Origin: Candidatus Pacearchaeota archaeon
GTDB lineage: Archaea; Nanobdellota; Nanobdellia; Pacearchaeales; GW2011-AR1
Assembly: GCA_018221285.1 (NCBI GenBank)
Contig: JAAOYJ010000003.1
Span: 151,030-215,029 of the forward strand
Reading direction: 5' to 3'
Length of the DNA: 64,000 nucleotides
This document shows positions 1-64,000 of the stretch, one piece after another. Both the position numbers and the translations under genes were made by a program. Position 1 is the first letter of the stretch; every line of letters begins with the position of its first letter. Below the pieces are notes generated by a model, which saw nothing but the letters and a program-made list of their open reading frames with translations, did not search any database and was not told the DNA's origin.

Positions 1-15
1 GGTGTCCTTTATCAT
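1..15 (-). CDS. Start of a gene cut by the window edge
   Basis: Only the first five codons (M-I-K-D-T) lie in the window. The ATG at 15-13 overlaps the TGA of the next gene upstream (14-12) in an ATGA arrangement, and a GGTGAGG ribosome-binding sequence precedes it. It looks like one more member of the overlapping small membrane protein chain; its product cannot be judged. Confidence 0.55.
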
Positions 16-248
16 TTCCTCACCTTCCTAACCAAACTATGAATTCCCCATCCTATTAGGAAACCGATAATTCCTAAAAATAAATATGCTTGAATGCCAC
101 TATTACTACAAAATTCTCCACTACAACCCATTCCTCCCACCAAAATTAAAATAAACCATCCTCCAAACGGGATTGAAATTAAACCCAATACCATCCCAAC
201 CCAGGCCCCCCACATCTTAAACGGATTATATGATTTATTTTTTATCAT
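12..248 (-). CDS. Small membrane protein, unknown function
   Basis: A 78-residue protein with two hydrophobic segments separated by a short loop (GGMGCSGEFCS) containing two cysteines, and a basic C-terminus. The ORF track begins at 317, but an AAAGGAGG sequence sits just before the ATG at 248 (MIKNKSYNPF), so I place the start there. It overlaps the gene before it by 14 bp and the gene after it by an ATGA. I do not recognise the family; it is probably integral to the cytoplasmic membrane. Confidence 0.7.
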   Translation of the reverse strand: MIKNKSYNPFKMWGAWVGMVLGLISIPFGGWFILILVGGMGCSGEFCSNSGIQAYLFLGIIGFLIGWGIHSLVRKVRK

Positions 249-423
249 CCCAACCTCCTTTACTAACAAACCTAACAGTGATAAGGAATGCAACCCAATA
301 TCCAATAAAGAACACAAGCAATTCTATATACTTTACTACGCCATTCAATAGAAACATAATCCCTCCAAAAACCATCATAGCAACTACCGAACTTATTGAT
401 ACTATTAAAAATTTATCTTCCAT
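235..423 (-). CDS. Small two-helix membrane protein, unknown function
   Basis: A 62-residue protein made almost wholly of two hydrophobic helices (about residues 4-28 and 32-52) with a charged tail GGWDDKK. It overlaps both neighbours by 11-14 bp, so it is probably translated by coupling. No recognised domain. Confidence 0.65.
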   Translation of the reverse strand: MEDKFLIVSISSVVAMMVFGGIMFLLNGVVKYIELLVFFIGYWVAFLITVRFVSKGGWDDKK

Positions 424-598
424 TTTCCCTCACTCTCATCATAAAATTCACAAAAAACATAACAGCAGAAATAAAGAATATAGCTCCTCCTGTGAAATCT
501 CCAACCCTAAAATAATTAATACTTGGCAATGCAAAAGCAATGGTTGAAACTAACCAAGGATAAGGTCCTGCCATCCAAGATTCTTTTTGTTTTCTCAT
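413..598 (-). CDS. Small membrane protein, unknown function
   Basis: A 61-residue protein beginning MRKQKESW with two predicted membrane segments (about 15-30 and 36-52) and a basic end RVRENGR. The start ATG overlaps the TGA of the preceding gene in an ATGA, and the 3' end overlaps the next gene by 11 bp. It belongs to the same chain of tiny membrane proteins; function unknown. Confidence 0.65.
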   Translation of the reverse strand: MRKQKESWMAGPYPWLVSTIAFALPSINYFRVGDFTGGAIFFISAVMFFVNFMMRVRENGR

Positions 599-747
599 TT
601 TTTCTTTTTGAACAATTTTTGTATATGAGGGTGTGACGAATAACCTAATCCAAAGCCAATAAAAAGCATCCCAACAAGTTTATTGCTATTTGAAAGGGCA
701 ATTCCCACCACAACCAATCCAGCTCCTAATGTATCTTGAAATTTCAT
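595..747 (-). CDS. Tiny membrane protein missing from the ORF track
   Basis: A 50-codon ORF read by hand: MKFQDTLGAGLVVVG at the start, one or two hydrophobic segments, and a lysine tail KKKK. Both ends form ATGA overlaps with neighbours (start ATG 747-745, stop TGA 597-595), which is strong positional evidence that it is a gene despite its length. Function unknown. Confidence 0.6.
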   Translation of the reverse strand: MKFQDTLGAGLVVVGIALSNSNKLVGMLFIGFGLGYSSHPHIQKLFKKKK

Positions 748-917
748 TTTTCAAAATAACCTCTCCCAATAAATATTCCTACAAAAATTCCTATCCCAAA
801 TAAAAGTACTTCTGGAGCCTTGCCTTTTGATAACAATACAGCAATTATTGCAATAGCTGGCGCAATCCCCAACATTGCTTTTCTTGGAATAATAATGGAA
901 TCTTTTTGTTTACTCAT
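744..917 (-). CDS. Tiny membrane protein missing from the ORF track
   Basis: A 57-codon ORF starting MSKQKDSIIIPRKAM, with two hydrophobic stretches and the ending GRGYFEK. Its TGA overlaps the ATG of the next gene, and its start overlaps the end of the 910-1155 gene by 8 bp. It resembles its neighbours in size and topology but I see no clear sequence identity to them. Confidence 0.6.
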   Translation of the reverse strand: MSKQKDSIIIPRKAMLGIAPAIAIIAVLLSKGKAPEVLLFGIGIFVGIFIGRGYFEK

Positions 918-1155
918 TTTTCCTCACCTTCCTAACAATATCAACAATTGTAATAGCTACTCCAATCCCCATTAAACTATATCCTACTCTCCTATCATCT
1001 CCAAAAGCGATTCCTGCCAATATAAATCCAAAAGCAAGCCCTGCTAAAGGAGTAAGCGGTTTAACTTTTTTATTTCTCTTCACAAAAACTACTAGAAGAG
1101 CAATTATTAACAAAACTATTATTGAAATTAAAATATATGTTTGTGACGCATCCAT
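910..1155 (-). CDS. Small membrane protein, first gene of the chain
   Basis: An 81-residue protein with an N-terminal hydrophobic helix (about 5-26), a basic loop (KRNKKVK), a second hydrophobic region, and a basic tail VRKVRKNE like that of the 12-248 product. A GTTAAAAAT box lies about 26 nt before the ATG, so this is probably the leaderless first gene of the operon running down to position 1. Confidence 0.7.
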   Translation of the reverse strand: MDASQTYILISIIVLLIIALLVVFVKRNKKVKPLTPLAGLAFGFILAGIAFGDDRRVGYSLMGIGVAITIVDIVRKVRKNE

Positions 1156-1302
1156 AACAACATTAACAAAGAACTATTTTTAACACTTGCTATCAAAACC
1201 TATCTGAAGACAATTCAATCCAATCTAAATTACGAACACCTCTTTTCTCAGCACCTCTTCCATCAACATAAGATCTACTAGTACCTTGCCCAAGATATGT
1301 TT

Positions 1303-1506
1303 CTAACTCATTCTGCAATAATGAAACATTATGGGAGTACCATGTTCAACCCTCTTAAATCGAGCATTCAACAAATCCTTAAAAAAAGTGTCAGGAAGTT
1401 TAGACAATCTATCAGCATATTTATCCATCAGAGCTTTAGCCGCTTCCTCGTCATCATAAAATTCTATGATTTGGTCAATCTGCTGTTTAGTTATTATCTT
1501 TGCCAT
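1303..1506 (-). CDS. Hypothetical 67-residue protein, possibly frameshifted
   Basis: A charged, helical protein (MAKIITKQQIDQII...) starting 6 nt after the prefoldin alpha stop, so co-transcribed with it. The downstream 1156-1302 stretch holds a second protein-like reading frame with no start codon (NELETYLGQGTSRSYVDG... to DWIELSSDRF, stop near 1172). The two would join with a single frame change near 1330. Either the gene is frameshifted or the tail is chance. Family not recognised. Confidence 0.55.
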   Translation of the reverse strand: MAKIITKQQIDQIIEFYDDEEAAKALMDKYADRLSKLPDTFFKDLLNARFKRVEHGTPIMFHYCRMS

Positions 1507-1511
1507 AAAAT

Positions 1512-1934
1512 CTATTGCGGCCCCTGCCCCATTATCCCTTCCAACTCATCCCTCAACATATCCATGTTCTTTTCCAAATCACTCTTGACACCTTCCAACT
1601 TCTTAGTCTGTCCTTCAATCAACTCCTTAGTATCATCAATGCTCTTCTTCACAAAGTTCTTTCCGCCCACGTCGACAACAAGGTCCTCTGAAAGAAGTTT
1701 AGTCTTTACAAAAATCCCTCGTCCCATCGGAGCCATGATCTCCTTCCCTTCTGAACCCTTAAGTTCCTCAAGCCCAATATTCAAAGACATCATCTCACCA
1801 ATCGCGCCCTCAACTGCCTGCAACTGTTGCTGAATCTGCTGCGCCTGCTGCTCAAACATCTGCAACTTCATCATCATCTCTTGCTGCACCTGCTGCACAT
1901 CTCCTTGCTCCTTTGGCGATTTTTCCTTTGTCAT
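1512..1934 (-). CDS. pfdA: Prefoldin subunit alpha
   Basis: 140 residues, the usual length. Two long coiled coils (about 10-60 and 100-135) flank a beta-hairpin core containing GRGIFVKTKL and DLVVDVGGKNFV, the alpha-type prefoldin signature. In archaea two alpha and four beta subunits form a jellyfish-shaped ATP-independent holdase that hands unfolded proteins to the thermosome. The N-terminus is glutamine-rich. A TTAAAAAC box lies about 26 nt before the ATG. The beta partner is at 42367-42696. Confidence 0.9.
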   Translation of the reverse strand: MTKEKSPKEQGDVQQVQQEMMMKLQMFEQQAQQIQQQLQAVEGAIGEMMSLNIGLEELKGSEGKEIMAPMGRGIFVKTKLLSEDLVVDVGGKNFVKKSIDDTKELIEGQTKKLEGVKSDLEKNMDMLRDELEGIMGQGPQ

Positions 1935-1983
1935 GATTATTTCAGAGATAAAGGGTTTTTAAGATTATTGTTGGGAGGATTAG

Positions 1984-2223
1984 TTAAGTGAAATCATAAA
2001 GTTCACATATATCTGAATATGACAAATGATGTTCCTTTCCATCAAAACTAACTATTTTATAACCATGGTTAGAAGCATCTGTTATTTTACCAATAATTTC
2101 TCTTATGTGCCAATCAGTAAGGAAAATCTTTTCCCCAACACGCTCAGAAATAACCCTCATTCTTTCTGGACAAAAAATTCCATCTAATAAATTAATAGGA
2201 AGTTCAACCTTTACCAATCCCAT
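1984..2223 (-). CDS. Hypothetical protein
   Basis: 79 residues, mixed alpha/beta, with no membrane segment and no known motif (MGLVKVELPINLLDGIF start). A CTTTTATATTC box about 26 nt upstream of the ATG suggests independent leaderless transcription. It lies between the EMC3-like gene and prefoldin alpha. It may be a small cytosolic orphan. Confidence 0.6.
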   Translation of the reverse strand: MGLVKVELPINLLDGIFCPERMRVISERVGEKIFLTDWHIREIIGKITDASNHGYKIVSFDGKEHHLSYSDICELYDFT

Positions 2224-2263
2224 AGGATAAAAGATTATAATGAATATAAAAGTATTATTGTGC

Positions 2264-2812
2264 TCAAGCTACCTTAAACACTTTTCTCAAAACACTACTA
2301 AACAAAATCAATGAAATCATATAAGAACCAAACCAACCAAACCCAAAAATTATATCTGGGCTTCCTAATGCCTCAAAGAAATCCATAAACCATCTAAACA
2401 ATAAAATAAACGGAACAATTGTAAACATAGAAGACTTCATACTAACTTGCATCATTTTTATTGTCGTAGGCCAAAGATTCTTCTGAAGCTCCATCATCTT
2501 CCCGGGATCGTCCTTATACTTTTTCATTTCAACCTGCATCTCTTTCTGCCCCTTCCTCAATTCTTTAAGTGTCTCCTGATCTGTTGCATATTTCTGAATA
2601 AGAGTTGTAATCACAGCGATAATAAAAAACAAAAGTAAAGTTCCCCAAGTAAGATTCCAATTAATCAGCGCCCCAGCACTAGGATCAAGAACAGCATGTA
2701 CAGATTCCTTAATTATCGGAACAGAATTCCAAAGCCCAACTATAATCATAGCAAAAGCCATAAACCCCATCATTACAAACAAAAACTTTGTCATCCCTTT
2801 CTGATCCATCAT
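2264..2812 (-). CDS. EMC3/TMCO1-family (DUF106) membrane insertase
   Basis: 182 residues with three membrane segments (about 9-27, 50-70, 125-175) and a charged coiled coil after the second (LKELRKGQKEMQVEMKKYK), the layout of archaeal DUF106/Ylp1 proteins of the Oxa1/YidC/EMC3 superfamily, which help insert membrane proteins. Close to secY, as in many archaea. A TTTTAAAG box lies about 26 nt upstream. The superfamily call is confident, the substrate range is not known. Confidence 0.85.
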   Translation of the reverse strand: MMDQKGMTKFLFVMMGFMAFAMIIVGLWNSVPIIKESVHAVLDPSAGALINWNLTWGTLLLFFIIAVITTLIQKYATDQETLKELRKGQKEMQVEMKKYKDDPGKMMELQKNLWPTTIKMMQVSMKSSMFTIVPFILLFRWFMDFFEALGSPDIIFGFGWFGSYMISLILFSSVLRKVFKVA

Positions 2813-2885
2813 ATCAATAATCCAAATTGGTTTTTAAAGATTGGGATTTAGAAAGGGTTAAAAATACCTTATTATTCTAATATTT

Positions 2886-3296
2886 ATGCAAAGCTCAACA
2901 AAATTCTTGATGTGGATAGGATTTTTTTTGATAGTATTTTTCTCAATATTCTTATTGCCAGAAAGTAAAACTATTTTTATAGTTTGGTTAGTAGCAACCA
3001 TAATTTCTTTTATGAATATATTCTTCCAATTGATTTATTTAAGTAAAAAAGATCCAGAAGGAATGAAACCTAAAAAGATTGGTGGACCAACCGAAACAGA
3101 CTTTAAACCTTATGCATGGAAGATCAAAAAAACATTAGTTATAGGAATTTCTGTCGGAGTTATTTTATTTGCACTTATCTATTTTTTTGTACCAGAGAAG
3201 TTTAATTTAAGTTATAGCATATCAAGAATAATTTATGGAATAATCTTCCTTTATGTCTTGTTCAGTTTATTCCCTGGGATGAGAGAGAGCTGGTAA
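2886..3296 (+). CDS. Multi-pass membrane protein, unknown function
   Basis: 136 residues with four hydrophobic segments (about 8-24, 28-50, 80-98, 108-130) and a polar loop (LSKKDPEGMKPKKIGG). It lies on the plus strand between two minus-strand export genes and has its own GTTAAAAAT box. It is not recognised. Association with protein export is only suggested by position. Confidence 0.65.
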   Translation: MQSSTKFLMWIGFFLIVFFSIFLLPESKTIFIVWLVATIISFMNIFFQLIYLSKKDPEGMKPKKIGGPTETDFKPYAWKIKKTLVIGISVGVILFALIYFFVPEKFNLSYSISRIIYGIIFLYVLFSLFPGMRESW

Positions 3297-3301
3297 AATA
3301 A

Positions 3302-4753
3302 TCATCCCCCCATAAACTTCTTCATCGCAGGATTCATATCCATTGAATGTTGCTGTGCAATACTTTGGTAAAACTGGAACATAATCATAATTACAAGTAA
3401 GATAGATGTCCCTCCGACCATTGCTCCCATGAGATTAGTTACAGACGCCAAGAGCCCAATGGCAATACCTCCCATCACAGTCAACGGCATAATATATCTA
3501 TCAAGTATGCTTTCTAATATTCTAATATCTTGTCTAAAACCAGCAACCTGTAAACCTGACGAAGCAATATTCTTTGCTTGGGCCTGAGAATCCATTCCGG
3601 AAGTCTTTACCCAAAATATAGAGAAGATTGTACAAAATATCATAAAGAATATTGTATGGGAGATTCCCTGTAAAAGATGGGTCCATAAAAATCCCCCTCG
3701 GATAAAGAGTTCAAGCAGATTAGTAGAACCAAGCCAGAAAGCAAGCCCTGAAACAGGTTGTCCATTAATAAAATGTCCTAAGAAAGTAAAATGAGAAGCA
3801 AAACTCGCCATCCCTCCACAAACTTCTCCTTCAATTAAACATGGTGCAGCAGCATTCTCAATAAGCCCTCCAAAGAGTTGTATATTCGCAATCAGTGCAG
3901 CAGTCAAGATAACAGGGATAACTGAAGCATAGAAAAACGACAACGGCCATTTAACTCCATAACCCCTAACTCTTCCAAACGACAAAGGAATTTCAATCTT
4001 CAAGGACTGTGCCCAAACAACAATTAAAAATATAATTATCGTAGCCAGAATCGCTCCGAGTGCAGAAGTAAATTCTAAAGGGTATCTGTTAATAACTGAT
4101 TGCAACAAGACAAGCACTTTTCCTGAACAAGCAGTGTTTCCAAAATCAATCAGACAGTTTTTACCCTGCTGATTCACGAATTGAAAAGCGGTTGTGAATA
4201 ATCGTCTACTAACTCCTGCTGCAATAAACAAACTAACTCCTGAACCAAAACCCCATTTGTTGCAAACCTCATCCATATAATAAATCACTGCCCCTCCAAG
4301 TATCAATTGAAAAATCAAAACCAAAGGCCCAAAACCTCCAAGACTAGGTTCTGCCTGAAGACCTTTCATTAGAACATAAACTGTCGCTTCAAAAACTATA
4401 AAAAAGAAAACAAGCAACTTCTGAACTCCCATGAAAAATCTCTTTCCCTCTTCTGTTGTCTGGTCAATATTAATAATCCCTGCTCCTGAAAGAAGCTGCA
4501 AAATAATCGAAGCCATTACAATCGGACCTATACCAAGAGTTATAATTGAACCAAAATCTGCCGCAAGAATCGTAGCTAAAAACTCAAATCTTTCCAATGC
4601 ATTTACAGATAATCCAAAGAGTGTAATATTCGCAAGCACAAAAAAACCAACAAGAATAATCAATGTCCACTTCAACTTTGTATTAAAATCCAGTTTCTTC
4701 TCTTCTGGTTTTACAACTTCTGGAATATAATCAAATATTTTTCTAAAGTCCAT
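3302..4753 (-). CDS. secY: Preprotein translocase subunit SecY
   Basis: 483 residues with ten membrane segments, the length expected of SecY/Sec61alpha. Forms the protein-conducting channel with SecE (39344-39526). Recognisable features are the N-terminal helix after IPEVVKPEEKK, the second region FGSIITLGIGPIVMAS containing the plug area, and the cytosolic loop QSLKIEIPLSFGRVRGYGVKW between helices 6 and 7. A CTTAAAAA box precedes the ATG, so it is transcribed apart from the ribosomal operon that ends at 5036. Confidence 0.95.
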   Translation of the reverse strand: MDFRKIFDYIPEVVKPEEKKLDFNTKLKWTLIILVGFFVLANITLFGLSVNALERFEFLATILAADFGSIITLGIGPIVMASIILQLLSGAGIINIDQTTEEGKRFFMGVQKLLVFFFIVFEATVYVLMKGLQAEPSLGGFGPLVLIFQLILGGAVIYYMDEVCNKWGFGSGVSLFIAAGVSRRLFTTAFQFVNQQGKNCLIDFGNTACSGKVLVLLQSVINRYPLEFTSALGAILATIIIFLIVVWAQSLKIEIPLSFGRVRGYGVKWPLSFFYASVIPVILTAALIANIQLFGGLIENAAAPCLIEGEVCGGMASFASHFTFLGHFINGQPVSGLAFWLGSTNLLELFIRGGFLWTHLLQGISHTIFFMIFCTIFSIFWVKTSGMDSQAQAKNIASSGLQVAGFRQDIRILESILDRYIMPLTVMGGIAIGLLASVTNLMGAMVGGTSILLVIMIMFQFYQSIAQQHSMDMNPAMKKFMGG

Positions 4754-4896
4754 GATTATTAATTATCAAAATGCTTTTTAAGTTTTGGGATTGGTAAAAT
4801 AAAATAACCTTATCTCCCCTACAATTAAAAATGAAATGTAATGGGAAAGAATTGCTCGCACAATGTGCTCGAGATGAGAAGTAGTAGTTAACAAAG

Positions 4897-4981
4897 AATA
4901 ACCTGGTTGGGTTGCTCAATGTATAATGCGAAGCTAAATTATTAACAGTTTTTATAATCGAGCGAAGCGAGGCTATTTCTT
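4897..4981 (+). repeat. Composite intergenic repeat, copy A
   Basis: The gene-free stretch 4754-5035 carries a repeat: AATAACCT then GTTGCTCAATGTATAATGCG, AAGCTAA, an ATTAAC block, and CGAGCGAAGCGAGGCTAT. The first part recurs at 45148-45189 with few changes and the second belongs to the palindromic family at 36222, 41236, 43872 and 49455. Nearby, 4857-4870 has a GCACA/TGTGC inverted repeat. I see no gene in this gap. Confidence 0.65.
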
Positions 4982-5035
4982 CTCTTCCCCAACAACAGAA
5001 CCCTCTCAGATAGATAAACGACTTTCAGTTATCAT

Positions 5036-5401
5036 TTAGAACAAATCTTCAAAGTTCAGATCTTCCGCAAGAACTTCTACAATTTCTTCGTAAAAGCAGA
5101 AAATAAAATGTTTTAATTTTAACGATTGGTCACCATCTGTAATTTCGTTAACCCACTCAGAATCTTTGACTTCAAAAAATGAGCCATCATCAGGCAGTTT
5201 AGCAAGCACACCAACTCCTATGAACTCTTCTGAAGTCACTTTATAGGCAACAGGATTTTCAAATAATACTTTCCACTTTTTAGAATCGCTATCTTTTTTA
5301 AATTCAAATTGAAAATCTGGTAATTGATAAACAAGAGAAATTAATTCACAATCTCTATGCCAATTTCCGGCAGCAATATTATCAATTTTAATTATTTCCA
5401 T
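5036..5401 (-). CDS. Hypothetical acidic protein at the end of the ribosomal operon
   Basis: 121 residues, acidic, mixed alpha/beta (MEIIKIDNIAAGNWHRDCEL start, ends EDLNFEDLF). Its ATG overlaps the TAA of uL15 by one base (TAATG), so it is translationally coupled to the ribosomal operon. No recognised family. It may be one of the orphan genes that pepper this operon. Confidence 0.65.
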   Translation of the reverse strand: MEIIKIDNIAAGNWHRDCELISLVYQLPDFQFEFKKDSDSKKWKVLFENPVAYKVTSEEFIGVGVLAKLPDDGSFFEVKDSEWVNEITDGDQSLKLKHFIFCFYEEIVEVLAEDLNFEDLF

Positions 5402-5826
5402 TATGTTTCCTTCCTCATCGGCAACACAATCTCTCCACCTGCCTTTTCCACCTTTTCAATCGCAGATTTTGAAGCTTCCTGAGCTTTTATAATAAACTTG
5501 CTTGTGACTTCTCCATCTCCAAGAATCTTATAATTCTTTAAATCAACTTCGCCCTGTTTGTATTTCTTTTGAATCTCTCCAACATTAATCCTATTTCCAA
5601 CGTCTCTTTTACTGCCTCTACTTGTCACGCCTCTCTTACCAAAATAACCATGTCCATATTTTGTTGTAATCATTGTCTTCTTGTGGTCTGCTCTCTTCCC
5701 ACTTCCAGACATTCCTTTTCCACCTTTATGCCCTGACTTCCTCTTATTCTTCCTAGCTCCACTACCATGTGTTCCCATTTTCCTTCCATGCATTCTCGAT
5801 GATTTTTTTCTTTTCTTTGTTTTCAT
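5401..5826 (-). CDS. rpl15: Large ribosomal subunit protein uL15
   Basis: 141 residues from the ATG at 5826 (MKTKKRKKSSRMHGRKMG); the longer track start at 5850 would overlap the gene before it. The N-terminus is the typical Gly/Lys/Arg-rich extension with GSGARKNKRKSGHKGGKGM, followed by the C-terminal globular domain ending IVLPMRKET. Binds 23S rRNA near the central protuberance. Last recognised ribosomal gene of the operon. Confidence 0.93.
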   Translation of the reverse strand: MKTKKRKKSSRMHGRKMGTHGSGARKNKRKSGHKGGKGMSGSGKRADHKKTMITTKYGHGYFGKRGVTSRGSKRDVGNRINVGEIQKKYKQGEVDLKNYKILGDGEVTSKFIIKAQEASKSAIEKVEKAGGEIVLPMRKET

Positions 5827-5827
5827 A

Positions 5828-6079
5828 TTATTTGTTCCAAATTGAGTCAAGATAGTTTAATAATTGTGAATCTTTTACTGGGATAGAAACACTTGCGTCT
5901 TTTAAGTTTCCATCTTTTGTCTTAACAAGATCTCTTGCTTGATAGCCATCTTCAAGATTTTTCCTAATCCTCACAAATTTATCTTCAGTTACAATAAAAT
6001 ATGTTCTTCCACAAGTTATTGGATTTCTAGCTAATCCTTGGTGCAGGATATTTTTTCCATCATATTTTCTTGGCTCCAT
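5828..6079 (-). CDS. Orphan gene between uL30 and uL15
   Basis: 83 residues (MEPRKYDGKNILHQG...), 1 nt before the uL15 ATG and 2 nt after uL30. It contains no ribosomal family signature that I recognise, and no protein normally sits here in archaeal spc operons. Codons are AT-ending compared with its neighbours. One of at least nine such insertions. Confidence 0.65.
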   Translation of the reverse strand: MEPRKYDGKNILHQGLARNPITCGRTYFIVTEDKFVRIRKNLEDGYQARDLVKTKDGNLKDASVSIPVKDSQLLNYLDSIWNK

Positions 6080-6081
6080 CT

Positions 6082-6447
6082 TTACAACATCCTCCCAATT
6101 AATTTACTTATTTGATCCTTATGATTTCCTAAAACTCCTTTGCCAACTCCAAAGTGCTTTTTACTTTCAATTCCTTTTCTTGGAGGATGCAATCTAAAAA
6201 AAGGCTTTAACTTTCCTTTAGCATCTTTCTGTCCTCTTGCCCCAACTAATTTCTTGTAAACATCTTCGCTGATTTCACCATAAGCAACAAAATCCTTTAC
6301 TTTCTTTATCATGCCTAATTGTTCTTTTGAAGGTTTATCCAAAACCACGCAAGCATACTTCCTTCTAATCCTTAATCGATGCAAAGTCTCAACTATATCT
6401 TTCCTTAATCCTACTTGTCCTTTTATTCTAATTATTGCTATTTTCAT
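6082..6447 (-). CDS. rpl30: Large ribosomal subunit protein uL30
   Basis: 121 residues. The N-terminal uL30 fold begins MKIAIIRIKGQVGLRKDI and is followed by LHRLRIRRKYACVVLD, with the archaeal C-terminal extension including FFRLHPPRKGIES and HFGVGKG. It overlaps uS5 by ATGA. Typical archaeal length is about 150, so slightly short. Confidence 0.92.
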   Translation of the reverse strand: MKIAIIRIKGQVGLRKDIVETLHRLRIRRKYACVVLDKPSKEQLGMIKKVKDFVAYGEISEDVYKKLVGARGQKDAKGKLKPFFRLHPPRKGIESKKHFGVGKGVLGNHKDQISKLIGRML

Positions 6448-7433
6448 TTCCTGCCATCCTCCACATTTGTTTTTTCAAGCGCATTAATACAAGCCTTAAT
6501 TAAATTAAAAGTGGTCCTCTTCTTTCCATCTGTTCTACTATAAACATCTTCAATACCTGCCATTTTCAAAACCTTCTTCAGCTCATTACCTACAACTAGT
6601 CCTGTTCCTTGCGGAGCTGGGATTAAAGTCACCTTCACACTTCCAGACTTCCCAGTTACTTTGAAAGGAATAGAATGCAACTCTGAACAATCACAATCAA
6701 ACCCTGCGCAAGCTCTTTTAACTTTCATAATATTCAACTTCGCCTTTCTTATCGCCTTGTCTCTTGCAGGCAAAGTCTCTTTTGCCTTACCCGCCCCAAC
6801 TCCAACATGCCCATTCTCATCTCCAACAACAGCCATTGTCGAGAAACTCGGAACATTTCCTTCTTTTGTCTTCCTTTGAGTCTGTCTCCATGCCCTTCTC
6901 TTTCCTCCGCCGAACTTTCCTTTAGCCTGCCCAATAGAAATCAAATCAGACTTAACATTAATAAGCGAATCAACAATCTCACTTTCAAGAATTTTCATAT
7001 CCCCTTCCAAAATCTCACTAATCTCTTTAATTCTACCATCTTTAACATCCTGTCCCAACTTTGTCTTCGGCTCCCAAGCTTCAACAATCTCCTCTCTTGT
7101 CGGCGGACCTCTACGATGTTTCTTCCTACCATCTACTACTTTTTCTTTATCTCCATTCTCTTTCTCAATCTCCTTCAACTCTTTCAAATCTTTTTCATCT
7201 AAAACTTCTTCAGGCTTTTCAGCATATTCATCCACACCACTACTAGTTTGTTGTTTAGGTTGCTCATCATCGTTTGATTTAGCTTCGCCTTTCGGCTCAG
7301 AAGATTCAGAGTTGCTAATAGAAGAATTACTTTGCTCAACCTGTTTATCCTCGCTGGTTTCTCCTTTAATAACTTTCTTCTTATCTTCTGAAACGTCAGT
7401 TTCAGCTATTTGTTTGTTTTCTTCTTCAGTCAT
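6444..7433 (-). CDS. rps5: Small ribosomal subunit protein uS5 with long acidic N-terminal tail
   Basis: 329 residues; archaeal uS5 is usually 210-240. Residues 1-105 are a Glu/Lys/Ser-rich low-complexity tail. The core follows: RRGPPTREEIVEAWEPKTKL, the double-stranded RNA-binding part with GKFGGGKRRAWRQTQ, and the C-terminal domain with LIPAPQGTGLVVG. uS5 shapes the mRNA entry channel and decoding fidelity. The tail shares IAE-x-SEDKK and SEPKGEAKS blocks with uL22 and uL10, and its DNA carries CTGAAAC-GTCA-GTTTCAG. It overlaps uL18 and uL30 by ATGA. Confidence 0.92.
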   Translation of the reverse strand: MTEEENKQIAETDVSEDKKKVIKGETSEDKQVEQSNSSISNSESSEPKGEAKSNDDEQPKQQTSSGVDEYAEKPEEVLDEKDLKELKEIEKENGDKEKVVDGRKKHRRGPPTREEIVEAWEPKTKLGQDVKDGRIKEISEILEGDMKILESEIVDSLINVKSDLISIGQAKGKFGGGKRRAWRQTQRKTKEGNVPSFSTMAVVGDENGHVGVGAGKAKETLPARDKAIRKAKLNIMKVKRACAGFDCDCSELHSIPFKVTGKSGSVKVTLIPAPQGTGLVVGNELKKVLKMAGIEDVYSRTDGKKRTTFNLIKACINALEKTNVEDGRK

Positions 7434-7915
7434 TTTCCAATTTTCTCCTTGATTGTATCAACATCAACTTTATTTTTCATATGTTCTCCTTTAATTCTTT
7501 CCTCACTCGGAAAAGCATTCTCAGGGCACTTAACATCAACACCAGAGTCTATAAGCCCTTTCAAAAACGCATATTGTTTTCCTTTTTGTACCATTCTTAA
7601 CATTCCCATATCTACAATTGGTGTATCAAGTTTCTTATCTTTAATCTGTTTACCGATTAAATGTCCTGTCAAGTACGAAGCTGCAGTAGACTTCAAACTT
7701 CCCTTAGCATTTTCAGGCCAGCCATACTTCAACAAATCCTTTGAGTTAACTCCAAGCACAACCTTATCCTTCGCCTCTTTACTCTCGACATATTGCACAA
7801 TAAGATATCTATTCGTCCTCCTAAAAACCACTCTTGGCTTCCCACTCTTCAGCAACTTAAGCCTCTTACCATAATCAGTCTTATGTTCTCGTCTTCTTCG
7901 TTTTAGTGTTTTCAT
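7430..7915 (-). CDS. rpl18: Large ribosomal subunit protein uL18
   Basis: 161 residues. The archaeal uL18 pattern is clear: RRRREHKTDYGKRLKLLKSG, then KPRVVFRRTNRYLIVQYV, and later LTGHLIGKQ and GLIDSGVDV. Binds 5S rRNA with uL5 in the central protuberance. ATGA overlaps with eL19 and uS5 on either side. Confidence 0.93.
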   Translation of the reverse strand: MKTLKRRRREHKTDYGKRLKLLKSGKPRVVFRRTNRYLIVQYVESKEAKDKVVLGVNSKDLLKYGWPENAKGSLKSTAASYLTGHLIGKQIKDKKLDTPIVDMGMLRMVQKGKQYAFLKGLIDSGVDVKCPENAFPSEERIKGEHMKNKVDVDTIKEKIGK

Positions 7916-8319
7916 TTTCTTAACCCCTCAATATATTGTTTTAAATGAGCCTTACTTCTGAAAATCTTGTTCCGAATCTTGTTCCGAATATCTTTAATCT
8001 CCTCTGGACTTAACAAACCTTGCTTTTTCATCTCAGCGACGTATCTTCTCAACTTCCGTGTCATAATAACATAATCTTGCTTCCTTGTCTTAACCTTTTT
8101 CTTAATCTTTCCAGGCCCTCGTTTGTTCTTCCTTTTATCAACTTTCCGCCTCCCTTTAATTTCCTTAACAACAATCGCCCCATCTTCCTTCAAATCCCTG
8201 ACATCCTGCTTTGTTAAAGCTTCCTTAATATCTTCTAACCGCGAATCTACAAACATAACCCTCCCTTTTCCAACTTTCAATGTTCTTGCTGCAAGGTCTT
8301 TTTTCTTTTTTAGGTTCAT
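7912..8319 (-). CDS. rpl19e: Large ribosomal subunit protein eL19
   Basis: 135 residues, close to the archaeal size of about 150. Highly basic, with MNLKKKKDLAARTLKVGKGR and then GRRKVDKRKNKRGPGKIKKK, the eL19 signature, and a C-terminal helix RNKIRNKIFRSKAHLKQYIE. Found only in archaea and eukaryotes. Coupled to eL32 and uL18 by ATGA overlaps. Confidence 0.93.
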   Translation of the reverse strand: MNLKKKKDLAARTLKVGKGRVMFVDSRLEDIKEALTKQDVRDLKEDGAIVVKEIKGRRKVDKRKNKRGPGKIKKKVKTRKQDYVIMTRKLRRYVAEMKKQGLLSPEEIKDIRNKIRNKIFRSKAHLKQYIEGLRK

Positions 8320-8786
8320 TTTTTCTTATTCTCACTTTTAGTTTCCGAAACTTCTTTCTTATCAGATTCTTTTTCCTTCTTCTTCGGCTTGTTTTGTTTC
8401 AAAAACTTTTCAACATTTAAATTATGAATTTGAATTTTCTTTTGTTTTGCAATTGTTGTTATCTCCATTTTCTTTTTCTTCCCAACTTTCCCAATAACTG
8501 CAATTTGATTCTTTCCTACCTTCTCCAACTCTTGAACATTCTTGATTATCACAGGTTGCTTTGCCCCTTCATTCCGTGCTTCGGGGTACGCCGAGCGGCG
8601 CTTAATCTTCCCACGAGATTCCTCAGGATTCTTATAGCCAACACTCACAACCTTTGGATAACCTCTTCTCTTCTCCCTCATCTTATTATCTCTTCCAGTC
8701 GGCCTTCTCCACTTCTGATTCTTTTTTACTCCCTTACCAAGTTTAACATATCTGCTAGATGTTCGTCTAAGGAATTTTTTAGGCAT
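8316..8786 (-). CDS. rpl32e: Large ribosomal subunit protein eL32 with palindromic insert
   Basis: 156 residues. The eL32 core is visible: RRTSSRYVKLGKG, then WRRPTGRDNKMREKRRGYPK, VSVGYKNPEESRG, and VKNV-type IIKNVQELE. Where the family usually has a short stretch such as RGLHPSG, this protein has RRSAYPEARNEGAKQ, encoded by the 42-bp repeat at 8560-8601. The C-terminus is a lysine-rich tail. eL32 binds 23S rRNA domain II. Confidence 0.92.
   Translation of the reverse strand: MPKKFLRRTSSRYVKLGKGVKKNQKWRRPTGRDNKMREKRRGYPKVVSVGYKNPEESRGKIKRRSAYPEARNEGAKQPVIIKNVQELEKVGKNQIAVIGKVGKKKKMEITTIAKQKKIQIHNLNVEKFLKQNKPKKKEKESDKKEVSETKSENKKK
8560..8601 (+). repeat. In-frame palindromic element, copy 1 (in eL32)
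   Basis: 42 bp starting TTTGCCCCTTCATTCCGTGC. It contains a CCCC/GGGG arm pair and a hairpin CGCC-GAGC-GGCG. Two other copies lie at 11542 (uL5) and 12323 (uL24), all encoding a YP-x-x-x-NEGA segment in the same frame. This copy has CGCC/GGCG where the uL24 copy has CACC/GGTG, a compensatory pair change. Confidence 0.85.
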
Positions 8787-8787
8787 T

Positions 8788-9027
8788 TTAAATTGGGCAA
8801 AATCTATATTTATTTGTTCTATTGAGCATTTCTAGATCATAACTTTCTTTACTTTTCCAAAAAGGAACTAAATTTTTCTTTAATTCCTGATATCTTTGAT
8901 TATGAATTCTCCTTTCTTCAACATGTGGTTCACCAATATTACATAAAAGATCAATTGCTCTAAATAAATTATTCATTTTTTTATCTATCTCTTTCATCTC
9001 TCTCCCTAAAATTGCTGTGTATTTCAT
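8788..9027 (-). CDS. Orphan gene between uL6 and eL32
   Basis: 79 residues from the ATG at 9027 (MKYTAILGREMKEIDKKMNN); the track start one codon earlier is a GTG that overlaps the uL6 stop. Helical and charged, ending NRTNKYRFCPI. Not a known ribosomal protein and not expected here. One base overlap with the uL6 stop gives translational coupling. AT-rich codons. Confidence 0.65.
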   Translation of the reverse strand: MKYTAILGREMKEIDKKMNNLFRAIDLLCNIGEPHVEERRIHNQRYQELKKNLVPFWKSKESYDLEMLNRTNKYRFCPI

Positions 9028-9569
9028 CACATCTCCCTCCCGGCCTTATGCGTAATATAAATTCCATCTTGGAAAACTCTTTGATCTTTGTTTTTTATCT
9101 TCGTAGCAGTTTCAAAATTAGCAGAAGCCTGTCCAGCAATCTCTCTATCCACAGAACTAATTGTGATTATCTGTCCATCAATTTTAACCTCAGCACCTTT
9201 TGGTACATTAACCATCCTCGAAATATTTTCTCCTAGAAAATTCTTAATCTCAACTTCATCTCCCTTAAGTTCCACGCTCATCGGGAAATGGCTAAAACAA
9301 ACTTTCAACTTATATTCAAACTTTTCCTGGACCCCATTAATCATATTTCTCACATGTGCAGCAATTGTGTTCATCATTTTCTTTTCTGTCTTTGTAGATT
9401 TCTTATTTCCAATAAAAACATTATTATCTTTAACCTCAAACTCCAATTTCCCAAGATTAAACTTCTTCTTAACCTCTCCTTCTTGTCCTGTAACTGTTAC
9501 ACTACCATTCTCTTGCTTAACCTCAACCCCTGCAGGGATTTCAATTGTTTGTGATAATGATTTTTTCAT
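9027..9569 (-). CDS. rpl6: Large ribosomal subunit protein uL6
   Basis: 180 residues, the normal size. Two repeated beta domains, with IPAGVEVKQENGSVTVTGQEG at the N-terminus, HVRNMINGV in the middle and a C-terminal RVFQDGIYITHKAG, the classic uL6 end. Binds 23S rRNA near the sarcin-ricin loop. Overlaps the orphan at 8788 and lies just after the 9571 orphan. Confidence 0.94.
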   Translation of the reverse strand: MKKSLSQTIEIPAGVEVKQENGSVTVTGQEGEVKKKFNLGKLEFEVKDNNVFIGNKKSTKTEKKMMNTIAAHVRNMINGVQEKFEYKLKVCFSHFPMSVELKGDEVEIKNFLGENISRMVNVPKGAEVKIDGQIITISSVDREIAGQASANFETATKIKNKDQRVFQDGIYITHKAGREM

Positions 9570-9570
9570 T

Positions 9571-9924
9571 TTAGTTTTCCCTGAATTGCTTATATTTAGG
9601 ATTTTTATGCAAGATTAAATCTAAGTCTTCAGCATGCCTTTCTAATGAATTAAAACTTAATTCTAATAACTCATCAGTCATCTCTTCTGTGCTAAACAAA
9701 CCCATTAATTCTGTGAGAGCCATCCTATATTTGGCATAAGCTCCTCTTTCTTCCATTGGAGATATATCTTGCTCAACAACATCTCTTCCTCTCAAGCAAA
9801 CTTCTCCAATTAAAAATTTAATTTCATCTAATTTACCTTCTTCTAAGTAAGGCTTTATGGATCTTTCATATTTATTCATAAATTCTGCTACAATTTGATA
9901 AGTTTTAGTATTGTCTAATCCCAT
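9571..9924 (-). CDS. Orphan gene between uS8 and uL6
   Basis: 117 residues from the ATG at 9924 (MGLDNTKTYQIVAEFMNK), which overlaps the uS8 TGA by one base (TGATG). The track extends to a GTG at 9948, less likely. The protein is acidic and all-helical (LEEGKLDEIKFLIGE, ELLELSFNSLERHAEDL). No family recognised. Confidence 0.65.
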   Translation of the reverse strand: MGLDNTKTYQIVAEFMNKYERSIKPYLEEGKLDEIKFLIGEVCLRGRDVVEQDISPMEERGAYAKYRMALTELMGLFSTEEMTDELLELSFNSLERHAEDLDLILHKNPKYKQFREN

Positions 9925-10304
9925 CAATAAAAAAACGCAACTAAGCACCCTCCAATTTTTTCTTCTTGAGCTTCCTCGTGGGTCATCAAACCTTTGTTTG
10001 TCGAGACAATTACTGTTCCAAGATTTCTAGCGGGCAAATACCTTCTACGATATTTCTCAATTTGATCTATGTTAACTGTAAACCTCGGCTTAATCGCCCT
10101 ACATTCTGAAAGAACGCCAATCGTAACCTCAAGCGTTTTATCCTTCGCACTAATTTTATACTTCTTTATCGCGCCCTTCTGCTTCATTATCTTCAAAACC
10201 TCAATCAACAAATTAGAAATCCTTTTAATCTTAACAGTTTCCTTTCTAGCTCTCTTCGCATTCTTTATCATGTTTAGTGCATCAGCAACTATATCTTGGC
10301 TCAT
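9924..10304 (-). CDS. rps8: Small ribosomal subunit protein uS8
   Basis: 126 residues, typical for archaea. N-terminus SQDIVADALNMIKNAKRARK, then the central ISNLLIEVLKIM and the C-terminal GTVIVSTNKGLMTHEEAQ, the uS8 signature that contacts 16S helix 21. Overlaps the orphan downstream (10301) and that at 9571 closely. Confidence 0.94.
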   Translation of the reverse strand: MSQDIVADALNMIKNAKRARKETVKIKRISNLLIEVLKIMKQKGAIKKYKISAKDKTLEVTIGVLSECRAIKPRFTVNIDQIEKYRRRYLPARNLGTVIVSTNKGLMTHEEAQEEKIGGCLVAFFY

Positions 10305-10615
10305 ATTAATTCCTCCATTCTACTTTTAATAGTATTATTTGCACGATGGATTCCTTGATATGCTCTTGTACATGCAATCATGCCCAATTTTTGAGAATCA
10401 GAATCACAAAGAGTCTTGTAATCTTGTATTAGCTTAGAGTAATGTTCTAATTCATCTAATGATCTAGCATTTTTAGCTGCAGTTTCTATCATCCTTGGAA
10501 GTATGTCAGGGGATTTATTAATACTTATCTTTTTTCTTGAAAAAGATTTTTTCATCTTCATTTCCCATTCTTCTATTTCCCTTCCTAGTTCTTCTGCTGT
10601 TTGTATTTTCGTCAT
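10301..10615 (-). CDS. Orphan gene between uS14 and uS8
   Basis: 104 residues from the ATG at 10615 (MTKIQTAEELGREIEEWE), two nt after uS14; the track start at 10678 would run deep into uS14. All-helical, with lysine-rich stretch KKSFSRKKIS and C-terminal RAYQGIHRANNTIKSRMEEL. It overlaps uS8 by ATGA. No family recognised. Confidence 0.65.
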   Translation of the reverse strand: MTKIQTAEELGREIEEWEMKMKKSFSRKKISINKSPDILPRMIETAAKNARSLDELEHYSKLIQDYKTLCDSDSQKLGMIACTRAYQGIHRANNTIKSRMEELI

Positions 10616-10616
10616 T

Positions 10617-10847
10617 TTAACTATATTTTTTAAACCCAATCTCTTCAGCGATTTCCCTGAAGCAGTGTCTACATACATTTAATTGATATGAATTTATCAT
10701 GGCTCCAAACCTTCCACACCTCTCACACTTCTTCGCAGCGATTCCCATCTTCCGATCCTTTGGCTTACAATGCTTTATGAACTTAGCTTTTATCGCAGGC
10801 TTTGCATCCAATTGCTTAAATATTTTTTTCCAATCAGACGCAGTCAT
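10617..10847 (-). CDS. rps14: Small ribosomal subunit protein uS14, zinc form
   Basis: 76 residues. Has the zinc motif CERCGRFGAMINSYQLNVCRHCF (CxxC-x13-CxxC), then the C-terminal FREIAEEIGFKKYS. Slightly longer than the usual 50-55 because of an N-terminal extension TASDWKKIFKQLD. It sits in the 30S head. ATGA overlap with the preceding orphan. Confidence 0.92.
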   Translation of the reverse strand: MTASDWKKIFKQLDAKPAIKAKFIKHCKPKDRKMGIAAKKCERCGRFGAMINSYQLNVCRHCFREIAEEIGFKKYS

Positions 10848-11050
10848 TTTCTGCCTCCCATCTGTTTAGTGAATTCATCTAATGAATTTTCAGGCACCCC
10901 TGAATCTATTGCTAATTGTCTTGCAATATCACTCTTCCTTATAGATTCAACTTTGATATTCTCATCCACAGGACTATTTGTTACTAATGCTGCAACCTTT
11001 ATACTATACAAGGCATTCCTCCAATTATCGTATTTATTATCTCTTTCCAT
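10844..11050 (-). CDS. Orphan gene between uL5 and uS14
   Basis: 68 residues from the ATG at 11050 (MERDNKYDNWRNALYSIK); the track uses a TTG at 11059 inside uL5. Charged, probably helical, with RKSDIARQLAIDSGVPENSL near the end. It sits 1 nt after the uL5 stop and overlaps uS14 by ATGA. Family not recognised. Confidence 0.62.
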   Translation of the reverse strand: MERDNKYDNWRNALYSIKVAALVTNSPVDENIKVESIRKSDIARQLAIDSGVPENSLDEFTKQMGGRK

Positions 11051-11051
11051 C

Positions 11052-11600
11052 TTACTCAAACTTCGTTTTGAAGTTATCCTCCATGAATTTAATTATTTCT
11101 TCTTTCGAAATCATTTGTCTCTTAGGAACCTTACCTTTCTTTATCTTTTTTAACTTAACTCTTCTACCAGTTCTCTTGAAAACAACAGTAACATCAAACC
11201 CAATAATCCCAATCTCTCTCTGATACTCAATTCCTGGAATCTCAATATACTCTTTCACTCCAAACGAAAAGTTATTCTCACTCATTTGTTTTTTCTTTAA
11301 CTGATTATCAACTGCTGCTAACATTCTCTTCAAGATTTCTTCTGCTCTTTTCCTAATTGTAACCATTGCTCCAATCTCTAACTGGGGCCTAACTCCTAAT
11401 GAAGGAATTCTCTTTCTTGAACTTGTCCTCGCAGGCTTCTTACCTGTAAGCAATTCAAGAAGCTTAACTCCTTTCTCAAGCGGATCTCCAATCCCTCCGA
11501 CACTAAGCACAACCTTCTCAATCTTTATTTCTCTCATTATATTTGCCCCTTCATTCCGTGTTTTGGGGTACATCTGGCGGTGCTGTTTTTTCCCTTCCAT
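11052..11600 (-). CDS. rpl5: Large ribosomal subunit protein uL5 with palindromic N-terminal insert
   Basis: 182 residues. The conserved part begins MREIKIEKVVLSVGGIG and includes TSSRKRIPSLGVRPQLEIGA and FGVKEYIEIPGIEY, all uL5 features. Before MREIK there are 21 extra residues (QMYPKTRNEGANI) encoded by the 42-bp repeat at 11542-11583. The ATG at 11600 gives a TAATG overlap with eS4, so the insert is probably translated, although ATGs nearer the core exist. Binds 5S rRNA. Confidence 0.9.
   Translation of the reverse strand: MEGKKQHRQMYPKTRNEGANIMREIKIEKVVLSVGGIGDPLEKGVKLLELLTGKKPARTSSRKRIPSLGVRPQLEIGAMVTIRKRAEEILKRMLAAVDNQLKKKQMSENNFSFGVKEYIEIPGIEYQREIGIIGFDVTVVFKRTGRRVKLKKIKKGKVPKRQMISKEEIIKFMEDNFKTKFE
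11542..11583 (+). repeat. In-frame palindromic element, copy 2 (in uL5)
   Basis: 42 bp identical over the first 18 bases to copy 1, then TTTTGGGGTACATC-TGGC-GGTGC. The second hairpin is CATC/GGTG with one G-U pair. Encodes MYPKTRNEGA at the N-terminus of uL5. Confidence 0.85.
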
Positions 11601-12250
11601 TATTCTACCACCATTAATTGTTTAATTAAAACATTAATATCATCTTTATCCACATTCAACTTTGCCATTTTTCTTTCAAGCATTATCTTCTCTATCACCC
11701 CGTGCTTTCCTGCGTGTTTACCGTCGAAAACAACTGCTTTCGCCTTTTCTTTCAGTGGAAGACATTTTGTTATTTTCTTATCTTTGAAACTCATAACCAC
11801 AGAATCTCCTGTATTACATTTAACCTCTGAAAGGAAATTTCCTCCTCCTCTCAAATTCAACTGAACCTTCTTTCCCTTCAATGTTTTCTTTCCAATAATC
11901 TTTGCCACCTTCTGATTCAACTCACTTTCCTTAATCTCTTCAAGCGAATATTTTCCAAGTTTTGACAGAACCACTCTATAATGTTTCTTCGACGGAACCA
12001 CACTTATCGTGTCAAACAAAAGCGCAGCATTCTTGTCATCTGTAGCTAGCTTATTATTATGCAAAATCTTTTTCTCATGAATCGCCCTCTTAACTTCCTT
12101 TCTATTCTGACAAACTCCTAACATATCTCTAAACACAATCAAAAGAGGAACTCCTCTCTGAGGATTAAAGTTAGGTCTAACCACATACTTCGTACCCTTC
12201 CTCGGAATCGGCCATCTCTTTGGTGCTTTGTGTCTTTTTAGGTGTGCCAT
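11600..12250 (-). CDS. rps4e: Small ribosomal subunit protein eS4
   Basis: 216 residues. The archaeal eS4 layout is visible: MAHLKRHKAPKRWPIPRKGTK, an S4-type RNA-binding segment (RKEVKRAIHEKKILHNNKLA), a central domain, and a KOW-like end (DGKHAGKHGVIEKI). A shared archaeal and eukaryotic 30S body protein. TAATG overlaps both uL24 and uL5. Confidence 0.93.
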   Translation of the reverse strand: MAHLKRHKAPKRWPIPRKGTKYVVRPNFNPQRGVPLLIVFRDMLGVCQNRKEVKRAIHEKKILHNNKLATDDKNAALLFDTISVVPSKKHYRVVLSKLGKYSLEEIKESELNQKVAKIIGKKTLKGKKVQLNLRGGGNFLSEVKCNTGDSVVMSFKDKKITKCLPLKEKAKAVVFDGKHAGKHGVIEKIMLERKMAKLNVDKDDINVLIKQLMVVE

Positions 12251-12738
12251 TATTTCTTTTCCTCCTTAACTTTTTTAGTTTGAACTTTCTTTTTAGGTAT
12301 TTCTTTCTTAACTTCCACTTTCTTTGCCCCTTCATTCTGTGTTTTGGGGTACACCGAGCGGTGCCCACCCAACTTAGCCATCCTTTTCCGATCATCCAAA
12401 TTCAATTCAACAATCTGCAAGTTCGAAGCCCTCAGCGGAACATTTACTTTTGAACCTTCTTGTTTCTTAACCTGAATTCCTTCAATATATATCTTCATCA
12501 TCTTAGTCTTAACCTCTGTAACTTTACCTTTCTTCTTCTTAAACTTACCTCTCATAACAATCACAACATCCCCTTTAACAACAGGAATATTTCTCTTACC
12601 ATGCTTCGCCCTCAACTCTTTAGACAAGTTCACACTCAAAAACTTTCTCTTAAGATGCAACGGCGCATTTGCTAGATACTTTCTCTGCTTCCTCGGTTGC
12701 TTCGAGGATTTCCATGATGTACTAAATTTTGATTTCAT
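12250..12738 (-). CDS. rpl24: Large ribosomal subunit protein uL24 with extended C-terminus
   Basis: 162 residues; archaeal uL24 is about 120. The core has FSTSWKSSKQPRKQRKYLAN, a KOW motif (VVKGDVVIVMRGKFKKKKGK) and VPLRASNLQIVELNL. After GGHRS the 42-bp repeat adds VYPKTQNEGAK, followed by a lysine-rich tail (KKEIPKKKVQTKKVKEEKK). uL24 is an early 23S rRNA-binding assembly protein. Confidence 0.92.
   Translation of the reverse strand: MKSKFSTSWKSSKQPRKQRKYLANAPLHLKRKFLSVNLSKELRAKHGKRNIPVVKGDVVIVMRGKFKKKKGKVTEVKTKMMKIYIEGIQVKKQEGSKVNVPLRASNLQIVELNLDDRKRMAKLGGHRSVYPKTQNEGAKKVEVKKEIPKKKVQTKKVKEEKK
12323..12364 (+). repeat. In-frame palindromic element, copy 3 (in uL24)
   Basis: 42 bp, starting TTTGCCCCTTCATTCTGTGT, with second hairpin CACC-GAGC-GGTG. 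Same frame as copies 1 and 2, encoding RSVYPKTQNEGAK. Compared with copy 1 the second stem base pair is A-T instead of G-C. Confidence 0.85.
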
Positions 12739-12739
12739 T

Positions 12740-12958
12740 TTAAACTACCTTGCCTCCGAATACCCTACTGATTCTTTGATCATATTCTGAAAAATCAAAA
12801 CCTTCTGTAAATTGTTTATTCATTAGATATATCCTTTCCAACTCTAGAAACCTCTCAGACTTCTCGCCTTTTGATATTCTAATTTCTTTACACATTTCAT
12901 TAACAATATCTTCAACTCTTTCATCCATTCTTATATCCATCATATTTTGGTTCATCAT
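12740..12958 (-). CDS. Orphan gene between uL14 and uL24
   Basis: 72 residues, methionine-rich start (MMNQNMMDIRMDERV), helical and acidic, ending ISRVFGGKVV. One nt after uL14 and one before uL24, so in the operon. Not a known ribosomal protein. Confidence 0.62.
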   Translation of the reverse strand: MMNQNMMDIRMDERVEDIVNEMCKEIRISKGEKSERFLELERIYLMNKQFTEGFDFSEYDQRISRVFGGKVV

Positions 12959-12959
12959 T

Positions 12960-13361
12960 TTAAACTACAATACTAGCGATTTTCGCCACAGACGGCCATC
13001 GCTCTTGCACCTCCCTTGCAACAGGTCCTTTAATCTGAGTTCCCTTAGGATTACCTTTATCATCCTTAAGAATTGCAACCGCATTATCCTCAAATGCAAT
13101 CCTCTCTCCAGTCAATCTTCTCCAAGGCCTCTTCTGCCGAATTATAACAGCGTCGAAAACCTTCCCTTTCATATCTGGAATTCCTTTACGAATACTCACT
13201 TTAACCTGATCAGCAACCTTTGCATAACCCTGCCTAGTCTTCTTTGTCTTCCCCCTCTTAACTGAAACTATCCTCACAATCTTTGCCCCACTATTATCCG
13301 AAGCAATCATATTCGCTCCTAAATTAAATGCTCGTGTTGGTTTAGCGCTTACTGGTTTCAT
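12960..13361 (-). CDS. rpl14: Large ribosomal subunit protein uL14
   Basis: 133 residues, normal for archaea. Signature NMIASDNSGAKIVRIVSVK, then FDAVIIRQKRPWRR and AVAILKDDKGNPKGTQIKGP. Forms an intersubunit bridge. Starts by ATGA overlap with the orphan at 13358. Confidence 0.95.
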   Translation of the reverse strand: MKPVSAKPTRAFNLGANMIASDNSGAKIVRIVSVKRGKTKKTRQGYAKVADQVKVSIRKGIPDMKGKVFDAVIIRQKRPWRRLTGERIAFEDNAVAILKDDKGNPKGTQIKGPVAREVQERWPSVAKIASIVV

Positions 13362-13720
13362 CTTTTTTTACCTCGATTATATTTTTTTGCTAAACTGTCT
13401 ATAGTCAAATTAATTCTTTGTTCATATGCTTGATATAAAAGATTATTTCTATGTCTTTTATCAAATGAATGTCTTTTATTCATTACATCAACAAGCAATC
13501 CATGGGCTTTTACAGGATTTTTTGGGATACTTTGTTTAACAGCTTTTTCAAGTGCTTCCTCTATTTTTTGAAAATCTCTTTCTATTAGATCTTCTGGAGA
13601 TTTTTGGAAAAAATTTCTCACCACCTCTATATAATTATTAAATTCATTAATAACCCCTTTTTCAAATATGTCTAATGGTTTCCGTACTAGTCTTTCATAT
13701 ATACTAATATTATATTCCAT
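13358..13720 (-). CDS. Orphan gene between uS17 and uL14
   Basis: 120 residues from ATG 13720 (MEYNISIYERLVRKPLDIF), 1 nt after uS17; the track's upstream start lies within uS17. All-helical and basic, ending SLAKKYNRGKKR. Overlaps uL14 by ATGA. Not recognised. Confidence 0.65.
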   Translation of the reverse strand: MEYNISIYERLVRKPLDIFEKGVINEFNNYIEVVRNFFQKSPEDLIERDFQKIEEALEKAVKQSIPKNPVKAHGLLVDVMNKRHSFDKRHRNNLLYQAYEQRINLTIDSLAKKYNRGKKR

Positions 13721-13721
13721 C

Positions 13722-14108
13722 TTACTTCTTCCCCCCAAATTTAATTTTCTTAACAACAACAAAATGAATTATCTTACTCAACGGCCTACACTCTTGAACT
13801 TGAATCATGTCTCCAACCTGAATATCTTTCTCCATACAAACAGGCAGACGAGCATGAATCTTTGTCTTTGACTTAGCATACCTTTCATATTTTCTAACAT
13901 AAATCATTCTTTCAAATTCAATTGCAATTCTCTTATGGAACTTACTAGTTACTGTTCCCTCGAAGGTCCTTCCCCTAATCTTTAGGTTTCCGTGAGTTGG
14001 GCAGTCTTTGTCATTACACTTAGTTTCCACTATTTTTACTTCTTTCTTAGCTCCAGCTACTTTTTTCTTTTCTTCTTTCGTCATTTTTGCTTCTGCTTTC
14101 TTTGTCAT
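13722..14108 (-). CDS. rps17: Small ribosomal subunit protein uS17
   Basis: 128 residues. Lys-rich N-terminal extension, then CNDKDCPTHGNLKIRGRTFEGTV, the archaeal uS17 start, and the OB-fold end VGDMIQVQECRPLSKIIHFVV. Binds 16S rRNA helix 11. In many archaea the RNase P gene rnp1 sits directly upstream; here only a 31-bp gap separates uS17 from aIF1. Confidence 0.94.
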   Translation of the reverse strand: MTKKAEAKMTKEEKKKVAGAKKEVKIVETKCNDKDCPTHGNLKIRGRTFEGTVTSKFHKRIAIEFERMIYVRKYERYAKSKTKIHARLPVCMEKDIQVGDMIQVQECRPLSKIIHFVVVKKIKFGGKK

Positions 14109-14139
14109 TTTCTATTTTCACATCTTTATTCGTGTATGA

Positions 14140-14439
14140 TCACTCGCTTATAGAGTCTTCCTCGAATCCGTTTTTGATCAACAGTTTTTTCATCTTCTTC
14201 CTGTGATCTCCTTGGAGCTCGATGATCTGGTCTTTTCCAGTTCCTCCGCAAGCAAGCTCGTTTTTCAGAGCCTTTGCGAGTTTCCGTACATCAACGTCTC
14301 CTTCGAATCCTTTGACCACAGTAACGATTTTCCCGTATCGTTTCCGATCCGTCGTCACTGTTATCTTCTGCGAACTCTTCACTATCTGCTCACATACACA
14401 GGCCTGCTCAGGCAAGCCACACTTTGGACATATTTCCAT
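14140..14439 (-). CDS. Translation initiation factor aIF1 (SUI1)
   Basis: 99 residues, normal size. A zinc-like N-terminus (CPKCGLPEQACVC), then the SUI1 fold with KIVTVVKGFEGD, LKNELACGGTGKDQIIELQGDHR and KLLIKNGF. aIF1 monitors start codon choice on the 30S subunit. Codon use stands out: CGG, CGA, ACG, TCG, CTG and CAG are frequent while neighbours favour AGA and TTA. It may have been acquired separately, although the site between uL29 and uS17 is the usual archaeal one. Confidence 0.94.
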   Translation of the reverse strand: MEICPKCGLPEQACVCEQIVKSSQKITVTTDRKRYGKIVTVVKGFEGDVDVRKLAKALKNELACGGTGKDQIIELQGDHRKKMKKLLIKNGFEEDSISE

Positions 14440-14441
14440 GT

Positions 14442-14648
14442 TTATGTTTGCTCCTTAGTATTTTTATTCTCTAAGGAATCTGATGAATCTAATGTCAGCA
14501 TCCGCGCAATAATCTTCTTAATCTCTTTAATCTTTGAACTACCTGTCTGAGCCCCAGCAACCTTTGCCTTAACAAGCTCCATTTTCAATGCTTTCAACTT
14601 CTTCTGCCTTTCAGCTTCACTTAATTTTTGTATTTCTTTGAATTTCAT
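14442..14648 (-). CDS. rpl29: Large ribosomal subunit protein uL29
   Basis: 68 residues. Two-helix hairpin with MKFKEIQKLSEAERQKKL and AGAQTGSSKIKEIKKIIARML, the uL29 signature. It lies at the exit tunnel rim, where signal recognition particle docks. Overlaps the preceding orphan by ATGA. Confidence 0.93.
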   Translation of the reverse strand: MKFKEIQKLSEAERQKKLKALKMELVKAKVAGAQTGSSKIKEIKKIIARMLTLDSSDSLENKNTKEQT

Positions 14649-14881
14649 TTTTCTAATTCCTCTGCTTTCCTATCACAACTATCACAAAAACTGTCCGAAC
14701 TTGTTACAAATACTTTTTCTTTACCATATTTATCTTGGGCTTCTTCTAAAGACATCTCTCCCACCACTTTCCTTTCGGGCATAGGGCTCTTAATAATATA
14801 CACGTGCCCTTTTTCAATATCTAACCATTGCATCCCAGAACATTTTGCCGCAATATATTGGCCATCTCTTGCTACTGCCAT
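14645..14881 (-). CDS. Orphan gene between uS3 and uL29
   Basis: 78 residues (MAVARDGQYIAAKCSGMQWL...). Begins 1 nt after uS3 and overlaps uL29 by ATGA. A CDSC pair near the C-terminus (FCDSCDRKAEELEK) together with C14 might bind metal; this is a guess. Not a recognised ribosomal protein. Confidence 0.65.
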   Translation of the reverse strand: MAVARDGQYIAAKCSGMQWLDIEKGHVYIIKSPMPERKVVGEMSLEEAQDKYGKEKVFVTSSDSFCDSCDRKAEELEK

Positions 14882-14882
14882 A

Positions 14883-15572
14883 TTATTTCTTCCTCCTTAC
14901 TTTCTTCTTTGCCTTCTTCTTAACTACAACATCTGGCAACTCAGCATTTGCCATGTTATCTTTTAATGTTGCAAGCATTTCATCAGTAATCTTAATTTGA
15001 TCTTTTAACACAGCATGAGGAGAAAGTATCGCGACCTTTACTCCAACTGTTCCTGGCTTTGTCTCTGCTCTTGCCTGCGCCCTATCAACAACTTTTGCGC
15101 TGTCTCCAGCCTTCTTCAAATAACCTTGTGCAAATCTCCACGACTTTGCTCTTGAACCAGGAAGTTTACCATTTAATCTAATTTCAACTCCAAGCGCACC
15201 AGCGTCGAGAATTCTTTGCAAAGCCCTATAAGCAACAACCTTAAACCTTATCGGTCCAAACCTCTCCAACGAAAGCGCAATCTCATCTGCCATAATCTGC
15301 GCATCAAACTCTGGCTGCGCCACCTCATCAATCTCAATATGGGGATTCTCAAGTTTGTACTCCTTTTTCACCATCCTTGTCAATTCATTTATCTTCTCAC
15401 CCTTCCTTCCAATAACCAATCCTGGTTTATGGGTGGAAATAATTATCTTCTCTCCAACAGGCGTATATTCTATCCGAACCTTGCTAACCTTCCCCTTTCC
15501 AAGATTTTCCTTAATAGATTCCTTGATCGCAAACTCATCTTTCTTGAACTTAACTGTTATTCTTTCTTCCAT
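14883..15572 (-). CDS. rps3: Small ribosomal subunit protein uS3
   Basis: 229 residues. An N-terminal KH domain carries the GLVIGRKGEKI loop; the C-terminal domain has DAGALGVEIRLNGKLPGSRA. Forms part of the mRNA entry tunnel. Its lysine tail (VVKKKAKKKVRRKK) is long. TAATG overlap with uL22. Confidence 0.95.
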   Translation of the reverse strand: MEERITVKFKKDEFAIKESIKENLGKGKVSKVRIEYTPVGEKIIISTHKPGLVIGRKGEKINELTRMVKKEYKLENPHIEIDEVAQPEFDAQIMADEIALSLERFGPIRFKVVAYRALQRILDAGALGVEIRLNGKLPGSRAKSWRFAQGYLKKAGDSAKVVDRAQARAETKPGTVGVKVAILSPHAVLKDQIKITDEMLATLKDNMANAELPDVVVKKKAKKKVRRKK

Positions 15573-16321
15573 TATTTCTTACCTCCAACTTTTTTCTTTT
15601 TAGTTTTCTTAACTAATTTCTTCTCTCTCGCTTTAATCGTAACATGCGTCCTCTTCTTTCTTTTCCCTCCGCTTGCAAAAGGCCTTTGAGCCATATTTGC
15701 AACAGCCTCAACAATTATAGGATCTTCAACTCCATGATTATTCGCATTTGATTTCAAACTATTCAATAACATAATAAAATTCTCAGAGGCTTTCTTTGGA
15801 AATCTCCCTGACATCATTCCCTTCCCCTTTCTATGTGGAATCTCACCCTTCATTGGAACAGCTTTCTTCTTAACAACAACCATTTCCAAGTCCTCAATCG
15901 CTTTGTCAATCTTCTTTCCTTTGACAAACTTACATATTGCCATAGCATATTTCGTAGATATGTGCAAACTCTTCCCATTCACAACAACTTCTTCTTTCTC
16001 AACCATTTTTTTAGGAACAATTTTCTTTTTAGGTTCTTTTGGTTTGTCGTCTGGTTTAGATTTAGCTTCGCCTTTCGGCTCAGGAGTTTTTTCAGTAGTT
16101 AATGATTCATCTGAAGTCTTTTGTTTCTGAGTGTCACTTGTTGGTTTAGGTTTATCAATTTGAGTAATTTGTTTATCCTTACTAACATCTTTAACTTTAT
16201 CCTCGCTGATCTTCTTTTTTTTAACAACTTCTTTCTTTTCTGAAATTTTAGCCTCAGCTAACTTCCTTGTCTTCTGTGCGTCTTCCTTCATGTCTTGTGG
16301 TTGTTTAACTTCATCTGTCAT
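15572..16321 (-). CDS. rpl22: Large ribosomal subunit protein uL22 with long N-terminal tail
   Basis: 249 residues; archaeal uL22 is usually about 150-160. Residues 1-110 form a Lys/Glu/Ser-rich unstructured tail. The core follows: VVNGKSLHISTKYAMAICKF, IPHRKGKGMMSGRFPKKA and the tunnel-lining loop region MAQRPFASGGKRKKRTHVTI. The tail shares LAEAKISEKKEV and PEPKGEAKS with the uS5 and uL10 tails, so those extensions appear related. TAATG overlaps at both ends. Confidence 0.92.
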   Translation of the reverse strand: MTDEVKQPQDMKEDAQKTRKLAEAKISEKKEVVKKKKISEDKVKDVSKDKQITQIDKPKPTSDTQKQKTSDESLTTEKTPEPKGEAKSKPDDKPKEPKKKIVPKKMVEKEEVVVNGKSLHISTKYAMAICKFVKGKKIDKAIEDLEMVVVKKKAVPMKGEIPHRKGKGMMSGRFPKKASENFIMLLNSLKSNANNHGVEDPIIVEAVANMAQRPFASGGKRKKRTHVTIKAREKKLVKKTKKKKVGGKK

Positions 16322-16716
16322 TATTTCTTACTCTTGTGTTTAGTTCCTTTAGTTGCTCCGACTCCAAGCTTTCCATGCATGATTCTTGCCCGCGTCGGTG
16401 CAAACTCCCCGAATTTATGTCCGAGCATTTCTCCTGTAACTTCAACAGGCACAAACTTTTGACCATTATAGATTCCAATCGTCCACCCAATCATCTGGGG
16501 CACAACAACCAAATCTCTCTGATGTGTCTTTATCCGATTACCTTTCTCAAGCTTTACCTTTGAACGGTTAATAAATTTCTCAATCTCTTGGAAAGTTCTA
16601 AGCATGGTTCGTCTCTGTCTAGACTTAACCATCTTCGCAAACTCACGAACATCCAAGGTTTTCAACTCTTCAATCGTCTTTCCCTTGTATGTAAATTCTT
16701 TTTTCTTTAGTTCCAT
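16321..16716 (-). CDS. rps19: Small ribosomal subunit protein uS19
   Basis: 131 residues. FTYKGKTIEELKTLDV at the start is archaeal, then RDLVVVPQMIGWTIGIYNGQ and the C-terminal GEMLGHKFGEFAPTRARIMHG, the uS19 signature. 30S head protein near the A-site. TAATG overlap with uL22. Confidence 0.95.
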   Translation of the reverse strand: MELKKKEFTYKGKTIEELKTLDVREFAKMVKSRQRRTMLRTFQEIEKFINRSKVKLEKGNRIKTHQRDLVVVPQMIGWTIGIYNGQKFVPVEVTGEMLGHKFGEFAPTRARIMHGKLGVGATKGTKHKSKK

Positions 16717-16721
16717 TTTGA

Positions 16722-17408
16722 TTATTTCCTCTTCCCAGTCCTCCGAGGTCTGATAAGTCCAACCTTTCTTCCAGGAGGAGCATTTCTCTTTGCAATTTTG
16801 CTCTTTACATTCTTTGCTCTACCTGAACCAAACGGATGGTCAATCGCATTCATTTTAACCGCAGACGTTCGAGGCCATAATTTACTTTTTGATCTTTTAA
16901 TATGATGCTGTTTTCCTGCCTTGACAATCGGCTTATCCAATCTACCCGCACCAGCAGAAACTCCAATAGTTGCTCTGCAGTTTTTATGAAGCTTCTTCTC
17001 TTTCTTCGACGGAAACATTATAAAAACATCATCTCCAATAACTTTATTTATAATCGCAGAGTTTCCAGCACTCTTCATAAACTTTCCACCATCTCCTGGC
17101 CGCGATTCAATATTAAATACCTTTGTCTTCAACGGAATCTCTCCAATACTTGTAATCTGCCCACCTCCTCCAAACTTCATCTTCTCTCCCTCAAACATTC
17201 CTTTAAATGCAGGCATCATAAAACTTCCTCCACTATAAGTCACCCTAGCCAAAGGAGTTGTATGCGCAGACGAATTAAACAACTTAACAACAGTCCCCTC
17301 GCCATCAAGCTTCTTCGGATACTGCGGCCTAAACCTAAAAGCCTTTCTCCGAACTTTGTAAGTGTGAGTTCCTCTTCCCCTTCGCTGTGAAATTATTCTT
17401 TTTCCCAT
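16722..17408 (-). CDS. rpl2: Large ribosomal subunit protein uL2
   Basis: 228 residues, typical archaeal size. Contains the RNA-binding fold and the highly conserved end AVKMNAIDHPFGSGRAKNV. The histidine close to NAIDHP is the residue associated with peptidyl transferase centre function in the family. TAATG overlap with uL23. Confidence 0.96.
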   Translation of the reverse strand: MGKRIISQRRGRGTHTYKVRRKAFRFRPQYPKKLDGEGTVVKLFNSSAHTTPLARVTYSGGSFMMPAFKGMFEGEKMKFGGGGQITSIGEIPLKTKVFNIESRPGDGGKFMKSAGNSAIINKVIGDDVFIMFPSKKEKKLHKNCRATIGVSAGAGRLDKPIVKAGKQHHIKRSKSKLWPRTSAVKMNAIDHPFGSGRAKNVKSKIAKRNAPPGRKVGLIRPRRTGKRK

Positions 17409-17650
17409 TACATCAACCCAAGCTTCGTAGCCACGTCAATAGCCGGAAACTTTTCATTTAATTTAACATAAGCATATTTCTTATTGCCCCGAACCAAAGT
17501 CCGCACCTTATCAACCTTAACTTCAAACACTTCCTCAACTTCTTTCTTAATCAATTCCTTAGTCTTCCGCCTGTCAGTCTCAAACGTCAGAACATTCTGC
17601 GCCTCAATCATCATCACAGCTTTTTCAGTTACTATTGGTTTTAAACTCAT
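17408..17650 (-). CDS. rpl23: Large ribosomal subunit protein uL23
   Basis: 80 residues, usual size. PIVTEKAVMMIEAQNVLTF and then VEEVFEVKVDKVRTLVRGNKKYAYV, the uL23 fold. Sits at the tunnel exit with uL29, docking trigger for SRP and the translocon. Coupled to uL4 (ATGA) and uL2 (TAATG). Confidence 0.95.
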   Translation of the reverse strand: MSLKPIVTEKAVMMIEAQNVLTFETDRRKTKELIKKEVEEVFEVKVDKVRTLVRGNKKYAYVKLNEKFPAIDVATKLGLM

Positions 17651-18444
17651 TTTAACCTCTCCCCCAAATCTCTAATTGCATCTTCTGTGTAGATTGTTAA
17701 TCTTCCTGGAGAACCTTTTGCTAAATCAGTAACTCCGAGTTTGTTTACACTTACAACATCAAACGCACCAGTTTTTAATTTTTCCTTTTTACCTACGACA
17801 AAAAGTAATCCTGCAGTGCTTTTGTATTTCCTTCCTCTTCTCTTTCCCTTCCCTGCTCTTACAGACTTTTTCTTAACTCCTAGATCAAATAATTTCTCTC
17901 CAAGAACCTTCTTCAAACTTGAAATCAAATCCTTCGCCTTCAACCCCACCATCTTTGATTCAACAACCAATGGAAAATCTTTATCAAGTTTATCAATTGT
18001 ACCATATCTCTTCTCAACACTTTTCTTATCCGCGGTTGAACTCAAAGCAGATTTCAAAGCAAGCAACTTTTCTTTCTTATTCATCCCAAGTCTATTTAAC
18101 ATCGATAATATCTTTGGAGGATGCGCTCTTCGCCCCCCACGCGCACTCGGAATAGTCGCACCAATCCAATTAAACTGCGAACCTTTCCTAGTCATAATCT
18201 TTCTCGGAATTCTTGAAATACCTTTCTTATACTGGCTTTTCCAAACCCCTCTTCTATGCTTCAACTTCCCACTTGCAGAAGCCTGTTTCCCTGCAACAGG
18301 CGAAGGCGAATAAGGTTGCTGAATCTTCTGAGCCTCCAAAACCTTTGCAATAACATCATTCCTGACAGGCTCTGAAAAGCATTTAGGCAAATCAATTGTT
18401 CCTTTACTCTTTCCGTCGATTGTCAGTATTTTTGTTTTTGTCAT
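17647..18444 (-). CDS. rpl4: Large ribosomal subunit protein uL4
   Basis: 265 residues. The extended loop RKIMTRKGSQFNWIGATIPSA and the ARGGRRAHPPK segment are typical archaeal uL4; the C-terminal part is KFLVV-like GLLFVVGKKEKLKTGAFDVV. Lines the nascent chain tunnel. It follows the orphan at 18446 after a 1-nt gap. Confidence 0.94.
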   Translation of the reverse strand: MTKTKILTIDGKSKGTIDLPKCFSEPVRNDVIAKVLEAQKIQQPYSPSPVAGKQASASGKLKHRRGVWKSQYKKGISRIPRKIMTRKGSQFNWIGATIPSARGGRRAHPPKILSMLNRLGMNKKEKLLALKSALSSTADKKSVEKRYGTIDKLDKDFPLVVESKMVGLKAKDLISSLKKVLGEKLFDLGVKKKSVRAGKGKRRGRKYKSTAGLLFVVGKKEKLKTGAFDVVSVNKLGVTDLAKGSPGRLTIYTEDAIRDLGERLK

Positions 18445-18445
18445 T

Positions 18446-18703
18446 TTAGTTTCTTGCGTATAGAATCTCCATTCCTTCTTCCCATTCCCTAAATTTATCT
18501 TCAGATATAACCGAGACCCTTCCTTCTAATTTTTCCTCAATCCTTGGAAGTTTAGATTTACTTACAACTGCTATAGGTTCTTCCCGCCCTTTTATAAAAA
18601 CTTGGTACATCTCTCCGCCATTTACAGTTATCGTACCTGTTGGGCATCTACCACGATATTTTAATCCCAATGGAATAATTATATATTTATTTTTAAATTT
18701 CAT
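18446..18703 (-). CDS. Orphan gene between uL3 and uL4
   Basis: 85 residues, beta-rich (MKFKNKYIIIPLGLKYRGRC...), ending WEEGMEILYARN. Its ATG overlaps the uL3 TGA (ATGA) and its stop is 1 nt before uL4. uL3 and uL4 are normally adjacent, so this is a clear insertion. No family recognised. Confidence 0.66.
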   Translation of the reverse strand: MKFKNKYIIIPLGLKYRGRCPTGTITVNGGEMYQVFIKGREEPIAVVSKSKLPRIEEKLEGRVSVISEDKFREWEEGMEILYARN

Positions 18704-19686
18704 CGTATACCTCTCAACTCATAATTCCTTTTTTTAGTTTTTTTAGTTTCCCTCACAGGAGCCGTGATAAGTAATTGCCTTTTTGCAGGACCTTGAACAG
18801 AACCTTTAACAACAATATAATCTGTTTTCACATTTCCATAATTTTTAATGTTCGTGAATTTTCCATCAGCTTTTCCAATGTCAACCACATTATTATTATA
18901 AACAACTCTTGTAAACATTCCAAGTTGCCCTGCCATAGGAACTCTAAAAGTAACTCGCGCAGGATGCCACGGTCCAATCGAACCAGGCCTTCTCCTTCCC
19001 TTTTCTGATTTAGCTCTTTTAAGTTTAATCCCGAATCTCTTCACAGGACCTTGAAATCCCTGTCCTTTAGTCAAACCTCTCAAATCAACAAGTTGACCTT
19101 TCTCAAGAACATCTAAAACAGAAATCTCTTTCCCTAAATTCTCTTTAACAAACTTAATCTTATCTTCAATACTTCCAACTAACCCAATCTCACTCAAGTC
19201 AGGCTTTTTCTTCAACCCAGTTTGTTTAACAACAGAATAAAATATAATTTGAACATCATCATAGATCTTTGTGTCGGATTCGTCAGAAGACGATGCGGAC
19301 TGAGTTTTACGAGCGTCTATTATATCATCAACACTTTTCCCCTTTTTCTTAGGAACCTTAACCTTCCTCTTCAACTCCTTATCTAAATTCTCAGACAAAA
19401 CTTCGCTCATCACCTTATTATTTTTATAGAATCTCACAGAAAAAATCTTCATTGGAGGGCACTCAAGAATCGTCACTGGAATCGCCATGTCCTTTCCTTT
19501 AGTCATGGAATCAGAAGTATTATCTCTCACATGCGCAGACGCCATCCCAGCCTTATAACATATGAATCCCTTAATATTCTTTCCAGAATTAATTGCATTC
19601 CAGTTTACTCTAGGCAAAAACTTAGCAGCTCGCTTTCGAGGCCAAAACTGCAGACTTCCCTTTCTCGGAGATTTTCTTGTTGGCAT
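18700..19686 (-). CDS. rpl3: Large ribosomal subunit protein uL3
   Basis: 328 residues, archaeal length. FWPRKRAAKFLPRVNWNAIN at the N-terminus, LTKGQGFQGPVKRFGIKL, and GSIGPWHPARVTFRVPMAGQLGM, the family signature loops. An unusual Ser/Asp-rich patch (TQSASSSDESDTKIY) lies in the middle, and its DNA carries an imperfect inverted repeat around TCGTC-AGAA-GACGA. First gene of the S10/spc super-operon. Confidence 0.95.
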   Translation of the reverse strand: MPTRKSPRKGSLQFWPRKRAAKFLPRVNWNAINSGKNIKGFICYKAGMASAHVRDNTSDSMTKGKDMAIPVTILECPPMKIFSVRFYKNNKVMSEVLSENLDKELKRKVKVPKKKGKSVDDIIDARKTQSASSSDESDTKIYDDVQIIFYSVVKQTGLKKKPDLSEIGLVGSIEDKIKFVKENLGKEISVLDVLEKGQLVDLRGLTKGQGFQGPVKRFGIKLKRAKSEKGRRRPGSIGPWHPARVTFRVPMAGQLGMFTRVVYNNNVVDIGKADGKFTNIKNYGNVKTDYIVVKGSVQGPAKRQLLITAPVRETKKTKKRNYELRGIR

Positions 19687-19765
19687 TTATCTTTAATCTA
19701 GCGAAGATTAACATTTTATATTACCCTGGATAAAATAATGAGAAAATAGTGCTATATAAGGGTTT
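19687..19765 (-). promoter_or_regulatory. Promoter and short leader of the S10/spc operon
   Basis: On the minus strand CTTATATAGCAC (about 19755-19764) is a good TATA box, which puts the RNA start near 19733 and gives a leader of about 47 nt. Just before the uL3 ATG lies a perfect 7-bp hairpin, TTAATCT-TCGCT-AGATTAA (19693-19711). Most genes in the window lack a leader, so this structured one may serve ribosomal autoregulation. That role is inference. Confidence 0.5.
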
Positions 19766-19813
19766 CGGAGGATTTTCCAAAACATTTTTATTATCTAAAG
19801 AATTTTTTGGGAT

Positions 19814-20251
19814 ATGGTATTTAGTGAAAAGCATCGTGATTACACAATAACCGAACTTTATGATATAGAGAATCCTAATGCGGCTAAGGCAGCGAGGATT
19901 TTCAATGAAAAAGGTTTTTCTAATGAAGGAGGGAGAATAACGATAACTCGTCAGATAATTCTTGAGTGGTGGAAAGAAGAGGGTCTTAGAACAACTGCAC
20001 TAGGAAAAGGGGATAGTCATGGAGTTTCAGAAAGAGCATTTAAAGAAGTGTATAAGAGGCATGAAGGAAATACTAAAGAGATGCGGACTGATTTTAAGAA
20101 ATTAGGATTTAAAATAAAAGAAATTTCTATTAAACGTAGATGTTGGATGTATAGATTAGATTATGTTAGAAACAAGAACCAAAAAAATTCTATCGATAAA
20201 AGTGTCAAAGAAGAATCTGAAAGAATATCTTATCAAAATAAAGAAGATTAA
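19814..20251 (+). CDS. Putative DNA-binding protein, paralogue of the next gene
   Basis: 145 residues. The N-terminal half has a helix-turn-helix-like pattern (NAAKAARIFNEKGFSNEGGR then ITITRQIILEWWKEEGL). It is a paralogue of 20344-20685: both have I-T-I-x3-I-L-x-WW-x-E, then GKGDSHGVSE or NKGYTHGISE, and end on RLDYV or GLDYF. Upstream sequences also match (CCAAAACATTTTTATT or CCCAAAACATTTTTATT). Function probably regulatory or replication-like; unproven. Confidence 0.6.
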   Translation: MVFSEKHRDYTITELYDIENPNAAKAARIFNEKGFSNEGGRITITRQIILEWWKEEGLRTTALGKGDSHGVSERAFKEVYKRHEGNTKEMRTDFKKLGFKIKEISIKRRCWMYRLDYVRNKNQKNSIDKSVKEESERISYQNKED

Positions 20252-20343
20252 TCATCGAATTGGGAATATGAAAATATGGCAGAGGTTATTGAGGGTTTTT
20301 TCTAAGCCCAAAACATTTTTATTCTCGTTGTTTTGTTAAGTAT

Positions 20344-20685
20344 ATGACATTTAAAGGGTTGCATACATCTTATGTAGTAGGAGGCCTTTATGTTGAAAGC
20401 AGAGGTAATGCCTCAGATGCAGTTAAAATTTTCAATAAACTTTATTCCACGCGGACACCAAGAATAACTATTTCAGCTACAACAATTCTTAGATGGTGGA
20501 GGGAGGGAGATCTTAAAATAAGGCCTCCAAACAAAGGATATACTCACGGAATTTCTGAAAACGAATTTAGAAAGATTCATAATCTATGTGATAAAGGTAA
20601 TGTTGAGAAAATTATAGAATCCACAGGGCTTAAGAGAAAAAAGGTTAACAACAAATGTCGTAGATATGGTCTGGATTATTTTTAA
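20344..20685 (+). CDS. Putative DNA-binding protein, paralogue of the previous gene
   Basis: 113 residues, same order of motifs as 19814-20251 but shorter by a C-terminal tail. Helix-turn-helix-like segment around RITISATTILRWWREG, then PPNKGYTHGISENEFRKIHN. Own AAAACATTTTTATT promoter. Its last codons overlap the small reverse gene 20682-20843 tail to tail. Confidence 0.6.
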   Translation: MTFKGLHTSYVVGGLYVESRGNASDAVKIFNKLYSTRTPRITISATTILRWWREGDLKIRPPNKGYTHGISENEFRKIHNLCDKGNVEKIIESTGLKRKKVNNKCRRYGLDYF

Positions 20686-20843
20686 AGCCAATTAATTACT
20701 TCATCAGGAAAATATTCATTAACATCTAATCTTGGAAGATCTCCAAATATATCTTCATAAGAACCTGTTTTATTATCATAACGACATGATAACACTGCTA
20801 AACTATATTTGTTAAATAGAGTATCTGTTTCTTCAAGATCCAT
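20682..20843 (-). CDS. Small acidic protein missing from the ORF track
   Basis: 53 codons (MDLEETDTLFNKYSLAVLSC... ending VNEYFPDEVINWL). A CTTTAAATAAAG box centred about 27 nt before the ATG fits the leaderless promoters seen throughout the window, which supports it as a gene. No recognised domain. Confidence 0.55.
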   Translation of the reverse strand: MDLEETDTLFNKYSLAVLSCRYDNKTGSYEDIFGDLPRLDVNEYFPDEVINWL

Positions 20844-20877
20844 ATTATTATTAGAAATCTACTTTATTTAAAGATTG

Positions 20878-21585
20878 TTATGCTTCGAAAGGTATTTCCC
20901 TTTTTATCTCTTCCCCATCTATCTCTCCTATTCTTACAATCCTTCCCTTTCTCCTCGACTCTTCTCTGATTCTCGCAAAATCATCACTATCCTTCAATTC
21001 ATCTGGGATAACCATGCCCTCAATAAAAAAAGTATGATTGATCTCTGCTTTCTTAAAATCTGGTTTCTCAAAAACAAAATTTTCTGCAATCCTTTTATCA
21101 TCTGTCCTTAATGTGCAAAAATCCGCCTTAGCTTTTTTATCTCCTTTCCCAGGCTTACCAGACTTGGGAGCCTTCGGCTTTATCTTCAACTTTGTCTCAC
21201 CAGCTTCGAAAGTCAAAGCAAAAAACGTCTTAGGAAACTTATCAAGCAATCCAACAATCTCGCTGCCAGACATTTCCTTATCAATTAAATATCTTTTAAC
21301 TCCTTGAAATTGTTTCTTATCCTTGAAATCCAACTCTCCTGTTAAATCATTCGTAGAAACAATCGCACCTTTCACATTTGTTTTTCCTTCACCAAGCTTC
21401 TTAGCAACAACACGAACCAACCCATTTGCAAACTCTGCCGAAGTCTTAACAGAATATCTTCCTTTAGCCATGCTTTTAGCCTCAATCAAGGCCCTATCTC
21501 TAAACTCTCCTTTACTAAATTTCTGAAACTGCAAATGAACACTCTCGTCAACATTTCCATCAACAATCTTTTTTATAAAATTCAT
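20878..21585 (-). CDS. Conserved-looking hypothetical protein
   Basis: 235 residues from the ATG at 21585 (MNFIKKIVDGNVDESV), chosen because GGTTTAAAAG lies 26 nt upstream; the track start is two codons earlier. Mixed alpha/beta protein with a lysine/glycine-rich linker (KAPKSGKPGKGDKKAKA) around residue 150 and a C-terminal region ending EEIKREIPFEA. Family not recognised. Divergent from the permease at 21669. Confidence 0.65.
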   Translation of the reverse strand: MNFIKKIVDGNVDESVHLQFQKFSKGEFRDRALIEAKSMAKGRYSVKTSAEFANGLVRVVAKKLGEGKTNVKGAIVSTNDLTGELDFKDKKQFQGVKRYLIDKEMSGSEIVGLLDKFPKTFFALTFEAGETKLKIKPKAPKSGKPGKGDKKAKADFCTLRTDDKRIAENFVFEKPDFKKAEINHTFFIEGMVIPDELKDSDDFARIREESRRKGRIVRIGEIDGEEIKREIPFEA

Positions 21586-21668
21586 GAACATTAATGTTTG
21601 ATTTTACTTTTAAACCTTTTTATAAAATAACAAACATTTTTAAAATTAAACTACCTCTTACAAGTAAC

Positions 21669-22697
21669 ATGGATGATATTTTATTTAGAAAACTTATGAC
21701 CACGATTATTTTGGCTTTTCTTGTAGTTCTATCTTTCTTTTTACTAAGGCCTATTTTGCTCTCAATAATTATCGCACTTATATTAGCTTTTGTTTTCACC
21801 CCTATTTACTGTTGGGTGCTCAAAAAAGTAAAATCAGAAAATCTTGCAGCTGCACTAGTTTGCATTTTTTTAGCATTGTTAATCATTCTTCCAATGTGGT
21901 TTTTAACACCAATTTTAATTGATCAATCCTTTAAAGTTTTCCTAGCTTCTCAGCAAGTAGATTTTGTAACCCCTCTAAAAACAATATTCCCAGACCTTTT
22001 TGCTTCAGACGCATTCTCTGCAGAGATTGGGTCAGTCCTCCAGTCTTTCGTAACCAGAGTAACAAATACTTTAGTAAATTCTTTCTCAAGTCTTATACTC
22101 AATTTTCCAACGTTGTTTTTACAATTTTTAGTAGTGTTTTTCACATTTTTCTTTGTTTTGAGAGATAGAGAAAGCCTTGTTTCATATATACAAAGTTTAC
22201 TCCCATTCTCTAAAGATATTGAAGATAAATTATTCGAGTCATCAAAAGATATCACAGTTTCAGTTATTTATGGACAAGTAATTGTAGGAGTGCTTCAAGG
22301 CCTTGCTGTGGGGGTTGGATTTTTTATATTCAAAGTTCCCAATGCATTGTTCCTTACATTGCTTGCTTGTCTTGCAGGAATTTTCCCAATCATTGGAACA
22401 ACAATTGTCTGGGCACCTGTTGTGATTTATTTACTTATCGCAGGAAACGCTTTCCCAGCGATTGGGATCGTAGTATTTGGGATTATTTCTTCAGGAGTAG
22501 ATAATTTAGTCAGGCCGATAATCGTAGCAAAAAGAGCTCGTATGCATTCAGCACTAATATTGATTGGAATGATTGGAGGTTTATTCTTATTTGGAATTTT
22601 GGGATTCATACTAGGCCCATTAATTCTAGCTTACTTACTAATCATCCTAGAAATCTATAGAGATAAAAAATCTCCAGGACTTTTCATAAAACATTAG
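21669..22697 (+). CDS. AI-2E family transporter (PerM-like)
   Basis: 342 residues from the ATG at 21669 (MDDILFRKLMTTIIL); CATTTTTAAAATT sits 26 nt upstream. About eight membrane segments, with a soluble middle (residues 80-160) and the typical C-terminal part (FIFKVPNALFLTLLACLAGIFP, then GIISSGVDNLVRPIIVA and GGLFLFGILGFILGPL). The family includes AI-2 exporters and Na+/H+ antiporters; the substrate here is unknown. Confidence 0.88.
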   Translation: MDDILFRKLMTTIILAFLVVLSFFLLRPILLSIIIALILAFVFTPIYCWVLKKVKSENLAAALVCIFLALLIILPMWFLTPILIDQSFKVFLASQQVDFVTPLKTIFPDLFASDAFSAEIGSVLQSFVTRVTNTLVNSFSSLILNFPTLFLQFLVVFFTFFFVLRDRESLVSYIQSLLPFSKDIEDKLFESSKDITVSVIYGQVIVGVLQGLAVGVGFFIFKVPNALFLTLLACLAGIFPIIGTTIVWAPVVIYLLIAGNAFPAIGIVVFGIISSGVDNLVRPIIVAKRARMHSALILIGMIGGLFLFGILGFILGPLILAYLLIILEIYRDKKSPGLFIKH

Positions 22698-22739
22698 ATA
22701 TAAAAATCATTTTTTCTAATTATAATTAAGAGGTGTGAA

Positions 22740-24221
22740 ATGAGATTAAAAACCAAATTTCTTGATTGGTCAACAGGCTTTCCTGTGGCGATGCTGAATC
22801 AGAAAACAGCAGACAAACTTGGAGTGAATACTGGAGACAGGATTACTATCCATGTTTCTTTAAAAGAGCCAAGAGAAGTTTCTACTATTACTAATACTAC
22901 TACTAAACTAGTTGGTGTTGGAGAAGTTGCATTATCCTCTGAGCTCCGGAAACAACTTGGATTGAAAATTAAGAGAAAGGTTGAGATTAATCTTTCTCCA
23001 ACTCCAAAGAGCCTAAATTTCATAAAAAAGAAATTGAACAAGGAACCACTTTCTCAAGCAGAGATAAACGAAATTATTAAAGACATCGTGAACAACTCTC
23101 TCTACGAATCAGAGATTGCACTTTTTATATCTGCGATGTATAAACAGGGAATGAGCACTAAAGAGACAATATATTTGACAAAAGCAATATTAAATTCAGG
23201 GAATAGGCTTGGCTTAAAGAACAAATTTATTGCAGATAAACATGGAATAGGAGGAATTCCAGGAAATCGGACAACTCCAATAATTGTTTCAATATGTGCG
23301 GCAGGAGGATTGATTATGCCCAAATCTTCTTCAAGAGCTATAACAAGCGCAGCAGGAACTGCAGATGTCATGGAAACTATAACTAACATAGAATTCTCAA
23401 TGAGCGACTTAAAAAAAATTGTCAAAAAAACAAACGCTTGTTTGGTTTGGGGAGGGGCTCTTGGAATGGTTCCTGCAGATTCAAAAATAATTCGTATAGA
23501 AAAGATGTTAAAAATAGATCCTGAAGCACAGTTATTAGCCTCGATAATGGCAAAAAAACTTGCAGTCGGAAGCAAGTACATTGTGATAGGAATTCCTTAT
23601 GGAAAAACAGCGAAGGTCAACAAGGTAGGGGCATTGAAATTGAAAAAGAAGTTTGAATACCTTGGAAAATATTTTAATCGGAAATTGAAAGTCATTATGA
23701 CAAAAGAAGAAGGTCCGATTGGAAATAGTGTTGGGCCTGCTCTGGAATTAAGAGATGTTATTAGAGTTTTGGACCCAGAGAAAGAGGGTCCAAAATATTT
23801 AGAAGAAAAATCTTTGCTTTTTGCAGGACAGCTTTTGGAAATGACTGGAAAAGCAAAAAAAAGAAAAGGAATAAAATTGGCAAAAGAAATCCTCTCTTCT
23901 GGAAAAGCATTCAAAAAGTTTGAACAAATCATCAAAGCTCAGGGAGGGAAGATGATTGAAATCAAACCTGCAAAATATAGAAAAAACATTTTAGCAAAAA
24001 AACCATGCAAGATTTATGAAATGCATAACAAAAAGATAAACTCTCTTGCAAGAGTTGTTGGTTGCCCTACAGACAAATTCGCAGGACTTTACTTTCATAA
24101 AAAGAAAGGAGATAAGATAAAAAAAGGAGAGAAAATCCTGACAATTTACGCAGAATCAAGATCTCGCCTAAACCAAGCTGTTAAGTTCTTCAAGAAAGAG
24201 AAACCGATAAGAATCAGATAA
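22740..24221 (+). CDS. AMP phosphorylase
   Basis: 493 residues. The N-terminal domain (RLKTKFLDWSTGFPVAMLN) is specific to archaeal AMP phosphorylases; the catalytic part has DKHGIGGIPGNRTTPIIVS and KSSSRAITSAAGTADVMETI, as in thymidine phosphorylases. It splits AMP to adenine and ribose-1,5-bisphosphate, the first step of the archaeal AMP pathway leading via R15P isomerase to type III RuBisCO. Neither partner is in the window. GATATAAAAATC box and AGGTG ribosome site upstream. Confidence 0.92.
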   Translation: MRLKTKFLDWSTGFPVAMLNQKTADKLGVNTGDRITIHVSLKEPREVSTITNTTTKLVGVGEVALSSELRKQLGLKIKRKVEINLSPTPKSLNFIKKKLNKEPLSQAEINEIIKDIVNNSLYESEIALFISAMYKQGMSTKETIYLTKAILNSGNRLGLKNKFIADKHGIGGIPGNRTTPIIVSICAAGGLIMPKSSSRAITSAAGTADVMETITNIEFSMSDLKKIVKKTNACLVWGGALGMVPADSKIIRIEKMLKIDPEAQLLASIMAKKLAVGSKYIVIGIPYGKTAKVNKVGALKLKKKFEYLGKYFNRKLKVIMTKEEGPIGNSVGPALELRDVIRVLDPEKEGPKYLEEKSLLFAGQLLEMTGKAKKRKGIKLAKEILSSGKAFKKFEQIIKAQGGKMIEIKPAKYRKNILAKKPCKIYEMHNKKINSLARVVGCPTDKFAGLYFHKKKGDKIKKGEKILTIYAESRSRLNQAVKFFKKEKPIRIR

Positions 24222-24261
24222 TCACAACAAAAAATTTAAACCTTTATTTTCTATTCTTTTT

Positions 24262-24531
24262 ATGTCAAGACAAGATGATAGAAAGAATATTGTGAATTAT
24301 TTTAAGAAGAACCTGAAAAAAGGATACACCCTTGATGCACTTAGGATAGCGCTTCTTAATCAAGGATATTTAAAGGTTCTTATTGAAAGAGCAGTTGAGC
24401 AAGCCACAAGCGAACTTTCCAAGGCAGCACCTGTCCTCAAAGAGAAACCAGTAATTAAGTATGAAATCATCGACGAATATGATAATCCTGTTACAATAAA
24501 GAAGTCTTGGTGGAAAAGGGTTTTTGGATAA
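24262..24531 (+). CDS. Small conserved-type protein, HTH-like
   Basis: 89 residues. Starts MSRQDDRKNIVNYFKKNLKK and continues with GYTLDALRIALLNQGY, the kind of short helical bundle often seen in DPANN genomes next to membrane anchors; then a proline/acidic part and a basic C-terminus (KKSWWKRVFG). A TTTAAACC box centred about 26 nt upstream suggests a leaderless gene. Function unknown. Confidence 0.65.
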   Translation: MSRQDDRKNIVNYFKKNLKKGYTLDALRIALLNQGYLKVLIERAVEQATSELSKAAPVLKEKPVIKYEIIDEYDNPVTIKKSWWKRVFG

Positions 24532-24573
24532 ACAAAAACCTTTAAAACATTCTAATTAATTCTAATATCATAA

Positions 24574-24654
24574 GCCTCCGTCGCATAATGGTATTGCATC
24601 CGGCTTGAGACCGGAGCCCTTCGGGGCATCCCCGTTCGATTCGGGGCGGGGGCG
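24574..24654 (+). tRNA. tRNA-Ser (anticodon UGA)
   Basis: An 81-nt class II tRNA. Acceptor GCCTCCG pairs with CGGGGGC (one U-G), D arm GCA/TGC, anticodon stem TCCGG/CCGGA with loop CTTGAGA (anticodon TGA), a long variable arm GCCC/GGGC, T arm CCCCG-TTCGATT-CGGGG, and discriminator G, as expected for serine. No CCA is encoded. CTTTAAAAC precedes it as TATA box. Confidence 0.92.
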
Positions 24655-24675
24655 TTTCATGGAACCGGGCCTAAA

Positions 24676-25137
24676 ATGAATAAAAAAAGAGTAATCATAA
24701 TCACAATAATCTTGATAATCATATCAGTTTTCCTTTTCAACAAATTTTCTACAACTGGCAAGAGCGTAACTACTCAACAAGTTGAGATTGTTCCATTGAG
24801 TTCTGCAGAGAAAGCCAAGGTTCAACAAGTTTTATCCACAAGCGAATTTGTAAAAGATGTACCTAAAAAAGAAAGCATCTCATTGAGGTTTTATGATTTT
24901 GAAAGTAATCAAAGAATATGGCAGGATGGTTTTCTAATTGGAACTAACCAAGAACCCGCAGTCAATCTAATATTGCACTCTAAATATATTTCTGAGCTGA
25001 ACAATGATAATCTGTGCGAAGTAATAAAGAAGGCAAACCAAGACGGAGACCTTGGATTTCAAAGCGAGTTTAGTAAACCAAGACTTCTTCTCAAATACGC
25101 TGGAATGTTAAAACATAGAAAGTGTTTTGGGTTTTAA
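24676..25137 (+). CDS. Membrane-anchored extracytoplasmic protein
   Basis: 153 residues. Lysine-rich start then one hydrophobic helix (MNKKRVIIITIILIIISVFLF), followed by a polar domain. Starts 21 nt after the tRNA-Ser, so probably on the same transcript. Two cysteines late in the chain (NLCEVIKK, HRKCFGF) may form a disulfide. Family not recognised. Confidence 0.65.
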   Translation: MNKKRVIIITIILIIISVFLFNKFSTTGKSVTTQQVEIVPLSSAEKAKVQQVLSTSEFVKDVPKKESISLRFYDFESNQRIWQDGFLIGTNQEPAVNLILHSKYISELNNDNLCEVIKKANQDGDLGFQSEFSKPRLLLKYAGMLKHRKCFGF

Positions 25138-25688
25138 CATTTTAATTTCCAAGAGAAATCGTCAAAGACTAATGTTTCTTCAAATCCACTTAATTTCTCT
25201 AACCCTTTCGAATCAAAATTTTTAGCAAGAGTGATATGGGGTTTTGATGTAAAATAAATTCTTTGCTCTTCTTTTGAGTCCACTAAACGTACTTTTGCAA
25301 TATCTAATTTTGGGTCATATTCTTTTATAACAACAAGTGATTTTTCAATCATCTCCCCCCTCCCTTCTTTTAAATCATCCCACCCTTTTATGGATTGTCT
25401 AACCCCCTCTCTTCGTATCCCATGTCTTAATAAAGTTCTAGTCTCATTCGAATATTTTAAAACAAGGGAAGTACTAAAAATATCAAAGGAGTAAGGAGGA
25501 GAAATTTCTAAAGGAAGACAGCCCCCCATTTTTTTCAGCATTTCCTTTTGTTTGCAGATAGGTGTCAATGAATACCAAAGAGTAGAATAAAATTCCTTTC
25601 TTCTATTTGGCACACCTTCACGTTCTAAATAATCTCTAATGGCTTCTTGGCTTCGCGAATTTGCAATTAATTTTATGACCGTTGGCAT
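25134..25688 (-). CDS. Hypothetical protein with an HxT-like motif
   Basis: 184 residues. The segment TSKPHITLAKNF near residue 150 resembles half of a 2H phosphoesterase active site, but I see no clear second HxT/S motif (RHGIRREG at about 90 is weak), so I do not claim that function. TTTAAAT box 26 nt upstream. Four-base overlap of the 3' ends with the previous gene on the other strand. Confidence 0.6.
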   Translation of the reverse strand: MPTVIKLIANSRSQEAIRDYLEREGVPNRRKEFYSTLWYSLTPICKQKEMLKKMGGCLPLEISPPYSFDIFSTSLVLKYSNETRTLLRHGIRREGVRQSIKGWDDLKEGRGEMIEKSLVVIKEYDPKLDIAKVRLVDSKEEQRIYFTSKPHITLAKNFDSKGLEKLSGFEETLVFDDFSWKLKC

Positions 25689-25786
25689 AAACTGTTTCTT
25701 TGTTTTTCATTTAAATATTTTTCTCTTAATGATTATAAATTCTAATCTATATCCTCTAAACTATATATTCCAATATATATGTTGTA

Positions 25787-27706
25787 CTATACACTTTCAA
25801 ACGCTTCCAACACCCTTATATCTGGGCTCAAAACATAAACATGGTCTTCCTTGAATCTTAATCCACGATATATCTTTTGCCACAGTTCTCGTCGTGCTTT
25901 GTCTTTGTAAAAATCCCAATAATGTTGTGGTTTTGTTTTGTTTAAAATTTTCCAAAAGGCTTCCTGCACATTTGGGTTAGGATACTTTGTAAAAATAATG
26001 CTATTGCACTGCTCCCCAGGAAAATCAATTCCACGCGAAGCACGTGTAGAGAAAAGAACATCAACTTGTCCTTTCTTGAACTTTTCAATCAACCTCCCAG
26101 TATTATCCTCGCTCTGAAGTTCTCTTAACTTCTCACGACTAATTAAGTTATCAACATCATACTTTTCAAGTTCATCTTCTGTTGGTAAATCAATAAAAGC
26201 ATTTATATGAACCAACACTGGTTTCGGAGCAACCTCAACACTTTTACTTAGGGCCTTGAGATATTTTCCTCTATTTTCTTTTCCCAATTTAGAATATCTA
26301 CAATCCAACTCTAACCCTGTTCTTTTAACCTCAATTCGTCCTTGCTGCTCTGTCTCAGCCTCGATAATTTTAAAATCCTCCAATCCAAAAACATTTTTCA
26401 AAACAATGTCTGAATGAAGCGTCCCAGACATCAAAACAATTAACTTGTTCTTATCAACCATTTCTTTAAACCTCTTCGCAAGATTGGTCGTCACAATATT
26501 CGCTATAATACTTTCATCCTTCTTGGTAAATGTAATATAACTCTCATCAAAAAACTCCCCAAAAATCATCGCAGTTTCCTCAACACTAAAAAGATAACTT
26601 TCCTCATCAACCTCGTCAAGAAACTCAGACTTATATAAAAAAATCTTAAGCAAATCATAAATTCCTGTTTCTCTCAGCGGAATTATCTCAGAATCAACAG
26701 CATTCCTAACCCTTTGGTTTCTTTTTATCTGTTTTAAAATCGAACTCACCTCTTCTATTATCTTTCCAACATTTTCATCATTACTAAAAACATTAATCAA
26801 CGCATTTTGCAACCGGTCAAGATTGATTGTTCTTTGGTTCGAGAAACTATCCAAGAACTCATCACACTCGTCAATAATCTCAACCTCTGTCTCAGGTTTC
26901 CTATTCAACAAAGATTCTAACTTATATTTCATAGAGTTAAAGACGATCACATCAGAGTCAACAAACGAGTTAAACTGCTCATAGAATTTACAACCGGGCC
27001 TTCTTTGGTAAAAAACAAATTCAGTACCCTCAAGACCAACATATTTTTTTTGGATAGCATTTACAAAACTCTTTCCTCCAGGCTCGTACTTCGACGGAAT
27101 CGCAGGACTCCAATAAGGACACGCCGCAGCAATAGACATCCTCTTCACATCTCTCACAGTCTGAAAATTCTTATGATTAACATCCTTATTTTGCCTGAGA
27201 TAACTTTTAATCTTTCCAGAATTCTTCTCTTTAATCTCAATCTTACAAGGAAGGTCTTTCCTATTGGCAGAAATATCATCATCAATCTTCTTCTCTCTCT
27301 GACCTGCAAAAATATCATGAAGCTTTGAATCAATCTCTCTCTTAACTTTGGGAATCGCTCCTTTATCCCCGATAAACTTACATTTATGATTCTGCCGACC
27401 TGTGATAACACTAATCTTCAACTTCTTACCATTTTTATCTAGAATATGTTTTTCACTTCCATAATCTTTCTCATATTGTGCCTGCAAGTTTTTTATCGGA
27501 ACCACAACAGAAGTTTTCCCAAGCTCTTTTGCAATATTCAATGCAATCGCACTCTTCCCAGTCCCACAAATTCCATGAATAAAAATAACCTTTTGCCCTT
27601 CTTCAACAGCTTTGAGAACCTCTTTCACAACATCTTGCTGAGTCTTCTGATTCGAAAAACACAACGGTTCAAGAAACTCATCACCTTGATACAACGACCA
27701 TGCCAT
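25787..27706 (-). CDS. XPD/DinG-like superfamily 2 helicase
   Basis: 639 residues. Walker A is GICGTGKSAIALN (about residue 45), the DEAH-type box appears as IIDECDEF (about 275), and the C-terminal motif RASRGIDFPGEQCNSIIF (about 555) is Rad3-type. Spread cysteines between motifs (CKFIG, CKIEIK, CPYW, GCKFYEQF) could hold the iron-sulfur cluster of XPD and DinG helicases. Likely a 5'-3' DNA helicase for repair or replication stress. The Walker A lysine is preceded by a Cys-Gly, a small variation. Confidence 0.85.
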   Translation of the reverse strand: MAWSLYQGDEFLEPLCFSNQKTQQDVVKEVLKAVEEGQKVIFIHGICGTGKSAIALNIAKELGKTSVVVPIKNLQAQYEKDYGSEKHILDKNGKKLKISVITGRQNHKCKFIGDKGAIPKVKREIDSKLHDIFAGQREKKIDDDISANRKDLPCKIEIKEKNSGKIKSYLRQNKDVNHKNFQTVRDVKRMSIAAACPYWSPAIPSKYEPGGKSFVNAIQKKYVGLEGTEFVFYQRRPGCKFYEQFNSFVDSDVIVFNSMKYKLESLLNRKPETEVEIIDECDEFLDSFSNQRTINLDRLQNALINVFSNDENVGKIIEEVSSILKQIKRNQRVRNAVDSEIIPLRETGIYDLLKIFLYKSEFLDEVDEESYLFSVEETAMIFGEFFDESYITFTKKDESIIANIVTTNLAKRFKEMVDKNKLIVLMSGTLHSDIVLKNVFGLEDFKIIEAETEQQGRIEVKRTGLELDCRYSKLGKENRGKYLKALSKSVEVAPKPVLVHINAFIDLPTEDELEKYDVDNLISREKLRELQSEDNTGRLIEKFKKGQVDVLFSTRASRGIDFPGEQCNSIIFTKYPNPNVQEAFWKILNKTKPQHYWDFYKDKARRELWQKIYRGLRFKEDHVYVLSPDIRVLEAFESV

Positions 27707-27738
27707 GATTTAGAAAAATATGAAGGAGTTATAAATTT

Positions 27739-28221
27739 TTAGGGTCTCTCAAGAGGTTTAACAACATCCTTTCCAGTTGCCGAATTTTTTACTATCTCAA
27801 GATACCCTTTTTTTATCATTCCATCAACAATATTTTTGGACCATTTTTCAGTACCATCAATAGAAAGTTGGGCATTCTTAGCAATATCATTCCAATCCCA
27901 TTTTGGAGTTCTTCCAACTTCAAAAATTTCGCACATTACTTCTCCGAACCCTGCATCTTCCCCTTTAAATTCTCCTACCCAAATATGATCTTGTTTCTTG
28001 AATGTATATTTGATAGTGGTTTCTCTATCATGATATTGTTTGTTAAATCCCATTAATCCTTTAGATAAATCTAAAGTTCCTTTAATTTCAGAATGGCCAT
28101 AAGCATCATACATTTTTCCAACTAACCCATTATCTTTTTCATTATGTTGTAAATCATTCCCTACAAACGTCCCATTCCCTAAAATAGGTTGGACAAAAAC
28201 TTCTATCATGTCATATAACAT
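27739..28221 (-). CDS. Hypothetical protein
   Basis: 160 residues. N-terminal half rich in glycine and aromatic residues (beta-type, VQPILGNGTFVGNDLQ), C-terminal half looks like a winged helix or similar (WNDIAKNAQLSIDGTEKWSK then DGMIKKGYLEIV). Could be a DNA-binding or lipocalin-like fold; no clear family. GTTAAAAAG box upstream. Confidence 0.6.
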   Translation of the reverse strand: MLYDMIEVFVQPILGNGTFVGNDLQHNEKDNGLVGKMYDAYGHSEIKGTLDLSKGLMGFNKQYHDRETTIKYTFKKQDHIWVGEFKGEDAGFGEVMCEIFEVGRTPKWDWNDIAKNAQLSIDGTEKWSKNIVDGMIKKGYLEIVKNSATGKDVVKPLERP

Positions 28222-28345
28222 CTTAATATGAAATATAGAATCTTTTTAACTTTTATTATACTCCACCATCCACTAGAAAAAGTCTCTTGTTCTAACTAGA
28301 TATGTTAAAGCTTGCCTGATATTTAGATTATTAAAATAAGTTAAA

Positions 28346-28639
28346 TTATCCAAACAGAGCAGACAAGCCTTCAGCTGCAGCTTCCTTCTTTTCTTCTTTT
28401 GGTTTCTCTTCCTTCTTTTCTTCAGCAGCCGGAGCACTTCCAGCAGCCGGAGCAGCAGAAACCAAACTCGCGCTTTCCAATTCTTTCGCGATGTCAACAC
28501 CTTTCAAACTAGCAACAAGAGACTTGATCTTTGATTCCTCAGCCTCGCCACCAGCAGCCGCAACAACATCTTTTAGGCTTCCTTCACTAACTTCTTTTCC
28601 AAGTTTGTGCAACAAAAGCGCTGCGTATATGTTTTCCAT
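28346..28639 (-). CDS. rpl12: Ribosomal stalk protein uL12 (P1)
   Basis: 97 residues from the ATG at 28639 (MENIYAALLLHKLGKEVSE). Helical dimerisation domain, an alanine-rich hinge (SAAPAAGSAPAAEEK) and the conserved acidic tail ending EGLSALFG that recruits elongation factor GTPases. The track start at 28660 would overlap the orphan upstream. Preceded by the orphan at 28641 rather than directly by uL10. Confidence 0.94.
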   Translation of the reverse strand: MENIYAALLLHKLGKEVSEGSLKDVVAAAGGEAEESKIKSLVASLKGVDIAKELESASLVSAAPAAGSAPAAEEKKEEKPKEEKKEAAAEGLSALFG

Positions 28640-28640
28640 T

Positions 28641-28973
28641 TTATTTGTTTTCCCCTTCAACGTTTAGTTGTTGAGTATTATAAATTGTATGATCTTTAAT
28701 CAAATCCTTTGCTCTATTAAGCATTATCTCTAACCTTGTAATATCATATTCTGATATAGTAATTAAACCATCTATAATACTTGCTCTTAATCCTCTAACT
28801 TCGTCAAAATCATCAGATTCTTTAAAAGCTTCAGTTAGTTTAGTGGCACAACTTATGTATGAATCTTTCCTTTTGCCCAGTTGTTTAATCTCTTTGTTTA
28901 ATCTCTCCAAAACTTCATCAAGATTAGTTACATCATTGAATAAGGGAGTGTCTAAATTTAATATCTTTCTCAT
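28641..28973 (-). CDS. Orphan gene between uL10 and uL12
   Basis: 110 residues, helical (MRKILNLDTPLFNDVTNLDEV...LNRAKDLIKDHTIYN). Overlaps uL10 by ATGA and ends 1 nt before uL12. uL10 and uL12 are usually adjacent, so this is an insertion into a stalk operon. No family recognised. Confidence 0.66.
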   Translation of the reverse strand: MRKILNLDTPLFNDVTNLDEVLERLNKEIKQLGKRKDSYISCATKLTEAFKESDDFDEVRGLRASIIDGLITISEYDITRLEIMLNRAKDLIKDHTIYNTQQLNVEGENK

Positions 28974-29938
28974 TTCCCTTTCTCCCCATCTTTACTTTCC
29001 TCTTTATCATTAGCTTCGCCTGTCGGCTCAGATTGCTCAGAACTATTATCAGAAGAACTATCCTGTTCAACTGGTTTGTCTTCTTTTTCATTATCTACGT
29101 CTTTCTTATCTTCTGAAGCATCAGCTTCAGCTATTTTTTCTTTCTCCTCTTCTTTCTCCTCACCATCCTTAAACTTCTCCAAAGCCTTACCATGTCCACC
29201 AGCTTTACCAATCAAGAACTTAATCGTATCTTCTGTTGGATGTCCAATCTCAACTGCAAAAGGTAATGCTCTGCTGTGTGCCTCTTTAAGTTTCTCAAGA
29301 GTTCCTTCTCTGTCAACCTTTATCTCTGAATAAAACTTACCTTCTTGAGTATCAAAAGCAGAAAGAGGAATAAATCCAATTGAAAAAGGTTTGATATCCA
29401 ACTTACTCATTACATCTGCAACTGCCTGCGAAATTTTTCCACCTTCTTTGACAATAATTTTGCTCTGTATAATTTCTAGCTTACCATTTGTAACCTTTGT
29501 TTTTAGTCCAACAGCTCCTAATTCACTAATCGCAGGTCCGGGTACAAGCTCAGTCATCCCTGCCTCTACTTCAATATCTATTGGAGCTTCTTGACCAACC
29601 TTCGCTTTAGCAGGACTTTTAGTAGCCTCCAACTCCGAAGCAAGTTCAAAAGCCTCTGTATCAGAAAACAAAATCGCAACACTCTCTTGAAATTGTTCTT
29701 TAAGTTTTTCAACAACACCATTCCCAGAATTGTCTATTGCTCTAAACATTATGTTCTTTTTAGGAACTTTAACTACTGCCTTACCTCTAAGCTTCTTTGT
29801 AATCTCCTGAAACTGCGAACCCGGAATATTCTTAATAGACACAATTAAAATCGTCTTCTTACTTTTGATCAACTCTGCTAATTCTTTCACAGTGTTCTTC
29901 TTACTTTCAGGAATCGGATTTTGCCGTTTTGTCCTCAT
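28970..29938 (-). CDS. rpl10: Ribosomal stalk protein uL10 (P0) with acidic C-terminal tail
   Basis: 322 residues. N-terminal rRNA-binding domain (KKNTVKELAELIKSKKTILIV), then the archaeal insertion domain with GQEAPIDIEVEAGMTELVPGP, and the C-terminal helical spine where uL12 dimers bind. The last 75 residues are an acidic low-complexity tail that contains IAEADASEDKK and SEPTGEAND, related to the uS5 and uL22 tails. The usual C-terminal FGFAL-type motif is not visible; it ends GEKGK. ATGA overlap with uL1. Confidence 0.93.
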   Translation of the reverse strand: MRTKRQNPIPESKKNTVKELAELIKSKKTILIVSIKNIPGSQFQEITKKLRGKAVVKVPKKNIMFRAIDNSGNGVVEKLKEQFQESVAILFSDTEAFELASELEATKSPAKAKVGQEAPIDIEVEAGMTELVPGPAISELGAVGLKTKVTNGKLEIIQSKIIVKEGGKISQAVADVMSKLDIKPFSIGFIPLSAFDTQEGKFYSEIKVDREGTLEKLKEAHSRALPFAVEIGHPTEDTIKFLIGKAGGHGKALEKFKDGEEKEEEKEKIAEADASEDKKDVDNEKEDKPVEQDSSSDNSSEQSEPTGEANDKEESKDGEKGK

Positions 29939-30564
29939 AACTTTATCCTCACAGGTTTAGTCATAGTGAATTTTAATCCAATATTTTTAATATTCTCTTT
30001 GTCCCTCGGCAATGCCTTAATAATTTCATTGTAGACAGATTCAACATTTTCAATAATTTTATCATCATCCATACTTTGCTTTCCAATCGCCAACTTCAGA
30101 CTGGCTTCCTTTGCCCTTAATTTTAGAGTGTTGTTTATCTTAACTTTTAGTTCACTTATTGTTTTATCATCTGCATTAAGTATAATTCCCATTTGTGGAG
30201 AAGGCATTTTCCCAGAAGGGCCTAAAACCCTCCCAAAAGTTGTAGCAACCTTCGGCATAACACTTCCCTGCGCAATAAAAAAATCATATTTTCTGACAAG
30301 CTTTTTCAGTTCCTGCTTCTTCGAGTATTTTTTGAATTGGTCCGGAGTAATTGTATCTACATTGGCGTTCTTAGATTCTAAAAACCCACAAATTTCTTTA
30401 TCCTTAATCTTATTCGGAACAGAAAGAAACAAATTCAAAGGCGTTTTCTTAACATCAAACTTCTGCAAATTCACAATCAAGTCTACTGACTGATCAAACT
30501 TTCTCTCCTTGCCTTTTCTCAATTCAGTTAGAGCCTTCTGCAATTGTTTTTTTAGTTCTGTCAT
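29935..30564 (-). CDS. rpl1: Large ribosomal subunit protein uL1
   Basis: 209 residues, normal size. TTFGRVLGPSGKMPSPQMGI is the uL1 signature, with typical flanks (KVKINNTLKLRAKEASLKLA). Forms the mobile L1 stalk at the E site. First gene of the uL1-uL10-orphan-uL12 operon; uL11 lies 10 kb away in the opposite direction. Confidence 0.95.
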   Translation of the reverse strand: MTELKKQLQKALTELRKGKERKFDQSVDLIVNLQKFDVKKTPLNLFLSVPNKIKDKEICGFLESKNANVDTITPDQFKKYSKKQELKKLVRKYDFFIAQGSVMPKVATTFGRVLGPSGKMPSPQMGIILNADDKTISELKVKINNTLKLRAKEASLKLAIGKQSMDDDKIIENVESVYNEIIKALPRDKENIKNIGLKFTMTKPVRIKL

Positions 30565-30662
30565 TTCTATAACCTCCTACATTATGCGTCATGAGTATAG
30601 AACATATCTCATCACGATGTAGTTCATACGGTATTTTTCTGAGCTAAAAAGGATTTAAAAAT
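30565..30662 (-). promoter_or_regulatory. Candidate uL1 autoregulatory leader
   Basis: A TTTTTAAATCC box (about 30653-30663) places the RNA start near 30632, leaving a 68-nt leader. It contains ATGAG (30591-30595) pairing with CTCAT (30608-30612) plus inner pairs, followed by GACGCA, and then an AGGAGGT ribosome site. Archaeal uL1 is known to repress its operon by binding an rRNA-like hairpin in its own mRNA; this hairpin is the natural candidate. The binding itself is inference. Confidence 0.5.
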
Positions 30663-30710
30663 GTTTTGAATCACAACAATCCTTAAATAATGGATTGGTC
30701 CAACTTTTCT

Positions 30711-31106
30711 ATGAATTTAAGAGATAAAGATCCTGGACCTGAAAAAGGAAATTGTATCTTAGTTGCAGAAAATCCTTTATCTTGGCATGGGGGATTATTA
30801 TTAACCCTCTTTAATGGATGGAGAGACCTCAATCGGCGAAGGCGCCTAAAAACCGGAGAGATAGTTATCTCACCAGACAATTCTTCAAAAAAAGACCATT
30901 ATTACTCTTCATTAACAAGAGTGATTTTCCCTATTGGGGTGGGGGGCAATCCAATACCTCTAATATCTGAGTGGGACGATATTACAGAAAATAATTGGAA
31001 CAAATATAATTGTAATCCTGCAGATTTTTATTTAGGATATGAAGAGATTAGTGGAGCCTTGGCGAAACTTCCAGGGTTTGAACGTTATTCTGGTTTATTC
31101 AAATAG
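30711..31106 (+). CDS. Hypothetical protein
   Basis: 131 residues from the ATG at 30711 (MNLRDKDPGPEKGNCILVAE). The box CCTTAAATAA at 30680-30690 lies about 26 nt before this ATG, so the track start at 30690 falls inside the promoter. The protein has RRRRLKTGEIVISPDNSSKK and FYLGYEEISGALAKLPGF. Family not recognised. Confidence 0.6.
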   Translation: MNLRDKDPGPEKGNCILVAENPLSWHGGLLLTLFNGWRDLNRRRRLKTGEIVISPDNSSKKDHYYSSLTRVIFPIGVGGNPIPLISEWDDITENNWNKYNCNPADFYLGYEEISGALAKLPGFERYSGLFK

Positions 31107-31160
31107 CACAACAATCTTTAAAAAATCCCAGATTCTTTTCTAATTATGAAAATTAAACTC

Positions 31161-31243
31161 GCGACTTCGGGCAAAGTGCTGAAAAGAAGTCGCCCTTCAG
31201 CGCTTCGAGGAAGGAGCGCGAGGAAAACAAGGGGTTTCCTCGC
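31161..31243 (+). repeat. Triple-hairpin GC-rich element upstream of a start codon
   Basis: Three inverted repeats in a row within 83 bp: GCGACTTC/GAAGTCGC (31161-31193), GCGCT/AGCGC (31200-31219) and GCGAGGAAA/TTTCCTCGC (31218-31243), the last ending at the ATG of the next gene. CTCGC occurs at both borders. GC content is far above the surroundings. It is not a gene that I can read; a 35-codon frame from 31146 passes through it (MKIKLATSGKVLKRS). Confidence 0.7.
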
Positions 31244-31594
31244 ATGGAACTAGTAGCTTTACTATCAACAGGAAAAGGAACATGGGAACAAGTCTCAGGA
31301 CTTATGAATCATGGAGAATGGGATAAAGTTATTCTTTTAGGAGGAGACTTTGCAAAATCGTTCACGCATCAGAAAGATTTCGAATTCATAAACATCGACC
31401 TTGACAAAAAACTAAAACCATTGAAAGAAGAGTTCACAGAAAAATTAAAAGGAAAATTTCAAGGAATGGAAGTCGCATGTTCAATAGCATCTGGCGACGG
31501 TAAAGAACACATGGCATTGATATCTGCTTTAATCAACCTTCCAGTTGGAATAAGATTCGCAGCTTTAACACGTGAGGGAGTTATTGATTTGTAA
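31244..31594 (+). CDS. Hypothetical protein behind a structured leader
   Basis: 116 residues (MELVALLSTGKGTWEQVSGL...). Alpha/beta pattern with LGGDFAKSF and ALINLPVGIRFAALTREG, compatible with a small Rossmann-like fold; family not assigned. The TATA box (ATCTTTAAAAAA) predicts an RNA start at 31145, but the ATG is 100 nt further on, after the triple-hairpin element, which is unusual here. Confidence 0.65.
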   Translation: MELVALLSTGKGTWEQVSGLMNHGEWDKVILLGGDFAKSFTHQKDFEFINIDLDKKLKPLKEEFTEKLKGKFQGMEVACSIASGDGKEHMALISALINLPVGIRFAALTREGVIDL

Positions 31595-31598
31595 TAAG

Positions 31599-31820
31599 AT
31601 GGGAATAGATTTTTTAGAAGTAATGAGAATGGCAGGGGAGATAAGGTATAATCCAGAAACATGTGGGGGATGCAAAACTATTCATAATTTATCTGACTCC
31701 CCTGTTTATCAAGTTTTTTTTGAACAACTTCCTGAACTCCCTTTAGATGTTCAAAGAGAACGTGCCGAAGGTCTAGAAAGAGACTATTGTTCTAAATGTA
31801 CTTTGGTCAAGAGTTCATAG
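31599..31820 (+). CDS. Small cysteine-containing protein
   Basis: 73 residues from ATG 31599 (MGIDFLEVMRMAGEIRYNP), 4 nt after the previous stop; the track start at 31572 overlaps it. The four cysteines CGGC near residue 25 and CSKC near 65 could bind zinc. Not recognised. Confidence 0.6.
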   Translation: MGIDFLEVMRMAGEIRYNPETCGGCKTIHNLSDSPVYQVFFEQLPELPLDVQRERAEGLERDYCSKCTLVKSS

Positions 31821-31823
31821 AAG

Positions 31824-31937
31824 ATGATTTTTGAATTACTTGAATTATCCATTCTTGCTTTGTTATTAGGAATATTTGGAATGTTAAGAACAGAAAATTC
31901 TTTTGTAATAAAAATCGGTTGGAGAGATAATCATTAA
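31824..31937 (+). CDS. Tiny single-helix membrane protein missing from the ORF track
   Basis: 37 codons: MIFELLELSILALLLGIFGM then a short polar tail RTENSFVIKIGWRDNH. Starts 3 nt after the previous stop, so likely the last gene of this small operon. Length makes it uncertain. Confidence 0.45.
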   Translation: MIFELLELSILALLLGIFGMLRTENSFVIKIGWRDNH

Positions 31938-31942
31938 TAAAT

Positions 31943-32989
31943 CTAAAGCCCTTTAATCTTCAACTCTCCCCTATCTCTCCCAAGAACTAATACTCTACTC
32001 TCAATCTTCTCATCGAGAATTTTCATATCAACACCAATCAGATTCAACTCTTCAACAAGCTTCTTTGAAAATTCTCTCATGTCGTCGTGAGTTGGCATTC
32101 TATCATAACCAAGTCTTTCTCTAGCAAATCCAACACTCATGAATCCCTTCAACTCCACAAACATTGGATTTGATTTCTTAATCATTTCAGCATATTCTTC
32201 AAGATAGTCGTCTTTCATATTCAAATCTTTTACAAGATTCATTCTAAAGATGCCTCTTGTAGACATTCCAGGAGGAATGTCTCGGGGTACACCCTTGGGT
32301 GCTGTCCGGCAAGATAATTCTGCCATAAGTTCCAAAGTCTCATTCAACTTTTCCCAAGCATCTTCTTTTGAACTTCTATGAAACTTTATGTAAAGTTTTT
32401 TGTTCGGAGAATTAATAGAAACATAAAGCTGTGTCGGCAACTGTCCTTTTTCTTTGAGTTCTCTAAGCTTTTCAGGATAAAGCCCATTAGTAACAAGAAA
32501 ACTTGTCTTCCCTCTTTTATGAAGTTCTTCAATCAACCCTCCAAGTTTCTCATAAACTGTCGGCTCACCTGAAAGCGAAATCGCAAACTGCATTGGCTCT
32601 TGAGCCTCTGCCCATTTTTCTTGATTAGCCTTACTCAATTGTTTCTTATCACTCTTAGGATCAATCTTAAAACCCATCAACAATTTTCTCTGGGCTTGAA
32701 TGCATTTATCAATAATCTCAGACGGAGAATCAACCTCTCCCTTCAACTCATCCCCAATCGTACGCTCTATCGCCCTCCAACAATGCACGCACTTATTCGG
32801 ACACCACATCACAGCAGGAGTCATCTGACAACAAAGATGCGACTTAATACCATAAAACTGCTCCTTGTAACAAACCCCTTCATCCCTCAAGGACTTCTTA
32901 GTCCATCGACAAGTCTGCACAGCAGAATGCTTCCCAGCAATTTCATAATGTTGTTTCTTTAATAATTTCTTAACGTCATCTGGAATCAT
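31943..32989 (-). CDS. taw1: tRNA 4-demethylwyosine synthase Taw1 with an insertion
   Basis: 348 residues. Radical SAM cluster motif MWCPNKCVHCWR (CxxxCxxC, about residue 62), N-terminal cysteines (CRW, CYKEQFYGIKSHLCC), SGEPTVY, and the C-terminal VELKGFMSVG and RMPTHDDMREF. It makes 4-demethylwyosine at G37 of tRNA-Phe. Between SCRT and IFRMNLVKDLNM, where the family normally runs on (RTV-R-TLVKG), there are 17 extra residues APKGVPRDIPPGMSTRG encoded by the palindromic element at 32259-32308. CTTTAAAATC box upstream. Confidence 0.92.
   Translation of the reverse strand: MIPDDVKKLLKKQHYEIAGKHSAVQTCRWTKKSLRDEGVCYKEQFYGIKSHLCCQMTPAVMWCPNKCVHCWRAIERTIGDELKGEVDSPSEIIDKCIQAQRKLLMGFKIDPKSDKKQLSKANQEKWAEAQEPMQFAISLSGEPTVYEKLGGLIEELHKRGKTSFLVTNGLYPEKLRELKEKGQLPTQLYVSINSPNKKLYIKFHRSSKEDAWEKLNETLELMAELSCRTAPKGVPRDIPPGMSTRGIFRMNLVKDLNMKDDYLEEYAEMIKKSNPMFVELKGFMSVGFARERLGYDRMPTHDDMREFSKKLVEELNLIGVDMKILDEKIESRVLVLGRDRGELKIKGL
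32259..32308 (+). repeat. Palindromic insertion element within taw1
   Basis: Two perfect hairpins: AGACATTCC-AGGA-GGAATGTCT (32261-32282) and CACCC-TT-GGGTG (32290-32301). The half CGGGGTACACC...GGTGCTG resembles the 42-bp element in the ribosomal genes (TTTGGGGTACACC...GGTGC), but it is read in another frame and its other arm is different. Confidence 0.75.
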
Positions 32990-33066
32990 AGAAATAATGA
33001 CAAGAAAGAGATTTTAAAGTTTTGCTTGATAAGAAATTTTAAATAGGGGTTTCTTTTCTTGAAAAG

Positions 33067-33477
33067 ATGTTTGGGATGAAAGTTATTCGAGGACATCATG
33101 TAAGAGAATGGTATTTTGATTATTTACGTGTAGCAGAGGGGCTTCCACAGATTTTCCAATCCGATGATTTTAATCTCCTTATAACATTCCCTATCACAGT
33201 TGTGGATACAACAGATGATGCTTGTGGGAAATGTAGAGATTACCCTGCGATTAATTTTTGTAGGGGAGAAAAACTTAAGAGAGAAGATATAGAATCAAGA
33301 AGAATTCTTGGATTGGAGTTAAGAAAACCTTATGATGAAAAAGAAATACACACTTTATTTAGAAAAAGAAACTCTGTGGATGGAATCCTAAGAGGAAAGA
33401 TGTATGACCACGATTATCTTATACAACACTTCCTAAAAAAATCCTGCGGCCCACTTAACCATCAGAACAACAAATAA
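33067..33477 (+). CDS. DUF1284-like protein
   Basis: 136 residues. KVIRGHHVREW near the start, then DACGKCRDYPAINFCRGEKL and RRILGLELRKPYD. RGHH, a C-x-x-C...C group and R-x-LGL are what I recall of the DUF1284 family (possible iron-sulfur proteins). TTTTAAATAG box upstream. Its 3' end overlaps the protease on the other strand by 45 bp. Confidence 0.6.
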   Translation: MFGMKVIRGHHVREWYFDYLRVAEGLPQIFQSDDFNLLITFPITVVDTTDDACGKCRDYPAINFCRGEKLKREDIESRRILGLELRKPYDEKEIHTLFRKRNSVDGILRGKMYDHDYLIQHFLKKSCGPLNHQNNK

Positions 33478-34854
33478 GAATAATAGGAAATAAGTCATTA
33501 CGTCGAATAACTTCTTTGAGAATTTTCTTTTTCCAGTAATGCCTAAAAATGTCAAATAAAAGAATCTTCCTCCGTCGAGAAATCCAAGAGGCATCATATT
33601 GAACAGAGCTACGAGTATGTTAATTATAACAATCCACCATAGGAGATCCTTCACAAATAAACTCAAGTCATTTTTTGGCTCATAATAAACATGGGGTTTT
33701 GTATATGAAGGAAGAACACTCAAAACAGCTCCAACAAAACCTTTTCTCATTTCATCATAAAACCCAACCCCTATCCAGGGCTTTTCAGGATCCAAAGGAT
33801 TTTCTCCAAGAGTAATCATAAATTTCAATTCTCCTTCTCCCCTGATTGTAGTAATCTCTATCTGCTCTCCTGGAGAATATTTCCCAATTTCTTCTCCCAA
33901 TTGTTCAATACTCTCTATTTTAATTCCACCAATTTCTGTTATTATATCTCCCAAATCAACATTTATCGCAGGAGCATCATCATACAAAAATACCTCTTCG
34001 AGACCTTCCCCCTGCATTAATAAAATTTCTTTTGTTGTAATATAGTTTCTATCACCAACCTTGATTTTATTAAATCCTGTATCATTAAATAAATTCAAAA
34101 CATTTGTGTATGAAGGGTTAGTCAATTCAACACCATTAACAGAAGTAATATTCGCAATTCCAATCGGAGAATAAGAGTAGGTATCAAAAGCTACTCCCGA
34201 AGCTGCAAAGGTATATGTAAAAAACCAAAATAAGATTATGTAAAAAAGAATGGCAGTCAGCGTGTTTGCAAAAACTCCTGCAGATAAGATGCTCATTTGG
34301 TCAAACTTTTTGGTTTTTGTCATCTGCTTCTCGTCCTGTTCTACAAACGCTCCGAAAAGGGCAGGAAAATATTTCAAAAATGCAAACCCTGTCGATTTAA
34401 TCTTAATCCCAAATCTTCTTGCAAAAATTCCATGCGAAAGTTCGTGAACTGTAGCCACAATCAAAATAGAGACTATAAAATAGACAAAATAAAACGGGGG
34501 GAAAAAACTTTGTAGCCCAAACAACTTAGGGAAATAAGGAATCAGAGGAGCAATTGGAGGAGCTTTTATTATTCTTGCAATAGGAGAAGTAAGATAAAGG
34601 TAAACCGTCTGAACCATCAAAAAGAGAATACCCATCATCAAAACATATCCCCAACCAACAGAGATATAACTTAGAAACTTAAGAGTTTTCTTATATTTGC
34701 CCCCGATGTAATTAATTAGTTTTAATCCCCACGTTGTCATATATAGATAGAAAGGGCCATCCTTTGAAAGATTTTTCCTTTTCAAATAAAGGAACACTGC
34801 AGAGAATATAACAAACAATACTAACAATGTTAAATCATATACAATAAGGCTCAT
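33433..34854 (-). CDS. Site-2 protease family metalloprotease (M50)
   Basis: 473 residues. Zinc site HELSHG (about residue 140) inside a membrane helix, and the second metal site LGFLDGGRFF (about residue 425). A PDZ-like domain (IITEIGGIKIESIEQLGEEI) lies between. About six membrane segments. Cleaves membrane proteins within the bilayer; substrates unknown. TTTAAATT box upstream. Confidence 0.92.
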   Translation of the reverse strand: MSLIVYDLTLLVLFVIFSAVFLYLKRKNLSKDGPFYLYMTTWGLKLINYIGGKYKKTLKFLSYISVGWGYVLMMGILFLMVQTVYLYLTSPIARIIKAPPIAPLIPYFPKLFGLQSFFPPFYFVYFIVSILIVATVHELSHGIFARRFGIKIKSTGFAFLKYFPALFGAFVEQDEKQMTKTKKFDQMSILSAGVFANTLTAILFYIILFWFFTYTFAASGVAFDTYSYSPIGIANITSVNGVELTNPSYTNVLNLFNDTGFNKIKVGDRNYITTKEILLMQGEGLEEVFLYDDAPAINVDLGDIITEIGGIKIESIEQLGEEIGKYSPGEQIEITTIRGEGELKFMITLGENPLDPEKPWIGVGFYDEMRKGFVGAVLSVLPSYTKPHVYYEPKNDLSLFVKDLLWWIVIINILVALFNMMPLGFLDGGRFFYLTFLGITGKRKFSKKLFDVMTYFLLFLFVVLMVKWAAGFF

Positions 34855-34887
34855 ATTAGTTAATAAGAACTTTAATTTAAAAATCTA

Positions 34888-35049
34888 TTACTTTTTCTTC
34901 AAAGGTCTAAATACCTTTTTCGCACACTTTCTACATCTGGCTTTTCCCTTAAGAATTTTTTGAGGATCTGATCTAACTTTAGTCTGACACTTTTTACATA
35001 CGAACATGTTTTTGAATAATCTATTTTGGGCCTCTGGTATTTTTGCCAT
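34888..35049 (-). CDS. rpl40e: Large ribosomal subunit protein eL40 (missing from ORF track)
   Basis: 53 codons read by hand: MAKIPEAQNRLFKNMFVCKK, then CQTKVRSDPQKILKGKARCRKC and a lysine tail. The four cysteines (CxxC, CxxC) and the sequence match archaeal eL40, a small zinc protein of the large subunit. A TTTAAATA box lies 26 nt before the ATG. It fits the usual length of 46-54. Confidence 0.92.
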   Translation of the reverse strand: MAKIPEAQNRLFKNMFVCKKCQTKVRSDPQKILKGKARCRKCAKKVFRPLKKK

Positions 35050-35086
35050 GATTAATTTAGAAAAAATGGGTATTTAAAATTAATCA

Positions 35087-35401
35087 TTAAAGTTTAGATA
35101 GGATTTTTTCTAGGTGTGGTTTGATTGTAGCAAACCCATTAGTATGGGTTGGATTGTATTCAATTACTTCTTTTGTTTCTAAATTTACTCTAACCATGCA
35201 AGGCATATCATACCATGAATCATAGAAGAATTCAATCCCCAATGTTTTAGGACTAAGATTCTTTTCTTCAACTCGGATATTCCCCTCTTTTGAGGAATAA
35301 GCCTCCGAGGGAGGAAACAACTCAACCATCTTTGGACCCAATTTACTTAGGAGATCTATACTTAATTGAGATATTTCTCCCATAAGATTATACTTAACCA
35401 T
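35087..35401 (-). CDS. Hypothetical protein
   Basis: 104 residues (MVKYNLMGEISQLSIDLLSK...), with PPSEAYSSKEGN and FFYDSWYDMPCMVRVNLETKE. No family recognised. TATTAAAAAG box 26 nt upstream, so it is its own transcription unit between eL40 and aIF5A. Confidence 0.6.
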   Translation of the reverse strand: MVKYNLMGEISQLSIDLLSKLGPKMVELFPPSEAYSSKEGNIRVEEKNLSPKTLGIEFFYDSWYDMPCMVRVNLETKEVIEYNPTHTNGFATIKPHLEKILSKL

Positions 35402-35461
35402 AAGTGTTTATTTCCTACATCTTTTTAATAATTTCTATCCTTTAAAATATACTTCAGAACT

Positions 35462-35854
35462 CTACAACTTCCTTTTGATAATCTTCTGCCCCTCAATATC
35501 CCAATACTCGCAGTTTCCACTTTCTTCCAAATCATTAAAAACCTCTTCATCAGGACAATCAATCTCAAGTGTTTCGAAAGATTCCAAATCCATTACACTA
35601 GCCTTCTTATCAGCTTTTGATAATATTTGTGCCCTTCTTTTATCCACCAACGGAACTTCAAACCTTTCGTGCCCCGGAACAACAAATACTTTTTTGTTAG
35701 GAGAGATTAAACCTATCGCCTCAATCCTACATTTAGAATGTCCATGCTTACCTGTTTTACTTATGTCAATCTTCTTGACCACATATGATTGGCCATCTAG
35801 AATAATATTTGTCCCAATCCTTATTTCTGTCGCGTTGATTATTTTTAAAACCAT
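35462..35854 (-). CDS. Translation factor aIF5A
   Basis: 130 residues. Hypusine loop DISKTGKHGHSKCRIEAIG, with the modified lysine in TGKHGH, then SH3-like and OB parts. Relieves stalled ribosomes by acting from the E site. Deoxyhypusine synthase is not in this window. TTTATAAAC box upstream. Confidence 0.94.
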   Translation of the reverse strand: MVLKIINATEIRIGTNIILDGQSYVVKKIDISKTGKHGHSKCRIEAIGLISPNKKVFVVPGHERFEVPLVDKRRAQILSKADKKASVMDLESFETLEIDCPDEEVFNDLEESGNCEYWDIEGQKIIKRKL

Positions 35855-35884
35855 GACTTAAGAAAAAGAGATATGTTTATAAAA

Positions 35885-36169
35885 TTATCTGGTTGGTTTC
35901 ATGAATTTCGCATAACTGATTGCAAATGCATCTTCATGAGTTCCTTTATTTTCTAAAATCTCTCTTTTTGATTGAATAAGATAATAATTAAATTTATCTT
36001 TTCTTGCCAATCTTTCTAGTTTTTCCAATTCTTTATCTATCAAATCCTCACCAATGATGGGAACAGCCCTTAAGTAAGGAATGCCGATTATTTTAATGTT
36101 GGCTCCTTTCTCAGTCCGAGCAATGTATACTCCCTTAGAATTACTTATGATGTCTAATAGCAAAACCAT
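35885..36169 (-). CDS. Hypothetical protein
   Basis: 94 residues (MVLLLDIISNSKGVYIARTE...), mixed alpha/beta, with IGIPYLRAVPIIGEDLIDKE and a helical C-terminus. TTTAAATAA box 26 nt upstream. Not recognised. Confidence 0.6.
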   Translation of the reverse strand: MVLLLDIISNSKGVYIARTEKGANIKIIGIPYLRAVPIIGEDLIDKELEKLERLARKDKFNYYLIQSKREILENKGTHEDAFAISYAKFMKPTR

Positions 36170-36221
36170 AATATTATCCCTCTCAGAGTTATTTAAACAT
36201 TATTACAATCTAACATAATTG

Positions 36222-36284
36222 TTATTTTCCCATTAATTACTTTCATCAATCTCGCGTCAGCGAGCAATATAAACTTTTAAAAAC
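36222..36284 (+). repeat. Promoter-proximal palindromic repeat, copy 1
   Basis: TTTTCCCATTAATTACTTTC, then CTCGC-GTCA-GCGAG (36251-36264), then AAACTTTTAAAAAC, the TATA box of the FKBP gene. It matches 41236-41306 over most of its length and 43872-43928 in part. Confidence 0.7.
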
Positions 36285-36304
36285 ACTTCCTTAATTCTTC
36301 TTTC

Positions 36305-37048
36305 ATGAAACTAAAGAAAAAAGACTTTATTGAAATCGAATTCACAGGACGGGTTAAAGACGGAGAAATCTTCGATTCAAACATAAAAAAAGATCTAGAG
36401 AAAATTAATCAAGAAATTGATCCAAAACCATTTATATTCCCAATTGGCCAGGACATGTTTCTCAAAGGCATCGATGAGTTCTTAATTGGTAAGGAAATTG
36501 GAGAATACAAAATTGAACTTTCTGCAGAAAAAGCTTTTGGAAAACGAGACCCGAAGCTTATTCAGTTAATGCCTATAAGAGTTTTCAAAGAGCACAATAC
36601 AAACCCTGTGCCAGGAGTAATGTTCAACTTTGACGGAAGAATGGGAAAAGTCCTTTCAGTTTCAGGGGGGAGAATAAGGGTGGACTTCAATAATCCAATC
36701 GCAGGCAAGGACGTTGAGTATAAATTAAAAATCTTGAGAAAGGTCGACGACAAAAATGAGCAAGTAAAAGCACTAATAGATTTTTTATTTAGAAAAGATT
36801 TCAAGTTTGAGATTAAAGGTAAGAAATTATTGATGAATGTAGACAAGGGCTTCAAGCAGTTTGTTGAGATGTTCGCAGACAAATTCAAAGAGATTTTAGA
36901 ATTAGATCTAGAAGTTAAAGAAGAAGGAGAGGAAAATGAAATAATCCCTTCCGCAGAATCAATGAAAGATAAAGTCGACGAAAAGGTCGATGAGATGAAA
37001 GAGAGGATTGGAGAGAAAGAAAAAGGTGAAAAGAAGGATGAAAAGTAA
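36305..37048 (+). CDS. FKBP-type peptidyl-prolyl isomerase (SlyD-like) with charged tail
   Basis: 247 residues. FKBP part: FIEIEFTGRVKDGEIFDS, then KGIDEFLIGKEIGEYKIEL and later NPIAGKDVEYKLKI; the inserted IF domain lies between (AFGKRDPKLIQLMP...NFDGRMGKVLSV). A C-terminal part of about 90 residues ends in a KDKVDEKVDEMKERIGE repeat. Folding helper in the cytosol. CTTTTAAAAAC box 26 nt upstream. Confidence 0.88.
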   Translation: MKLKKKDFIEIEFTGRVKDGEIFDSNIKKDLEKINQEIDPKPFIFPIGQDMFLKGIDEFLIGKEIGEYKIELSAEKAFGKRDPKLIQLMPIRVFKEHNTNPVPGVMFNFDGRMGKVLSVSGGRIRVDFNNPIAGKDVEYKLKILRKVDDKNEQVKALIDFLFRKDFKFEIKGKKLLMNVDKGFKQFVEMFADKFKEILELDLEVKEEGEENEIIPSAESMKDKVDEKVDEMKERIGEKEKGEKKDEK

Positions 37049-37610
37049 GTTTGAAAAAATATCAGAGAAACTTTTTCCAAAATTAAGATATTTAGGCGAG
37101 GATAATAAACAATTGGTGATTGTTTTTGCAGGAATTCCTGCTTCTGGAAAAACCTATATTGCTAAAATCCTCGAGGATAAATACAAGGGAGTTAGAATCA
37201 GGAGTGATGATATAATGGATTTTGTCAGCGAAGATAAACTTGTAGAAACTATTGAAGAAAACGAGAAAATAAAAAAAGAGTACGTTTACAATCTTCTTGG
37301 AGATGTTCCTTTTAGAAACAGATTTATTATCTTAGACGAATCAATAGATAGGACTTATAAGAAATTATTGTCCCTTTTAGATTCTAAGAATCTAAACTAT
37401 TTTATAATCAACATTGAAATCTCAGAAGAAGATGCAATCAAAAGAGTTAAGGCAAGAGAATCAAAGGAAAACTGGAGGAGTTGGATTAATAGATTTGAAA
37501 GATGGACAAGAGAACATGAAGATTGTCTTAAGAACATAAAACCAGATATAACTCTTGAGGGGATGAACCCAGATTTAGATAAGCTCTTTAAAAAATTAGA
37601 AAGAAAGTAA
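37038..37610 (+). CDS. P-loop kinase-like protein (AAA_33 type)
   Basis: 190 residues from ATG 37038 (MKSKFEKISEK), overlapping the FKBP end by 11 bp. Walker A FAGIPASGKTYIAK, a Walker B-like IILDESID, and an arginine-rich lid (RESKENWRSWINRFERW). The layout is that of polynucleotide kinase or zeta-toxin-like AAA_33 proteins. Substrate unknown. Overlap indicates coupled translation. Confidence 0.75.
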   Translation: MKSKFEKISEKLFPKLRYLGEDNKQLVIVFAGIPASGKTYIAKILEDKYKGVRIRSDDIMDFVSEDKLVETIEENEKIKKEYVYNLLGDVPFRNRFIILDESIDRTYKKLLSLLDSKNLNYFIINIEISEEDAIKRVKARESKENWRSWINRFERWTREHEDCLKNIKPDITLEGMNPDLDKLFKKLERK

Positions 37611-37650
37611 AGAGTCGAAAGAAGATAAATCATCACAATAATCCTTTATG

Positions 37651-37701
37651 TTTTTTGCTTGCAAAAAATGTTCGCGTAGCAATGCGCAAGCACTATGCGA
37701 A
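37651..37701 (+). repeat. Two adjacent inverted repeats before ftsZ
   Basis: The 37611-37796 gap has no gene. It holds TTTTTTGC-TT-GCAAAAAA (37651-37668) directly followed by TTCGCGTAG/CTATGCGAA (37671-37701, one G-U). The first, with its T run on one side, could end transcripts; the second resembles the GC palindromes elsewhere. Confidence 0.6.
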
Positions 37702-37796
37702 GCGACTGTGTCGGCGAGCGTCTAGGTCATTATTGCGAATTATAATATGTATCCTACCGCAATAATCCTTAAAAACTCCTAGCGCTTTTTCTGGGA

Positions 37797-38933
37797 ATGG
37801 AGGATGTTTATGGTCGAGAGAGGGAAGGTTATAGTCAAGAGAGTGAAAGTAGTTCTTCAATTCCATCAAGCTTGTCACCTGAAATAAGAGAGATTGATAA
37901 AGAGTTGGCAGAACTTTTGAAGAAGCAGTCAGCAAAAATTAAAGTTATTGGAGTCGGAGGTGCAGGAAACAATTCGCTTTCAAGGATGAGAGAAATCGGA
38001 ATTAAAGGGGGAGAACTTATCGCGATTAATACAGATGCACAGGATTTATTATATGCTAATGCGGACCAGAAAATTCTTATTGGAAAGGAATTGACCCAAG
38101 GACTTGGGGCTGGAAGCAATCCAAAGGTCGGACAGGAAGCAGCAAAAGAGTCAGAAGCTGAGATAAAGAAAAAGATTGCAGGAAGCGACATGATTTTCAT
38201 TACTTGTGGTTTAGGAGGGGGGACAGGAACAGGAGCTGCACCAGTAATAGCAAATATAGCAAAGAAGCAAGGAGCATTAACAATTGGTGTTGTAACATTG
38301 CCGTTTACAATTGAAGGAAGAAAAAGAATCGAAAATGCAATGGAAGGCTTGGAGAGAATGGAATCTGTTGTAGACACATTGATAGTTATTCCAAATGATA
38401 AACTTCTTGAACTAGCTCCAGACTTACCTCTCCACACAGCCTTCAAAATTGCAGACGAAATTCTAACCAATGCAGTGAAGGGTACAACAGAGCTTGTAAC
38501 AACATCAGGGTTAGTTAACCTTGACTTTGCAGATATAAAAACAGTAATGGTCGACGGAGGAGTTTCATTAATAGGAATGGGAGAATCAGACACAGAACAA
38601 AGAGCTACCGACGCTGTTGAGAAGGCAATACAAAACCCTCTACTTGATGTGGATATCTCTGACGCAACAGGCGCATTGGTGAATATAGTTGGGGGTGTTG
38701 ACATGAGCTTGGATGAATGCAAGGCAGTAATAGAAACAATCGGAGACAGGTTAAGCCCAGACGCAAAATTAATTTGGGGCGCGCAAATCTCTCCAGACAT
38801 GGAAAAAACCCTGAGGGTTTTATTAATAGTAACAGGAGTAAAGAGTTCCCAAATCCTTGGCCACGGAGAATCAATGGAATCTGTTCGCCACAAAGAAATC
38901 GAGGAAGAGCTAGGGATTGAGTTCTTTGAATAG
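37797..38933 (+). CDS. ftsZ: Cell division protein FtsZ
   Basis: 378 residues. GTP-binding loops GVGGAGNNSLSRM and CGLGGGTGTGAAPVIA (tubulin signature) and the T7 loop region NLDFADIKTVM. Forms the division ring. SepF, its likely membrane anchor, is at 43105. CCTTAAAAAC box centred 25 nt before the ATG suggests a leaderless gene. Confidence 0.96.
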   Translation: MEDVYGREREGYSQESESSSSIPSSLSPEIREIDKELAELLKKQSAKIKVIGVGGAGNNSLSRMREIGIKGGELIAINTDAQDLLYANADQKILIGKELTQGLGAGSNPKVGQEAAKESEAEIKKKIAGSDMIFITCGLGGGTGTGAAPVIANIAKKQGALTIGVVTLPFTIEGRKRIENAMEGLERMESVVDTLIVIPNDKLLELAPDLPLHTAFKIADEILTNAVKGTTELVTTSGLVNLDFADIKTVMVDGGVSLIGMGESDTEQRATDAVEKAIQNPLLDVDISDATGALVNIVGGVDMSLDECKAVIETIGDRLSPDAKLIWGAQISPDMEKTLRVLLIVTGVKSSQILGHGESMESVRHKEIEEELGIEFFE

Positions 38934-38989
38934 GAAAATAGTTTTAGAGAATATAAATTCTTAAATACTTTATAATAAGGAAATTGTTA

Positions 38990-39313
38990 ATGGAATTTGA
39001 AGGAGTTTATCGTTTTACTAATTTAACCAAAATAGAATTCAAATATTTAAGAAAAAAAATTCTCCCCCACGTATTGAAATTAGATTTTGTAGGAGTGCCT
39101 TTGAAAAAACTAAATATGGAGTTAGTTGTTGGTTATAATGGGAAAAGAAGGGTGGGAGAATTATTTTTTCCTTCTTCTAACGGCACTCAAAGAAAAATTA
39201 AAAAGAGGGACCCCCTTTTAGATGCAATATATTGTTCAATATCTTCAAGATTAAAGACTTTTAGAGGATCTTCTAAAGATGAACACTATATGAGAGACTA
39301 TCGTTTTGAATAA
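38990..39313 (+). CDS. Hypothetical protein between ftsZ and secE
   Basis: 107 residues from the ATG at 38990 (MEFEGVYRFTNLTKIEFKYL), chosen over the TTG at 38984 since TTCTTAAATAC lies 26 nt upstream. Basic, alpha/beta. No family recognised. Confidence 0.6.
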   Translation: MEFEGVYRFTNLTKIEFKYLRKKILPHVLKLDFVGVPLKKLNMELVVGYNGKRRVGELFFPSSNGTQRKIKKRDPLLDAIYCSISSRLKTFRGSSKDEHYMRDYRFE

Positions 39314-39343
39314 TTTTAAAAACTCTCTATTTCTAATCAATTC

Positions 39344-39526
39344 ATGGTAAAGAAGACATTCGGTTCGCTGAAATCATTCACACTTAAGTCTAAAAGAGTT
39401 TGGCATGTAATGAAAAAGCCCTCAAGAAAAGAGTTCGAGACAATTGCGAAGGTATCTGCAATCGGAATCCTACTATTAGGTTTAATCGGGTTCGCAATAT
39501 CATTAGCTATGAAAATGTTTGTTTAG
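39344..39526 (+). CDS. secE: Preprotein translocase subunit SecE (Sec61 gamma)
   Basis: 60 residues, usual archaeal size. Amphipathic helix (SKRVWHVMKKPSRKEFETIAK) then a single membrane helix (ISAIGILLLGLIGFAISLAM). Clamps SecY. Precedes Spt5 as in most archaea. Short promoter TTTTAAAAAC. Confidence 0.9.
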   Translation: MVKKTFGSLKSFTLKSKRVWHVMKKPSRKEFETIAKVSAIGILLLGLIGFAISLAMKMFV

Positions 39527-39605
39527 GAAAATTTATAAACCCAAAATTTTAAGTAATCCTATATTATTCTTTAATTATTCCAATTTAAAGGATAGCTAGA
39601 GCAAA

Positions 39606-40073
39606 ATGATATTTATTATAAAAGTCACGACAAACAAAGAAGAGAACGCAGTCGAAATGATCGCAGACAGGATTGCGAAAAAAGACATAAATGTATATTC
39701 TGTATCGCGGCCACATGGTTTGAGAGGTTACATTCTTTTAGAAGCAGAGGACAGAGATTCGGCAGAAGAGGCAGTGTTCAATCTTCCTTATGTAAAAGGA
39801 ATAATCGGAAAGACAATCGGCTACGAAGAGATAAAGAATATGGTAGAGACTTCAGCTGAAACGATTTCAATTAAAGAAGGAGACATTGTCGAGATGATTT
39901 CAGAACCTTTCAAAAAGGAGAAAGCCAAAGTCGTGAGAATAGACAAGCAGAAAGAGGAAGTGGTAGTGAGCTTGCTTGGAGCAGTTGTCCCATTACCTGT
40001 AACAGTAAAGCTAGACAATGTTAAAGTTATAAGAAGAGATGAAATGGAGGACGATGACGAAGATGATGAATAA
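39606..40073 (+). CDS. spt5: Transcription elongation factor Spt5 (NusG-like)
   Basis: 155 residues. NGN domain (FIIKVTTNKEENAVEMIAD... YILLEAEDRDSAEEAV) and a KOW domain (EGDIVEMISEPFKKEKAKVV), with an acidic end (MEDDDEDDE). Binds the RNA polymerase clamp and couples to the ribosome. Position between SecE and uL11 is the archaeal norm, except for the orphan that follows. Confidence 0.93.
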   Translation: MIFIIKVTTNKEENAVEMIADRIAKKDINVYSVSRPHGLRGYILLEAEDRDSAEEAVFNLPYVKGIIGKTIGYEEIKNMVETSAETISIKEGDIVEMISEPFKKEKAKVVRIDKQKEEVVVSLLGAVVPLPVTVKLDNVKVIRRDEMEDDDEDDE

Positions 40074-40383
40074 TCTAATAGGGAGTGTTATCAATGATAT
40101 GGAACAAATATACAAAGGGTGTGGAGAAAAAAAACCTTATTGGATGGATGCAAGAGAATTTGTAGCTGCCCACAATAATCTTAATGGGGTTGAACATCTT
40201 TCTATAAACAAAGGAGGAATTAATTTTAGAATTATTACAGGAGTAGATACAAGAGGAGATAATTTTTATATGATTACTATTCCTCCAGTTCAGGGTGGAA
40301 AAGAGGATCTACATAAATTATCAGAAGGTTTTGATAGATTATCCACTAAACAATCTCCTCGCGAATCAGCGAGGGCAATTTAA
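40063..40383 (+). CDS. Orphan gene between spt5 and uL11
   Basis: 106 residues from the ATG at 40063 (MMNNLIGSVINDMEQIYKGC); ATGs at 40054 and 40066 are alternatives. It overlaps the spt5 end by 11 bp and stops 3 nt before uL11. The last residues (TKQSPRESARAI) are encoded by a CTCGC-GAATCA-GCGAG palindrome (40358-40373). Not recognised. Confidence 0.62.
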   Translation: MMNNLIGSVINDMEQIYKGCGEKKPYWMDAREFVAAHNNLNGVEHLSINKGGINFRIITGVDTRGDNFYMITIPPVQGGKEDLHKLSEGFDRLSTKQSPRESARAI

Positions 40384-40386
40384 AAA

Positions 40387-41031
40387 ATGATAGTTAAAAT
40401 CTTAGCAGAAGGCGGAGACATGAAACCAGGGCCAGCACTTAGTCAGAAACTCGGGCCTTTAGGAATTAATGTTAATCAAGTTATTCAGAAAGTAAATGAT
40501 TCAACAAAAGATTTCAAGGGAATGAAAGTCCCAGTCGAATTAGATGTTAATACGTCGACAAAAGACTTTGAAGTTAATGTTTTCTCCCCACCCGTTTCAG
40601 AATTAATGAAAAAAGAATTAGGAATCGAAAAAGGTTCAGCAGATCAAAGCAGATTCCAAGAAGCGAATGCCTCAATAGAACAAGTAATTTCTGTAGCAAA
40701 GACAAAACTCCCAGGATTGCTTTGCAAGGATTTGAAATCCGCAGTTAAAACAGTTGTAGGAACTTGTGTAAGTTTAGGGGTTTTAATTGAGAATAAACCT
40801 GCCAAGGAAATCGAACAAGAGATAGACGAAGGCAAATATGATAAAGAGATAAATTCAGAATCAACAGAAACATCTGAAGAGAAAAAGAAGGAACTCGACG
40901 AATATTTCACAAATATTAAGTTAGAGCAAGAGAATATTAAGAAACAGGAAAAAGCCGTAGAAGAAGCTAAGGAAGAAAAAGCCGTAGGAAAACCTGAAGA
41001 AGAAAAAGAAGAAGTGTTAAAGAAAGGCTAA
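40387..41031 (+). CDS. rpl11: Large ribosomal subunit protein uL11 with coiled tail
   Basis: 214 residues; archaeal uL11 is about 160. Signature GGDMKPGPALSQKLGPLGIN and rRNA-binding C-domain (TVVGTCVSLGVLIENK). A Glu/Lys-rich coiled tail of about 55 residues follows (ETSEEKKKELDEYFTNIK...). Forms the GTPase centre with uL10. uL1-uL10-uL12 are not next to it. Confidence 0.94.
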   Translation: MIVKILAEGGDMKPGPALSQKLGPLGINVNQVIQKVNDSTKDFKGMKVPVELDVNTSTKDFEVNVFSPPVSELMKKELGIEKGSADQSRFQEANASIEQVISVAKTKLPGLLCKDLKSAVKTVVGTCVSLGVLIENKPAKEIEQEIDEGKYDKEINSESTETSEEKKKELDEYFTNIKLEQENIKKQEKAVEEAKEEKAVGKPEEEKEEVLKKG

Positions 41032-41075
41032 GCTAGTGAATAGTTTTATAAATCAATTTGCCCCTTTTTTCATAT

Positions 41076-41149
41076 GGGGTTGTGGTGTAGCTTGGTTAGC
41101 ATCGTAGGTTTGGGACCTGCAGACCCAGGTTCAAATCCTGGCAACCCCA
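41076..41149 (+). tRNA. tRNA-Pro (anticodon UGG)
   Basis: 74 nt. Acceptor GGGGTTG/CAACCCC, D arm with GCTTGGTTAGC, anticodon stem GTAGG/CCTGC with loop TTTGGGA (anticodon TGG), T arm CAGG-TTCAAAT-CCTG, discriminator A. No CCA encoded. TTTTATAAATC upstream is the TATA box. Confidence 0.94.
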
Positions 41150-41235
41150 TTTTTAATTGAATATATTGCTCCTCGTAAACTCTTCAATATAATAAACTGA
41201 TAATAAAGAATACTAAGTTACTCAACAAATTAAGC

Positions 41236-41306
41236 TTTTTTCTATTAATTACTTTCTTTATCTCGAGCGATAGCGAGCTATTCTCTACTACCAAACTTTT
41301 AAAAAC
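41236..41306 (+). repeat. Promoter-proximal palindromic repeat, copy 2
   Basis: TTTTTTCTATTAATTACTTTC then CTCGAGCGATAGCGAGCTAT and CCAAACTTTTAAAAAC. Close to copy 1 on both sides, with a different palindrome core. The last part is the TATA box of the next gene. It fills most of the gap after tRNA-Pro. Confidence 0.7.
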
Positions 41307-41331
41307 AAATAATCTTCTCTATTTGTATAAA

Positions 41332-41580
41332 ATGCCAAAATTCATAATAATAAATAATGTGAAAGAGTTAGAAGGACATACGCCAGGAGTTAGTAGAGTA
41401 AATATCCTTGGACAAGGAGATGAAGAGTTATATGATCGAAAAGGGATCTTTATGGGGTTTGATTCTTTTGACCACCCAAGTTATATTGTCGTGAAAAGGG
41501 GGCAGGATTATCTGAACAGATTTGTCAAACAGGGATTTTTGGGGCGTTTCCTTCTCGAGGACTTCAAGGAACATCTATAA
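41332..41580 (+). CDS. Hypothetical protein
   Basis: 82 residues from the ATG at 41332 (MPKFIIINNVKELEGHTP); the track uses an upstream TTG at 41323. Contains GVSRVNILGQGDEELYDRKG and a basic end. Another frame across its 3' end runs to 41648 (IPPNSIKGRYVNRLLKRNGV) but has no start. Not recognised. Confidence 0.6.
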   Translation: MPKFIIINNVKELEGHTPGVSRVNILGQGDEELYDRKGIFMGFDSFDHPSYIVVKRGQDYLNRFVKQGFLGRFLLEDFKEHL

Positions 41581-41648
41581 GCATCCCTCCTAATTCAATC
41601 AAAGGAAGATATGTCAATAGATTATTGAAAAGAAACGGAGTATAAAAA

Positions 41649-41870
41649 ATGCCAACAAAAACAAAAAAAGCAAAAGCAGCAGGAAGATTCGGAGCAAGAT
41701 ATGGAAAGACAGTTAGAGCAAAATTATCAAAGGTGGAAACCAAACAAAGAGTTAAACAGAGGTGCCCTTTTTGTAAAAAGCTCGGGGTTAAGAGAGTCTC
41801 TAAGGGAATCTGGAACTGCAAAAAATGCGGCAAGAAGTTCGCATCAAACACATATCATTTAGATGAATAA
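41649..41870 (+). CDS. rpl37ae: Large ribosomal subunit protein eL43 (L37Ae)
   Basis: 73 residues. AGRFGARYGKTVRAKLSKVE, then the zinc ribbon CPFCKKLGVKRVSKGIWNCKKC and GKKFASNTYH. A small zinc protein of the archaeal and eukaryotic large subunit. Its 3' end contains ATTTATAAG, the TATA box for the next gene. Confidence 0.94.
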   Translation: MPTKTKKAKAAGRFGARYGKTVRAKLSKVETKQRVKQRCPFCKKLGVKRVSKGIWNCKKCGKKFASNTYHLDE

Positions 41871-41900
41871 ATTTATAAGGCAACAAACATCAAAATTAAC

Positions 41901-42227
41901 ATGGCAACAATCAATATAAGAGATTTAGAAATTGGGATAAGTTATAACCTAAGAGAATTATTTGGAGAAGGATTTCCTGATGAAAAGAGAGAATATTTTG
42001 GTCCAAGTTGGGGAAATATAGCTCGTCCAGCATTTGGAGAAATGGTTGTAGAAGATGGAAAAAAATGCGTGGTTGTTTCTAGTATTGGTCCAACCACTCT
42101 TGATGTGTCATGTAGTTTTTTCCATGATAAGATGATGGGAGGAAAACCTTTCTCTTTTGAAAATGTACGAAAACATTACTGGGCAAATAGTTTAACTCAA
42201 GAACAAAGAAATTTAGCTTTACAATAA
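41901..42227 (+). CDS. Orphan gene between eL43 and rpoP
   Basis: 108 residues (MATINIRDLEIGISYNLREL...), alpha/beta, with FGPSWGNIARPAFGEM and VSSIGPTTLDVSC. TATA box 26 nt upstream inside eL43, so it can be transcribed alone; it ends 1 nt before rpoP. Not recognised. Confidence 0.62.
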   Translation: MATINIRDLEIGISYNLRELFGEGFPDEKREYFGPSWGNIARPAFGEMVVEDGKKCVVVSSIGPTTLDVSCSFFHDKMMGGKPFSFENVRKHYWANSLTQEQRNLALQ

Positions 42228-42228
42228 A

Positions 42229-42366
42229 ATGGCAAAATACAAATGTTTCAAATGCGGAAAGAAGATTACTAGCAAGGTTCTTGATAAGAGATTTGTATGT
42301 CCTAGTTGCGGAAGCAAGATTTTCTTTAAACCACGTACAAAAGTAAAAAAAGTAAAAACAGATTAA
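42229..42366 (+). CDS. rpoP: RNA polymerase subunit RpoP (missing from ORF track)
   Basis: 45 codons: MAKYKCFKCGKKITSKVLDK, then RFVCPSCGSKIFFKPRTKVK. Two CxxC pairs form the zinc ribbon of the Rpo12/RpoP subunit, universal in archaeal RNA polymerase. It sits between eL43 and prefoldin beta, the usual archaeal order, and abuts the prefoldin beta ATG directly. Confidence 0.92.
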   Translation: MAKYKCFKCGKKITSKVLDKRFVCPSCGSKIFFKPRTKVKKVKTD

Positions 42367-42696
42367 ATGACAGACAAAAACCAAGATAATAAAATTCAAG
42401 AATTGCAGTTTTTAGAGCAGAATCTTCAGAACCTGCTTATGCAAAAACAAGCTTTTCAGATGGAATTGTCTGAAACACAAGCTGCTTCAAAAGAAGTAGA
42501 AAAAGCAGGCGACGAGGTTTTCAAGATCATTGGACAATTGATGATAAAGACAAACAAAAAAGAGATGAAAGAAGAACTTGAGAACAAAGATAAAATTCTA
42601 AGTTTGAGGGTTAGCACAATCGAGAAACAAGAGACTTCTTTAGCAGAACAACTTGAAAAACTTAGAGATGAAGTTATGAAAGGAATGAAGAAGTAA
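42367..42696 (+). CDS. pfdB: Prefoldin subunit beta
   Basis: 109 residues: two coiled coils around a short hairpin (EVFKIIGQLMIKTNKKEMKE). IQELQFLEQNLQNLLMQKQA start is typical of beta subunits. Chaperone with the alpha subunit at 1512. Starts immediately after rpoP. Confidence 0.92.
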   Translation: MTDKNQDNKIQELQFLEQNLQNLLMQKQAFQMELSETQAASKEVEKAGDEVFKIIGQLMIKTNKKEMKEELENKDKILSLRVSTIEKQETSLAEQLEKLRDEVMKGMKK

Positions 42697-42743
42697 TTCT
42701 ATAGAATATAAAATTTTAAATATAGTCAATTTTTAAGATTAAA

Positions 42744-43040
42744 ATGAGTGGGAAAGGATATTCAATAAATTTATACATGAATCCTTATCATCCAAAAACT
42801 ATTTGTGCAGGGTTTAGTCTCCCTAGGGGTGGAGGACATAAAGGGCTTGGCGAGACTGTTAAGGGAGCGATTACAAACTTAACAGCAAATTTACCTTCTG
42901 AAAGAGGGGCGAAAATAGTATTAACAAATAATTTTATAGTATGGGGATTTGGGCCTGATGGAAATAAATTAGATAATGAAATCTTTTCTTCCATAAAAGC
43001 CAAACTTTCAAAAGAAAGACCAGATATAACTTTTTTTTAA
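42744..43040 (+). CDS. Hypothetical glycine-rich protein
   Basis: 98 residues (MSGKGYSINLYMNPYHPKTI...), with SLPRGGGHKGLGETVKGAIT and VWGFGPDGNKLDN. Own ATTTTAAATATAG box 26 nt upstream. Family not recognised. Confidence 0.6.
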   Translation: MSGKGYSINLYMNPYHPKTICAGFSLPRGGGHKGLGETVKGAITNLTANLPSERGAKIVLTNNFIVWGFGPDGNKLDNEIFSSIKAKLSKERPDITFF

Positions 43041-43104
43041 TCTCACCCCAACATAACCAAAAAATCACAGAAATCTTTATAAAGAATATCTCTATAATTT
43101 TAAC

Positions 43105-43497
43105 ATGGTTTTTGATAAGATAAAAAGAGCGTTCTCTGATTCAGCCAGTGGAGAGGGATTCGACGACGAATATCTGGAAATTGACTTAGGCCAAGAGGAG
43201 AAAGAGAACAAGGTTTTGATTAAGCTTTTCGTGCTAAAGGACTACGACGACGTCAACGAAATTCTAAACTCATTAAGGCAAGGCTATACTATTGCTATTA
43301 TTAATATAACAACTTTAAGAAAGAAAGATTCTATTGAACTAAAAAGAGCAGTCTCAAAAATCAAAAAGACAACTGACGCTCTTGAGGGCAGCATCGCAGG
43401 ATTCGGAGAAAACACAATAATCGTTGCACCTTCTTTCGCACGAATCGACAAAGATGTTTCAAAACCCAAAGAAGAAAAGAAAAGTCGGTGGGATTGA
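43105..43497 (+). CDS. sepF: Cell division protein SepF
   Basis: 130 residues. Archaeal SepF fold (DUF552): IDLGQEEKENKVLIKLFVLK, DYDDVNEILNSLRQGYTIAI, and FGENTIIVAPSFARI. An N-terminal amphipathic segment (MVFDKIKRAFSDSA) probably binds the membrane. Anchors FtsZ, found 5 kb upstream. CTTTATAAAG box centred 25 nt before the ATG. Confidence 0.92.
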   Translation: MVFDKIKRAFSDSASGEGFDDEYLEIDLGQEEKENKVLIKLFVLKDYDDVNEILNSLRQGYTIAIINITTLRKKDSIELKRAVSKIKKTTDALEGSIAGFGENTIIVAPSFARIDKDVSKPKEEKKSRWD

Positions 43498-43510
43498 ATT
43501 TTTGTTTCTA

Positions 43511-43558
43511 AATTGCTCACTTCGTTCGTATTGATTAGGGATAGTTAATAAAAAGAAT
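43511..43558 (-). repeat. Promoter-type palindromic repeat, inverted copy
   Basis: On the minus strand TTTTTATTAACTATCCCTAATC, then GAACGAAGTGAGCAATTT. Matches the ATTAAC...CCC...AATC and GAGCAAT parts of copy 3. Fills the short gap between the tail of sepF and a converging gene. Confidence 0.5.
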
Positions 43559-43824
43559 TATTTATATCTTGGACGAAGAATCATATCAAAACCTATTGGT
43601 TTATCAGCTTCAATATATTCTTCCCAAGTTAAATCTAAAGTAGAATGGCGATCAAGGTATCTCACAGTAGTTATCTGTTGTCTTTTATCTCCTAGGTTAA
43701 AAAAACCTTCTTCATCATGATCTCTCAAAATTGATAGCGTCTCTTCTTCTGAAAAAAATTGTTCTTTACTAGCTACATGTTTACGGACTAAAGTTCCTCC
43801 AGGCCTATCATGGCGATTTGTCAT
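43558..43824 (-). CDS. Hypothetical protein
   Basis: 88 residues (MTNRHDRPGGTLVRKHVASK...), charged, with EEETLSILRDHDEEGFFN and WEEYIEADKPIGF. CTTTAAAAAG box 26 nt upstream. Not recognised. Confidence 0.58.
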   Translation of the reverse strand: MTNRHDRPGGTLVRKHVASKEQFFSEEETLSILRDHDEEGFFNLGDKRQQITTVRYLDRHSTLDLTWEEYIEADKPIGFDMILRPRYK

Positions 43825-43871
43825 ACACTCTTTTAGTTATTAACTTTTTAAAGATTATTGTAATTAATGAT

Positions 43872-43928
43872 ATGTTTTCTATTAACAACCCTCCCCAATC
43901 CTCGCGTTAGCGAGCAAACTTTTATAAC
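43872..43928 (+). repeat. Promoter-proximal palindromic repeat, copy 3
   Basis: TTTTCTATTAACAACCCTCC, CTCGC-GTTA-GCGAG (43901-43914), and CAAACTTTTATAAC, the TATA box for the Dph2-like gene. Confidence 0.7.
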
Positions 43929-43949
43929 TTCCCTCTTTCTCCCCCTAAC

Positions 43950-44552
43950 ATGAAAACCCTATTCATTCCAGCAAAATCTAAACTCAAGCTAGACAAATCT
44001 CTTACCAACAATCTCTCAAAAAAACTTCCCCAAAACATAGCAATAGCTTATTCTATTCAATATAAATCCCAAGCAGAAGAGTTGAATAAGATTCTCAAAC
44101 CAGTTGCTTCCACACAAGTTTTGGGTTGCAGTCAGCCAAAGTTTCCAAAAAATACAAAAGCAATCCTCCTAATAAGCGACGGAAAATTCCATGCAACCTC
44201 TCTTGCAATGGAAACAAAACTTCCTACCTATATATTAGAGAACAATAAACTAAGCAAAATTTCAAGTAAAGATATAGAAGTTCTAAGGAAAAAACAAAAA
44301 GCTGCTTATGTGAAGTTCCTTAATTCAAAAGAAGTCGGAATCATTATCTCAACAAAACCAGGCCAGCAAAGACTAAAGCGCGCAATGGAATTCAAGAAGA
44401 AGTTGAAATCAAAACACTCATACCTATTTATATGTAATAATATCAATACTTCTGAATTCGAGAATTTTGGTTTAGATTCATGGGTAAACACTGCCTGTCC
44501 AAGGCTCGATATGAATGATGCGAGAGTTGTTAATATTGATAATATAAAATGA
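43950..44552 (+). CDS. Short Dph2-like protein (diphthamide synthesis)
   Basis: 200 residues, whereas archaeal Dph2 is about 330. Recognisable parts are LPQNIAIAYSIQYKSQAEEL with VASTQVLGCSQPKF, ILLISDGKFHATSLAM, RFGIIIS-like VGIIISTKPGQQRLKRAMEF and the last cysteine site WVNTACPRLDMND. Dph2 breaks SAM with an iron-sulfur cluster to start diphthamide on aEF2. Two cluster cysteines (GCSQ, TACPR) are visible and the N-terminal domain with the third is missing, so activity or partner use may differ. Confidence 0.8.
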   Translation: MKTLFIPAKSKLKLDKSLTNNLSKKLPQNIAIAYSIQYKSQAEELNKILKPVASTQVLGCSQPKFPKNTKAILLISDGKFHATSLAMETKLPTYILENNKLSKISSKDIEVLRKKQKAAYVKFLNSKEVGIIISTKPGQQRLKRAMEFKKKLKSKHSYLFICNNINTSEFENFGLDSWVNTACPRLDMNDARVVNIDNIK

Positions 44553-45133
44553 TATTTATAGGAATTTGTGGACCAAGTAACAGTGGTAAGAGTTCGTTGT
44601 GCGAAGAGTTAATAAAAAAGTATGATGCTGGATGGATTGAAGTTGACCATTATATTAAGGATAAAAAAGATATTCCTTTCAAGGGAAAATATAGAAATTG
44701 GGAATTACCCAAAAATCATAGATTTGATAAGTTGTTAGCAGATTTAAAGAAACTTAGTTCTGACAAAACAATAAGTCATCCAATATACAGTTGGAAAAAG
44801 GGTAAAGTTAAAGGGGATAGGAAGATAAAGCCAAAGAAGATAATTTTTATAGAAGGATTTTACTTGTTTTCTGACAAAAAGATAAGAGATATGTTGGATG
44901 TGAAAATTTATCTCAATATAACTTCAAAAGAGCTTCGTAAGAGAAGAACCTGTAATGAAGAGGGGTATGAATGGGATAAGAGGGAATATTTGGATAAAGT
45001 ATATTTTCCAATGTATCAAAGATATGGAATCACTCAGAAAGAATATGCTGATTATATTATAAATGCAAATGTCTCTTTGCAAGAAGTGGAAGAGAAGGTA
45101 AAGAAGATAGTTGAATCTAAATTGCACTCGTAA
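44549..45133 (+). CDS. Uridine kinase-like P-loop kinase
   Basis: 194 residues, overlapping the Dph2-like end by 4 bp. Walker A GICGPSNSGKSSLCEEL, DHY segment (IEVDHYIKDKKDIPF), FIEGFYLF as Walker B, and a lid KRRTCNEEGYEWDKREY. Fits the uridine kinase or nicotinamide riboside kinase group; substrate not known. Confidence 0.8.
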   Translation: MIFIGICGPSNSGKSSLCEELIKKYDAGWIEVDHYIKDKKDIPFKGKYRNWELPKNHRFDKLLADLKKLSSDKTISHPIYSWKKGKVKGDRKIKPKKIIFIEGFYLFSDKKIRDMLDVKIYLNITSKELRKRRTCNEEGYEWDKREYLDKVYFPMYQRYGITQKEYADYIINANVSLQEVEEKVKKIVESKLHS

Positions 45134-45147
45134 GAGAGATAATAAGT

Positions 45148-45237
45148 AATAACCTATTCTTAGTTGCTCAACGTATAATGCGAAGCTAATCTATTAAATT
45201 AATCTCATAAATCTGCGAACTAGTGAGCAGCTATACT
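45148..45237 (+). repeat. Composite intergenic repeat, copy B
   Basis: AATAACCTATTCTTAGTTGC, then CTCAACGTATAATGCGAAGC, TAATCTATTAAATT, and CTCATAAATCTGCGAACTAGTGAGCAGCTATAC. Same order of parts as 4897-4981. It fills the gap between two converging genes; no gene is visible in it. Confidence 0.6.
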
Positions 45238-45617
45238 TTCGCAATACTAAACACAGTCTTCAACGCTACAATAATTGTAGCAGGAACAAATAATGCCAAT
45301 AGTGCAGCAAAGACTGAAGAAACCATATCCCCAACCCCCACCCCTATTAATGAACCTGTTACACTCTCCATACCAAACTTACTAACAACCACTAAGATTG
45401 CACCAGCATATAAGAATGTCTGCGAATCCTTTCCTGTAACATTCATGAATCCTACAACCAGCCCAAGAATAACTAGGATAGCATAAATCTGCGCACTATA
45501 TGTTGTAAGTGCAGGAATCGTAAGCAAAGTCGTGGACAACCCAATCAAGATCGCAAGCACAACTCCAACCAAGAAAGCCCATGCCCCAACAGAATTCTCC
45601 TGAGATTTTATTACCAT
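45231..45617 (-). CDS. Small multi-pass membrane protein
   Basis: 128 residues from the ATG at 45617 (MVIKSQENSVGAWAFLVG). Four hydrophobic helices with glycine-rich turns (GKDSQTFLYAGAILVVVSKF, IGVGVGDMVSSVFAALLAL). TATA GATTTATATATT upstream; the track start is a TTG at 45641. Resembles conserved DPANN membrane proteins of unknown function. Confidence 0.7.
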   Translation of the reverse strand: MVIKSQENSVGAWAFLVGVVLAILIGLSTTLLTIPALTTYSAQIYAILVILGLVVGFMNVTGKDSQTFLYAGAILVVVSKFGMESVTGSLIGVGVGDMVSSVFAALLALFVPATIIVALKTVFSIAKV

Positions 45618-45808
45618 TTTATTTTCCCGTTGCTGAACCAAACATTTTTTAATATATAAATCTTTTGAAATAGGAACTTAATTAAGAGAGTGTTGAAAAT
45701 TTACCAACATCTTATTCTTCTTGGTTAAGTTGGGTGATTTTTGATCTTATAATGGTTGTATAAAGATTTCCTAAGACATTTGATCTGAAAGTTTACTGCA
45801 TTAAAGGT

Positions 45809-45840
45809 AGTAAATGGTCTAGTAAATGGTCCAGTAAATC
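45809..45840 (+). repeat. Tandem 12-bp repeat at a stop codon
   Basis: AGTAAATGGTCT, AGTAAATGGTCC and a partial AGTAAATC lie just after the stop of the AlbA_2 gene. TTTACT also occurs just upstream (45792) in the opposite sense. The whole 45642-45808 gap otherwise holds nothing recognisable apart from the promoter of the 45231 gene. Confidence 0.7.
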
Positions 45841-47473
45841 ATTTTTTCAAGGCCCAATATCCTTTATTTTTTCCACGAACAATTTGTGGATTCCCAATAA
45901 ATTCAATTTTACCCTCATTCCTTAGTTCAAATACCCAATTGGATACTGTCCCATGAGGAATTTCTCCTGAAAAAATCTCCATGAAATCTTTCATATACCC
46001 TTTCTTATGATTTCTTAAATGTTCTAAGATTAATTCTTTATTTTTAGGTTTATCAAGTCCCTTTCTACGAGTATACTCTCCTGTTTTACCTATATGGGAA
46101 TAATATTTTTTTGAAAGAATATATTTTTTTGATCCGATTTTCTCAATCAAACCTAAACTAAACAAATTTTCCGTTAATTCCCCTGGAGGCACTTTTTTCC
46201 CTTCTTTAATCATCATTAAAACCATTAATTCTTTATAATTTAATTCTTTATTTTTATCTATAGCCACTCTAGAAACATATCTTGCAAATCTTGTGTCATG
46301 GACCATCCCATCAATCTCTAGAACTACCTTATATTCTGTAGTATTATTATAGTCTGGCATTCTTTTGCCCATTGAAAGTTGGTTTTGAATCATCAAATCA
46401 ACTCCATTACCAAATGACTCAACAAAATCACACTTGCTCAAAACCTCTGCTAAAAGTTTATTTCTTACTCTTGTTTCATCAACAATATTCTTGATTGTAA
46501 CTCCGGGCAATAAACCTCCTGGACTTTCAATTGCAATCTCTTTCAGAGATTGTGTTATTATAATTGAACCAATCTCAGAATAGTTTCTATGTATAATAGC
46601 ATTATTAATTGCTTCCCTTATTGTCTCTTCATCAATAAGTTGTTTTTTTAAAATTCTTAGACCAACATGTATGAAAAGATTCCTATTTCTTAAGTTAATC
46701 AAATTCCATAATTTATCATAATAGCCCAAATACCCCCCTTGAAAGATATGGGAAGAATCTGATCTAACTTTATTCTTATCTTCTTTATATTGAAATCTTA
46801 TTTCTGCATGGGGAAAGAATTTTTTAAGTGATTTTTCAGTACCCAATAAAATTAGTGCGGCATTAGTAATTTTCTTATCCCGAATTAATCCCAAATCAAC
46901 TAATAATCTTTCATCAGAATAATCATTTATTTTTTTCTCCACCTTTTTAGACTGTTTCAATAAACTCCTTAGAATACCTATATTTTTAGAATCTAAATCT
47001 AAGAACTTAGCATTTGTACAAATTTCGGCAGAAAAATCTTGGGTATATTCATTAGAAATTTTTTTAATTATTTCAGAAGTCATATTCACCAAACTTTCTC
47101 CCTCCCTCATCAAGTATTGCCCTTTAAAACCGATTGCTTCTCCAATAGGTCTTGAAGGAATGCTTAAAATTAGAACCCTTTTTCCATCATAAATAAACTC
47201 TTCCACTTCGATAGTCCTATTAAATTGTTCATACACTTTTTGTTTAAGCTTATTTATATCTTGAAAAGCCTTCGTACCACACACCTTTCTTGGAACTTTG
47301 TTTGTAACTCCAAAAATTAATTTCCCTCCTTTTTCATTCGCAATTGCACAATAATACCCGAATAGTGATTTTCTTCCACTTTTAAGAGGGAATTGATTTT
47401 TAGCTTCTTTAAATTCTAAATGTTCTGATTCGCTATCTGCATTCAATAATCTTTCAAATGTGTTTTTATCCAT
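45839..47473 (-). CDS. AlbA_2 domain and HATPase_c_4-type regulator
   Basis: 544 residues from the ATG at 47473 (MDKNTFERLLNADSESEH). TTTTTAAAGTAT lies about 25 nt upstream; the 29 extra residues of the track start are not protein-like. Schlafen AlbA_2 domain (EHLEFKEAKNQFP, NEKGGKLIFGVTN), then an ATPase-like module (EETIREAINNAIIHRNYSEIG and SPGGLLPGVT), and two winged-helix-like segments at the end. Such proteins are predicted transcription regulators or defence-linked; the role here is open. Confidence 0.85.
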   Translation of the reverse strand: MDKNTFERLLNADSESEHLEFKEAKNQFPLKSGRKSLFGYYCAIANEKGGKLIFGVTNKVPRKVCGTKAFQDINKLKQKVYEQFNRTIEVEEFIYDGKRVLILSIPSRPIGEAIGFKGQYLMREGESLVNMTSEIIKKISNEYTQDFSAEICTNAKFLDLDSKNIGILRSLLKQSKKVEKKINDYSDERLLVDLGLIRDKKITNAALILLGTEKSLKKFFPHAEIRFQYKEDKNKVRSDSSHIFQGGYLGYYDKLWNLINLRNRNLFIHVGLRILKKQLIDEETIREAINNAIIHRNYSEIGSIIITQSLKEIAIESPGGLLPGVTIKNIVDETRVRNKLLAEVLSKCDFVESFGNGVDLMIQNQLSMGKRMPDYNNTTEYKVVLEIDGMVHDTRFARYVSRVAIDKNKELNYKELMVLMMIKEGKKVPPGELTENLFSLGLIEKIGSKKYILSKKYYSHIGKTGEYTRRKGLDKPKNKELILEHLRNHKKGYMKDFMEIFSGEIPHGTVSNWVFELRNEGKIEFIGNPQIVRGKNKGYWALKK

Positions 47474-47517
47474 CCAATAAGAAGATTCTAATACTTTAAA
47501 AATCTGACGTAAATAAC

Positions 47518-47532
47518 GTATACACCGTATAC
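47518..47532 (-). promoter_or_regulatory. Candidate operator GTATAC-N3-GTATAC
   Basis: GTATACGGTGTATAC on the minus strand is a near-perfect hyphenated palindrome 45 nt upstream of the AlbA_2 gene start, just upstream of its TATA box. A spot where that regulator could bind its own promoter. Binding is speculative. Confidence 0.45.
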
Positions 47533-47626
47533 AAACCATCTCAAAACACGAAAAATCCATGATTTAACCTATATTTTCCAGAATAGAAATATTTATAAAC
47601 CATAGTAACTCCAAAATTACAACAAA

Positions 47627-49207
47627 ATGAAAAACAAAACACTTTCATTGATGACTTTAACGATTTTATCGTTGGTAATGCTAGTTAGTTTTGCTAGTGC
47701 TGCAGCTTTAGAATTAGATTTAGTCTCTGCGCCAACAACAGTGGAGGCAGGAAGCACAGTTACAGTAACATTCAATCTTTCAGCTCCTGATGCAACAGTT
47801 GATTATGATGTATTGGTTTGGACTGGAAGTTCTTCAAATGTTGGAACATGGACAACTCTTCCTACAATTACCTCAATTGATATCGGACAAACAATCCCAA
47901 ACTTGGTTGCCGTTCTAACTGTTCCTGAATCTGCTTCTGGGACTATTACTGCAGTAATCGATTTGCAGAGTGAAACTTCTGCTGACGCACAATTAAGCGT
48001 ACCTACAATTACAATAACTCAACCTGACAGACCAGACGAAATCACAGAATGTATCTTAGTAGGAGACAATGGAAACTTGGAACTTACACTTGAGGATATT
48101 AAAGTTGATAAAGGATTCGGTGACGATGAGGAATGGTTTCCTCTTGATACAATTGAATTTGAAGTTGAAGTAGAAAACAAAGGGGACGAAAAGATAAAAG
48201 ATATTGCAGTAAGCTGGGGATTATATGATGAGGATAATGATGACTGGATTATAGATGATGAAGAGAGCGATTTTAATCTTAAAGATGGAGACGATGATAC
48301 ACTAATTATCACTTTCGAATTAGATGATCCAAGTGATTATGAAGACACTTCAAACTATGTATTCTATGTATGGGCAGAAGGAGAAGACACAGAACTTGAT
48401 GAAAACACTTGTGTAAGTACTTCAGAAGATATTGAAGTTATCAACGACGAAGCATTCTTGATAATGGCAGATTTCGAATACTTAGACACAGCTTCATGTG
48501 GAGATAGTGTGCCTGTTTCAGCAGAAATCTGGAATGTAGGAGATGAAGACCATGAAGAGGTTTCAGTAGTTATTTACAATAACGAATTAGGATATTCACA
48601 AATAGTAGAAGTTGGAGACGTAGATGGTTACGATAATGTGGCTTTTAATGTAGTATTAGAAATGCCAAGCGATGCAACTGAAAAAACATATCCTTTCAAG
48701 TTTGAAATTAGAGACGAAGACAATGATGTTTTCGAGAACGATTTTGATGACGATGAATCAATATTTACTGTTAATCTAAAAGTAGAAGGATGTGCTGTTG
48801 CCCAAACAGCTTCAGTTTCTGCAAGCCTAGAATCTGGAGGAAAAGCAGGAAAACCATTAGTAATCAAATCTACTGTTATAAACACAGCAGACGAAGCAGT
48901 TACTTACACTGTTAACGCAGCAAGTTATACTGAATGGGCAGATTCAGCAAGTGTTGATCAAGGGACTTTCACACTTCCAGCAGGAAACTCAAAAGATGTT
49001 TTAATCACATTCGATGTAACTAAAGATGCTTCAGGTACAAAGTTCTTTGATTTAGAAGTAGTCTCTGAAAACGAATTGGTTACAACTCAACCAGTCTCAG
49101 TACAGATTGAGGGAAGCTCAAGCAATTATATATGGTTACTTGGAGTTCTAATCGCAGTTCTTGTTGTAGCAATCATAATCGTTGCAATGAGATTAGCACG
49201 AAGATAA
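47627..49207 (+). CDS. Anchored surface protein with adhesion-type repeats
   Basis: 526 residues. Signal peptide (MKNKTLSLMTLTILSLVMLV then SFASAA), four or five beta-sandwich domains of the APHP/CARDB sort (FEVEVENKGDEKIKDIAVSW, VSAEIWNVGDEDHEEVSVV, IKSTVINTADEAVTYTV), a very acidic middle, and a C-terminal membrane helix after SSSNYIWLLG with basic end MRLARR. This end could be an archaeosortase target (49547). TTTATAAACC box 26 nt upstream. Confidence 0.8.
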   Translation: MKNKTLSLMTLTILSLVMLVSFASAAALELDLVSAPTTVEAGSTVTVTFNLSAPDATVDYDVLVWTGSSSNVGTWTTLPTITSIDIGQTIPNLVAVLTVPESASGTITAVIDLQSETSADAQLSVPTITITQPDRPDEITECILVGDNGNLELTLEDIKVDKGFGDDEEWFPLDTIEFEVEVENKGDEKIKDIAVSWGLYDEDNDDWIIDDEESDFNLKDGDDDTLIITFELDDPSDYEDTSNYVFYVWAEGEDTELDENTCVSTSEDIEVINDEAFLIMADFEYLDTASCGDSVPVSAEIWNVGDEDHEEVSVVIYNNELGYSQIVEVGDVDGYDNVAFNVVLEMPSDATEKTYPFKFEIRDEDNDVFENDFDDDESIFTVNLKVEGCAVAQTASVSASLESGGKAGKPLVIKSTVINTADEAVTYTVNAASYTEWADSASVDQGTFTLPAGNSKDVLITFDVTKDASGTKFFDLEVVSENELVTTQPVSVQIEGSSSNYIWLLGVLIAVLVVAIIIVAMRLARR

Positions 49208-49215
49208 TTCTTAAA

Positions 49216-49452
49216 ATGCCTCTCAAACAATTTGCTTGCCCAAGATTAAACATCCATTATTCTAAAAAAGGTGTTAACCAAACATTGCAAGTTCCTTATA
49301 CTTATGCAGAGGCAAATTCGGAAATCTTTTTGACAAGTGGGAAAACAATTGAAACAAGGAGCGTAGGATGTGATGAATATGATAATGGAACTAAATCATG
49401 CAATTTAGATAAGCGAGCATGCGTTCTTGACGATTTAAAAGATTTAAAATAA
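49216..49452 (+). CDS. Small cysteine-containing protein
   Basis: 78 residues from ATG 49216 (MPLKQFACPRLNIHYSKKG), 8 nt after the surface protein; the track start overlaps that gene. Four cysteines (ACPRL, GCDEYD, SCNLDKRACV). Likely cotranscribed. Not recognised. Confidence 0.6.
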   Translation: MPLKQFACPRLNIHYSKKGVNQTLQVPYTYAEANSEIFLTSGKTIETRSVGCDEYDNGTKSCNLDKRACVLDDLKDLK

Positions 49453-49454
49453 AC

Positions 49455-49505
49455 TTTTTCATTATCAACTCCCTAAATCTCACAAGTAAACTTGTGAGCT
49501 ATTTT
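49455..49505 (+). repeat. Promoter-proximal palindromic repeat, copy 4
   Basis: TTTTTCATTATCAACTCCCT then the perfect 9-bp palindrome CTCACAAGT-AA-ACTTGTGAG (49479-49498) and CTAT. Same frame of flanks as copies 1-3 but with a different stem sequence. Upstream of the archaeosortase promoter (ATTTAAACC). Confidence 0.65.
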
Positions 49506-49546
49506 ATCACACAAATTCATTTAAACCCTTTTCCATTTTATCTTTT

Positions 49547-50107
49547 ATGGATGAGAAATCAAAGAAACAATTACTAGATTTCTTAGGGAGATATTTAATC
49601 CTAATCTTGATCGCACTACCGAATCTTTACCTTTTTTATTTGATCTTCACCCCTTTAACACTTTACCCTGTGTATTTCATTCTTAATTCATTCCTTGATT
49701 GTTCTCTAGCAGATAATGTAATTATTGTCTCCGGCTGCTTCCCAATAGAAATAATTAACGCCTGTGTTGCAGGGGCGGCATATTACCTGCTATTAGCACT
49801 TAATCTGGCCACTCCGAAAATAAAACTAAGAAAAAGAATCAACCTAATAATCTTCTCTTTTACATCCTTCCTAGTCCTAAACATCATAAGAATACTTCTC
49901 CTGAGCCTCTTATTCGTCTCAGAATCACTCTGGTTCGACTTTCTCCATAAATCCCTATGGTATCTACTAAGCATCCTTTTTGTAGCTGGAATCTGGTTCG
50001 CAGGAGTAAAAATATTCAAGATAAAAGAAATACCTTTCTACTCAGACTTTTTATCTCTCTACAAGAAATCTCATTTAAAGAAAGTTAATAACTCCCAAAG
50101 TCCCTAA
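49547..50107 (+). CDS. Archaeosortase-like transpeptidase
   Basis: 186 residues, about six membrane helices. The exosortase/archaeosortase pattern is visible: a cysteine followed by AGAAYY (INACVAGAAYYLLLAL), an arginine in LVLNIIRILLLS, and a histidine in WFDFLHKSLWY. These form the Cys-Arg-His triad thought to cleave and anchor proteins at a C-terminal sorting signal. The form resembles the group described from Pacearchaeota. The surface protein at 47627 is a candidate target. Confidence 0.75.
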   Translation: MDEKSKKQLLDFLGRYLILILIALPNLYLFYLIFTPLTLYPVYFILNSFLDCSLADNVIIVSGCFPIEIINACVAGAAYYLLLALNLATPKIKLRKRINLIIFSFTSFLVLNIIRILLLSLLFVSESLWFDFLHKSLWYLLSILFVAGIWFAGVKIFKIKEIPFYSDFLSLYKKSHLKKVNNSQSP

Positions 50108-50551
50108 TAATATCAAAATCCCTGCAATTAAAATCCCTGCACTTATTGCTAATATGCTCTTTTTCCTATCCAAACCCAATAACCACGAAACAAGGCAGCC
50201 AGACCATGCCCCTGTCCCAGGAAGAGGAACTCCTACAAACAAAACCAATGCAAGAAATCCTAAAGAACTATAATTCCCTTTAAATTTATCAACCCTCTTT
50301 TGAAAGACTCCAAGATACTTCTCAAATAATCTTTTGTAAATCCCAACCCTCATAAAAACACTATGGAGGTGATCCAGAAAATAAAACACAAAAAAGATTA
50401 GAATTATATTCACTAGAACTATTGGTAAGAAAGCAAATATCACTGGAATACCATTGTCTATCGCATAAACAACCCCTAATGGCAACCCAACTCTTAATTC
50501 TGTCACAGGAAGAACAGTAAGAATCAACGCATAAAGAAGCCTTAAATCCAT
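50075..50551 (-). CDS. Small multidrug export family membrane protein (COG2426-like)
   Basis: 158 residues from ATG 50551 (MDLRLLYALILTVLPVTEL). Four membrane helices and the motifs ELRVGLPLGVVYAI and FVGVPLPGTGAWSGCLVSW, characteristic of the Sm_multidrug_ex family. The drug role of the family is not well established. Starts 1 nt after the next gene and overlaps the archaeosortase end by 33 bp on the other strand. Confidence 0.85.
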   Translation of the reverse strand: MDLRLLYALILTVLPVTELRVGLPLGVVYAIDNGIPVIFAFLPIVLVNIILIFFVFYFLDHLHSVFMRVGIYKRLFEKYLGVFQKRVDKFKGNYSSLGFLALVLFVGVPLPGTGAWSGCLVSWLLGLDRKKSILAISAGILIAGILILLGTLGVINFL

Positions 50552-50552
50552 T

Positions 50553-51266
50553 TTATATCTTACCCTGAATATCAATAAACGTTTCAACCATGAACCTTTC
50601 AGTGCCCTCAAGAATCTCACAATTTGCAACATTTATTTCATAACATGCAGGCCCGATTTCCTTAATCTCTGTAGAGTTCCCTTGTTGGATTCTTACAAAC
50701 ATATATTCTTTATTCTCACTACAACTCGCATTCTCATCTCTAAGAACAGGAACCCGTATGAATTCATAAAGTTTCACTAAATTTGCAATAGCAATCATAC
50801 CATCTCCATCACAATTAAATTCTTCAGTTAGATTAATCACAAGATTCTTCGGGAGATCAAACTCTCCCTCAAAAGGAACATCTTCCAATTTCCGCGGATC
50901 CTTTCTAAGGAAAAAATTATAATCTACTTTCCTTCCTTGATACATTGCAGGAATAGTTGTTCTATAGAAAACCAACTCCCCTTCTTTTACAACATCAAAT
51001 TTAACTCCTTCATATTCAAAATGCCTGATAGAATCAACTGCAAAATAACCTCCAATAAATAAAATTATTATCACCCCCAACACAAGTAAGATATTTCCCA
51101 ATAATCTGTTATGGTGGTCAATTTGCTTTTTAGTTGTAGGTTTCGATTCCATTGGCTTACCACAGGTTCTTATTATTTTCTCTTTCCCATCCTTTCCTTC
51201 AACTTCAAAAACCTCGCAGATTTCTTCCTTTTTCTTTGATTGTTCTTTCTTAGTTTTTTTTGCCAT
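50553..51266 (-). CDS. Single-pass membrane protein, paralogue of the next
   Basis: 237 residues from ATG 51266 (MAKKTKKEQSKKKEEICEVF). Cytosolic lysine-rich head, one membrane helix (LLVLGVIIILFIGGYFAV), and an extracytoplasmic beta-type domain with FEYEGVKFDVVKEGEL and four cysteines. Similar layout to 51271-51867. Unknown function. Confidence 0.68.
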   Translation of the reverse strand: MAKKTKKEQSKKKEEICEVFEVEGKDGKEKIIRTCGKPMESKPTTKKQIDHHNRLLGNILLVLGVIIILFIGGYFAVDSIRHFEYEGVKFDVVKEGELVFYRTTIPAMYQGRKVDYNFFLRKDPRKLEDVPFEGEFDLPKNLVINLTEEFNCDGDGMIAIANLVKLYEFIRVPVLRDENASCSENKEYMFVRIQQGNSTEIKEIGPACYEINVANCEILEGTERFMVETFIDIQGKI

Positions 51267-51270
51267 TTTA

Positions 51271-51867
51271 TTATTCAATTCCTAACACTTTAAATAAGTA
51301 TTTGTCAACCAACTTTATTAAGTTTTCCCTTTCACCGTCGATAAAAACACAATTATCCTCCTGGATTATTCTTGATTCATTACTTTCTCTAATTATAATA
51401 AAATTATTCTCACAAGTTTTTACTGGCAAATCTCCTTCACATTCTTCCAGACAAGCACCCTGCATCCTTTGAACAATTTGATTAAAATCCGGATGAAGAT
51501 TTCTATAAAGTTCCCACTTAGCATTCTCATCTTCAGATAAAACATAAAGTGGTTGCCCAGAGTACTGGTTCAAAGGACTTATGTCTTCACTTATATTTAC
51601 TGATTCATTGAATTTTATTTCCGCCGGATTATTACTAAAAAGAAATTGAAAACTCCCAATATCTGAAACCCAAAAACCATTCTGGTTCACAAACTCAAAC
51701 CCGTTATAGGTAACCTCCCTAATTCCATTTTCTTCATCATCCCTAAACGAATTAACAATAATCCCAAATACACTCCCAAACATTATTAGGATTAAAAAAC
51801 CTCCCAAGAGAAATTGATTTCTTTTCGCACGTTTCGCTTGATCTTTTTTTGTAGTAAGTTTTTTCAT
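51271..51867 (-). CDS. Single-pass membrane protein, paralogue of the previous
   Basis: 198 residues. Basic start (MKKLTTKKDQAKRAKRN), one membrane helix, then VTYNGFEFVNQNGFWV and a C-terminal cysteine-containing domain (ACLEECEGDLPVKTCENN). The pattern EYEGVKF / TYNGFEF followed by a cysteine-rich end suggests duplication with the gene at 50553. TTTTTATACC box upstream. Confidence 0.68.
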   Translation of the reverse strand: MKKLTTKKDQAKRAKRNQFLLGGFLILIMFGSVFGIIVNSFRDDEENGIREVTYNGFEFVNQNGFWVSDIGSFQFLFSNNPAEIKFNESVNISEDISPLNQYSGQPLYVLSEDENAKWELYRNLHPDFNQIVQRMQGACLEECEGDLPVKTCENNFIIIRESNESRIIQEDNCVFIDGERENLIKLVDKYLFKVLGIE

Positions 51868-51926
51868 GAAGTAAGTTATTGAATGAGGTATAAAAAGATT
51901 ACTCTACGAGACTCTCGTCCTGTAGT

Positions 51927-51963
51927 TAAAAAAAGAAAAAAAAAGAAAGGGGATAAAATCCCC
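51927..51963 (-). terminator. Hairpin plus T-run terminator of the S-layer gene
   Basis: On the minus strand, GGGGAT-TTT-ATCCCC is followed by TTTCTTTTTTTTTCTTTTTTT. A perfect 6-bp stem with a T-run just after the S-layer stop, the form of an intrinsic terminator. A second hairpin ACGAG-ACT-CTCGT lies beyond it. The lone clear terminator of this sort that I noticed. Confidence 0.75.
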
Positions 51964-51979
51964 AATAAAATATTTTGAC

Positions 51980-54649
51980 TTATGCAGTCGCTGTAACCAT
52001 TGTAGCGGTTGTAGCTGTCGAACCTAAATACTCTTTACTTGTATCAACTGATTGAGTTGTCAAGAATTTAGCAGCATTTACAGTATCCGCAGCATCGTAA
52101 CCCGCAACTAATAAAGCAACCTTGCTAGTAACACTTGAACTAGTGTAACCTTTAATCAGGAATTGTCCTGATCCGGCTCCAGTTAATTCTGTGAATCTAG
52201 CACCACATGCTGCCTCACCTACTAAGCTAGCAGCAGCTGAATTAATACAGCTTCCACCAATAACAACTAGGTTCTTCGTAGCAACTGAGCTAACTTCACT
52301 ATCCTTTACAAGAACTTCTCCAAGAGGAGTCGCTGTACTTCCAGAAGCACCTGCCGTAATTGAAGCTTCTGCTTCTGCTACATATACCTGTGCATGAACT
52401 TGCTCATCAGGATAATTAATCTCTACAGTATTCTGGTCAGTGGTTGATTTATCTGTGTCAATAACTGTTCCCCACTTATCCATTGTAGCATAGACATCAT
52501 CATCTGTAGCTTCTCTTTGAATCTCATTCCAATCAGTATATGCCGCATTGTTATTCCAAGTTGTTTCAACTTCTTGAACTCCTAGTAAATCTGTTGTAGT
52601 AGATTTCACTTCCATCTCAACAATCAATGCTTCATATTGATTCTCTTTATCTTCTTCTTCGAAGATAACAACTGCTGGAAACTTTTGAGTTGCAGATTCT
52701 GCAGCATCAAGTAAGTAGATAAATGTTTCATTGTCTGTTCCATATGAAGAGAATCTATACTTCAACTGTCCAATTGTAATATCATCGTCTTCAGTAGCAG
52801 TTGTATTGTGTATAACAGCACTTCCTCCTTGAACAGTAAGATTCCATAAAGAATCTGCTATTCCCGCATCATTATTATGGATAGTCTCAATATATGTATA
52901 TCCGTCCCCATCAGGAAGATAGAGTCTTGTCAAATCAGTTGCAGAATTTCCAGTTGGATTTACAAAAGAAAGATTCCGTGGCGCATAAAATCCAACATTT
53001 GCTCCCTTAGAAGTTTCAATTGTTGGGTATAACACTAACTGGGCATATTCTGTTGTTGTATCTGGATAATCCAAAATCACATAATCTGCACCTTCTGCAG
53101 TTTTATCATGGTATGCAACAGTATAAGTTTTTCCACCTACAACCAAATCACCAGCACCTTCACTAGTAACGGTTACTTTATATTCATCTCTTTCAGCAGC
53201 AGATCTTGGATCAAAAGCATCTCTAAAGACAATATCATCGTTTGTTGTATCAGAATCATTACTAAATGAAGAGAACTCAAGAAGATAACCTTCAGCTTCA
53301 TTACCTACCATAACATATTGAGATATGTTAATCTTTTCACCTTCAAGAACATGGATGATATCTTTTCCAGAATCACCTGAGTCTCCTAATCTTGCACTCG
53401 CTGAATCATTGTAAAGCCAATTAACTTTTTTAGTGTGGCCTGAATGCGTTGTCATCTCAATGGTCGCCTTATCCCCTCCTGCAGCAGCAACACTTATTGT
53501 TTCTCTGTTATCATCAGAATACATTGAAGAGAAGTCAATCTTTATTGTGCCGAAAACAGGGTCTACAAAACTTTCACCTGCAACAAGAGCATCTTTATCA
53601 GAGTCATCTGGAACAACACTTATTACAAAACCAGTTGAGATCCCCCAATCTGTTCCACCATATGATACAAGAGTTCCGTCAATACTTGATTCATCAGAAC
53701 CAACTTTTACCTTATTTCCATCATCTAAAAGTATTTTGTTTGCCCCAACAGTAACTTGTGCAGTTAATCTGTTTGTAGCAGTATCTTCATCAGCCAAATC
53801 AATCGCAATGTCAATACCTTGAACTTTTTTAGATGCGTCCTCGTTAATCTCTTTAGTTTGAGATGCTCCTGTACTATCCGTTACTTTAATAGTCGCGGCA
53901 GTATCTGATGCTCCAGAAAGTTCAATAGTATATGTCTCATCCTCAACTGTTACAGTCGTGGATGTTGGGTCACTTCCACCTACCGATAATGCAACTGTTT
54001 CAGAAGATTCATATAGGTAAAGCTTTGTACCAGTAGTTCCTGCTCCAACAGTATATTGTTTACCAAACAAATTCAATGTTTCACCAATAGAATCTGTGTG
54101 GTTTAAAGCAACATTTTGATCAAATGTAACAGTCATATTATACATCGCACTTGCAACAGAAGTTCCTGTTGAAAAAGCAGCAATAGGATCATCATCACTT
54201 GTAGGATGATTGTTAAACTCTAAAATTGGAGTCGGAGTCATTGCAATTGTTTGTGTATAATCAGCAGCAACATTCCCTTCAAAATCACCATCTGCCAAAA
54301 CAGTTGGTAATTCTGTATCAGTCAATGTTGTTCTAACATTATTCATACTTGTGTTCATATATATTTTAGATGAACTTGTGAATAATGCAAAAGCTTCACC
54401 ACTAACACTTGTACTTGTCTCACTACTTGATGTTCCTAAAGAAGACTGAAGATTTGTTTGAATGTTTCCTGCTTGAAGTATATCTAATGTGGATACTCCT
54501 TCTCCAGTACCATATACAATTGCCACATCTGCGTTACTTCCTACAACGAAAGGTGTAGGATAGTTTGCTGCAGCAGCAAATCCGAGTGTACTTACTAGCA
54601 TAGCTCCGCTAGCTAATAGCGAAACCACTTTTCTAAATTTTAATTTCAT
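51980..54649 (-). CDS. S-layer protein
   Basis: 889 residues. Signal peptide (MKLKFRKVVSLLASGAMLVS then TLGFAAAA), an N-terminal S-layer segment (VVGSNADVAIVYGTGEGVSTLD), a long Thr/Asp/Ala-rich beta body, and a C-terminal part with KNLVVIGGSCINSAAASLVG and LLVAGYDAADTVNAAKFLTT. That end pattern (VVIGGPC-like, then YDAADT) is found in archaeal S-layer N/C domains. Forms the outer protein lattice. Preceded by AAGGAGG and a long leader. Confidence 0.85.
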   Translation of the reverse strand: MKLKFRKVVSLLASGAMLVSTLGFAAAANYPTPFVVGSNADVAIVYGTGEGVSTLDILQAGNIQTNLQSSLGTSSSETSTSVSGEAFALFTSSSKIYMNTSMNNVRTTLTDTELPTVLADGDFEGNVAADYTQTIAMTPTPILEFNNHPTSDDDPIAAFSTGTSVASAMYNMTVTFDQNVALNHTDSIGETLNLFGKQYTVGAGTTGTKLYLYESSETVALSVGGSDPTSTTVTVEDETYTIELSGASDTAATIKVTDSTGASQTKEINEDASKKVQGIDIAIDLADEDTATNRLTAQVTVGANKILLDDGNKVKVGSDESSIDGTLVSYGGTDWGISTGFVISVVPDDSDKDALVAGESFVDPVFGTIKIDFSSMYSDDNRETISVAAAGGDKATIEMTTHSGHTKKVNWLYNDSASARLGDSGDSGKDIIHVLEGEKINISQYVMVGNEAEGYLLEFSSFSNDSDTTNDDIVFRDAFDPRSAAERDEYKVTVTSEGAGDLVVGGKTYTVAYHDKTAEGADYVILDYPDTTTEYAQLVLYPTIETSKGANVGFYAPRNLSFVNPTGNSATDLTRLYLPDGDGYTYIETIHNNDAGIADSLWNLTVQGGSAVIHNTTATEDDDITIGQLKYRFSSYGTDNETFIYLLDAAESATQKFPAVVIFEEEDKENQYEALIVEMEVKSTTTDLLGVQEVETTWNNNAAYTDWNEIQREATDDDVYATMDKWGTVIDTDKSTTDQNTVEINYPDEQVHAQVYVAEAEASITAGASGSTATPLGEVLVKDSEVSSVATKNLVVIGGSCINSAAASLVGEAACGARFTELTGAGSGQFLIKGYTSSSVTSKVALLVAGYDAADTVNAAKFLTTQSVDTSKEYLGSTATTATMVTATA

Positions 54650-54862
54650 TAATTTTTAACCTCCTTTCAACTCTATAATTATGTTGTCTATGACAACCCT
54701 CTTCCAATTCAATAGTCATAGGGTAAGACCACTTCATTGGATGAACATGATTTGTTGTTTTCACCATTTTGTTTGTAATTACGAGAACTTGTGTCCTCTT
54801 CTTATACCCTATAAGAACGCTCGAAAGCGTACAATTCAATATAATTTTTACTTTAAAAAGAT
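54650..54862 (-). promoter_or_regulatory. S-layer promoter and structured leader
   Basis: A TTTTTAAAG box (about 54851-54859) predicts an RNA start near 54829. The first 14 nt would fold as ACGCT-TTCG-AGCGT (54817-54830), a stable UUCG hairpin, and CTTATA-GGG-TATAAG follows (54801-54815). The leader is about 180 nt, ends in AGGAGG, and could encode a 44-codon frame from 54767 that overlaps the S-layer start. TAGGGTA-type motifs recur at 54718, 54806, 54886 and 54990. 54863-55038 is AT-rich with no gene. Confidence 0.5.
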
Positions 54863-55038
54863 TGCTATACTATTTTTCCTAATTTACCCTAAAAACAGTG
54901 TTTTTTAGGGGTTTACTTATAAAAGTTGTGTTATCACTAGATTATTAATACATATTTGCAATATTCTATAAACCATACATTTATTAACATAGGGTAATTA
55001 ATTATAATATATATTAAAATTAAATAGATATCTATAAA

Positions 55039-55057
55039 ATATATGTTAAACATATAT
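55039..55057 (+). promoter_or_regulatory. Candidate operator over a TATA box
   Basis: ATATATG-TTAAA-CATATAT, a 7-bp inverted repeat that covers the probable TATA of the following regulator gene. Self-repression by that winged-helix protein is plausible but not shown. Confidence 0.4.
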
Positions 55058-55082
55058 ACTAAGAAATAAACCATATAGTAAA

Positions 55083-55439
55083 ATGGCAAAAACAAAAACC
55101 AAAGTTAGGGAAATCACAATTACAGAATCCAAGGGAGCATTCTCTATTTTTAAGAAATCAAGAACAAAGAAAGACTATGATTTTTCAGGGGTTTTGGCTT
55201 TAAGGCAGCTTTTGAGTAATGAAAAGGCAAGGATTTTAGATGTGATAAAGAGAGAAAATCCTAAATCCATTTATGACCTGGCAAAAAGGCTTGGAAGAGG
55301 CTTCAAATCAGTAAATGATGACATAAAACTTCTAGAGAGATTCGGATTTATCGAGCTAATTGAGGAAAAAACCAAGAATAGGGTGCGGCATAGACCTGAA
55401 ATAATTGTAGATACAGTCACAATTCATCTGAAAATCTAG
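55083..55439 (+). CDS. Winged helix-turn-helix transcription regulator
   Basis: 118 residues. Basic start (MAKTKTKVREITITESKG), then NEKARILDVIKRENPKSIYD and LAKRLGRGFKSVNDDIKLLE, a classic MarR/ArsR-type winged helix. The C-terminus is beta-type (DTVTIHLKI). Similar proteins (COG4190-like) often control their own small operon. Divergent from the S-layer gene and convergent with the pilin-like cluster, so it may regulate either. Confidence 0.8.
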   Translation: MAKTKTKVREITITESKGAFSIFKKSRTKKDYDFSGVLALRQLLSNEKARILDVIKRENPKSIYDLAKRLGRGFKSVNDDIKLLERFGFIELIEEKTKNRVRHRPEIIVDTVTIHLKI

Positions 55440-55963
55440 TAATAAGCTGTAAAAAGTATGTCAATTCCTTTCAAATATTGAACAGCACCTTTTGAATTTC
55501 CAACCATCTCTCCTTCTTGAATAAGTAAGATTTCCTCATCATTTGAAAGAATTTTTAGTTCATATCCTTTAATTAGCCTATCTTCTCCAACTGGCCAGCT
55601 TTCAGCGAGAATCTCTCTAATAGTCGTATCTAAGACTTCACAAGTATCTCTATTATCTGAACACATTTCTCCATTCTTACATGCAGTTATTAATCTCCTT
55701 ATAGAATAATATACTGGCTCATAACCTTCAGCGCAATCTGTGGTATATTCTTTAAATGACTGAATAAAACTCTCAACTTCATAACTTTCAACAGCTTCTT
55801 TTTGAGGACTTCTCAGAGAAAATCCTATGAAAATAAGAAGAATCACTGTAACTATGATGACTATCATTGTGAATCCTATCATCTCCTCCTGTCCAGATTT
55901 ATTCTTGATAGCAAAGGAAATCTTTGATTTCCGCCCCTGTGCTCTTCTATTTATTTTTCTCAT
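55436..55963 (-). CDS. Pilin-like membrane-anchored protein (last of cluster)
   Basis: 175 residues. Basic leader ending KNKSGQEEMIGFTMIVIIVT resembles an archaeal class III (prepilin) signal: a GQ-type cleavage site, then a hydrophobic stem. The globular part has four cysteines (DCAEGY, ACKNGEMC, CEVLD). Overlaps the previous gene by ATGA. I infer a minor pilin-like subunit. Confidence 0.65.
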   Translation of the reverse strand: MRKINRRAQGRKSKISFAIKNKSGQEEMIGFTMIVIIVTVILLIFIGFSLRSPQKEAVESYEVESFIQSFKEYTTDCAEGYEPVYYSIRRLITACKNGEMCSDNRDTCEVLDTTIREILAESWPVGEDRLIKGYELKILSNDEEILLIQEGEMVGNSKGAVQYLKGIDILFTAYY

Positions 55964-56466
55964 TCGTAACTCACCATTATTTTAGCTAAATCACATTTAT
56001 CATAAACCTCTCCTTCAAACGCTTCCTTCCGACATAATGAAACAAAATTCGAATATTCTGCAGGAATATCCTCTGACTTCAAGTTTATAATATTACAATT
56101 AGGATAATTCCCACGAATGCATTCAACATCTCCCCTGGGGTAAATCTTTCTTACTTCAATATTAGTTCCCTTCCCCCAGAAATCAGAATATTTGTCTATG
56201 TTATCCTTTAACACCATAACCTTGTCAGCATCAACACAATTCACCTTCCCACTTTCAAAAGCTTCTCCACAAGAAAATTCAGGAGAGTTTGCAATCTTTG
56301 TTACCAACAACAATGCATTTTTCTCCTCCAAGATGCTTGCCGATTCCTGTAATCCTGAAAACTTAACAACTACCACAAACATGCCAACTAAAGCAAAAAA
56401 TAGTGTAACCGCCATTAACATAAATGCCATTTGCTGTATCTTCAATTGTGCTTTTTTATCTTTCAT
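55960..56466 (-). CDS. Pilin-like membrane-anchored protein
   Basis: 168 residues. MKDKKAQLKIQQMAFMLMAV has the KKAQ site and hydrophobic helix of a pilin-like N-terminus. Six cysteines (SCGEAF, NCVDAD, ECIRGNYPNC, LCRKE, KCDLAK) suggest extracytoplasmic disulfides. Fourth gene of the five-gene cluster. Confidence 0.65.
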   Translation of the reverse strand: MKDKKAQLKIQQMAFMLMAVTLFFALVGMFVVVVKFSGLQESASILEEKNALLLVTKIANSPEFSCGEAFESGKVNCVDADKVMVLKDNIDKYSDFWGKGTNIEVRKIYPRGDVECIRGNYPNCNIINLKSEDIPAEYSNFVSLCRKEAFEGEVYDKCDLAKIMVSYE

Positions 56467-56495
56467 TTTATTCTATACGATTTCCCATAATTTAT

Positions 56496-57413
56496 TTACC
56501 ATAATCTACAACCTGCCAAATCATTTTTTTGTTTAATATCTTCTACAAGATTATTCATTTGGCCTAAACTAGCAGAATTGCTTAAGATATTCGCGCTATT
56601 ACCCAATCCTTCCAAGTCCAAATTGGAATTACAATCAACTGCAGAGACAAATGCTGCTTTGTCTTGATACAATAAAGCCAAATTTTCAATTCTTTGCATG
56701 AGCCTCTTCACCTGACATTCATAAACATTCTTCTCCGAGAAAATCGCTCCATACATAAGAGCATCACCTTCAAAATACATTGTGTCCGCACCCTTTTTCA
56801 CATATTCTTGTTCATAATTAACCACTACATCACAATTTCCTCCAGATCCAAAACAAACATGAATATCATTATCAGGACAATCTTTTGTAAACAAATTTTC
56901 CTGTCCTAAATCTGAAATCTCTTCATAAACATCTTCAGGAGCATCTGAAAAACAATAATGGTCTAAAGAAGAAGTCATGTAAACCAAATCAGTAACCTTG
57001 AACGGAAAATCAAAAGGCTTAGAAAATAAGTAAACCTTCTTCCCCTCCACGTACCTATCTGAAAAAATGTATTTATTCGAGAAGCCCACGTCAATATCTG
57101 TTTCAGTCCATTTGTCAAAACTTTTTTGAGATATCTGAATTATCTGCCTCCCAAAATTACCTTGGTTATTACATTTATTATAAATTCGCGTTTCTATCGG
57201 AAGAGTTAAAGAGGTTGTCTTTCCACTCTCAAAACTTGTTTCAAGAGGATTCAATAAAATCCCAATCTCTTTACCAGTTTTAGCATCTTGCGTTGTCTGT
57301 TCTGTGTTAATAAGTTTTGTTGAAGCAAAAATCGCGAGAAACAAAATCACTGCCCCGACAAGAAGTGCAAAAACCCATGCAAAAGATATTTGTAGATATG
57401 CTCGACGGTTCAT
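56496..57413 (-). CDS. Pilin-like membrane-anchored protein, large
   Basis: 305 residues. Begins MNRRAYLQISFAWVFALLVG with one N-terminal helix, then a long polar domain with seven cysteines. ATGA overlap with the gene before it and a 29-nt gap to the one after. Not recognised by family; grouped by layout and position. Confidence 0.65.
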   Translation of the reverse strand: MNRRAYLQISFAWVFALLVGAVILFLAIFASTKLINTEQTTQDAKTGKEIGILLNPLETSFESGKTTSLTLPIETRIYNKCNNQGNFGRQIIQISQKSFDKWTETDIDVGFSNKYIFSDRYVEGKKVYLFSKPFDFPFKVTDLVYMTSSLDHYCFSDAPEDVYEEISDLGQENLFTKDCPDNDIHVCFGSGGNCDVVVNYEQEYVKKGADTMYFEGDALMYGAIFSEKNVYECQVKRLMQRIENLALLYQDKAAFVSAVDCNSNLDLEGLGNSANILSNSASLGQMNNLVEDIKQKNDLAGCRLW

Positions 57414-57850
57414 CGTGTAATAATTACCAAATTTTCTCCAAAATCCTTTTCAAGAACAAACTTCACTTTCCCATCCTCACTCTCTATACAATAAGGATCT
57501 TCATCCTCAGTTATTTTCTCAATATCAAGATGGTTAATCTTTTCTCCATCCATCAACTTTCCTGAGCGAAACCTTAAGTTTTCATAATCATCATTCTTAA
57601 AACATATAGCATCTATTTTCGAAGGCAAAAAATACTCTACCTTTTGAGAGCCCTGATCTCCCTGCCAGATTTTATCAATATCTTGTTGCAGTTTATTTGT
57701 GAATTGCTTAATAGTTAGGCCTTCTTGAAATTCAAGGAATTTTTTAATCACAAAAAAAGCAAGTACCATAAAAACAAGTATTAAAATAATTGAGAATATC
57801 ATCCCGAATGATAATTTCATTTGCCCTTTCTTAGAAGCACTCTTTTTCAT
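57410..57850 (-). CDS. Pilin-like membrane-anchored protein
   Basis: 146 residues. MKKSASKKGQMKLSFGMIFS shows a KKGQ site then a hydrophobic stem. Globular part has cysteines at AICFKND and YCIESED. CTTATAAG box 26 nt upstream marks it as the first gene of the four-gene operon 55436-57850. Confidence 0.65.
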   Translation of the reverse strand: MKKSASKKGQMKLSFGMIFSIILILVFMVLAFFVIKKFLEFQEGLTIKQFTNKLQQDIDKIWQGDQGSQKVEYFLPSKIDAICFKNDDYENLRFRSGKLMDGEKINHLDIEKITEDEDPYCIESEDGKVKFVLEKDFGENLVIITR

Positions 57851-57887
57851 AAAGGAAATAAAGAACTAAGGCTTATAAGTTTTTACT

Positions 57888-60056
57888 CTAAATCTCAAAA
57901 GGTCTTACAACCATGCTACATGCATCTGGGCTTGGCTCGTTTCCGTAAATGTCTCTACACTTAACATAGAAGTTGATTGAAGTATCCCAGTCTGTGAAAT
58001 GATTGGTTTCGTCGACCTCTGTAAGTTTGATCCCGTCGTCAAACAAGTAGTTGCAGTTTAATGAATCATAAACACATTCTGCTTCCTCGTCTGTGATCAA
58101 CTTCAAATAATTTTCTTCGTGATATGCTCTTACTATTAAAGGAGCTTCAGAATCAGATTCTACTAGGAACGACGTCGACTTAATATCTGTGTTGCCTCCA
58201 AGATCATAACACTTTATAAAATACTCATAATCCTCTTCTGGAAGATATAGATCTTGAGTGTGTTTATGGTTTAGATTATCTTGCCCCGACTCATAAAAGA
58301 ACATCACATAATCATCGTCATCTCCTGTGTCACTGTATTCACAGGTTGCCTCTCCTTCTTTATATCCTCCATTCGTCTCAGCTTCTAAAGTTACCTTGAC
58401 AGTCTCTGTTGAATCTTTAACTGTCTCGTTTGGCCCAACCTCTGAAATCACCAACGGCATCGTACCAATTAATGTAAACTTATAAGATTCCGCATTAACA
58501 TTTCTATCCTCTTCTCCTAGCGGCTTGTCCTTACATCTAAAGTAGAAATCATTATCTTGGTTGTTCTTTATTCCAATTAGTTCTGTTGAACACGGGTAAA
58601 GCATCTGCGCATTCATATTCATTATGCTTGATGAACAAGTCATGTCATTCTCCATATCATCATAACTCTTGTCAAGTTTGCTCCACTTACAATCTGCAGG
58701 CTCGTTTGTATAAACTTCTTGATCAATTTCTGATTGGTTATATGCAACAGGCATGTCATTCAATAACTTGGTTGTCACAATCAACGGCGGGGTTGTGTCT
58801 GGCCCTTCCTCTACACAGAACTTGAACACAAAGTTTGCTGTATTGAAGTTTCCATTAGCATCCTGGCATCTTACATATAATTCATAATTGCCATTGTTCT
58901 GAAGCGTTAGATTTTCAGCAGCAAGATTATCTGCTCCAGGCAAACTCATAACTTGGGTGTGATTATATCTATGTAGATTGCTTCCTCCAAAAGTATGGCT
59001 CATTTCTTCAAAAGAAGTTTGCCTTTCATAATCAATTTTACACTGTGCAGGTTCATCCAAGAATATTCCAAAAGTCAAAGGAGTAAAAGCCTTAACACAT
59101 CCTGTTGTAGAACTTTCATGTAAAACCTTAACACCTCTATCTGGAGGATTAATTGTTCCATCTGGAGTATACACATAATCTTCAAGAAGAGCAGCTTCCC
59201 AAGGCTGTATAATTGGAAACTTAACATCCTGCCTATTTATCCATGCACATTTCTCTTCTGTTGTTCCAGGATTCAACAACTGGCAAGCCTGACCTAAACT
59301 CCGACATTGATACTCCGAGCATCCCAATTCTCCAACTTGCTTATTACACTTATCACAATTAGCCCCTCCAATCGGCGCCTCCCATACATCACAATCAAAC
59401 GTGACAGTTTCTGTTGATTCATCTTTGTATGTTAGGACGAAGATTATTACTGTTAATGCTAATCCCGCAGCATTTGCAAAAGCTTGCCCACTAATCTTAA
59501 AATCCCCACTCCCCAACCATTTAACAAAATCTCCTTTTGCCCATACTCCTCCGTCAGTTAATGCCGTAGATAAACCTTGTTGGGCAAAAGCACCCGCCAT
59601 TGCAGCATTAGCCAATGCTGTTGTAGTATCAGCAGATAACCCTACCATCCCTCCTAAAGTATGAATAATACCATATGTAACAAATGCCCATTGTACTCCT
59701 GTAAAAATAGCATCATAACCAGATCCTTTAGATATCCCTAACCATTGGGAAAGTGCAGCGTCTGATTTTACTGGAGACTTATCCTTTCCAAATATGTTCC
59801 CATCACCTCTCCAATCATATCCTCTGCCCGGAATAGTTGTGATTGATTTTGGTCCTGGTACAGGTCCTAAAGTATTAAGTGTGTCCCCAGTGAGCATATC
59901 TTGACAAGGGAGTGCAGAAGACCCCATATCCGGAAGACAAATTGGAACAAAACTACTAACAACCCCTGTACCACTACCAATAGCATAAGAAATAGCAACA
60001 ACTCCAACAATCAATATAATAATTTGGCTTAATGCAATCTTCCCTCTTTTATCCAT
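57888..60056 (-). CDS. Large cysteine-rich surface protein with Ig-like repeats
   Basis: 722 residues. N-terminal KRGKIALSQIIILIVGVVA is pilin-like too, then a Gly/Ala-rich membrane region, a cysteine-rich segment (CDKCNKQVGELGCSEYQCRS), and at least three repeated modules that begin EPAQCKIDY, EPADCKWSK, GEATCEYSD or EEAECVYDS and end with a YELYVRCQD-type strand. Likely adhesin or tip subunit of the cluster. TTTATAAAG box upstream. Confidence 0.72.
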   Translation of the reverse strand: MDKRGKIALSQIIILIVGVVAISYAIGSGTGVVSSFVPICLPDMGSSALPCQDMLTGDTLNTLGPVPGPKSITTIPGRGYDWRGDGNIFGKDKSPVKSDAALSQWLGISKGSGYDAIFTGVQWAFVTYGIIHTLGGMVGLSADTTTALANAAMAGAFAQQGLSTALTDGGVWAKGDFVKWLGSGDFKISGQAFANAAGLALTVIIFVLTYKDESTETVTFDCDVWEAPIGGANCDKCNKQVGELGCSEYQCRSLGQACQLLNPGTTEEKCAWINRQDVKFPIIQPWEAALLEDYVYTPDGTINPPDRGVKVLHESSTTGCVKAFTPLTFGIFLDEPAQCKIDYERQTSFEEMSHTFGGSNLHRYNHTQVMSLPGADNLAAENLTLQNNGNYELYVRCQDANGNFNTANFVFKFCVEEGPDTTPPLIVTTKLLNDMPVAYNQSEIDQEVYTNEPADCKWSKLDKSYDDMENDMTCSSSIMNMNAQMLYPCSTELIGIKNNQDNDFYFRCKDKPLGEEDRNVNAESYKFTLIGTMPLVISEVGPNETVKDSTETVKVTLEAETNGGYKEGEATCEYSDTGDDDDYVMFFYESGQDNLNHKHTQDLYLPEEDYEYFIKCYDLGGNTDIKSTSFLVESDSEAPLIVRAYHEENYLKLITDEEAECVYDSLNCNYLFDDGIKLTEVDETNHFTDWDTSINFYVKCRDIYGNEPSPDACSMVVRPFEI

Positions 60057-60133
60057 AGGAGAATTAAAGAAATTATCTTTATAAATATTTCATCAGTAGA
60101 GTAGAATAAATATTATCGTTTTTAGAATAGTTT

Positions 60134-60445
60134 TTAATTGATTGGAACAACATCATAATCTCCATTCTTACGGGTTTTCCATTTGTATCCTGGTTTAGGC
60201 CAAAGTTTACCATCAGCTCTTTCGTAAACATTTTCTGGAAGTCTATCTCTTCTTACCGTTTCTCCAGTATCTTCCTTTGCAGGCTTTCTCCAATGCGCTG
60301 GCCATAAAATCCCTGGAGTATTCCTCACGACCCCTTTAGTGGATTCAGGCAAATTCTTATATGCACACCCGCTCAAAACCATAGCTGCTCCGCCAACTAA
60401 CAAAACCAATCCTCTTGCTCCAAATTTTCCTTCTTTCCGTGCCAT
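60134..60445 (-). CDS. Putative lipoprotein
   Basis: 103 residues from ATG 60445 (MARKEGKFGARGLVLLVGG), supported by TTTAAATAC 33 nt upstream. Ends its hydrophobic stretch in MVLSGCAY, a lipobox (L-S-G-C), so the cysteine is probably lipidated. The mature part is basic with tryptophans (PGILWPAHWRKP, GKLWPKPGYKWK). Function unknown. Confidence 0.65.
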   Translation of the reverse strand: MARKEGKFGARGLVLLVGGAAMVLSGCAYKNLPESTKGVVRNTPGILWPAHWRKPAKEDTGETVRRDRLPENVYERADGKLWPKPGYKWKTRKNGDYDVVPIN

Positions 60446-60559
60446 TTTCCTTAATATCCTCAACCATCCAAAGTATTTAAAGGTTTCCGTCACTTAATAG
60501 TAGAGTCATAAAAAGTGAAGTATAGAAATAATTAAAAAGTGTTATACTCCCTATTTTTA

Positions 60560-60592
60560 GAGGTGTTAGCACCTCAGAAGCTTTATTCTGAG
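60560..60592 (+). promoter_or_regulatory. Leader with two overlapping hairpins
   Basis: GAGGTG-TTAG-CACCTC (60560-60575) and CTCAGAA-GCTTTA-TTCTGAG (60573-60592) share the bases CTC, so they cannot both form. The TATA-like ATAATTAAAAAG predicts an RNA start near 60560, making this the entire leader of the radical SAM gene. A switch is possible; no ligand is suggested. Confidence 0.55.
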
Positions 60593-60599
60593 AAATCAA

Positions 60600-61316
60600 A
60601 TGACTTTAAAAAAATCCCGAAAATTCAATTATGGGGCTTTGAAGGAAAGGTTAGATTTAGTTAAGAATATTGTTTATTATAAAAGAGGGTTAGAAGAATT
60701 ATCCTTAAATGTTACTAATGCTTGTCCTAATGCTTGCGTCTTTTGTATTCGGGATAGAGATTCTGGATGGGGAGTAGCCAATTTATATTTGAATAAAGAT
60801 CCTTCAGTTGAAGAAATAATCTCGGCATTTGATGAAGAATCTAAGAGGGTAAAAAATCTAGGGATAAATCTTAAGAGAGTTAAGATCTGTGGCTATGGAG
60901 AACCTCTATTAAGATTCAAAGACTTAATCTTTGTTATATCTCATATAAGAAAAAGTGAACCAAATACAGAAATTCAAATAGCCACAACTGGTTGGCCATA
61001 TTTTAGGTTTATTTCCGAAAAAGAGACTTTTCTAAAAAAAGCCATGGAAAATGGATTAACCCATATATTTTTGAGTCTAAATGCATCTGATAAAGTTAGC
61101 TATAAAAAACTAGTTCGCCCAGGGATAAAAGATTATGATGAAAATGCATTTGAAGATACTTTAAGATTCGGGGTTATGGCAAAGAAATTAGGTTTGGATG
61201 TTGTTTTAGGTTTTATTGATTTGGATAGCTTAGACAAAAAGAAAGCAAAGATCTTGGCAGAATCAAATGGGCTAAAATACAAAATAAGAGAATTTGAGAA
61301 TGGAGAATCAAAATGA
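60600..61316 (+). CDS. Radical SAM protein
   Basis: 238 residues. Cluster motif LNVTNACPNACVFCIRDR (CxxxCxxC) near residue 40, then KICGYGEPLLRFKDL, typical of a SAM-binding GE motif. The family (radical SAM, TatD-linked-like) is not certain; the substrate is unknown. Four-base overlap with the GT2 gene. Confidence 0.82.
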   Translation: MTLKKSRKFNYGALKERLDLVKNIVYYKRGLEELSLNVTNACPNACVFCIRDRDSGWGVANLYLNKDPSVEEIISAFDEESKRVKNLGINLKRVKICGYGEPLLRFKDLIFVISHIRKSEPNTEIQIATTGWPYFRFISEKETFLKKAMENGLTHIFLSLNASDKVSYKKLVRPGIKDYDENAFEDTLRFGVMAKKLGLDVVLGFIDLDSLDKKKAKILAESNGLKYKIREFENGESK

Positions 61317-62248
61317 TTTCATTGATTCTCTGCGCCCACAATGAAGAAGCTATGATTGGAAAAGTTATTGATAGATTAAAAACAGAATTATTGAATCTCT
61401 CCGAAGAATATGAGTTCTTTTTATGCCTTAGTGACTGCACAGATAATACAGAAAAGATAGTTAGAGGGAAGATAAAAAGGGATAAAATAAAGATAAAAGT
61501 TCTAAAAACTCCGCGGGGCAAAATAAATTCCCAAATAGAAGCCTTAAAAAAAATTAACAAAAGATCTTGGGCCCAAATATTCCTCGACGGAGATATAGGG
61601 ATAAGAAAAGGGGCCATGCTTAATTTAATTCACGATGCAAAAAAATACTCCAAGGTAAAAATGTTTTATTCAAATCAAATTCCTGTTAAAAATAAAAGTA
61701 TCTTTTATAATATCATTAATGTTAGAACAATTAATCCAGTGTATGTAATCGCAAAAGTAGATGTGCGGGAATTCCATCCTTATTCAAGAAATAAACAAAA
61801 AAAAGTTTTCTCCACAGGAGGGATTTATCTATTAAGAAAAGGGGTTTATGACATTGACGCAAGAACTACTGGAGATGATAGCTACCTAACTCATTCAATA
61901 TATTATCGATTTGGGCCTGGAACAATAAAGGAGGTTAGGAATTCACAGTTCATTTACCAGCCTGTGAAAACTTTTTCTAGTTGGATTAATAAATGGAAAA
62001 GGATTTGGGGAGATATAAACAATCTTTATTTCTTGCATCCCGAATTTAAATATTTAGAGAGGTACATGGAGTTAAGAATAGACTATAAAAAATTAATTAA
62101 AGAAAAACAAGTCACGTTACTTTTCTTTTTTAGTTTAGAGAGAATGTGGAATTTTTTTGGGAGAAAGGTGTTTAAATTAGTCTTAAGAAACAATAGTCCG
62201 CATATGTGGAAACCTTTAGAGGATACAAAGGAAGTGAAGATAACATGA
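61313..62248 (+). CDS. Glycosyltransferase family 2
   Basis: 311 residues. MISLILCAHNEEAMIGKVID is the nucleotide-sugar binding start, QIFLDGDIGIRKGAM carries the DxD motif, and a second half with TGDDSYLTHSIYY. No obvious membrane helices except a weak one at about 265. Could transfer sugar to lipid or protein. Overlaps the next gene by ATGA. Confidence 0.85.
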   Translation: MISLILCAHNEEAMIGKVIDRLKTELLNLSEEYEFFLCLSDCTDNTEKIVRGKIKRDKIKIKVLKTPRGKINSQIEALKKINKRSWAQIFLDGDIGIRKGAMLNLIHDAKKYSKVKMFYSNQIPVKNKSIFYNIINVRTINPVYVIAKVDVREFHPYSRNKQKKVFSTGGIYLLRKGVYDIDARTTGDDSYLTHSIYYRFGPGTIKEVRNSQFIYQPVKTFSSWINKWKRIWGDINNLYFLHPEFKYLERYMELRIDYKKLIKEKQVTLLFFFSLERMWNFFGRKVFKLVLRNNSPHMWKPLEDTKEVKIT

Positions 62249-62844
62249 GAACTATTCTAATCGATGGAACCGAATTAAGTGGAAAGACCACCCTTGTAAC
62301 CAGTGCGGCTAATAAATTAAGGAAGAAGGGATTTGAGGTTAATTGTAATACTGGTCCACTAAAAAAAGATTCCCTCCTGGTAAAATGTTTTTTAACATAT
62401 GCAGAAAAGTCTAAAAAACCTTCACAGAAAGATTTGGGGTATCTCTTGGCATGGGCCTTTGATGGTTTTGAAGATAAGCAAATTACTCAGTACTTCCTCC
62501 AAGATAGGGGTTTCCCAAGTGTCCTTGCTTATTCGGGAGTTTTCAATTTATGGGGATCAAATAAATCTATTGGAAGATTGTTGGGCAAAGCATACTCTAG
62601 TTTTGATTACAATATACATGTAAAAACAAGGATGAAATCAAGAGAGGAAAGATTGGCCCAAAGAGATAGTTTAACTTATCTAGACACTTTAATCAAAACA
62701 AATCCAAATAAGATTTATATGTTGGAGCAAGAGATATCCAGAATAATGACAAAAGAAAGAAATTATTTAGAAATTGATACAAGTTTAATGGATGTTGATG
62801 AATCTACAGAGATAATTATAGGCCACATAGGAGGTAATCTTTAA
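62245..62844 (+). CDS. Thymidylate kinase-like P-loop protein
   Basis: 199 residues from the ATG at 62245 (MRTILIDGTELSGKTTLVTS); the track start at 62206 lies within the GT2 gene. Walker A GTELSGKTTL, then FLQDRGFPSVLAYSG as DR-type motif and a lid with TRMKSREERLAQRD. Looks like a small kinase of the dTMP kinase fold. Substrate not known. Confidence 0.75.
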   Translation: MRTILIDGTELSGKTTLVTSAANKLRKKGFEVNCNTGPLKKDSLLVKCFLTYAEKSKKPSQKDLGYLLAWAFDGFEDKQITQYFLQDRGFPSVLAYSGVFNLWGSNKSIGRLLGKAYSSFDYNIHVKTRMKSREERLAQRDSLTYLDTLIKTNPNKIYMLEQEISRIMTKERNYLEIDTSLMDVDESTEIIIGHIGGNL

Positions 62845-62914
62845 TCTATCATTAAGAATTTCAGTATAAGATTGAATGCGAATAATTTAAAAATCGTCTA
62901 TAATTAAGAAGATT

Positions 62915-63352
62915 ATGAAAACTAATTGCAGAGTTTCTGGGATTGTGTTTAAGGAGGGGAAAGTTGCAGTAGTTAGGCATGAAAATAAGATGCACGGAAC
63001 TTATTATCTTCTTCCTGGAGGAGGGTTGGAGCATGATGAAACTATTGACGAGTGCGCTGTTCGCGAGGTCAAAGAAGAGATAGGCCTTGACGTTAAAGCC
63101 AAAGGATTGATTTATTATGAAGATGTGGTTAGTTCATACGACCATACACTACACTTAATTTTTAATTGTGAAATTATTAGAGGTAATTTAGAAGTCTTAG
63201 ACCCTGATAAAAAAGTCAAAGAAATTATTTTTGTTGATGAAAACGAATTAAAGAGATTAAAATTCTTCCCAGAAAACCTTAAAGAAAGGCTATTTAGAGA
63301 TAAGGGTATAACCGTTCCCATTTCATTGGGTAAAATTCCCTATCCAGAGTAA
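62915..63352 (+). CDS. Nudix hydrolase
   Basis: 145 residues. Nudix box GGGLEHDETIDECAVREVKEEIGL (Gx5Ex7REVxEExGL) around residues 35-58, metal-binding glutamates present. Likely cleans up a nucleoside diphosphate-linked substrate; specificity unknown. TTTAAAAATC box 26 nt upstream. Confidence 0.9.
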   Translation: MKTNCRVSGIVFKEGKVAVVRHENKMHGTYYLLPGGGLEHDETIDECAVREVKEEIGLDVKAKGLIYYEDVVSSYDHTLHLIFNCEIIRGNLEVLDPDKKVKEIIFVDENELKRLKFFPENLKERLFRDKGITVPISLGKIPYPE

Positions 63353-63390
63353 GATTAAAATCATGATTTTTAAAAGAATAATTCCCTAAA

Positions 63391-63882
63391 ATGAAAAAGT
63401 TTAAACCTTCAAAAAAGTTCATGAAACTTGCAATTGATGAAGCCAAGAAAGCAATAGAAGGGGGAAACTATGCAATTGGGGCAGTGGTTGTTAAAGAAGG
63501 GAAAGTAATTGGAAAAGGAGCGCAAAGTAGCCATTCGAACAATGATGCAAGCGCCCATGCAGAAATTGTTGCAATGAGGCAGGCTTCAAAAAAATTGGGA
63601 ACTATGTATTTAACTGATTGCGTTCTATATACTACTAACGAACCTTGTTGTATGTGTGCTGGGATGGCAATTTGGGGGAGAGTAGAGTGTATTGTTTATG
63701 GGGCAAGTATAAAAGACATGTTAAAATACTGGAAGGAAATTGGAAATGAACAAAAATTAATGCCTTGCAAAAAAATAATCAAGGGATATGGGGCTGCAAT
63801 AGAGATTGTTCCTAATTTTATGAGAAAAGAATGTATAATCCTATTTAATCTTAATTCTAAGATAAATAAGTCCCTTAAATAA
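63391..63882 (+). CDS. Nucleoside deaminase (CMP/dCMP or guanine deaminase family)
   Basis: 163 residues. Zinc motifs HAEIVAMRQA and EPCCMCAGMAIWGRVECIVYG. Resembles guanine deaminase or tRNA adenosine deaminase TadA type; substrate cannot be told apart by eye. The HAE and PCxxC residues are all present. Confidence 0.9.
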   Translation: MKKFKPSKKFMKLAIDEAKKAIEGGNYAIGAVVVKEGKVIGKGAQSSHSNNDASAHAEIVAMRQASKKLGTMYLTDCVLYTTNEPCCMCAGMAIWGRVECIVYGASIKDMLKYWKEIGNEQKLMPCKKIIKGYGAAIEIVPNFMRKECIILFNLNSKINKSLK

Positions 63883-63944
63883 CCAACATAACCCTTCTCT
63901 TCAACCAACATAATATTTAAAAAACCTTTTCCCTATTAATCATC

Positions 63945-64000
63945 ATGAAAAAGAGTGCTGGATTAATCTTGATTGTTCTTGTAATTGCAATGGCTGCGCA
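63945..64000 (+). CDS. Gene cut by the window edge, secreted or membrane protein
   Basis: 18 codons: MKKSAGLILIVLVIAMAA and on, a basic start followed by a hydrophobic helix, like a signal peptide. ATATTTAAAAAACC about 30 nt upstream serves as promoter. Confidence 0.55.
   Translation, partial: MKKSAGLILIVLVIAMAA

Follow-up and report, generated by a model that had tools for sequence, protein, structure and literature searches.

A palindromic insert in the archaeal enzyme Taw1 and its probable place in a family of short mobile elements tolerated in translated genes

The gene for the tRNA 4-demethylwyosine synthase Taw1 (TYW1) in a Pacearchaeota-like genome carries a precise in-frame insert of 17 residues, very probably one member of a group of short mobile palindromes that are non-autonomous and that this lineage tolerates within translated genes. 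Precise insertion, dispersal, a conserved stem plan and an architecture that lets the host frame read through were all observed in this family. The gene lies in the window, the 64-kb stretch of DNA analysed as a whole here (G000:C42:151030-215029), which belongs to a draft assembly of 863 kb in 43 contigs with 81.8% completeness and 5.8% contamination. An earlier note on this DNA had proposed that the Taw1 insert is related to a palindromic element in a ribosomal protein gene, and this proposal is upheld by the precise empty sites, the dispersed family and the joined flanks described below.

The insert in Taw1 and its boundaries

The host protein is a genuine TYW1/Taw1, with matches to TIGR03972 (348 bits, E 2.6e-104), PF08608, PF04055 and the solved structure PDB 2yx0 (E 1.4e-85). 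It reads ELMAELSCRT-APKGVPRDIPPGMSTRG-IFRMNLVKDLNM, with the 17 extra residues APKGVPRDIPPGMSTRG set between CRT on one side and IFRMNLVK on the other. In an alignment of 29 proteins, the window's own included, the insert is missing at the same point in 27 relatives, small length variation aside, and the solved Taw1 structures 2yx0, 2z2u and 6djt also lack it; all of these align on both of its sides, so that the comparison of homologues which the earlier note had named as capable of refuting its claim does not refute it. Removal of the element joins the flanks CACCCAAGGG...AGAGGCA to read AELSCRTVFRMNLVKDLNM, which is the family sequence, and the joined flanks SCRTVFRMNLVK equal the family sequence. 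A target duplication, to which the TCT on either side might point, was ruled out because the joined flanks explain the site without one. The element had been placed at 32259-32308; it is indeed present there, but its true span of 51 bp, 32251-32301, is shifted by a few bases, and its ends remain uncertain by 1-2 bases. The perfect hairpins that had been reported were recovered, namely 9-bp arms at 32261-32269 and 32274-32282 together with the perfect palindrome CACCCAAGGGTG (Table 1). As the window holds four perfect 9-bp hairpins, such hairpins alone are not decisive. The partial match to the ribosomal element was likewise found, as GGTGTACCCC in the L24 gene (12346-12355), where it is read in another frame.

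Table 1. Positions in the window of the Taw1 host gene, its insert and the related ribosomal protein sites
Feature	Position	Strand	Evidence
Taw1/TYW1 (tRNA 4-demethylwyosine synthase), 348 aa, host gene	31943..32989	-	TIGR03972, PF08608, PF04055, PDB 2yx0
Palindromic insert of 51 bp, subtype F (CACCCAAGGGTGTACCCCGAGACATTCCTCCTGGAATGTCTACAAGAGGCA), residues 230-246	32251..32301	-	Joined flanks; absence in 27 relatives; subtype in G095 and G128
Stem-loop 1 of the Taw1 element, CACC CAAG GGTG (palindrome CACCCAAGGGTG)	32290..32301	-	Fold and family stem-1 covariation
Perfect 9-bp hairpin AGACATTCC TCCT GGAATGTCT, within stem-loop 2	32261..32282	-	Hairpin search; fold of the whole 51-bp element, z -2.65
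Basic copy of 39 bp in the gene for ribosomal protein L24 (HRSVYPKTQNEGA; 12250-12738)	12325..12363	-	R1 E 1.2e-18; G001 orthologue without element
39-bp copy in the gene for ribosomal protein L5 (11052-11600), near the N-terminus	11544..11582	-	R1 E 1.7e-16
39-bp copy in ribosomal protein L32e (KRRSAYPEARNEGAKQ)	8562..8600	-	R1 E 2.2e-16; PF01655; same site filled in G001
Ribosomal protein L22 region, empty site at about 15623 (GAG^AAG)	15324..15865	-	Alignment; PF00237 in G001 orthologue; junction position

A dispersed family with a common stem plan

Ten occurrences of the core GGTGTACCC were counted in the genome as against 0 for the reversed control and, judged on these sequences, the match between the Taw1 and L24 elements is not due to chance. 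Examination of 129 unique copies revealed the plan CACC-loop-GGTG-TA-CCCC-loop-GGGG-CA, whose basic form of 39 bp is CACC GCTC GGTG TA CCCC (15 nt) GGGG CA. Longer forms of 48, 51, 57, 63, 69, 72, 75 and 81 bp have added hairpins between or inside the two stems, and the family as a whole ranges from 33 to 81 bp with two to four short stem-loops. A covariance model, R1, built from eleven copies recovered about 25 places at E<0.1 (best 1e-18) in the source assembly, G000, and matched sequence in 28 of the 138 genomes from its own archaeal family, with up to 47 matches in the sister genome G001; most genomes lack the element. When 371 genomes drawn from the whole phylum were scanned, matches were confined to this archaeal family with one weak exception, and the distribution thus sampled is patchy and practically restricted to it. 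The exact consensus is present in two named records, Nanoarchaeota MAG JAHKAF01 and Candidatus Pacearchaeota RS_12_27; viral contigs scanned with the exact pattern yielded no element, and Rfam has no relevant family. The 85 basic copies all differ from one another, which suggests that very recent bursts are rare; two G001 loci carry identical 57-bp copies.

The Taw1 copy itself falls under the R1 threshold, and its assignment rests on architecture, boundaries and subtype pattern rather than on score. Its subtype, TACCCCGAGA-(perfect hairpin)-TCTACAAGG, recurs with differing arm sequences in the genomes G095, where the hosts are an Elp3-like protein (named by eye) and one more, and G128; the pattern was found at 4 places in the 138 genomes and at 0 in reversed controls. 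The Taw1 copy is hence of a divergent subtype common to another genus and did not arise afresh from the element in L24. The mobility inferred earlier can be called recent relative to the split from G001, whose Taw1 is 82% identical to that of the window, but not with respect to the element, given this divergence.

What is conserved is the stem plan and not high stability, since the Taw1 copy and that in a TrxB-like gene fold to the same plan with z of -2.65 and -3.63, whereas a 39-mer of the basic form shows no unusual stability by itself (z -0.73) and the copy in the Taw1 gene of G001 is predicted to fold off plan (z 0.43). Among the 85 basic copies stem 1 occurs as CACC/GGTG, CACT/AGTG, CGCC/GGCG, TGCC/GGCA and CGCA/TGCG, giving 41 compensatory cells where shuffling gave 8.4 on average and 17 at most, although the shuffle does not control for relatedness.

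Filled and empty sites

Sister-genome alignments provided clean pairs of filled and empty sites at L22, at two sites in GyrA and at GatA (G128 against G095), a comparison that the earlier note had suggested. At L22 a 39-bp element in G001 stands exactly at GAG^element^AAGAAG, and the window has the empty GAG^AAGAAA; conversely, L24 is filled in the window and its G001 orthologue is without the element. No target duplication was seen at the L22, GyrA, GatA or Taw1 junctions. Nearly all copies are preceded by G or A and followed by A-rich sequence, with the reservation that the exact ends could move by one or two bases. At Taw1 the joined flanks restore the family sequence, and G001 carries a different element of 57 bp and unlike sequence, 10 bp upstream of the window's site, whose own joined flanks read LPDLGCRTVFRMNLVK. 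The Taw1 of G001 is the only other protein in the alignment with an insert in this region. Because the two elements differ in this way, the Taw1 loop was, as far as the sequences show, hit twice independently. In ribosomal protein L5 a 57-bp subtype occupies in G001 the same place as the 39-bp copy of the window. The L32e gene of G001 (locus L109, 8352-8388) has a second element near its C-terminus, which that of the window (8319-8786) lacks.

Some sites, in a NifS-like protein and in the TsaD region, are common to several genera, so that part of the family is apparently old. The NifS-like aminotransferase is filled at the same codon in two genera (loci L056, G000:C36:20370, and L185, G067:C47:18753), and for this reason some insertions would be either old or transferred. 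Separately, an element and its flanking DNA are near-identical between loci of different genera (L117, G001:C18:3556, and L088, G097:C3:5063), for which recent transfer, shared mobile DNA and contamination are alternative explanations. LeuRS stretches from genomes of different genera (L079 in G102 and L188 in G107) likewise share the same element with identical flanking protein sequence.

The conservation of structure among coding copies, the many hosts with roles in translation and replication and the sites held in common by several genera could all be accommodated if the elements served their host genes as mRNA structures or as sites for protein binding and were kept by selection for that role, instead of being selfish DNA that is merely tolerated. 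This we regard as improbable: presence in any one gene is patchy even between sister species, most genomes of the archaeal family have no element at all, positions within a gene differ, and conserved core genes are simply the easiest hosts to recognise.

Reading frame and orientation

The 129 unique copies show a strong orientation bias, the longest frame being sense in 98 and antisense in 5, with no long frame in 26. Only one of the antisense cases, G001 locus L119 (603 aa), looks real; two others (L143 and L179) have plausible sense genes and the remaining two (L047 and L064) are near gene ends. Lengths of the sense copies are divisible by three in 94 of 98 cases. Among the four exceptions, three have ends that are not firmly placed; the last, of 40 nt and located in a ThiI-like gene (L110 798-843, G001:C98), still reads through, and its extra base is unexplained, an assembly error and a compensating change being the alternatives. 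With phases of 45/45/8 the sense copies use all three frames. Given the sense orientation, the keeping of frame, the use of all three frames and the compensatory changes in stem 1, the conserved object is, as judged from sequence comparison, a nucleic-acid structure and not a peptide. Peptides of the consensus are hydrophilic in the sense orientation (GRAVY -1.4 to -2.2) and less so in the antisense (-0.1 to -1.0), and selection at the protein level can therefore account for much of the orientation bias, as far as predicted peptides can tell; alternatively, the insertion machinery may itself favour the purine-rich strand, and the two causes have not been told apart.

The sense bias and the conserved hairpins would also be expected if the elements were removed before or during translation, either as mini-introns that the splicing endonuclease of archaea excises or by ribosome skipping, as in the mitochondrial byp elements and T4 gene 60, and delicate positions such as the enolase loop next to the active site would then be harmless. 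However, removal would need neither in-gene lengths (33 to 81) that are multiples of three in 94 of 98 copies nor the absence of stops from the frame used in in-gene copies, noncoding copies include 38-nt and stop-containing forms, and no bulge-helix-bulge motif was evident by inspection. Splicing and bypass were rejected on these frame statistics, and although the argument is indirect, without RNA or protein data, we consider removal very unlikely. In the absence of transcript or protein data, the Taw1 element apparently undergoes translation and so lengthens the protein by 17 residues.

Consequence for Taw1 and other host proteins

An AlphaFold model of Taw1, made with the 29-sequence alignment, has a mean pLDDT of 90.9, and residues 229-242 form its only stretch below 50. 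The insert, whose mapping on a structure had been suggested, thereby falls in the loop between helix 211-225 and strand 245-252; this rests on a model of one protein only. Helix-to-strand loops in a barrel of this kind generally point away from the active site. The former description of the site as a conserved enzyme core region was too strong, in view of the low pLDDT and of a loop length at this point that varies among relatives, one of which (L008) has a short extension. That same variability is all that would favour an ordinary lineage-specific loop indel with a fortuitous hairpin and L24 match, a reading that is scarcely credible beside joined flanks that restore the family sequence exactly, a subtype pattern that recurs with 0 controls and a dispersed family with E down to 1e-18.

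Other hosts named by Pfam are L32e, GyrA, enolase, DP2, a class-V aminotransferase (NifS-like), a pyridine nucleotide-disulphide oxidoreductase (TrxB-like), L22, a ThiI-like protein, Trm5/TYW2, TsaD, GatD, an amidase (GatA), LeuRS, GatB and PheRS beta; ribosomal proteins L5 and L24 also host elements. The enolase copy sits in the GGGKH...DFQEF loop, which by analogy with the enolase family should be near catalytic residues. Elements occur in this loop in two genera (L164, G030:C10:202836, and L052, G000:C26:57491), and the enolase of G030 apparently has two elements, either adjacent or nested. The DP2 gene at locus L055 (G000:C42, about 90091-93135) contains, besides a palindromic element, an intein splicing domain (PF14890).

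How the elements might move

Under the favoured reading, a mobile palindrome tolerated in translated genes, we infer that the hairpins would be recognised by a trans-acting factor, as single-stranded DNA or RNA, during copying and insertion, and that the mRNA would be translated straight through the element. Selection would then remove copies with frame shifts, stops or critical fold positions, so that the copies surviving in essential proteins would be hydrophilic extensions of loops; for Taw1 the presumed outcome is a flexible 17-residue loop on an enzyme that still works. As a mere conjecture, template switching within the palindrome might generate new perfect hairpins of differing sequence. 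The lack of target duplication would be in keeping with the chemistry of Y1 transposases. No mobilising enzyme could be identified among Y1 transposase, reverse transcriptase and TnpB in assemblies that are mostly incomplete drafts, and the three were set aside as candidates for want of association with the element: 1) Y1 transposases do not track it, since 9 of 15 element-bearing genomes and 6 of 15 element-free ones have them and the G000 draft has none; 2) reverse transcriptases occur in 3 of 10 genomes with and 2 of 10 without; 3) TnpB is found in 0 of 10 element genomes. Elements flanking Y1 genes were not found either, save for one weak match. We lean towards the broader view that these elements constitute an archaeal class of protein-coding mobile palindromes, which would grow by hairpin addition, enter any frame, keep their structure and spread by an unknown mechanism, perhaps as sense-strand single-stranded DNA or RNA.

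Comparison with known systems

Mitochondrial byp elements and the T4 gene 60 bypass are short hairpin insertions in genes that the ribosome skips, so that frame need not be kept; the archaeal elements resemble them as short in-gene hairpin insertions but differ in having lengths that keep the frame. With REP/REPIN sequences and their RAYT (Y1) transposases they share the nature of short multi-copy hairpin elements. REP sequences, however, are mostly extragenic and by definition seldom overlap coding regions (PMC12306157), whereas 98 of the 129 unique archaeal copies are within long sense frames; in addition, no GTAG/CGTC tag was noticed in them and Y1 presence does not track them. MITEs are likewise non-autonomous and dispersed and sometimes form in-frame fusions (PMC10969869), but the archaeal elements have neither terminal inverted repeats joining their ends nor target duplication at clean empty sites.

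The closest likeness is to the palindromic elements of Rickettsia (RPE) and Wolbachia, which are dispersed palindromes in conserved genes of reduced-genome organisms, leave the frame unbroken and have hit the same gene region in different lineages (PMC3767692, PMC10969869). Rickettsia elements lie inside ORFs at exposed positions, with possible hot spots (PMC3767692; reviewed in PMC10969869, which calls their frequency unusual), and each is described as encoding a conserved peptide (PMC10969869). They differ from the archaeal elements in being bacterial and about 100-150 bp long as against 33-81 bp; the latter, moreover, consist of two to four short stem-loops on the plan CACC/GGTG-TA-CCCC/GGGG, are read in any of the three frames and encode no conserved peptide. 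No archaeal report of such elements was found in the literature searched, which left out preprints and most subscription journals and so cannot prove that none exists. The empty sites and hairpin variants together offer a compact system for studying how such elements move, and the copies represent dozens of natural insertion experiments in essential proteins of the ribosome, gyrase, polymerase and tRNA enzymes. By analogy, the archaeal elements appear to work like RPE without being shown to be related to them. Protein-coding palindromes have been known as a peculiarity of Rickettsia and Wolbachia, and an unrelated-looking family in small-genome archaea would mean that such elements had more than one origin.
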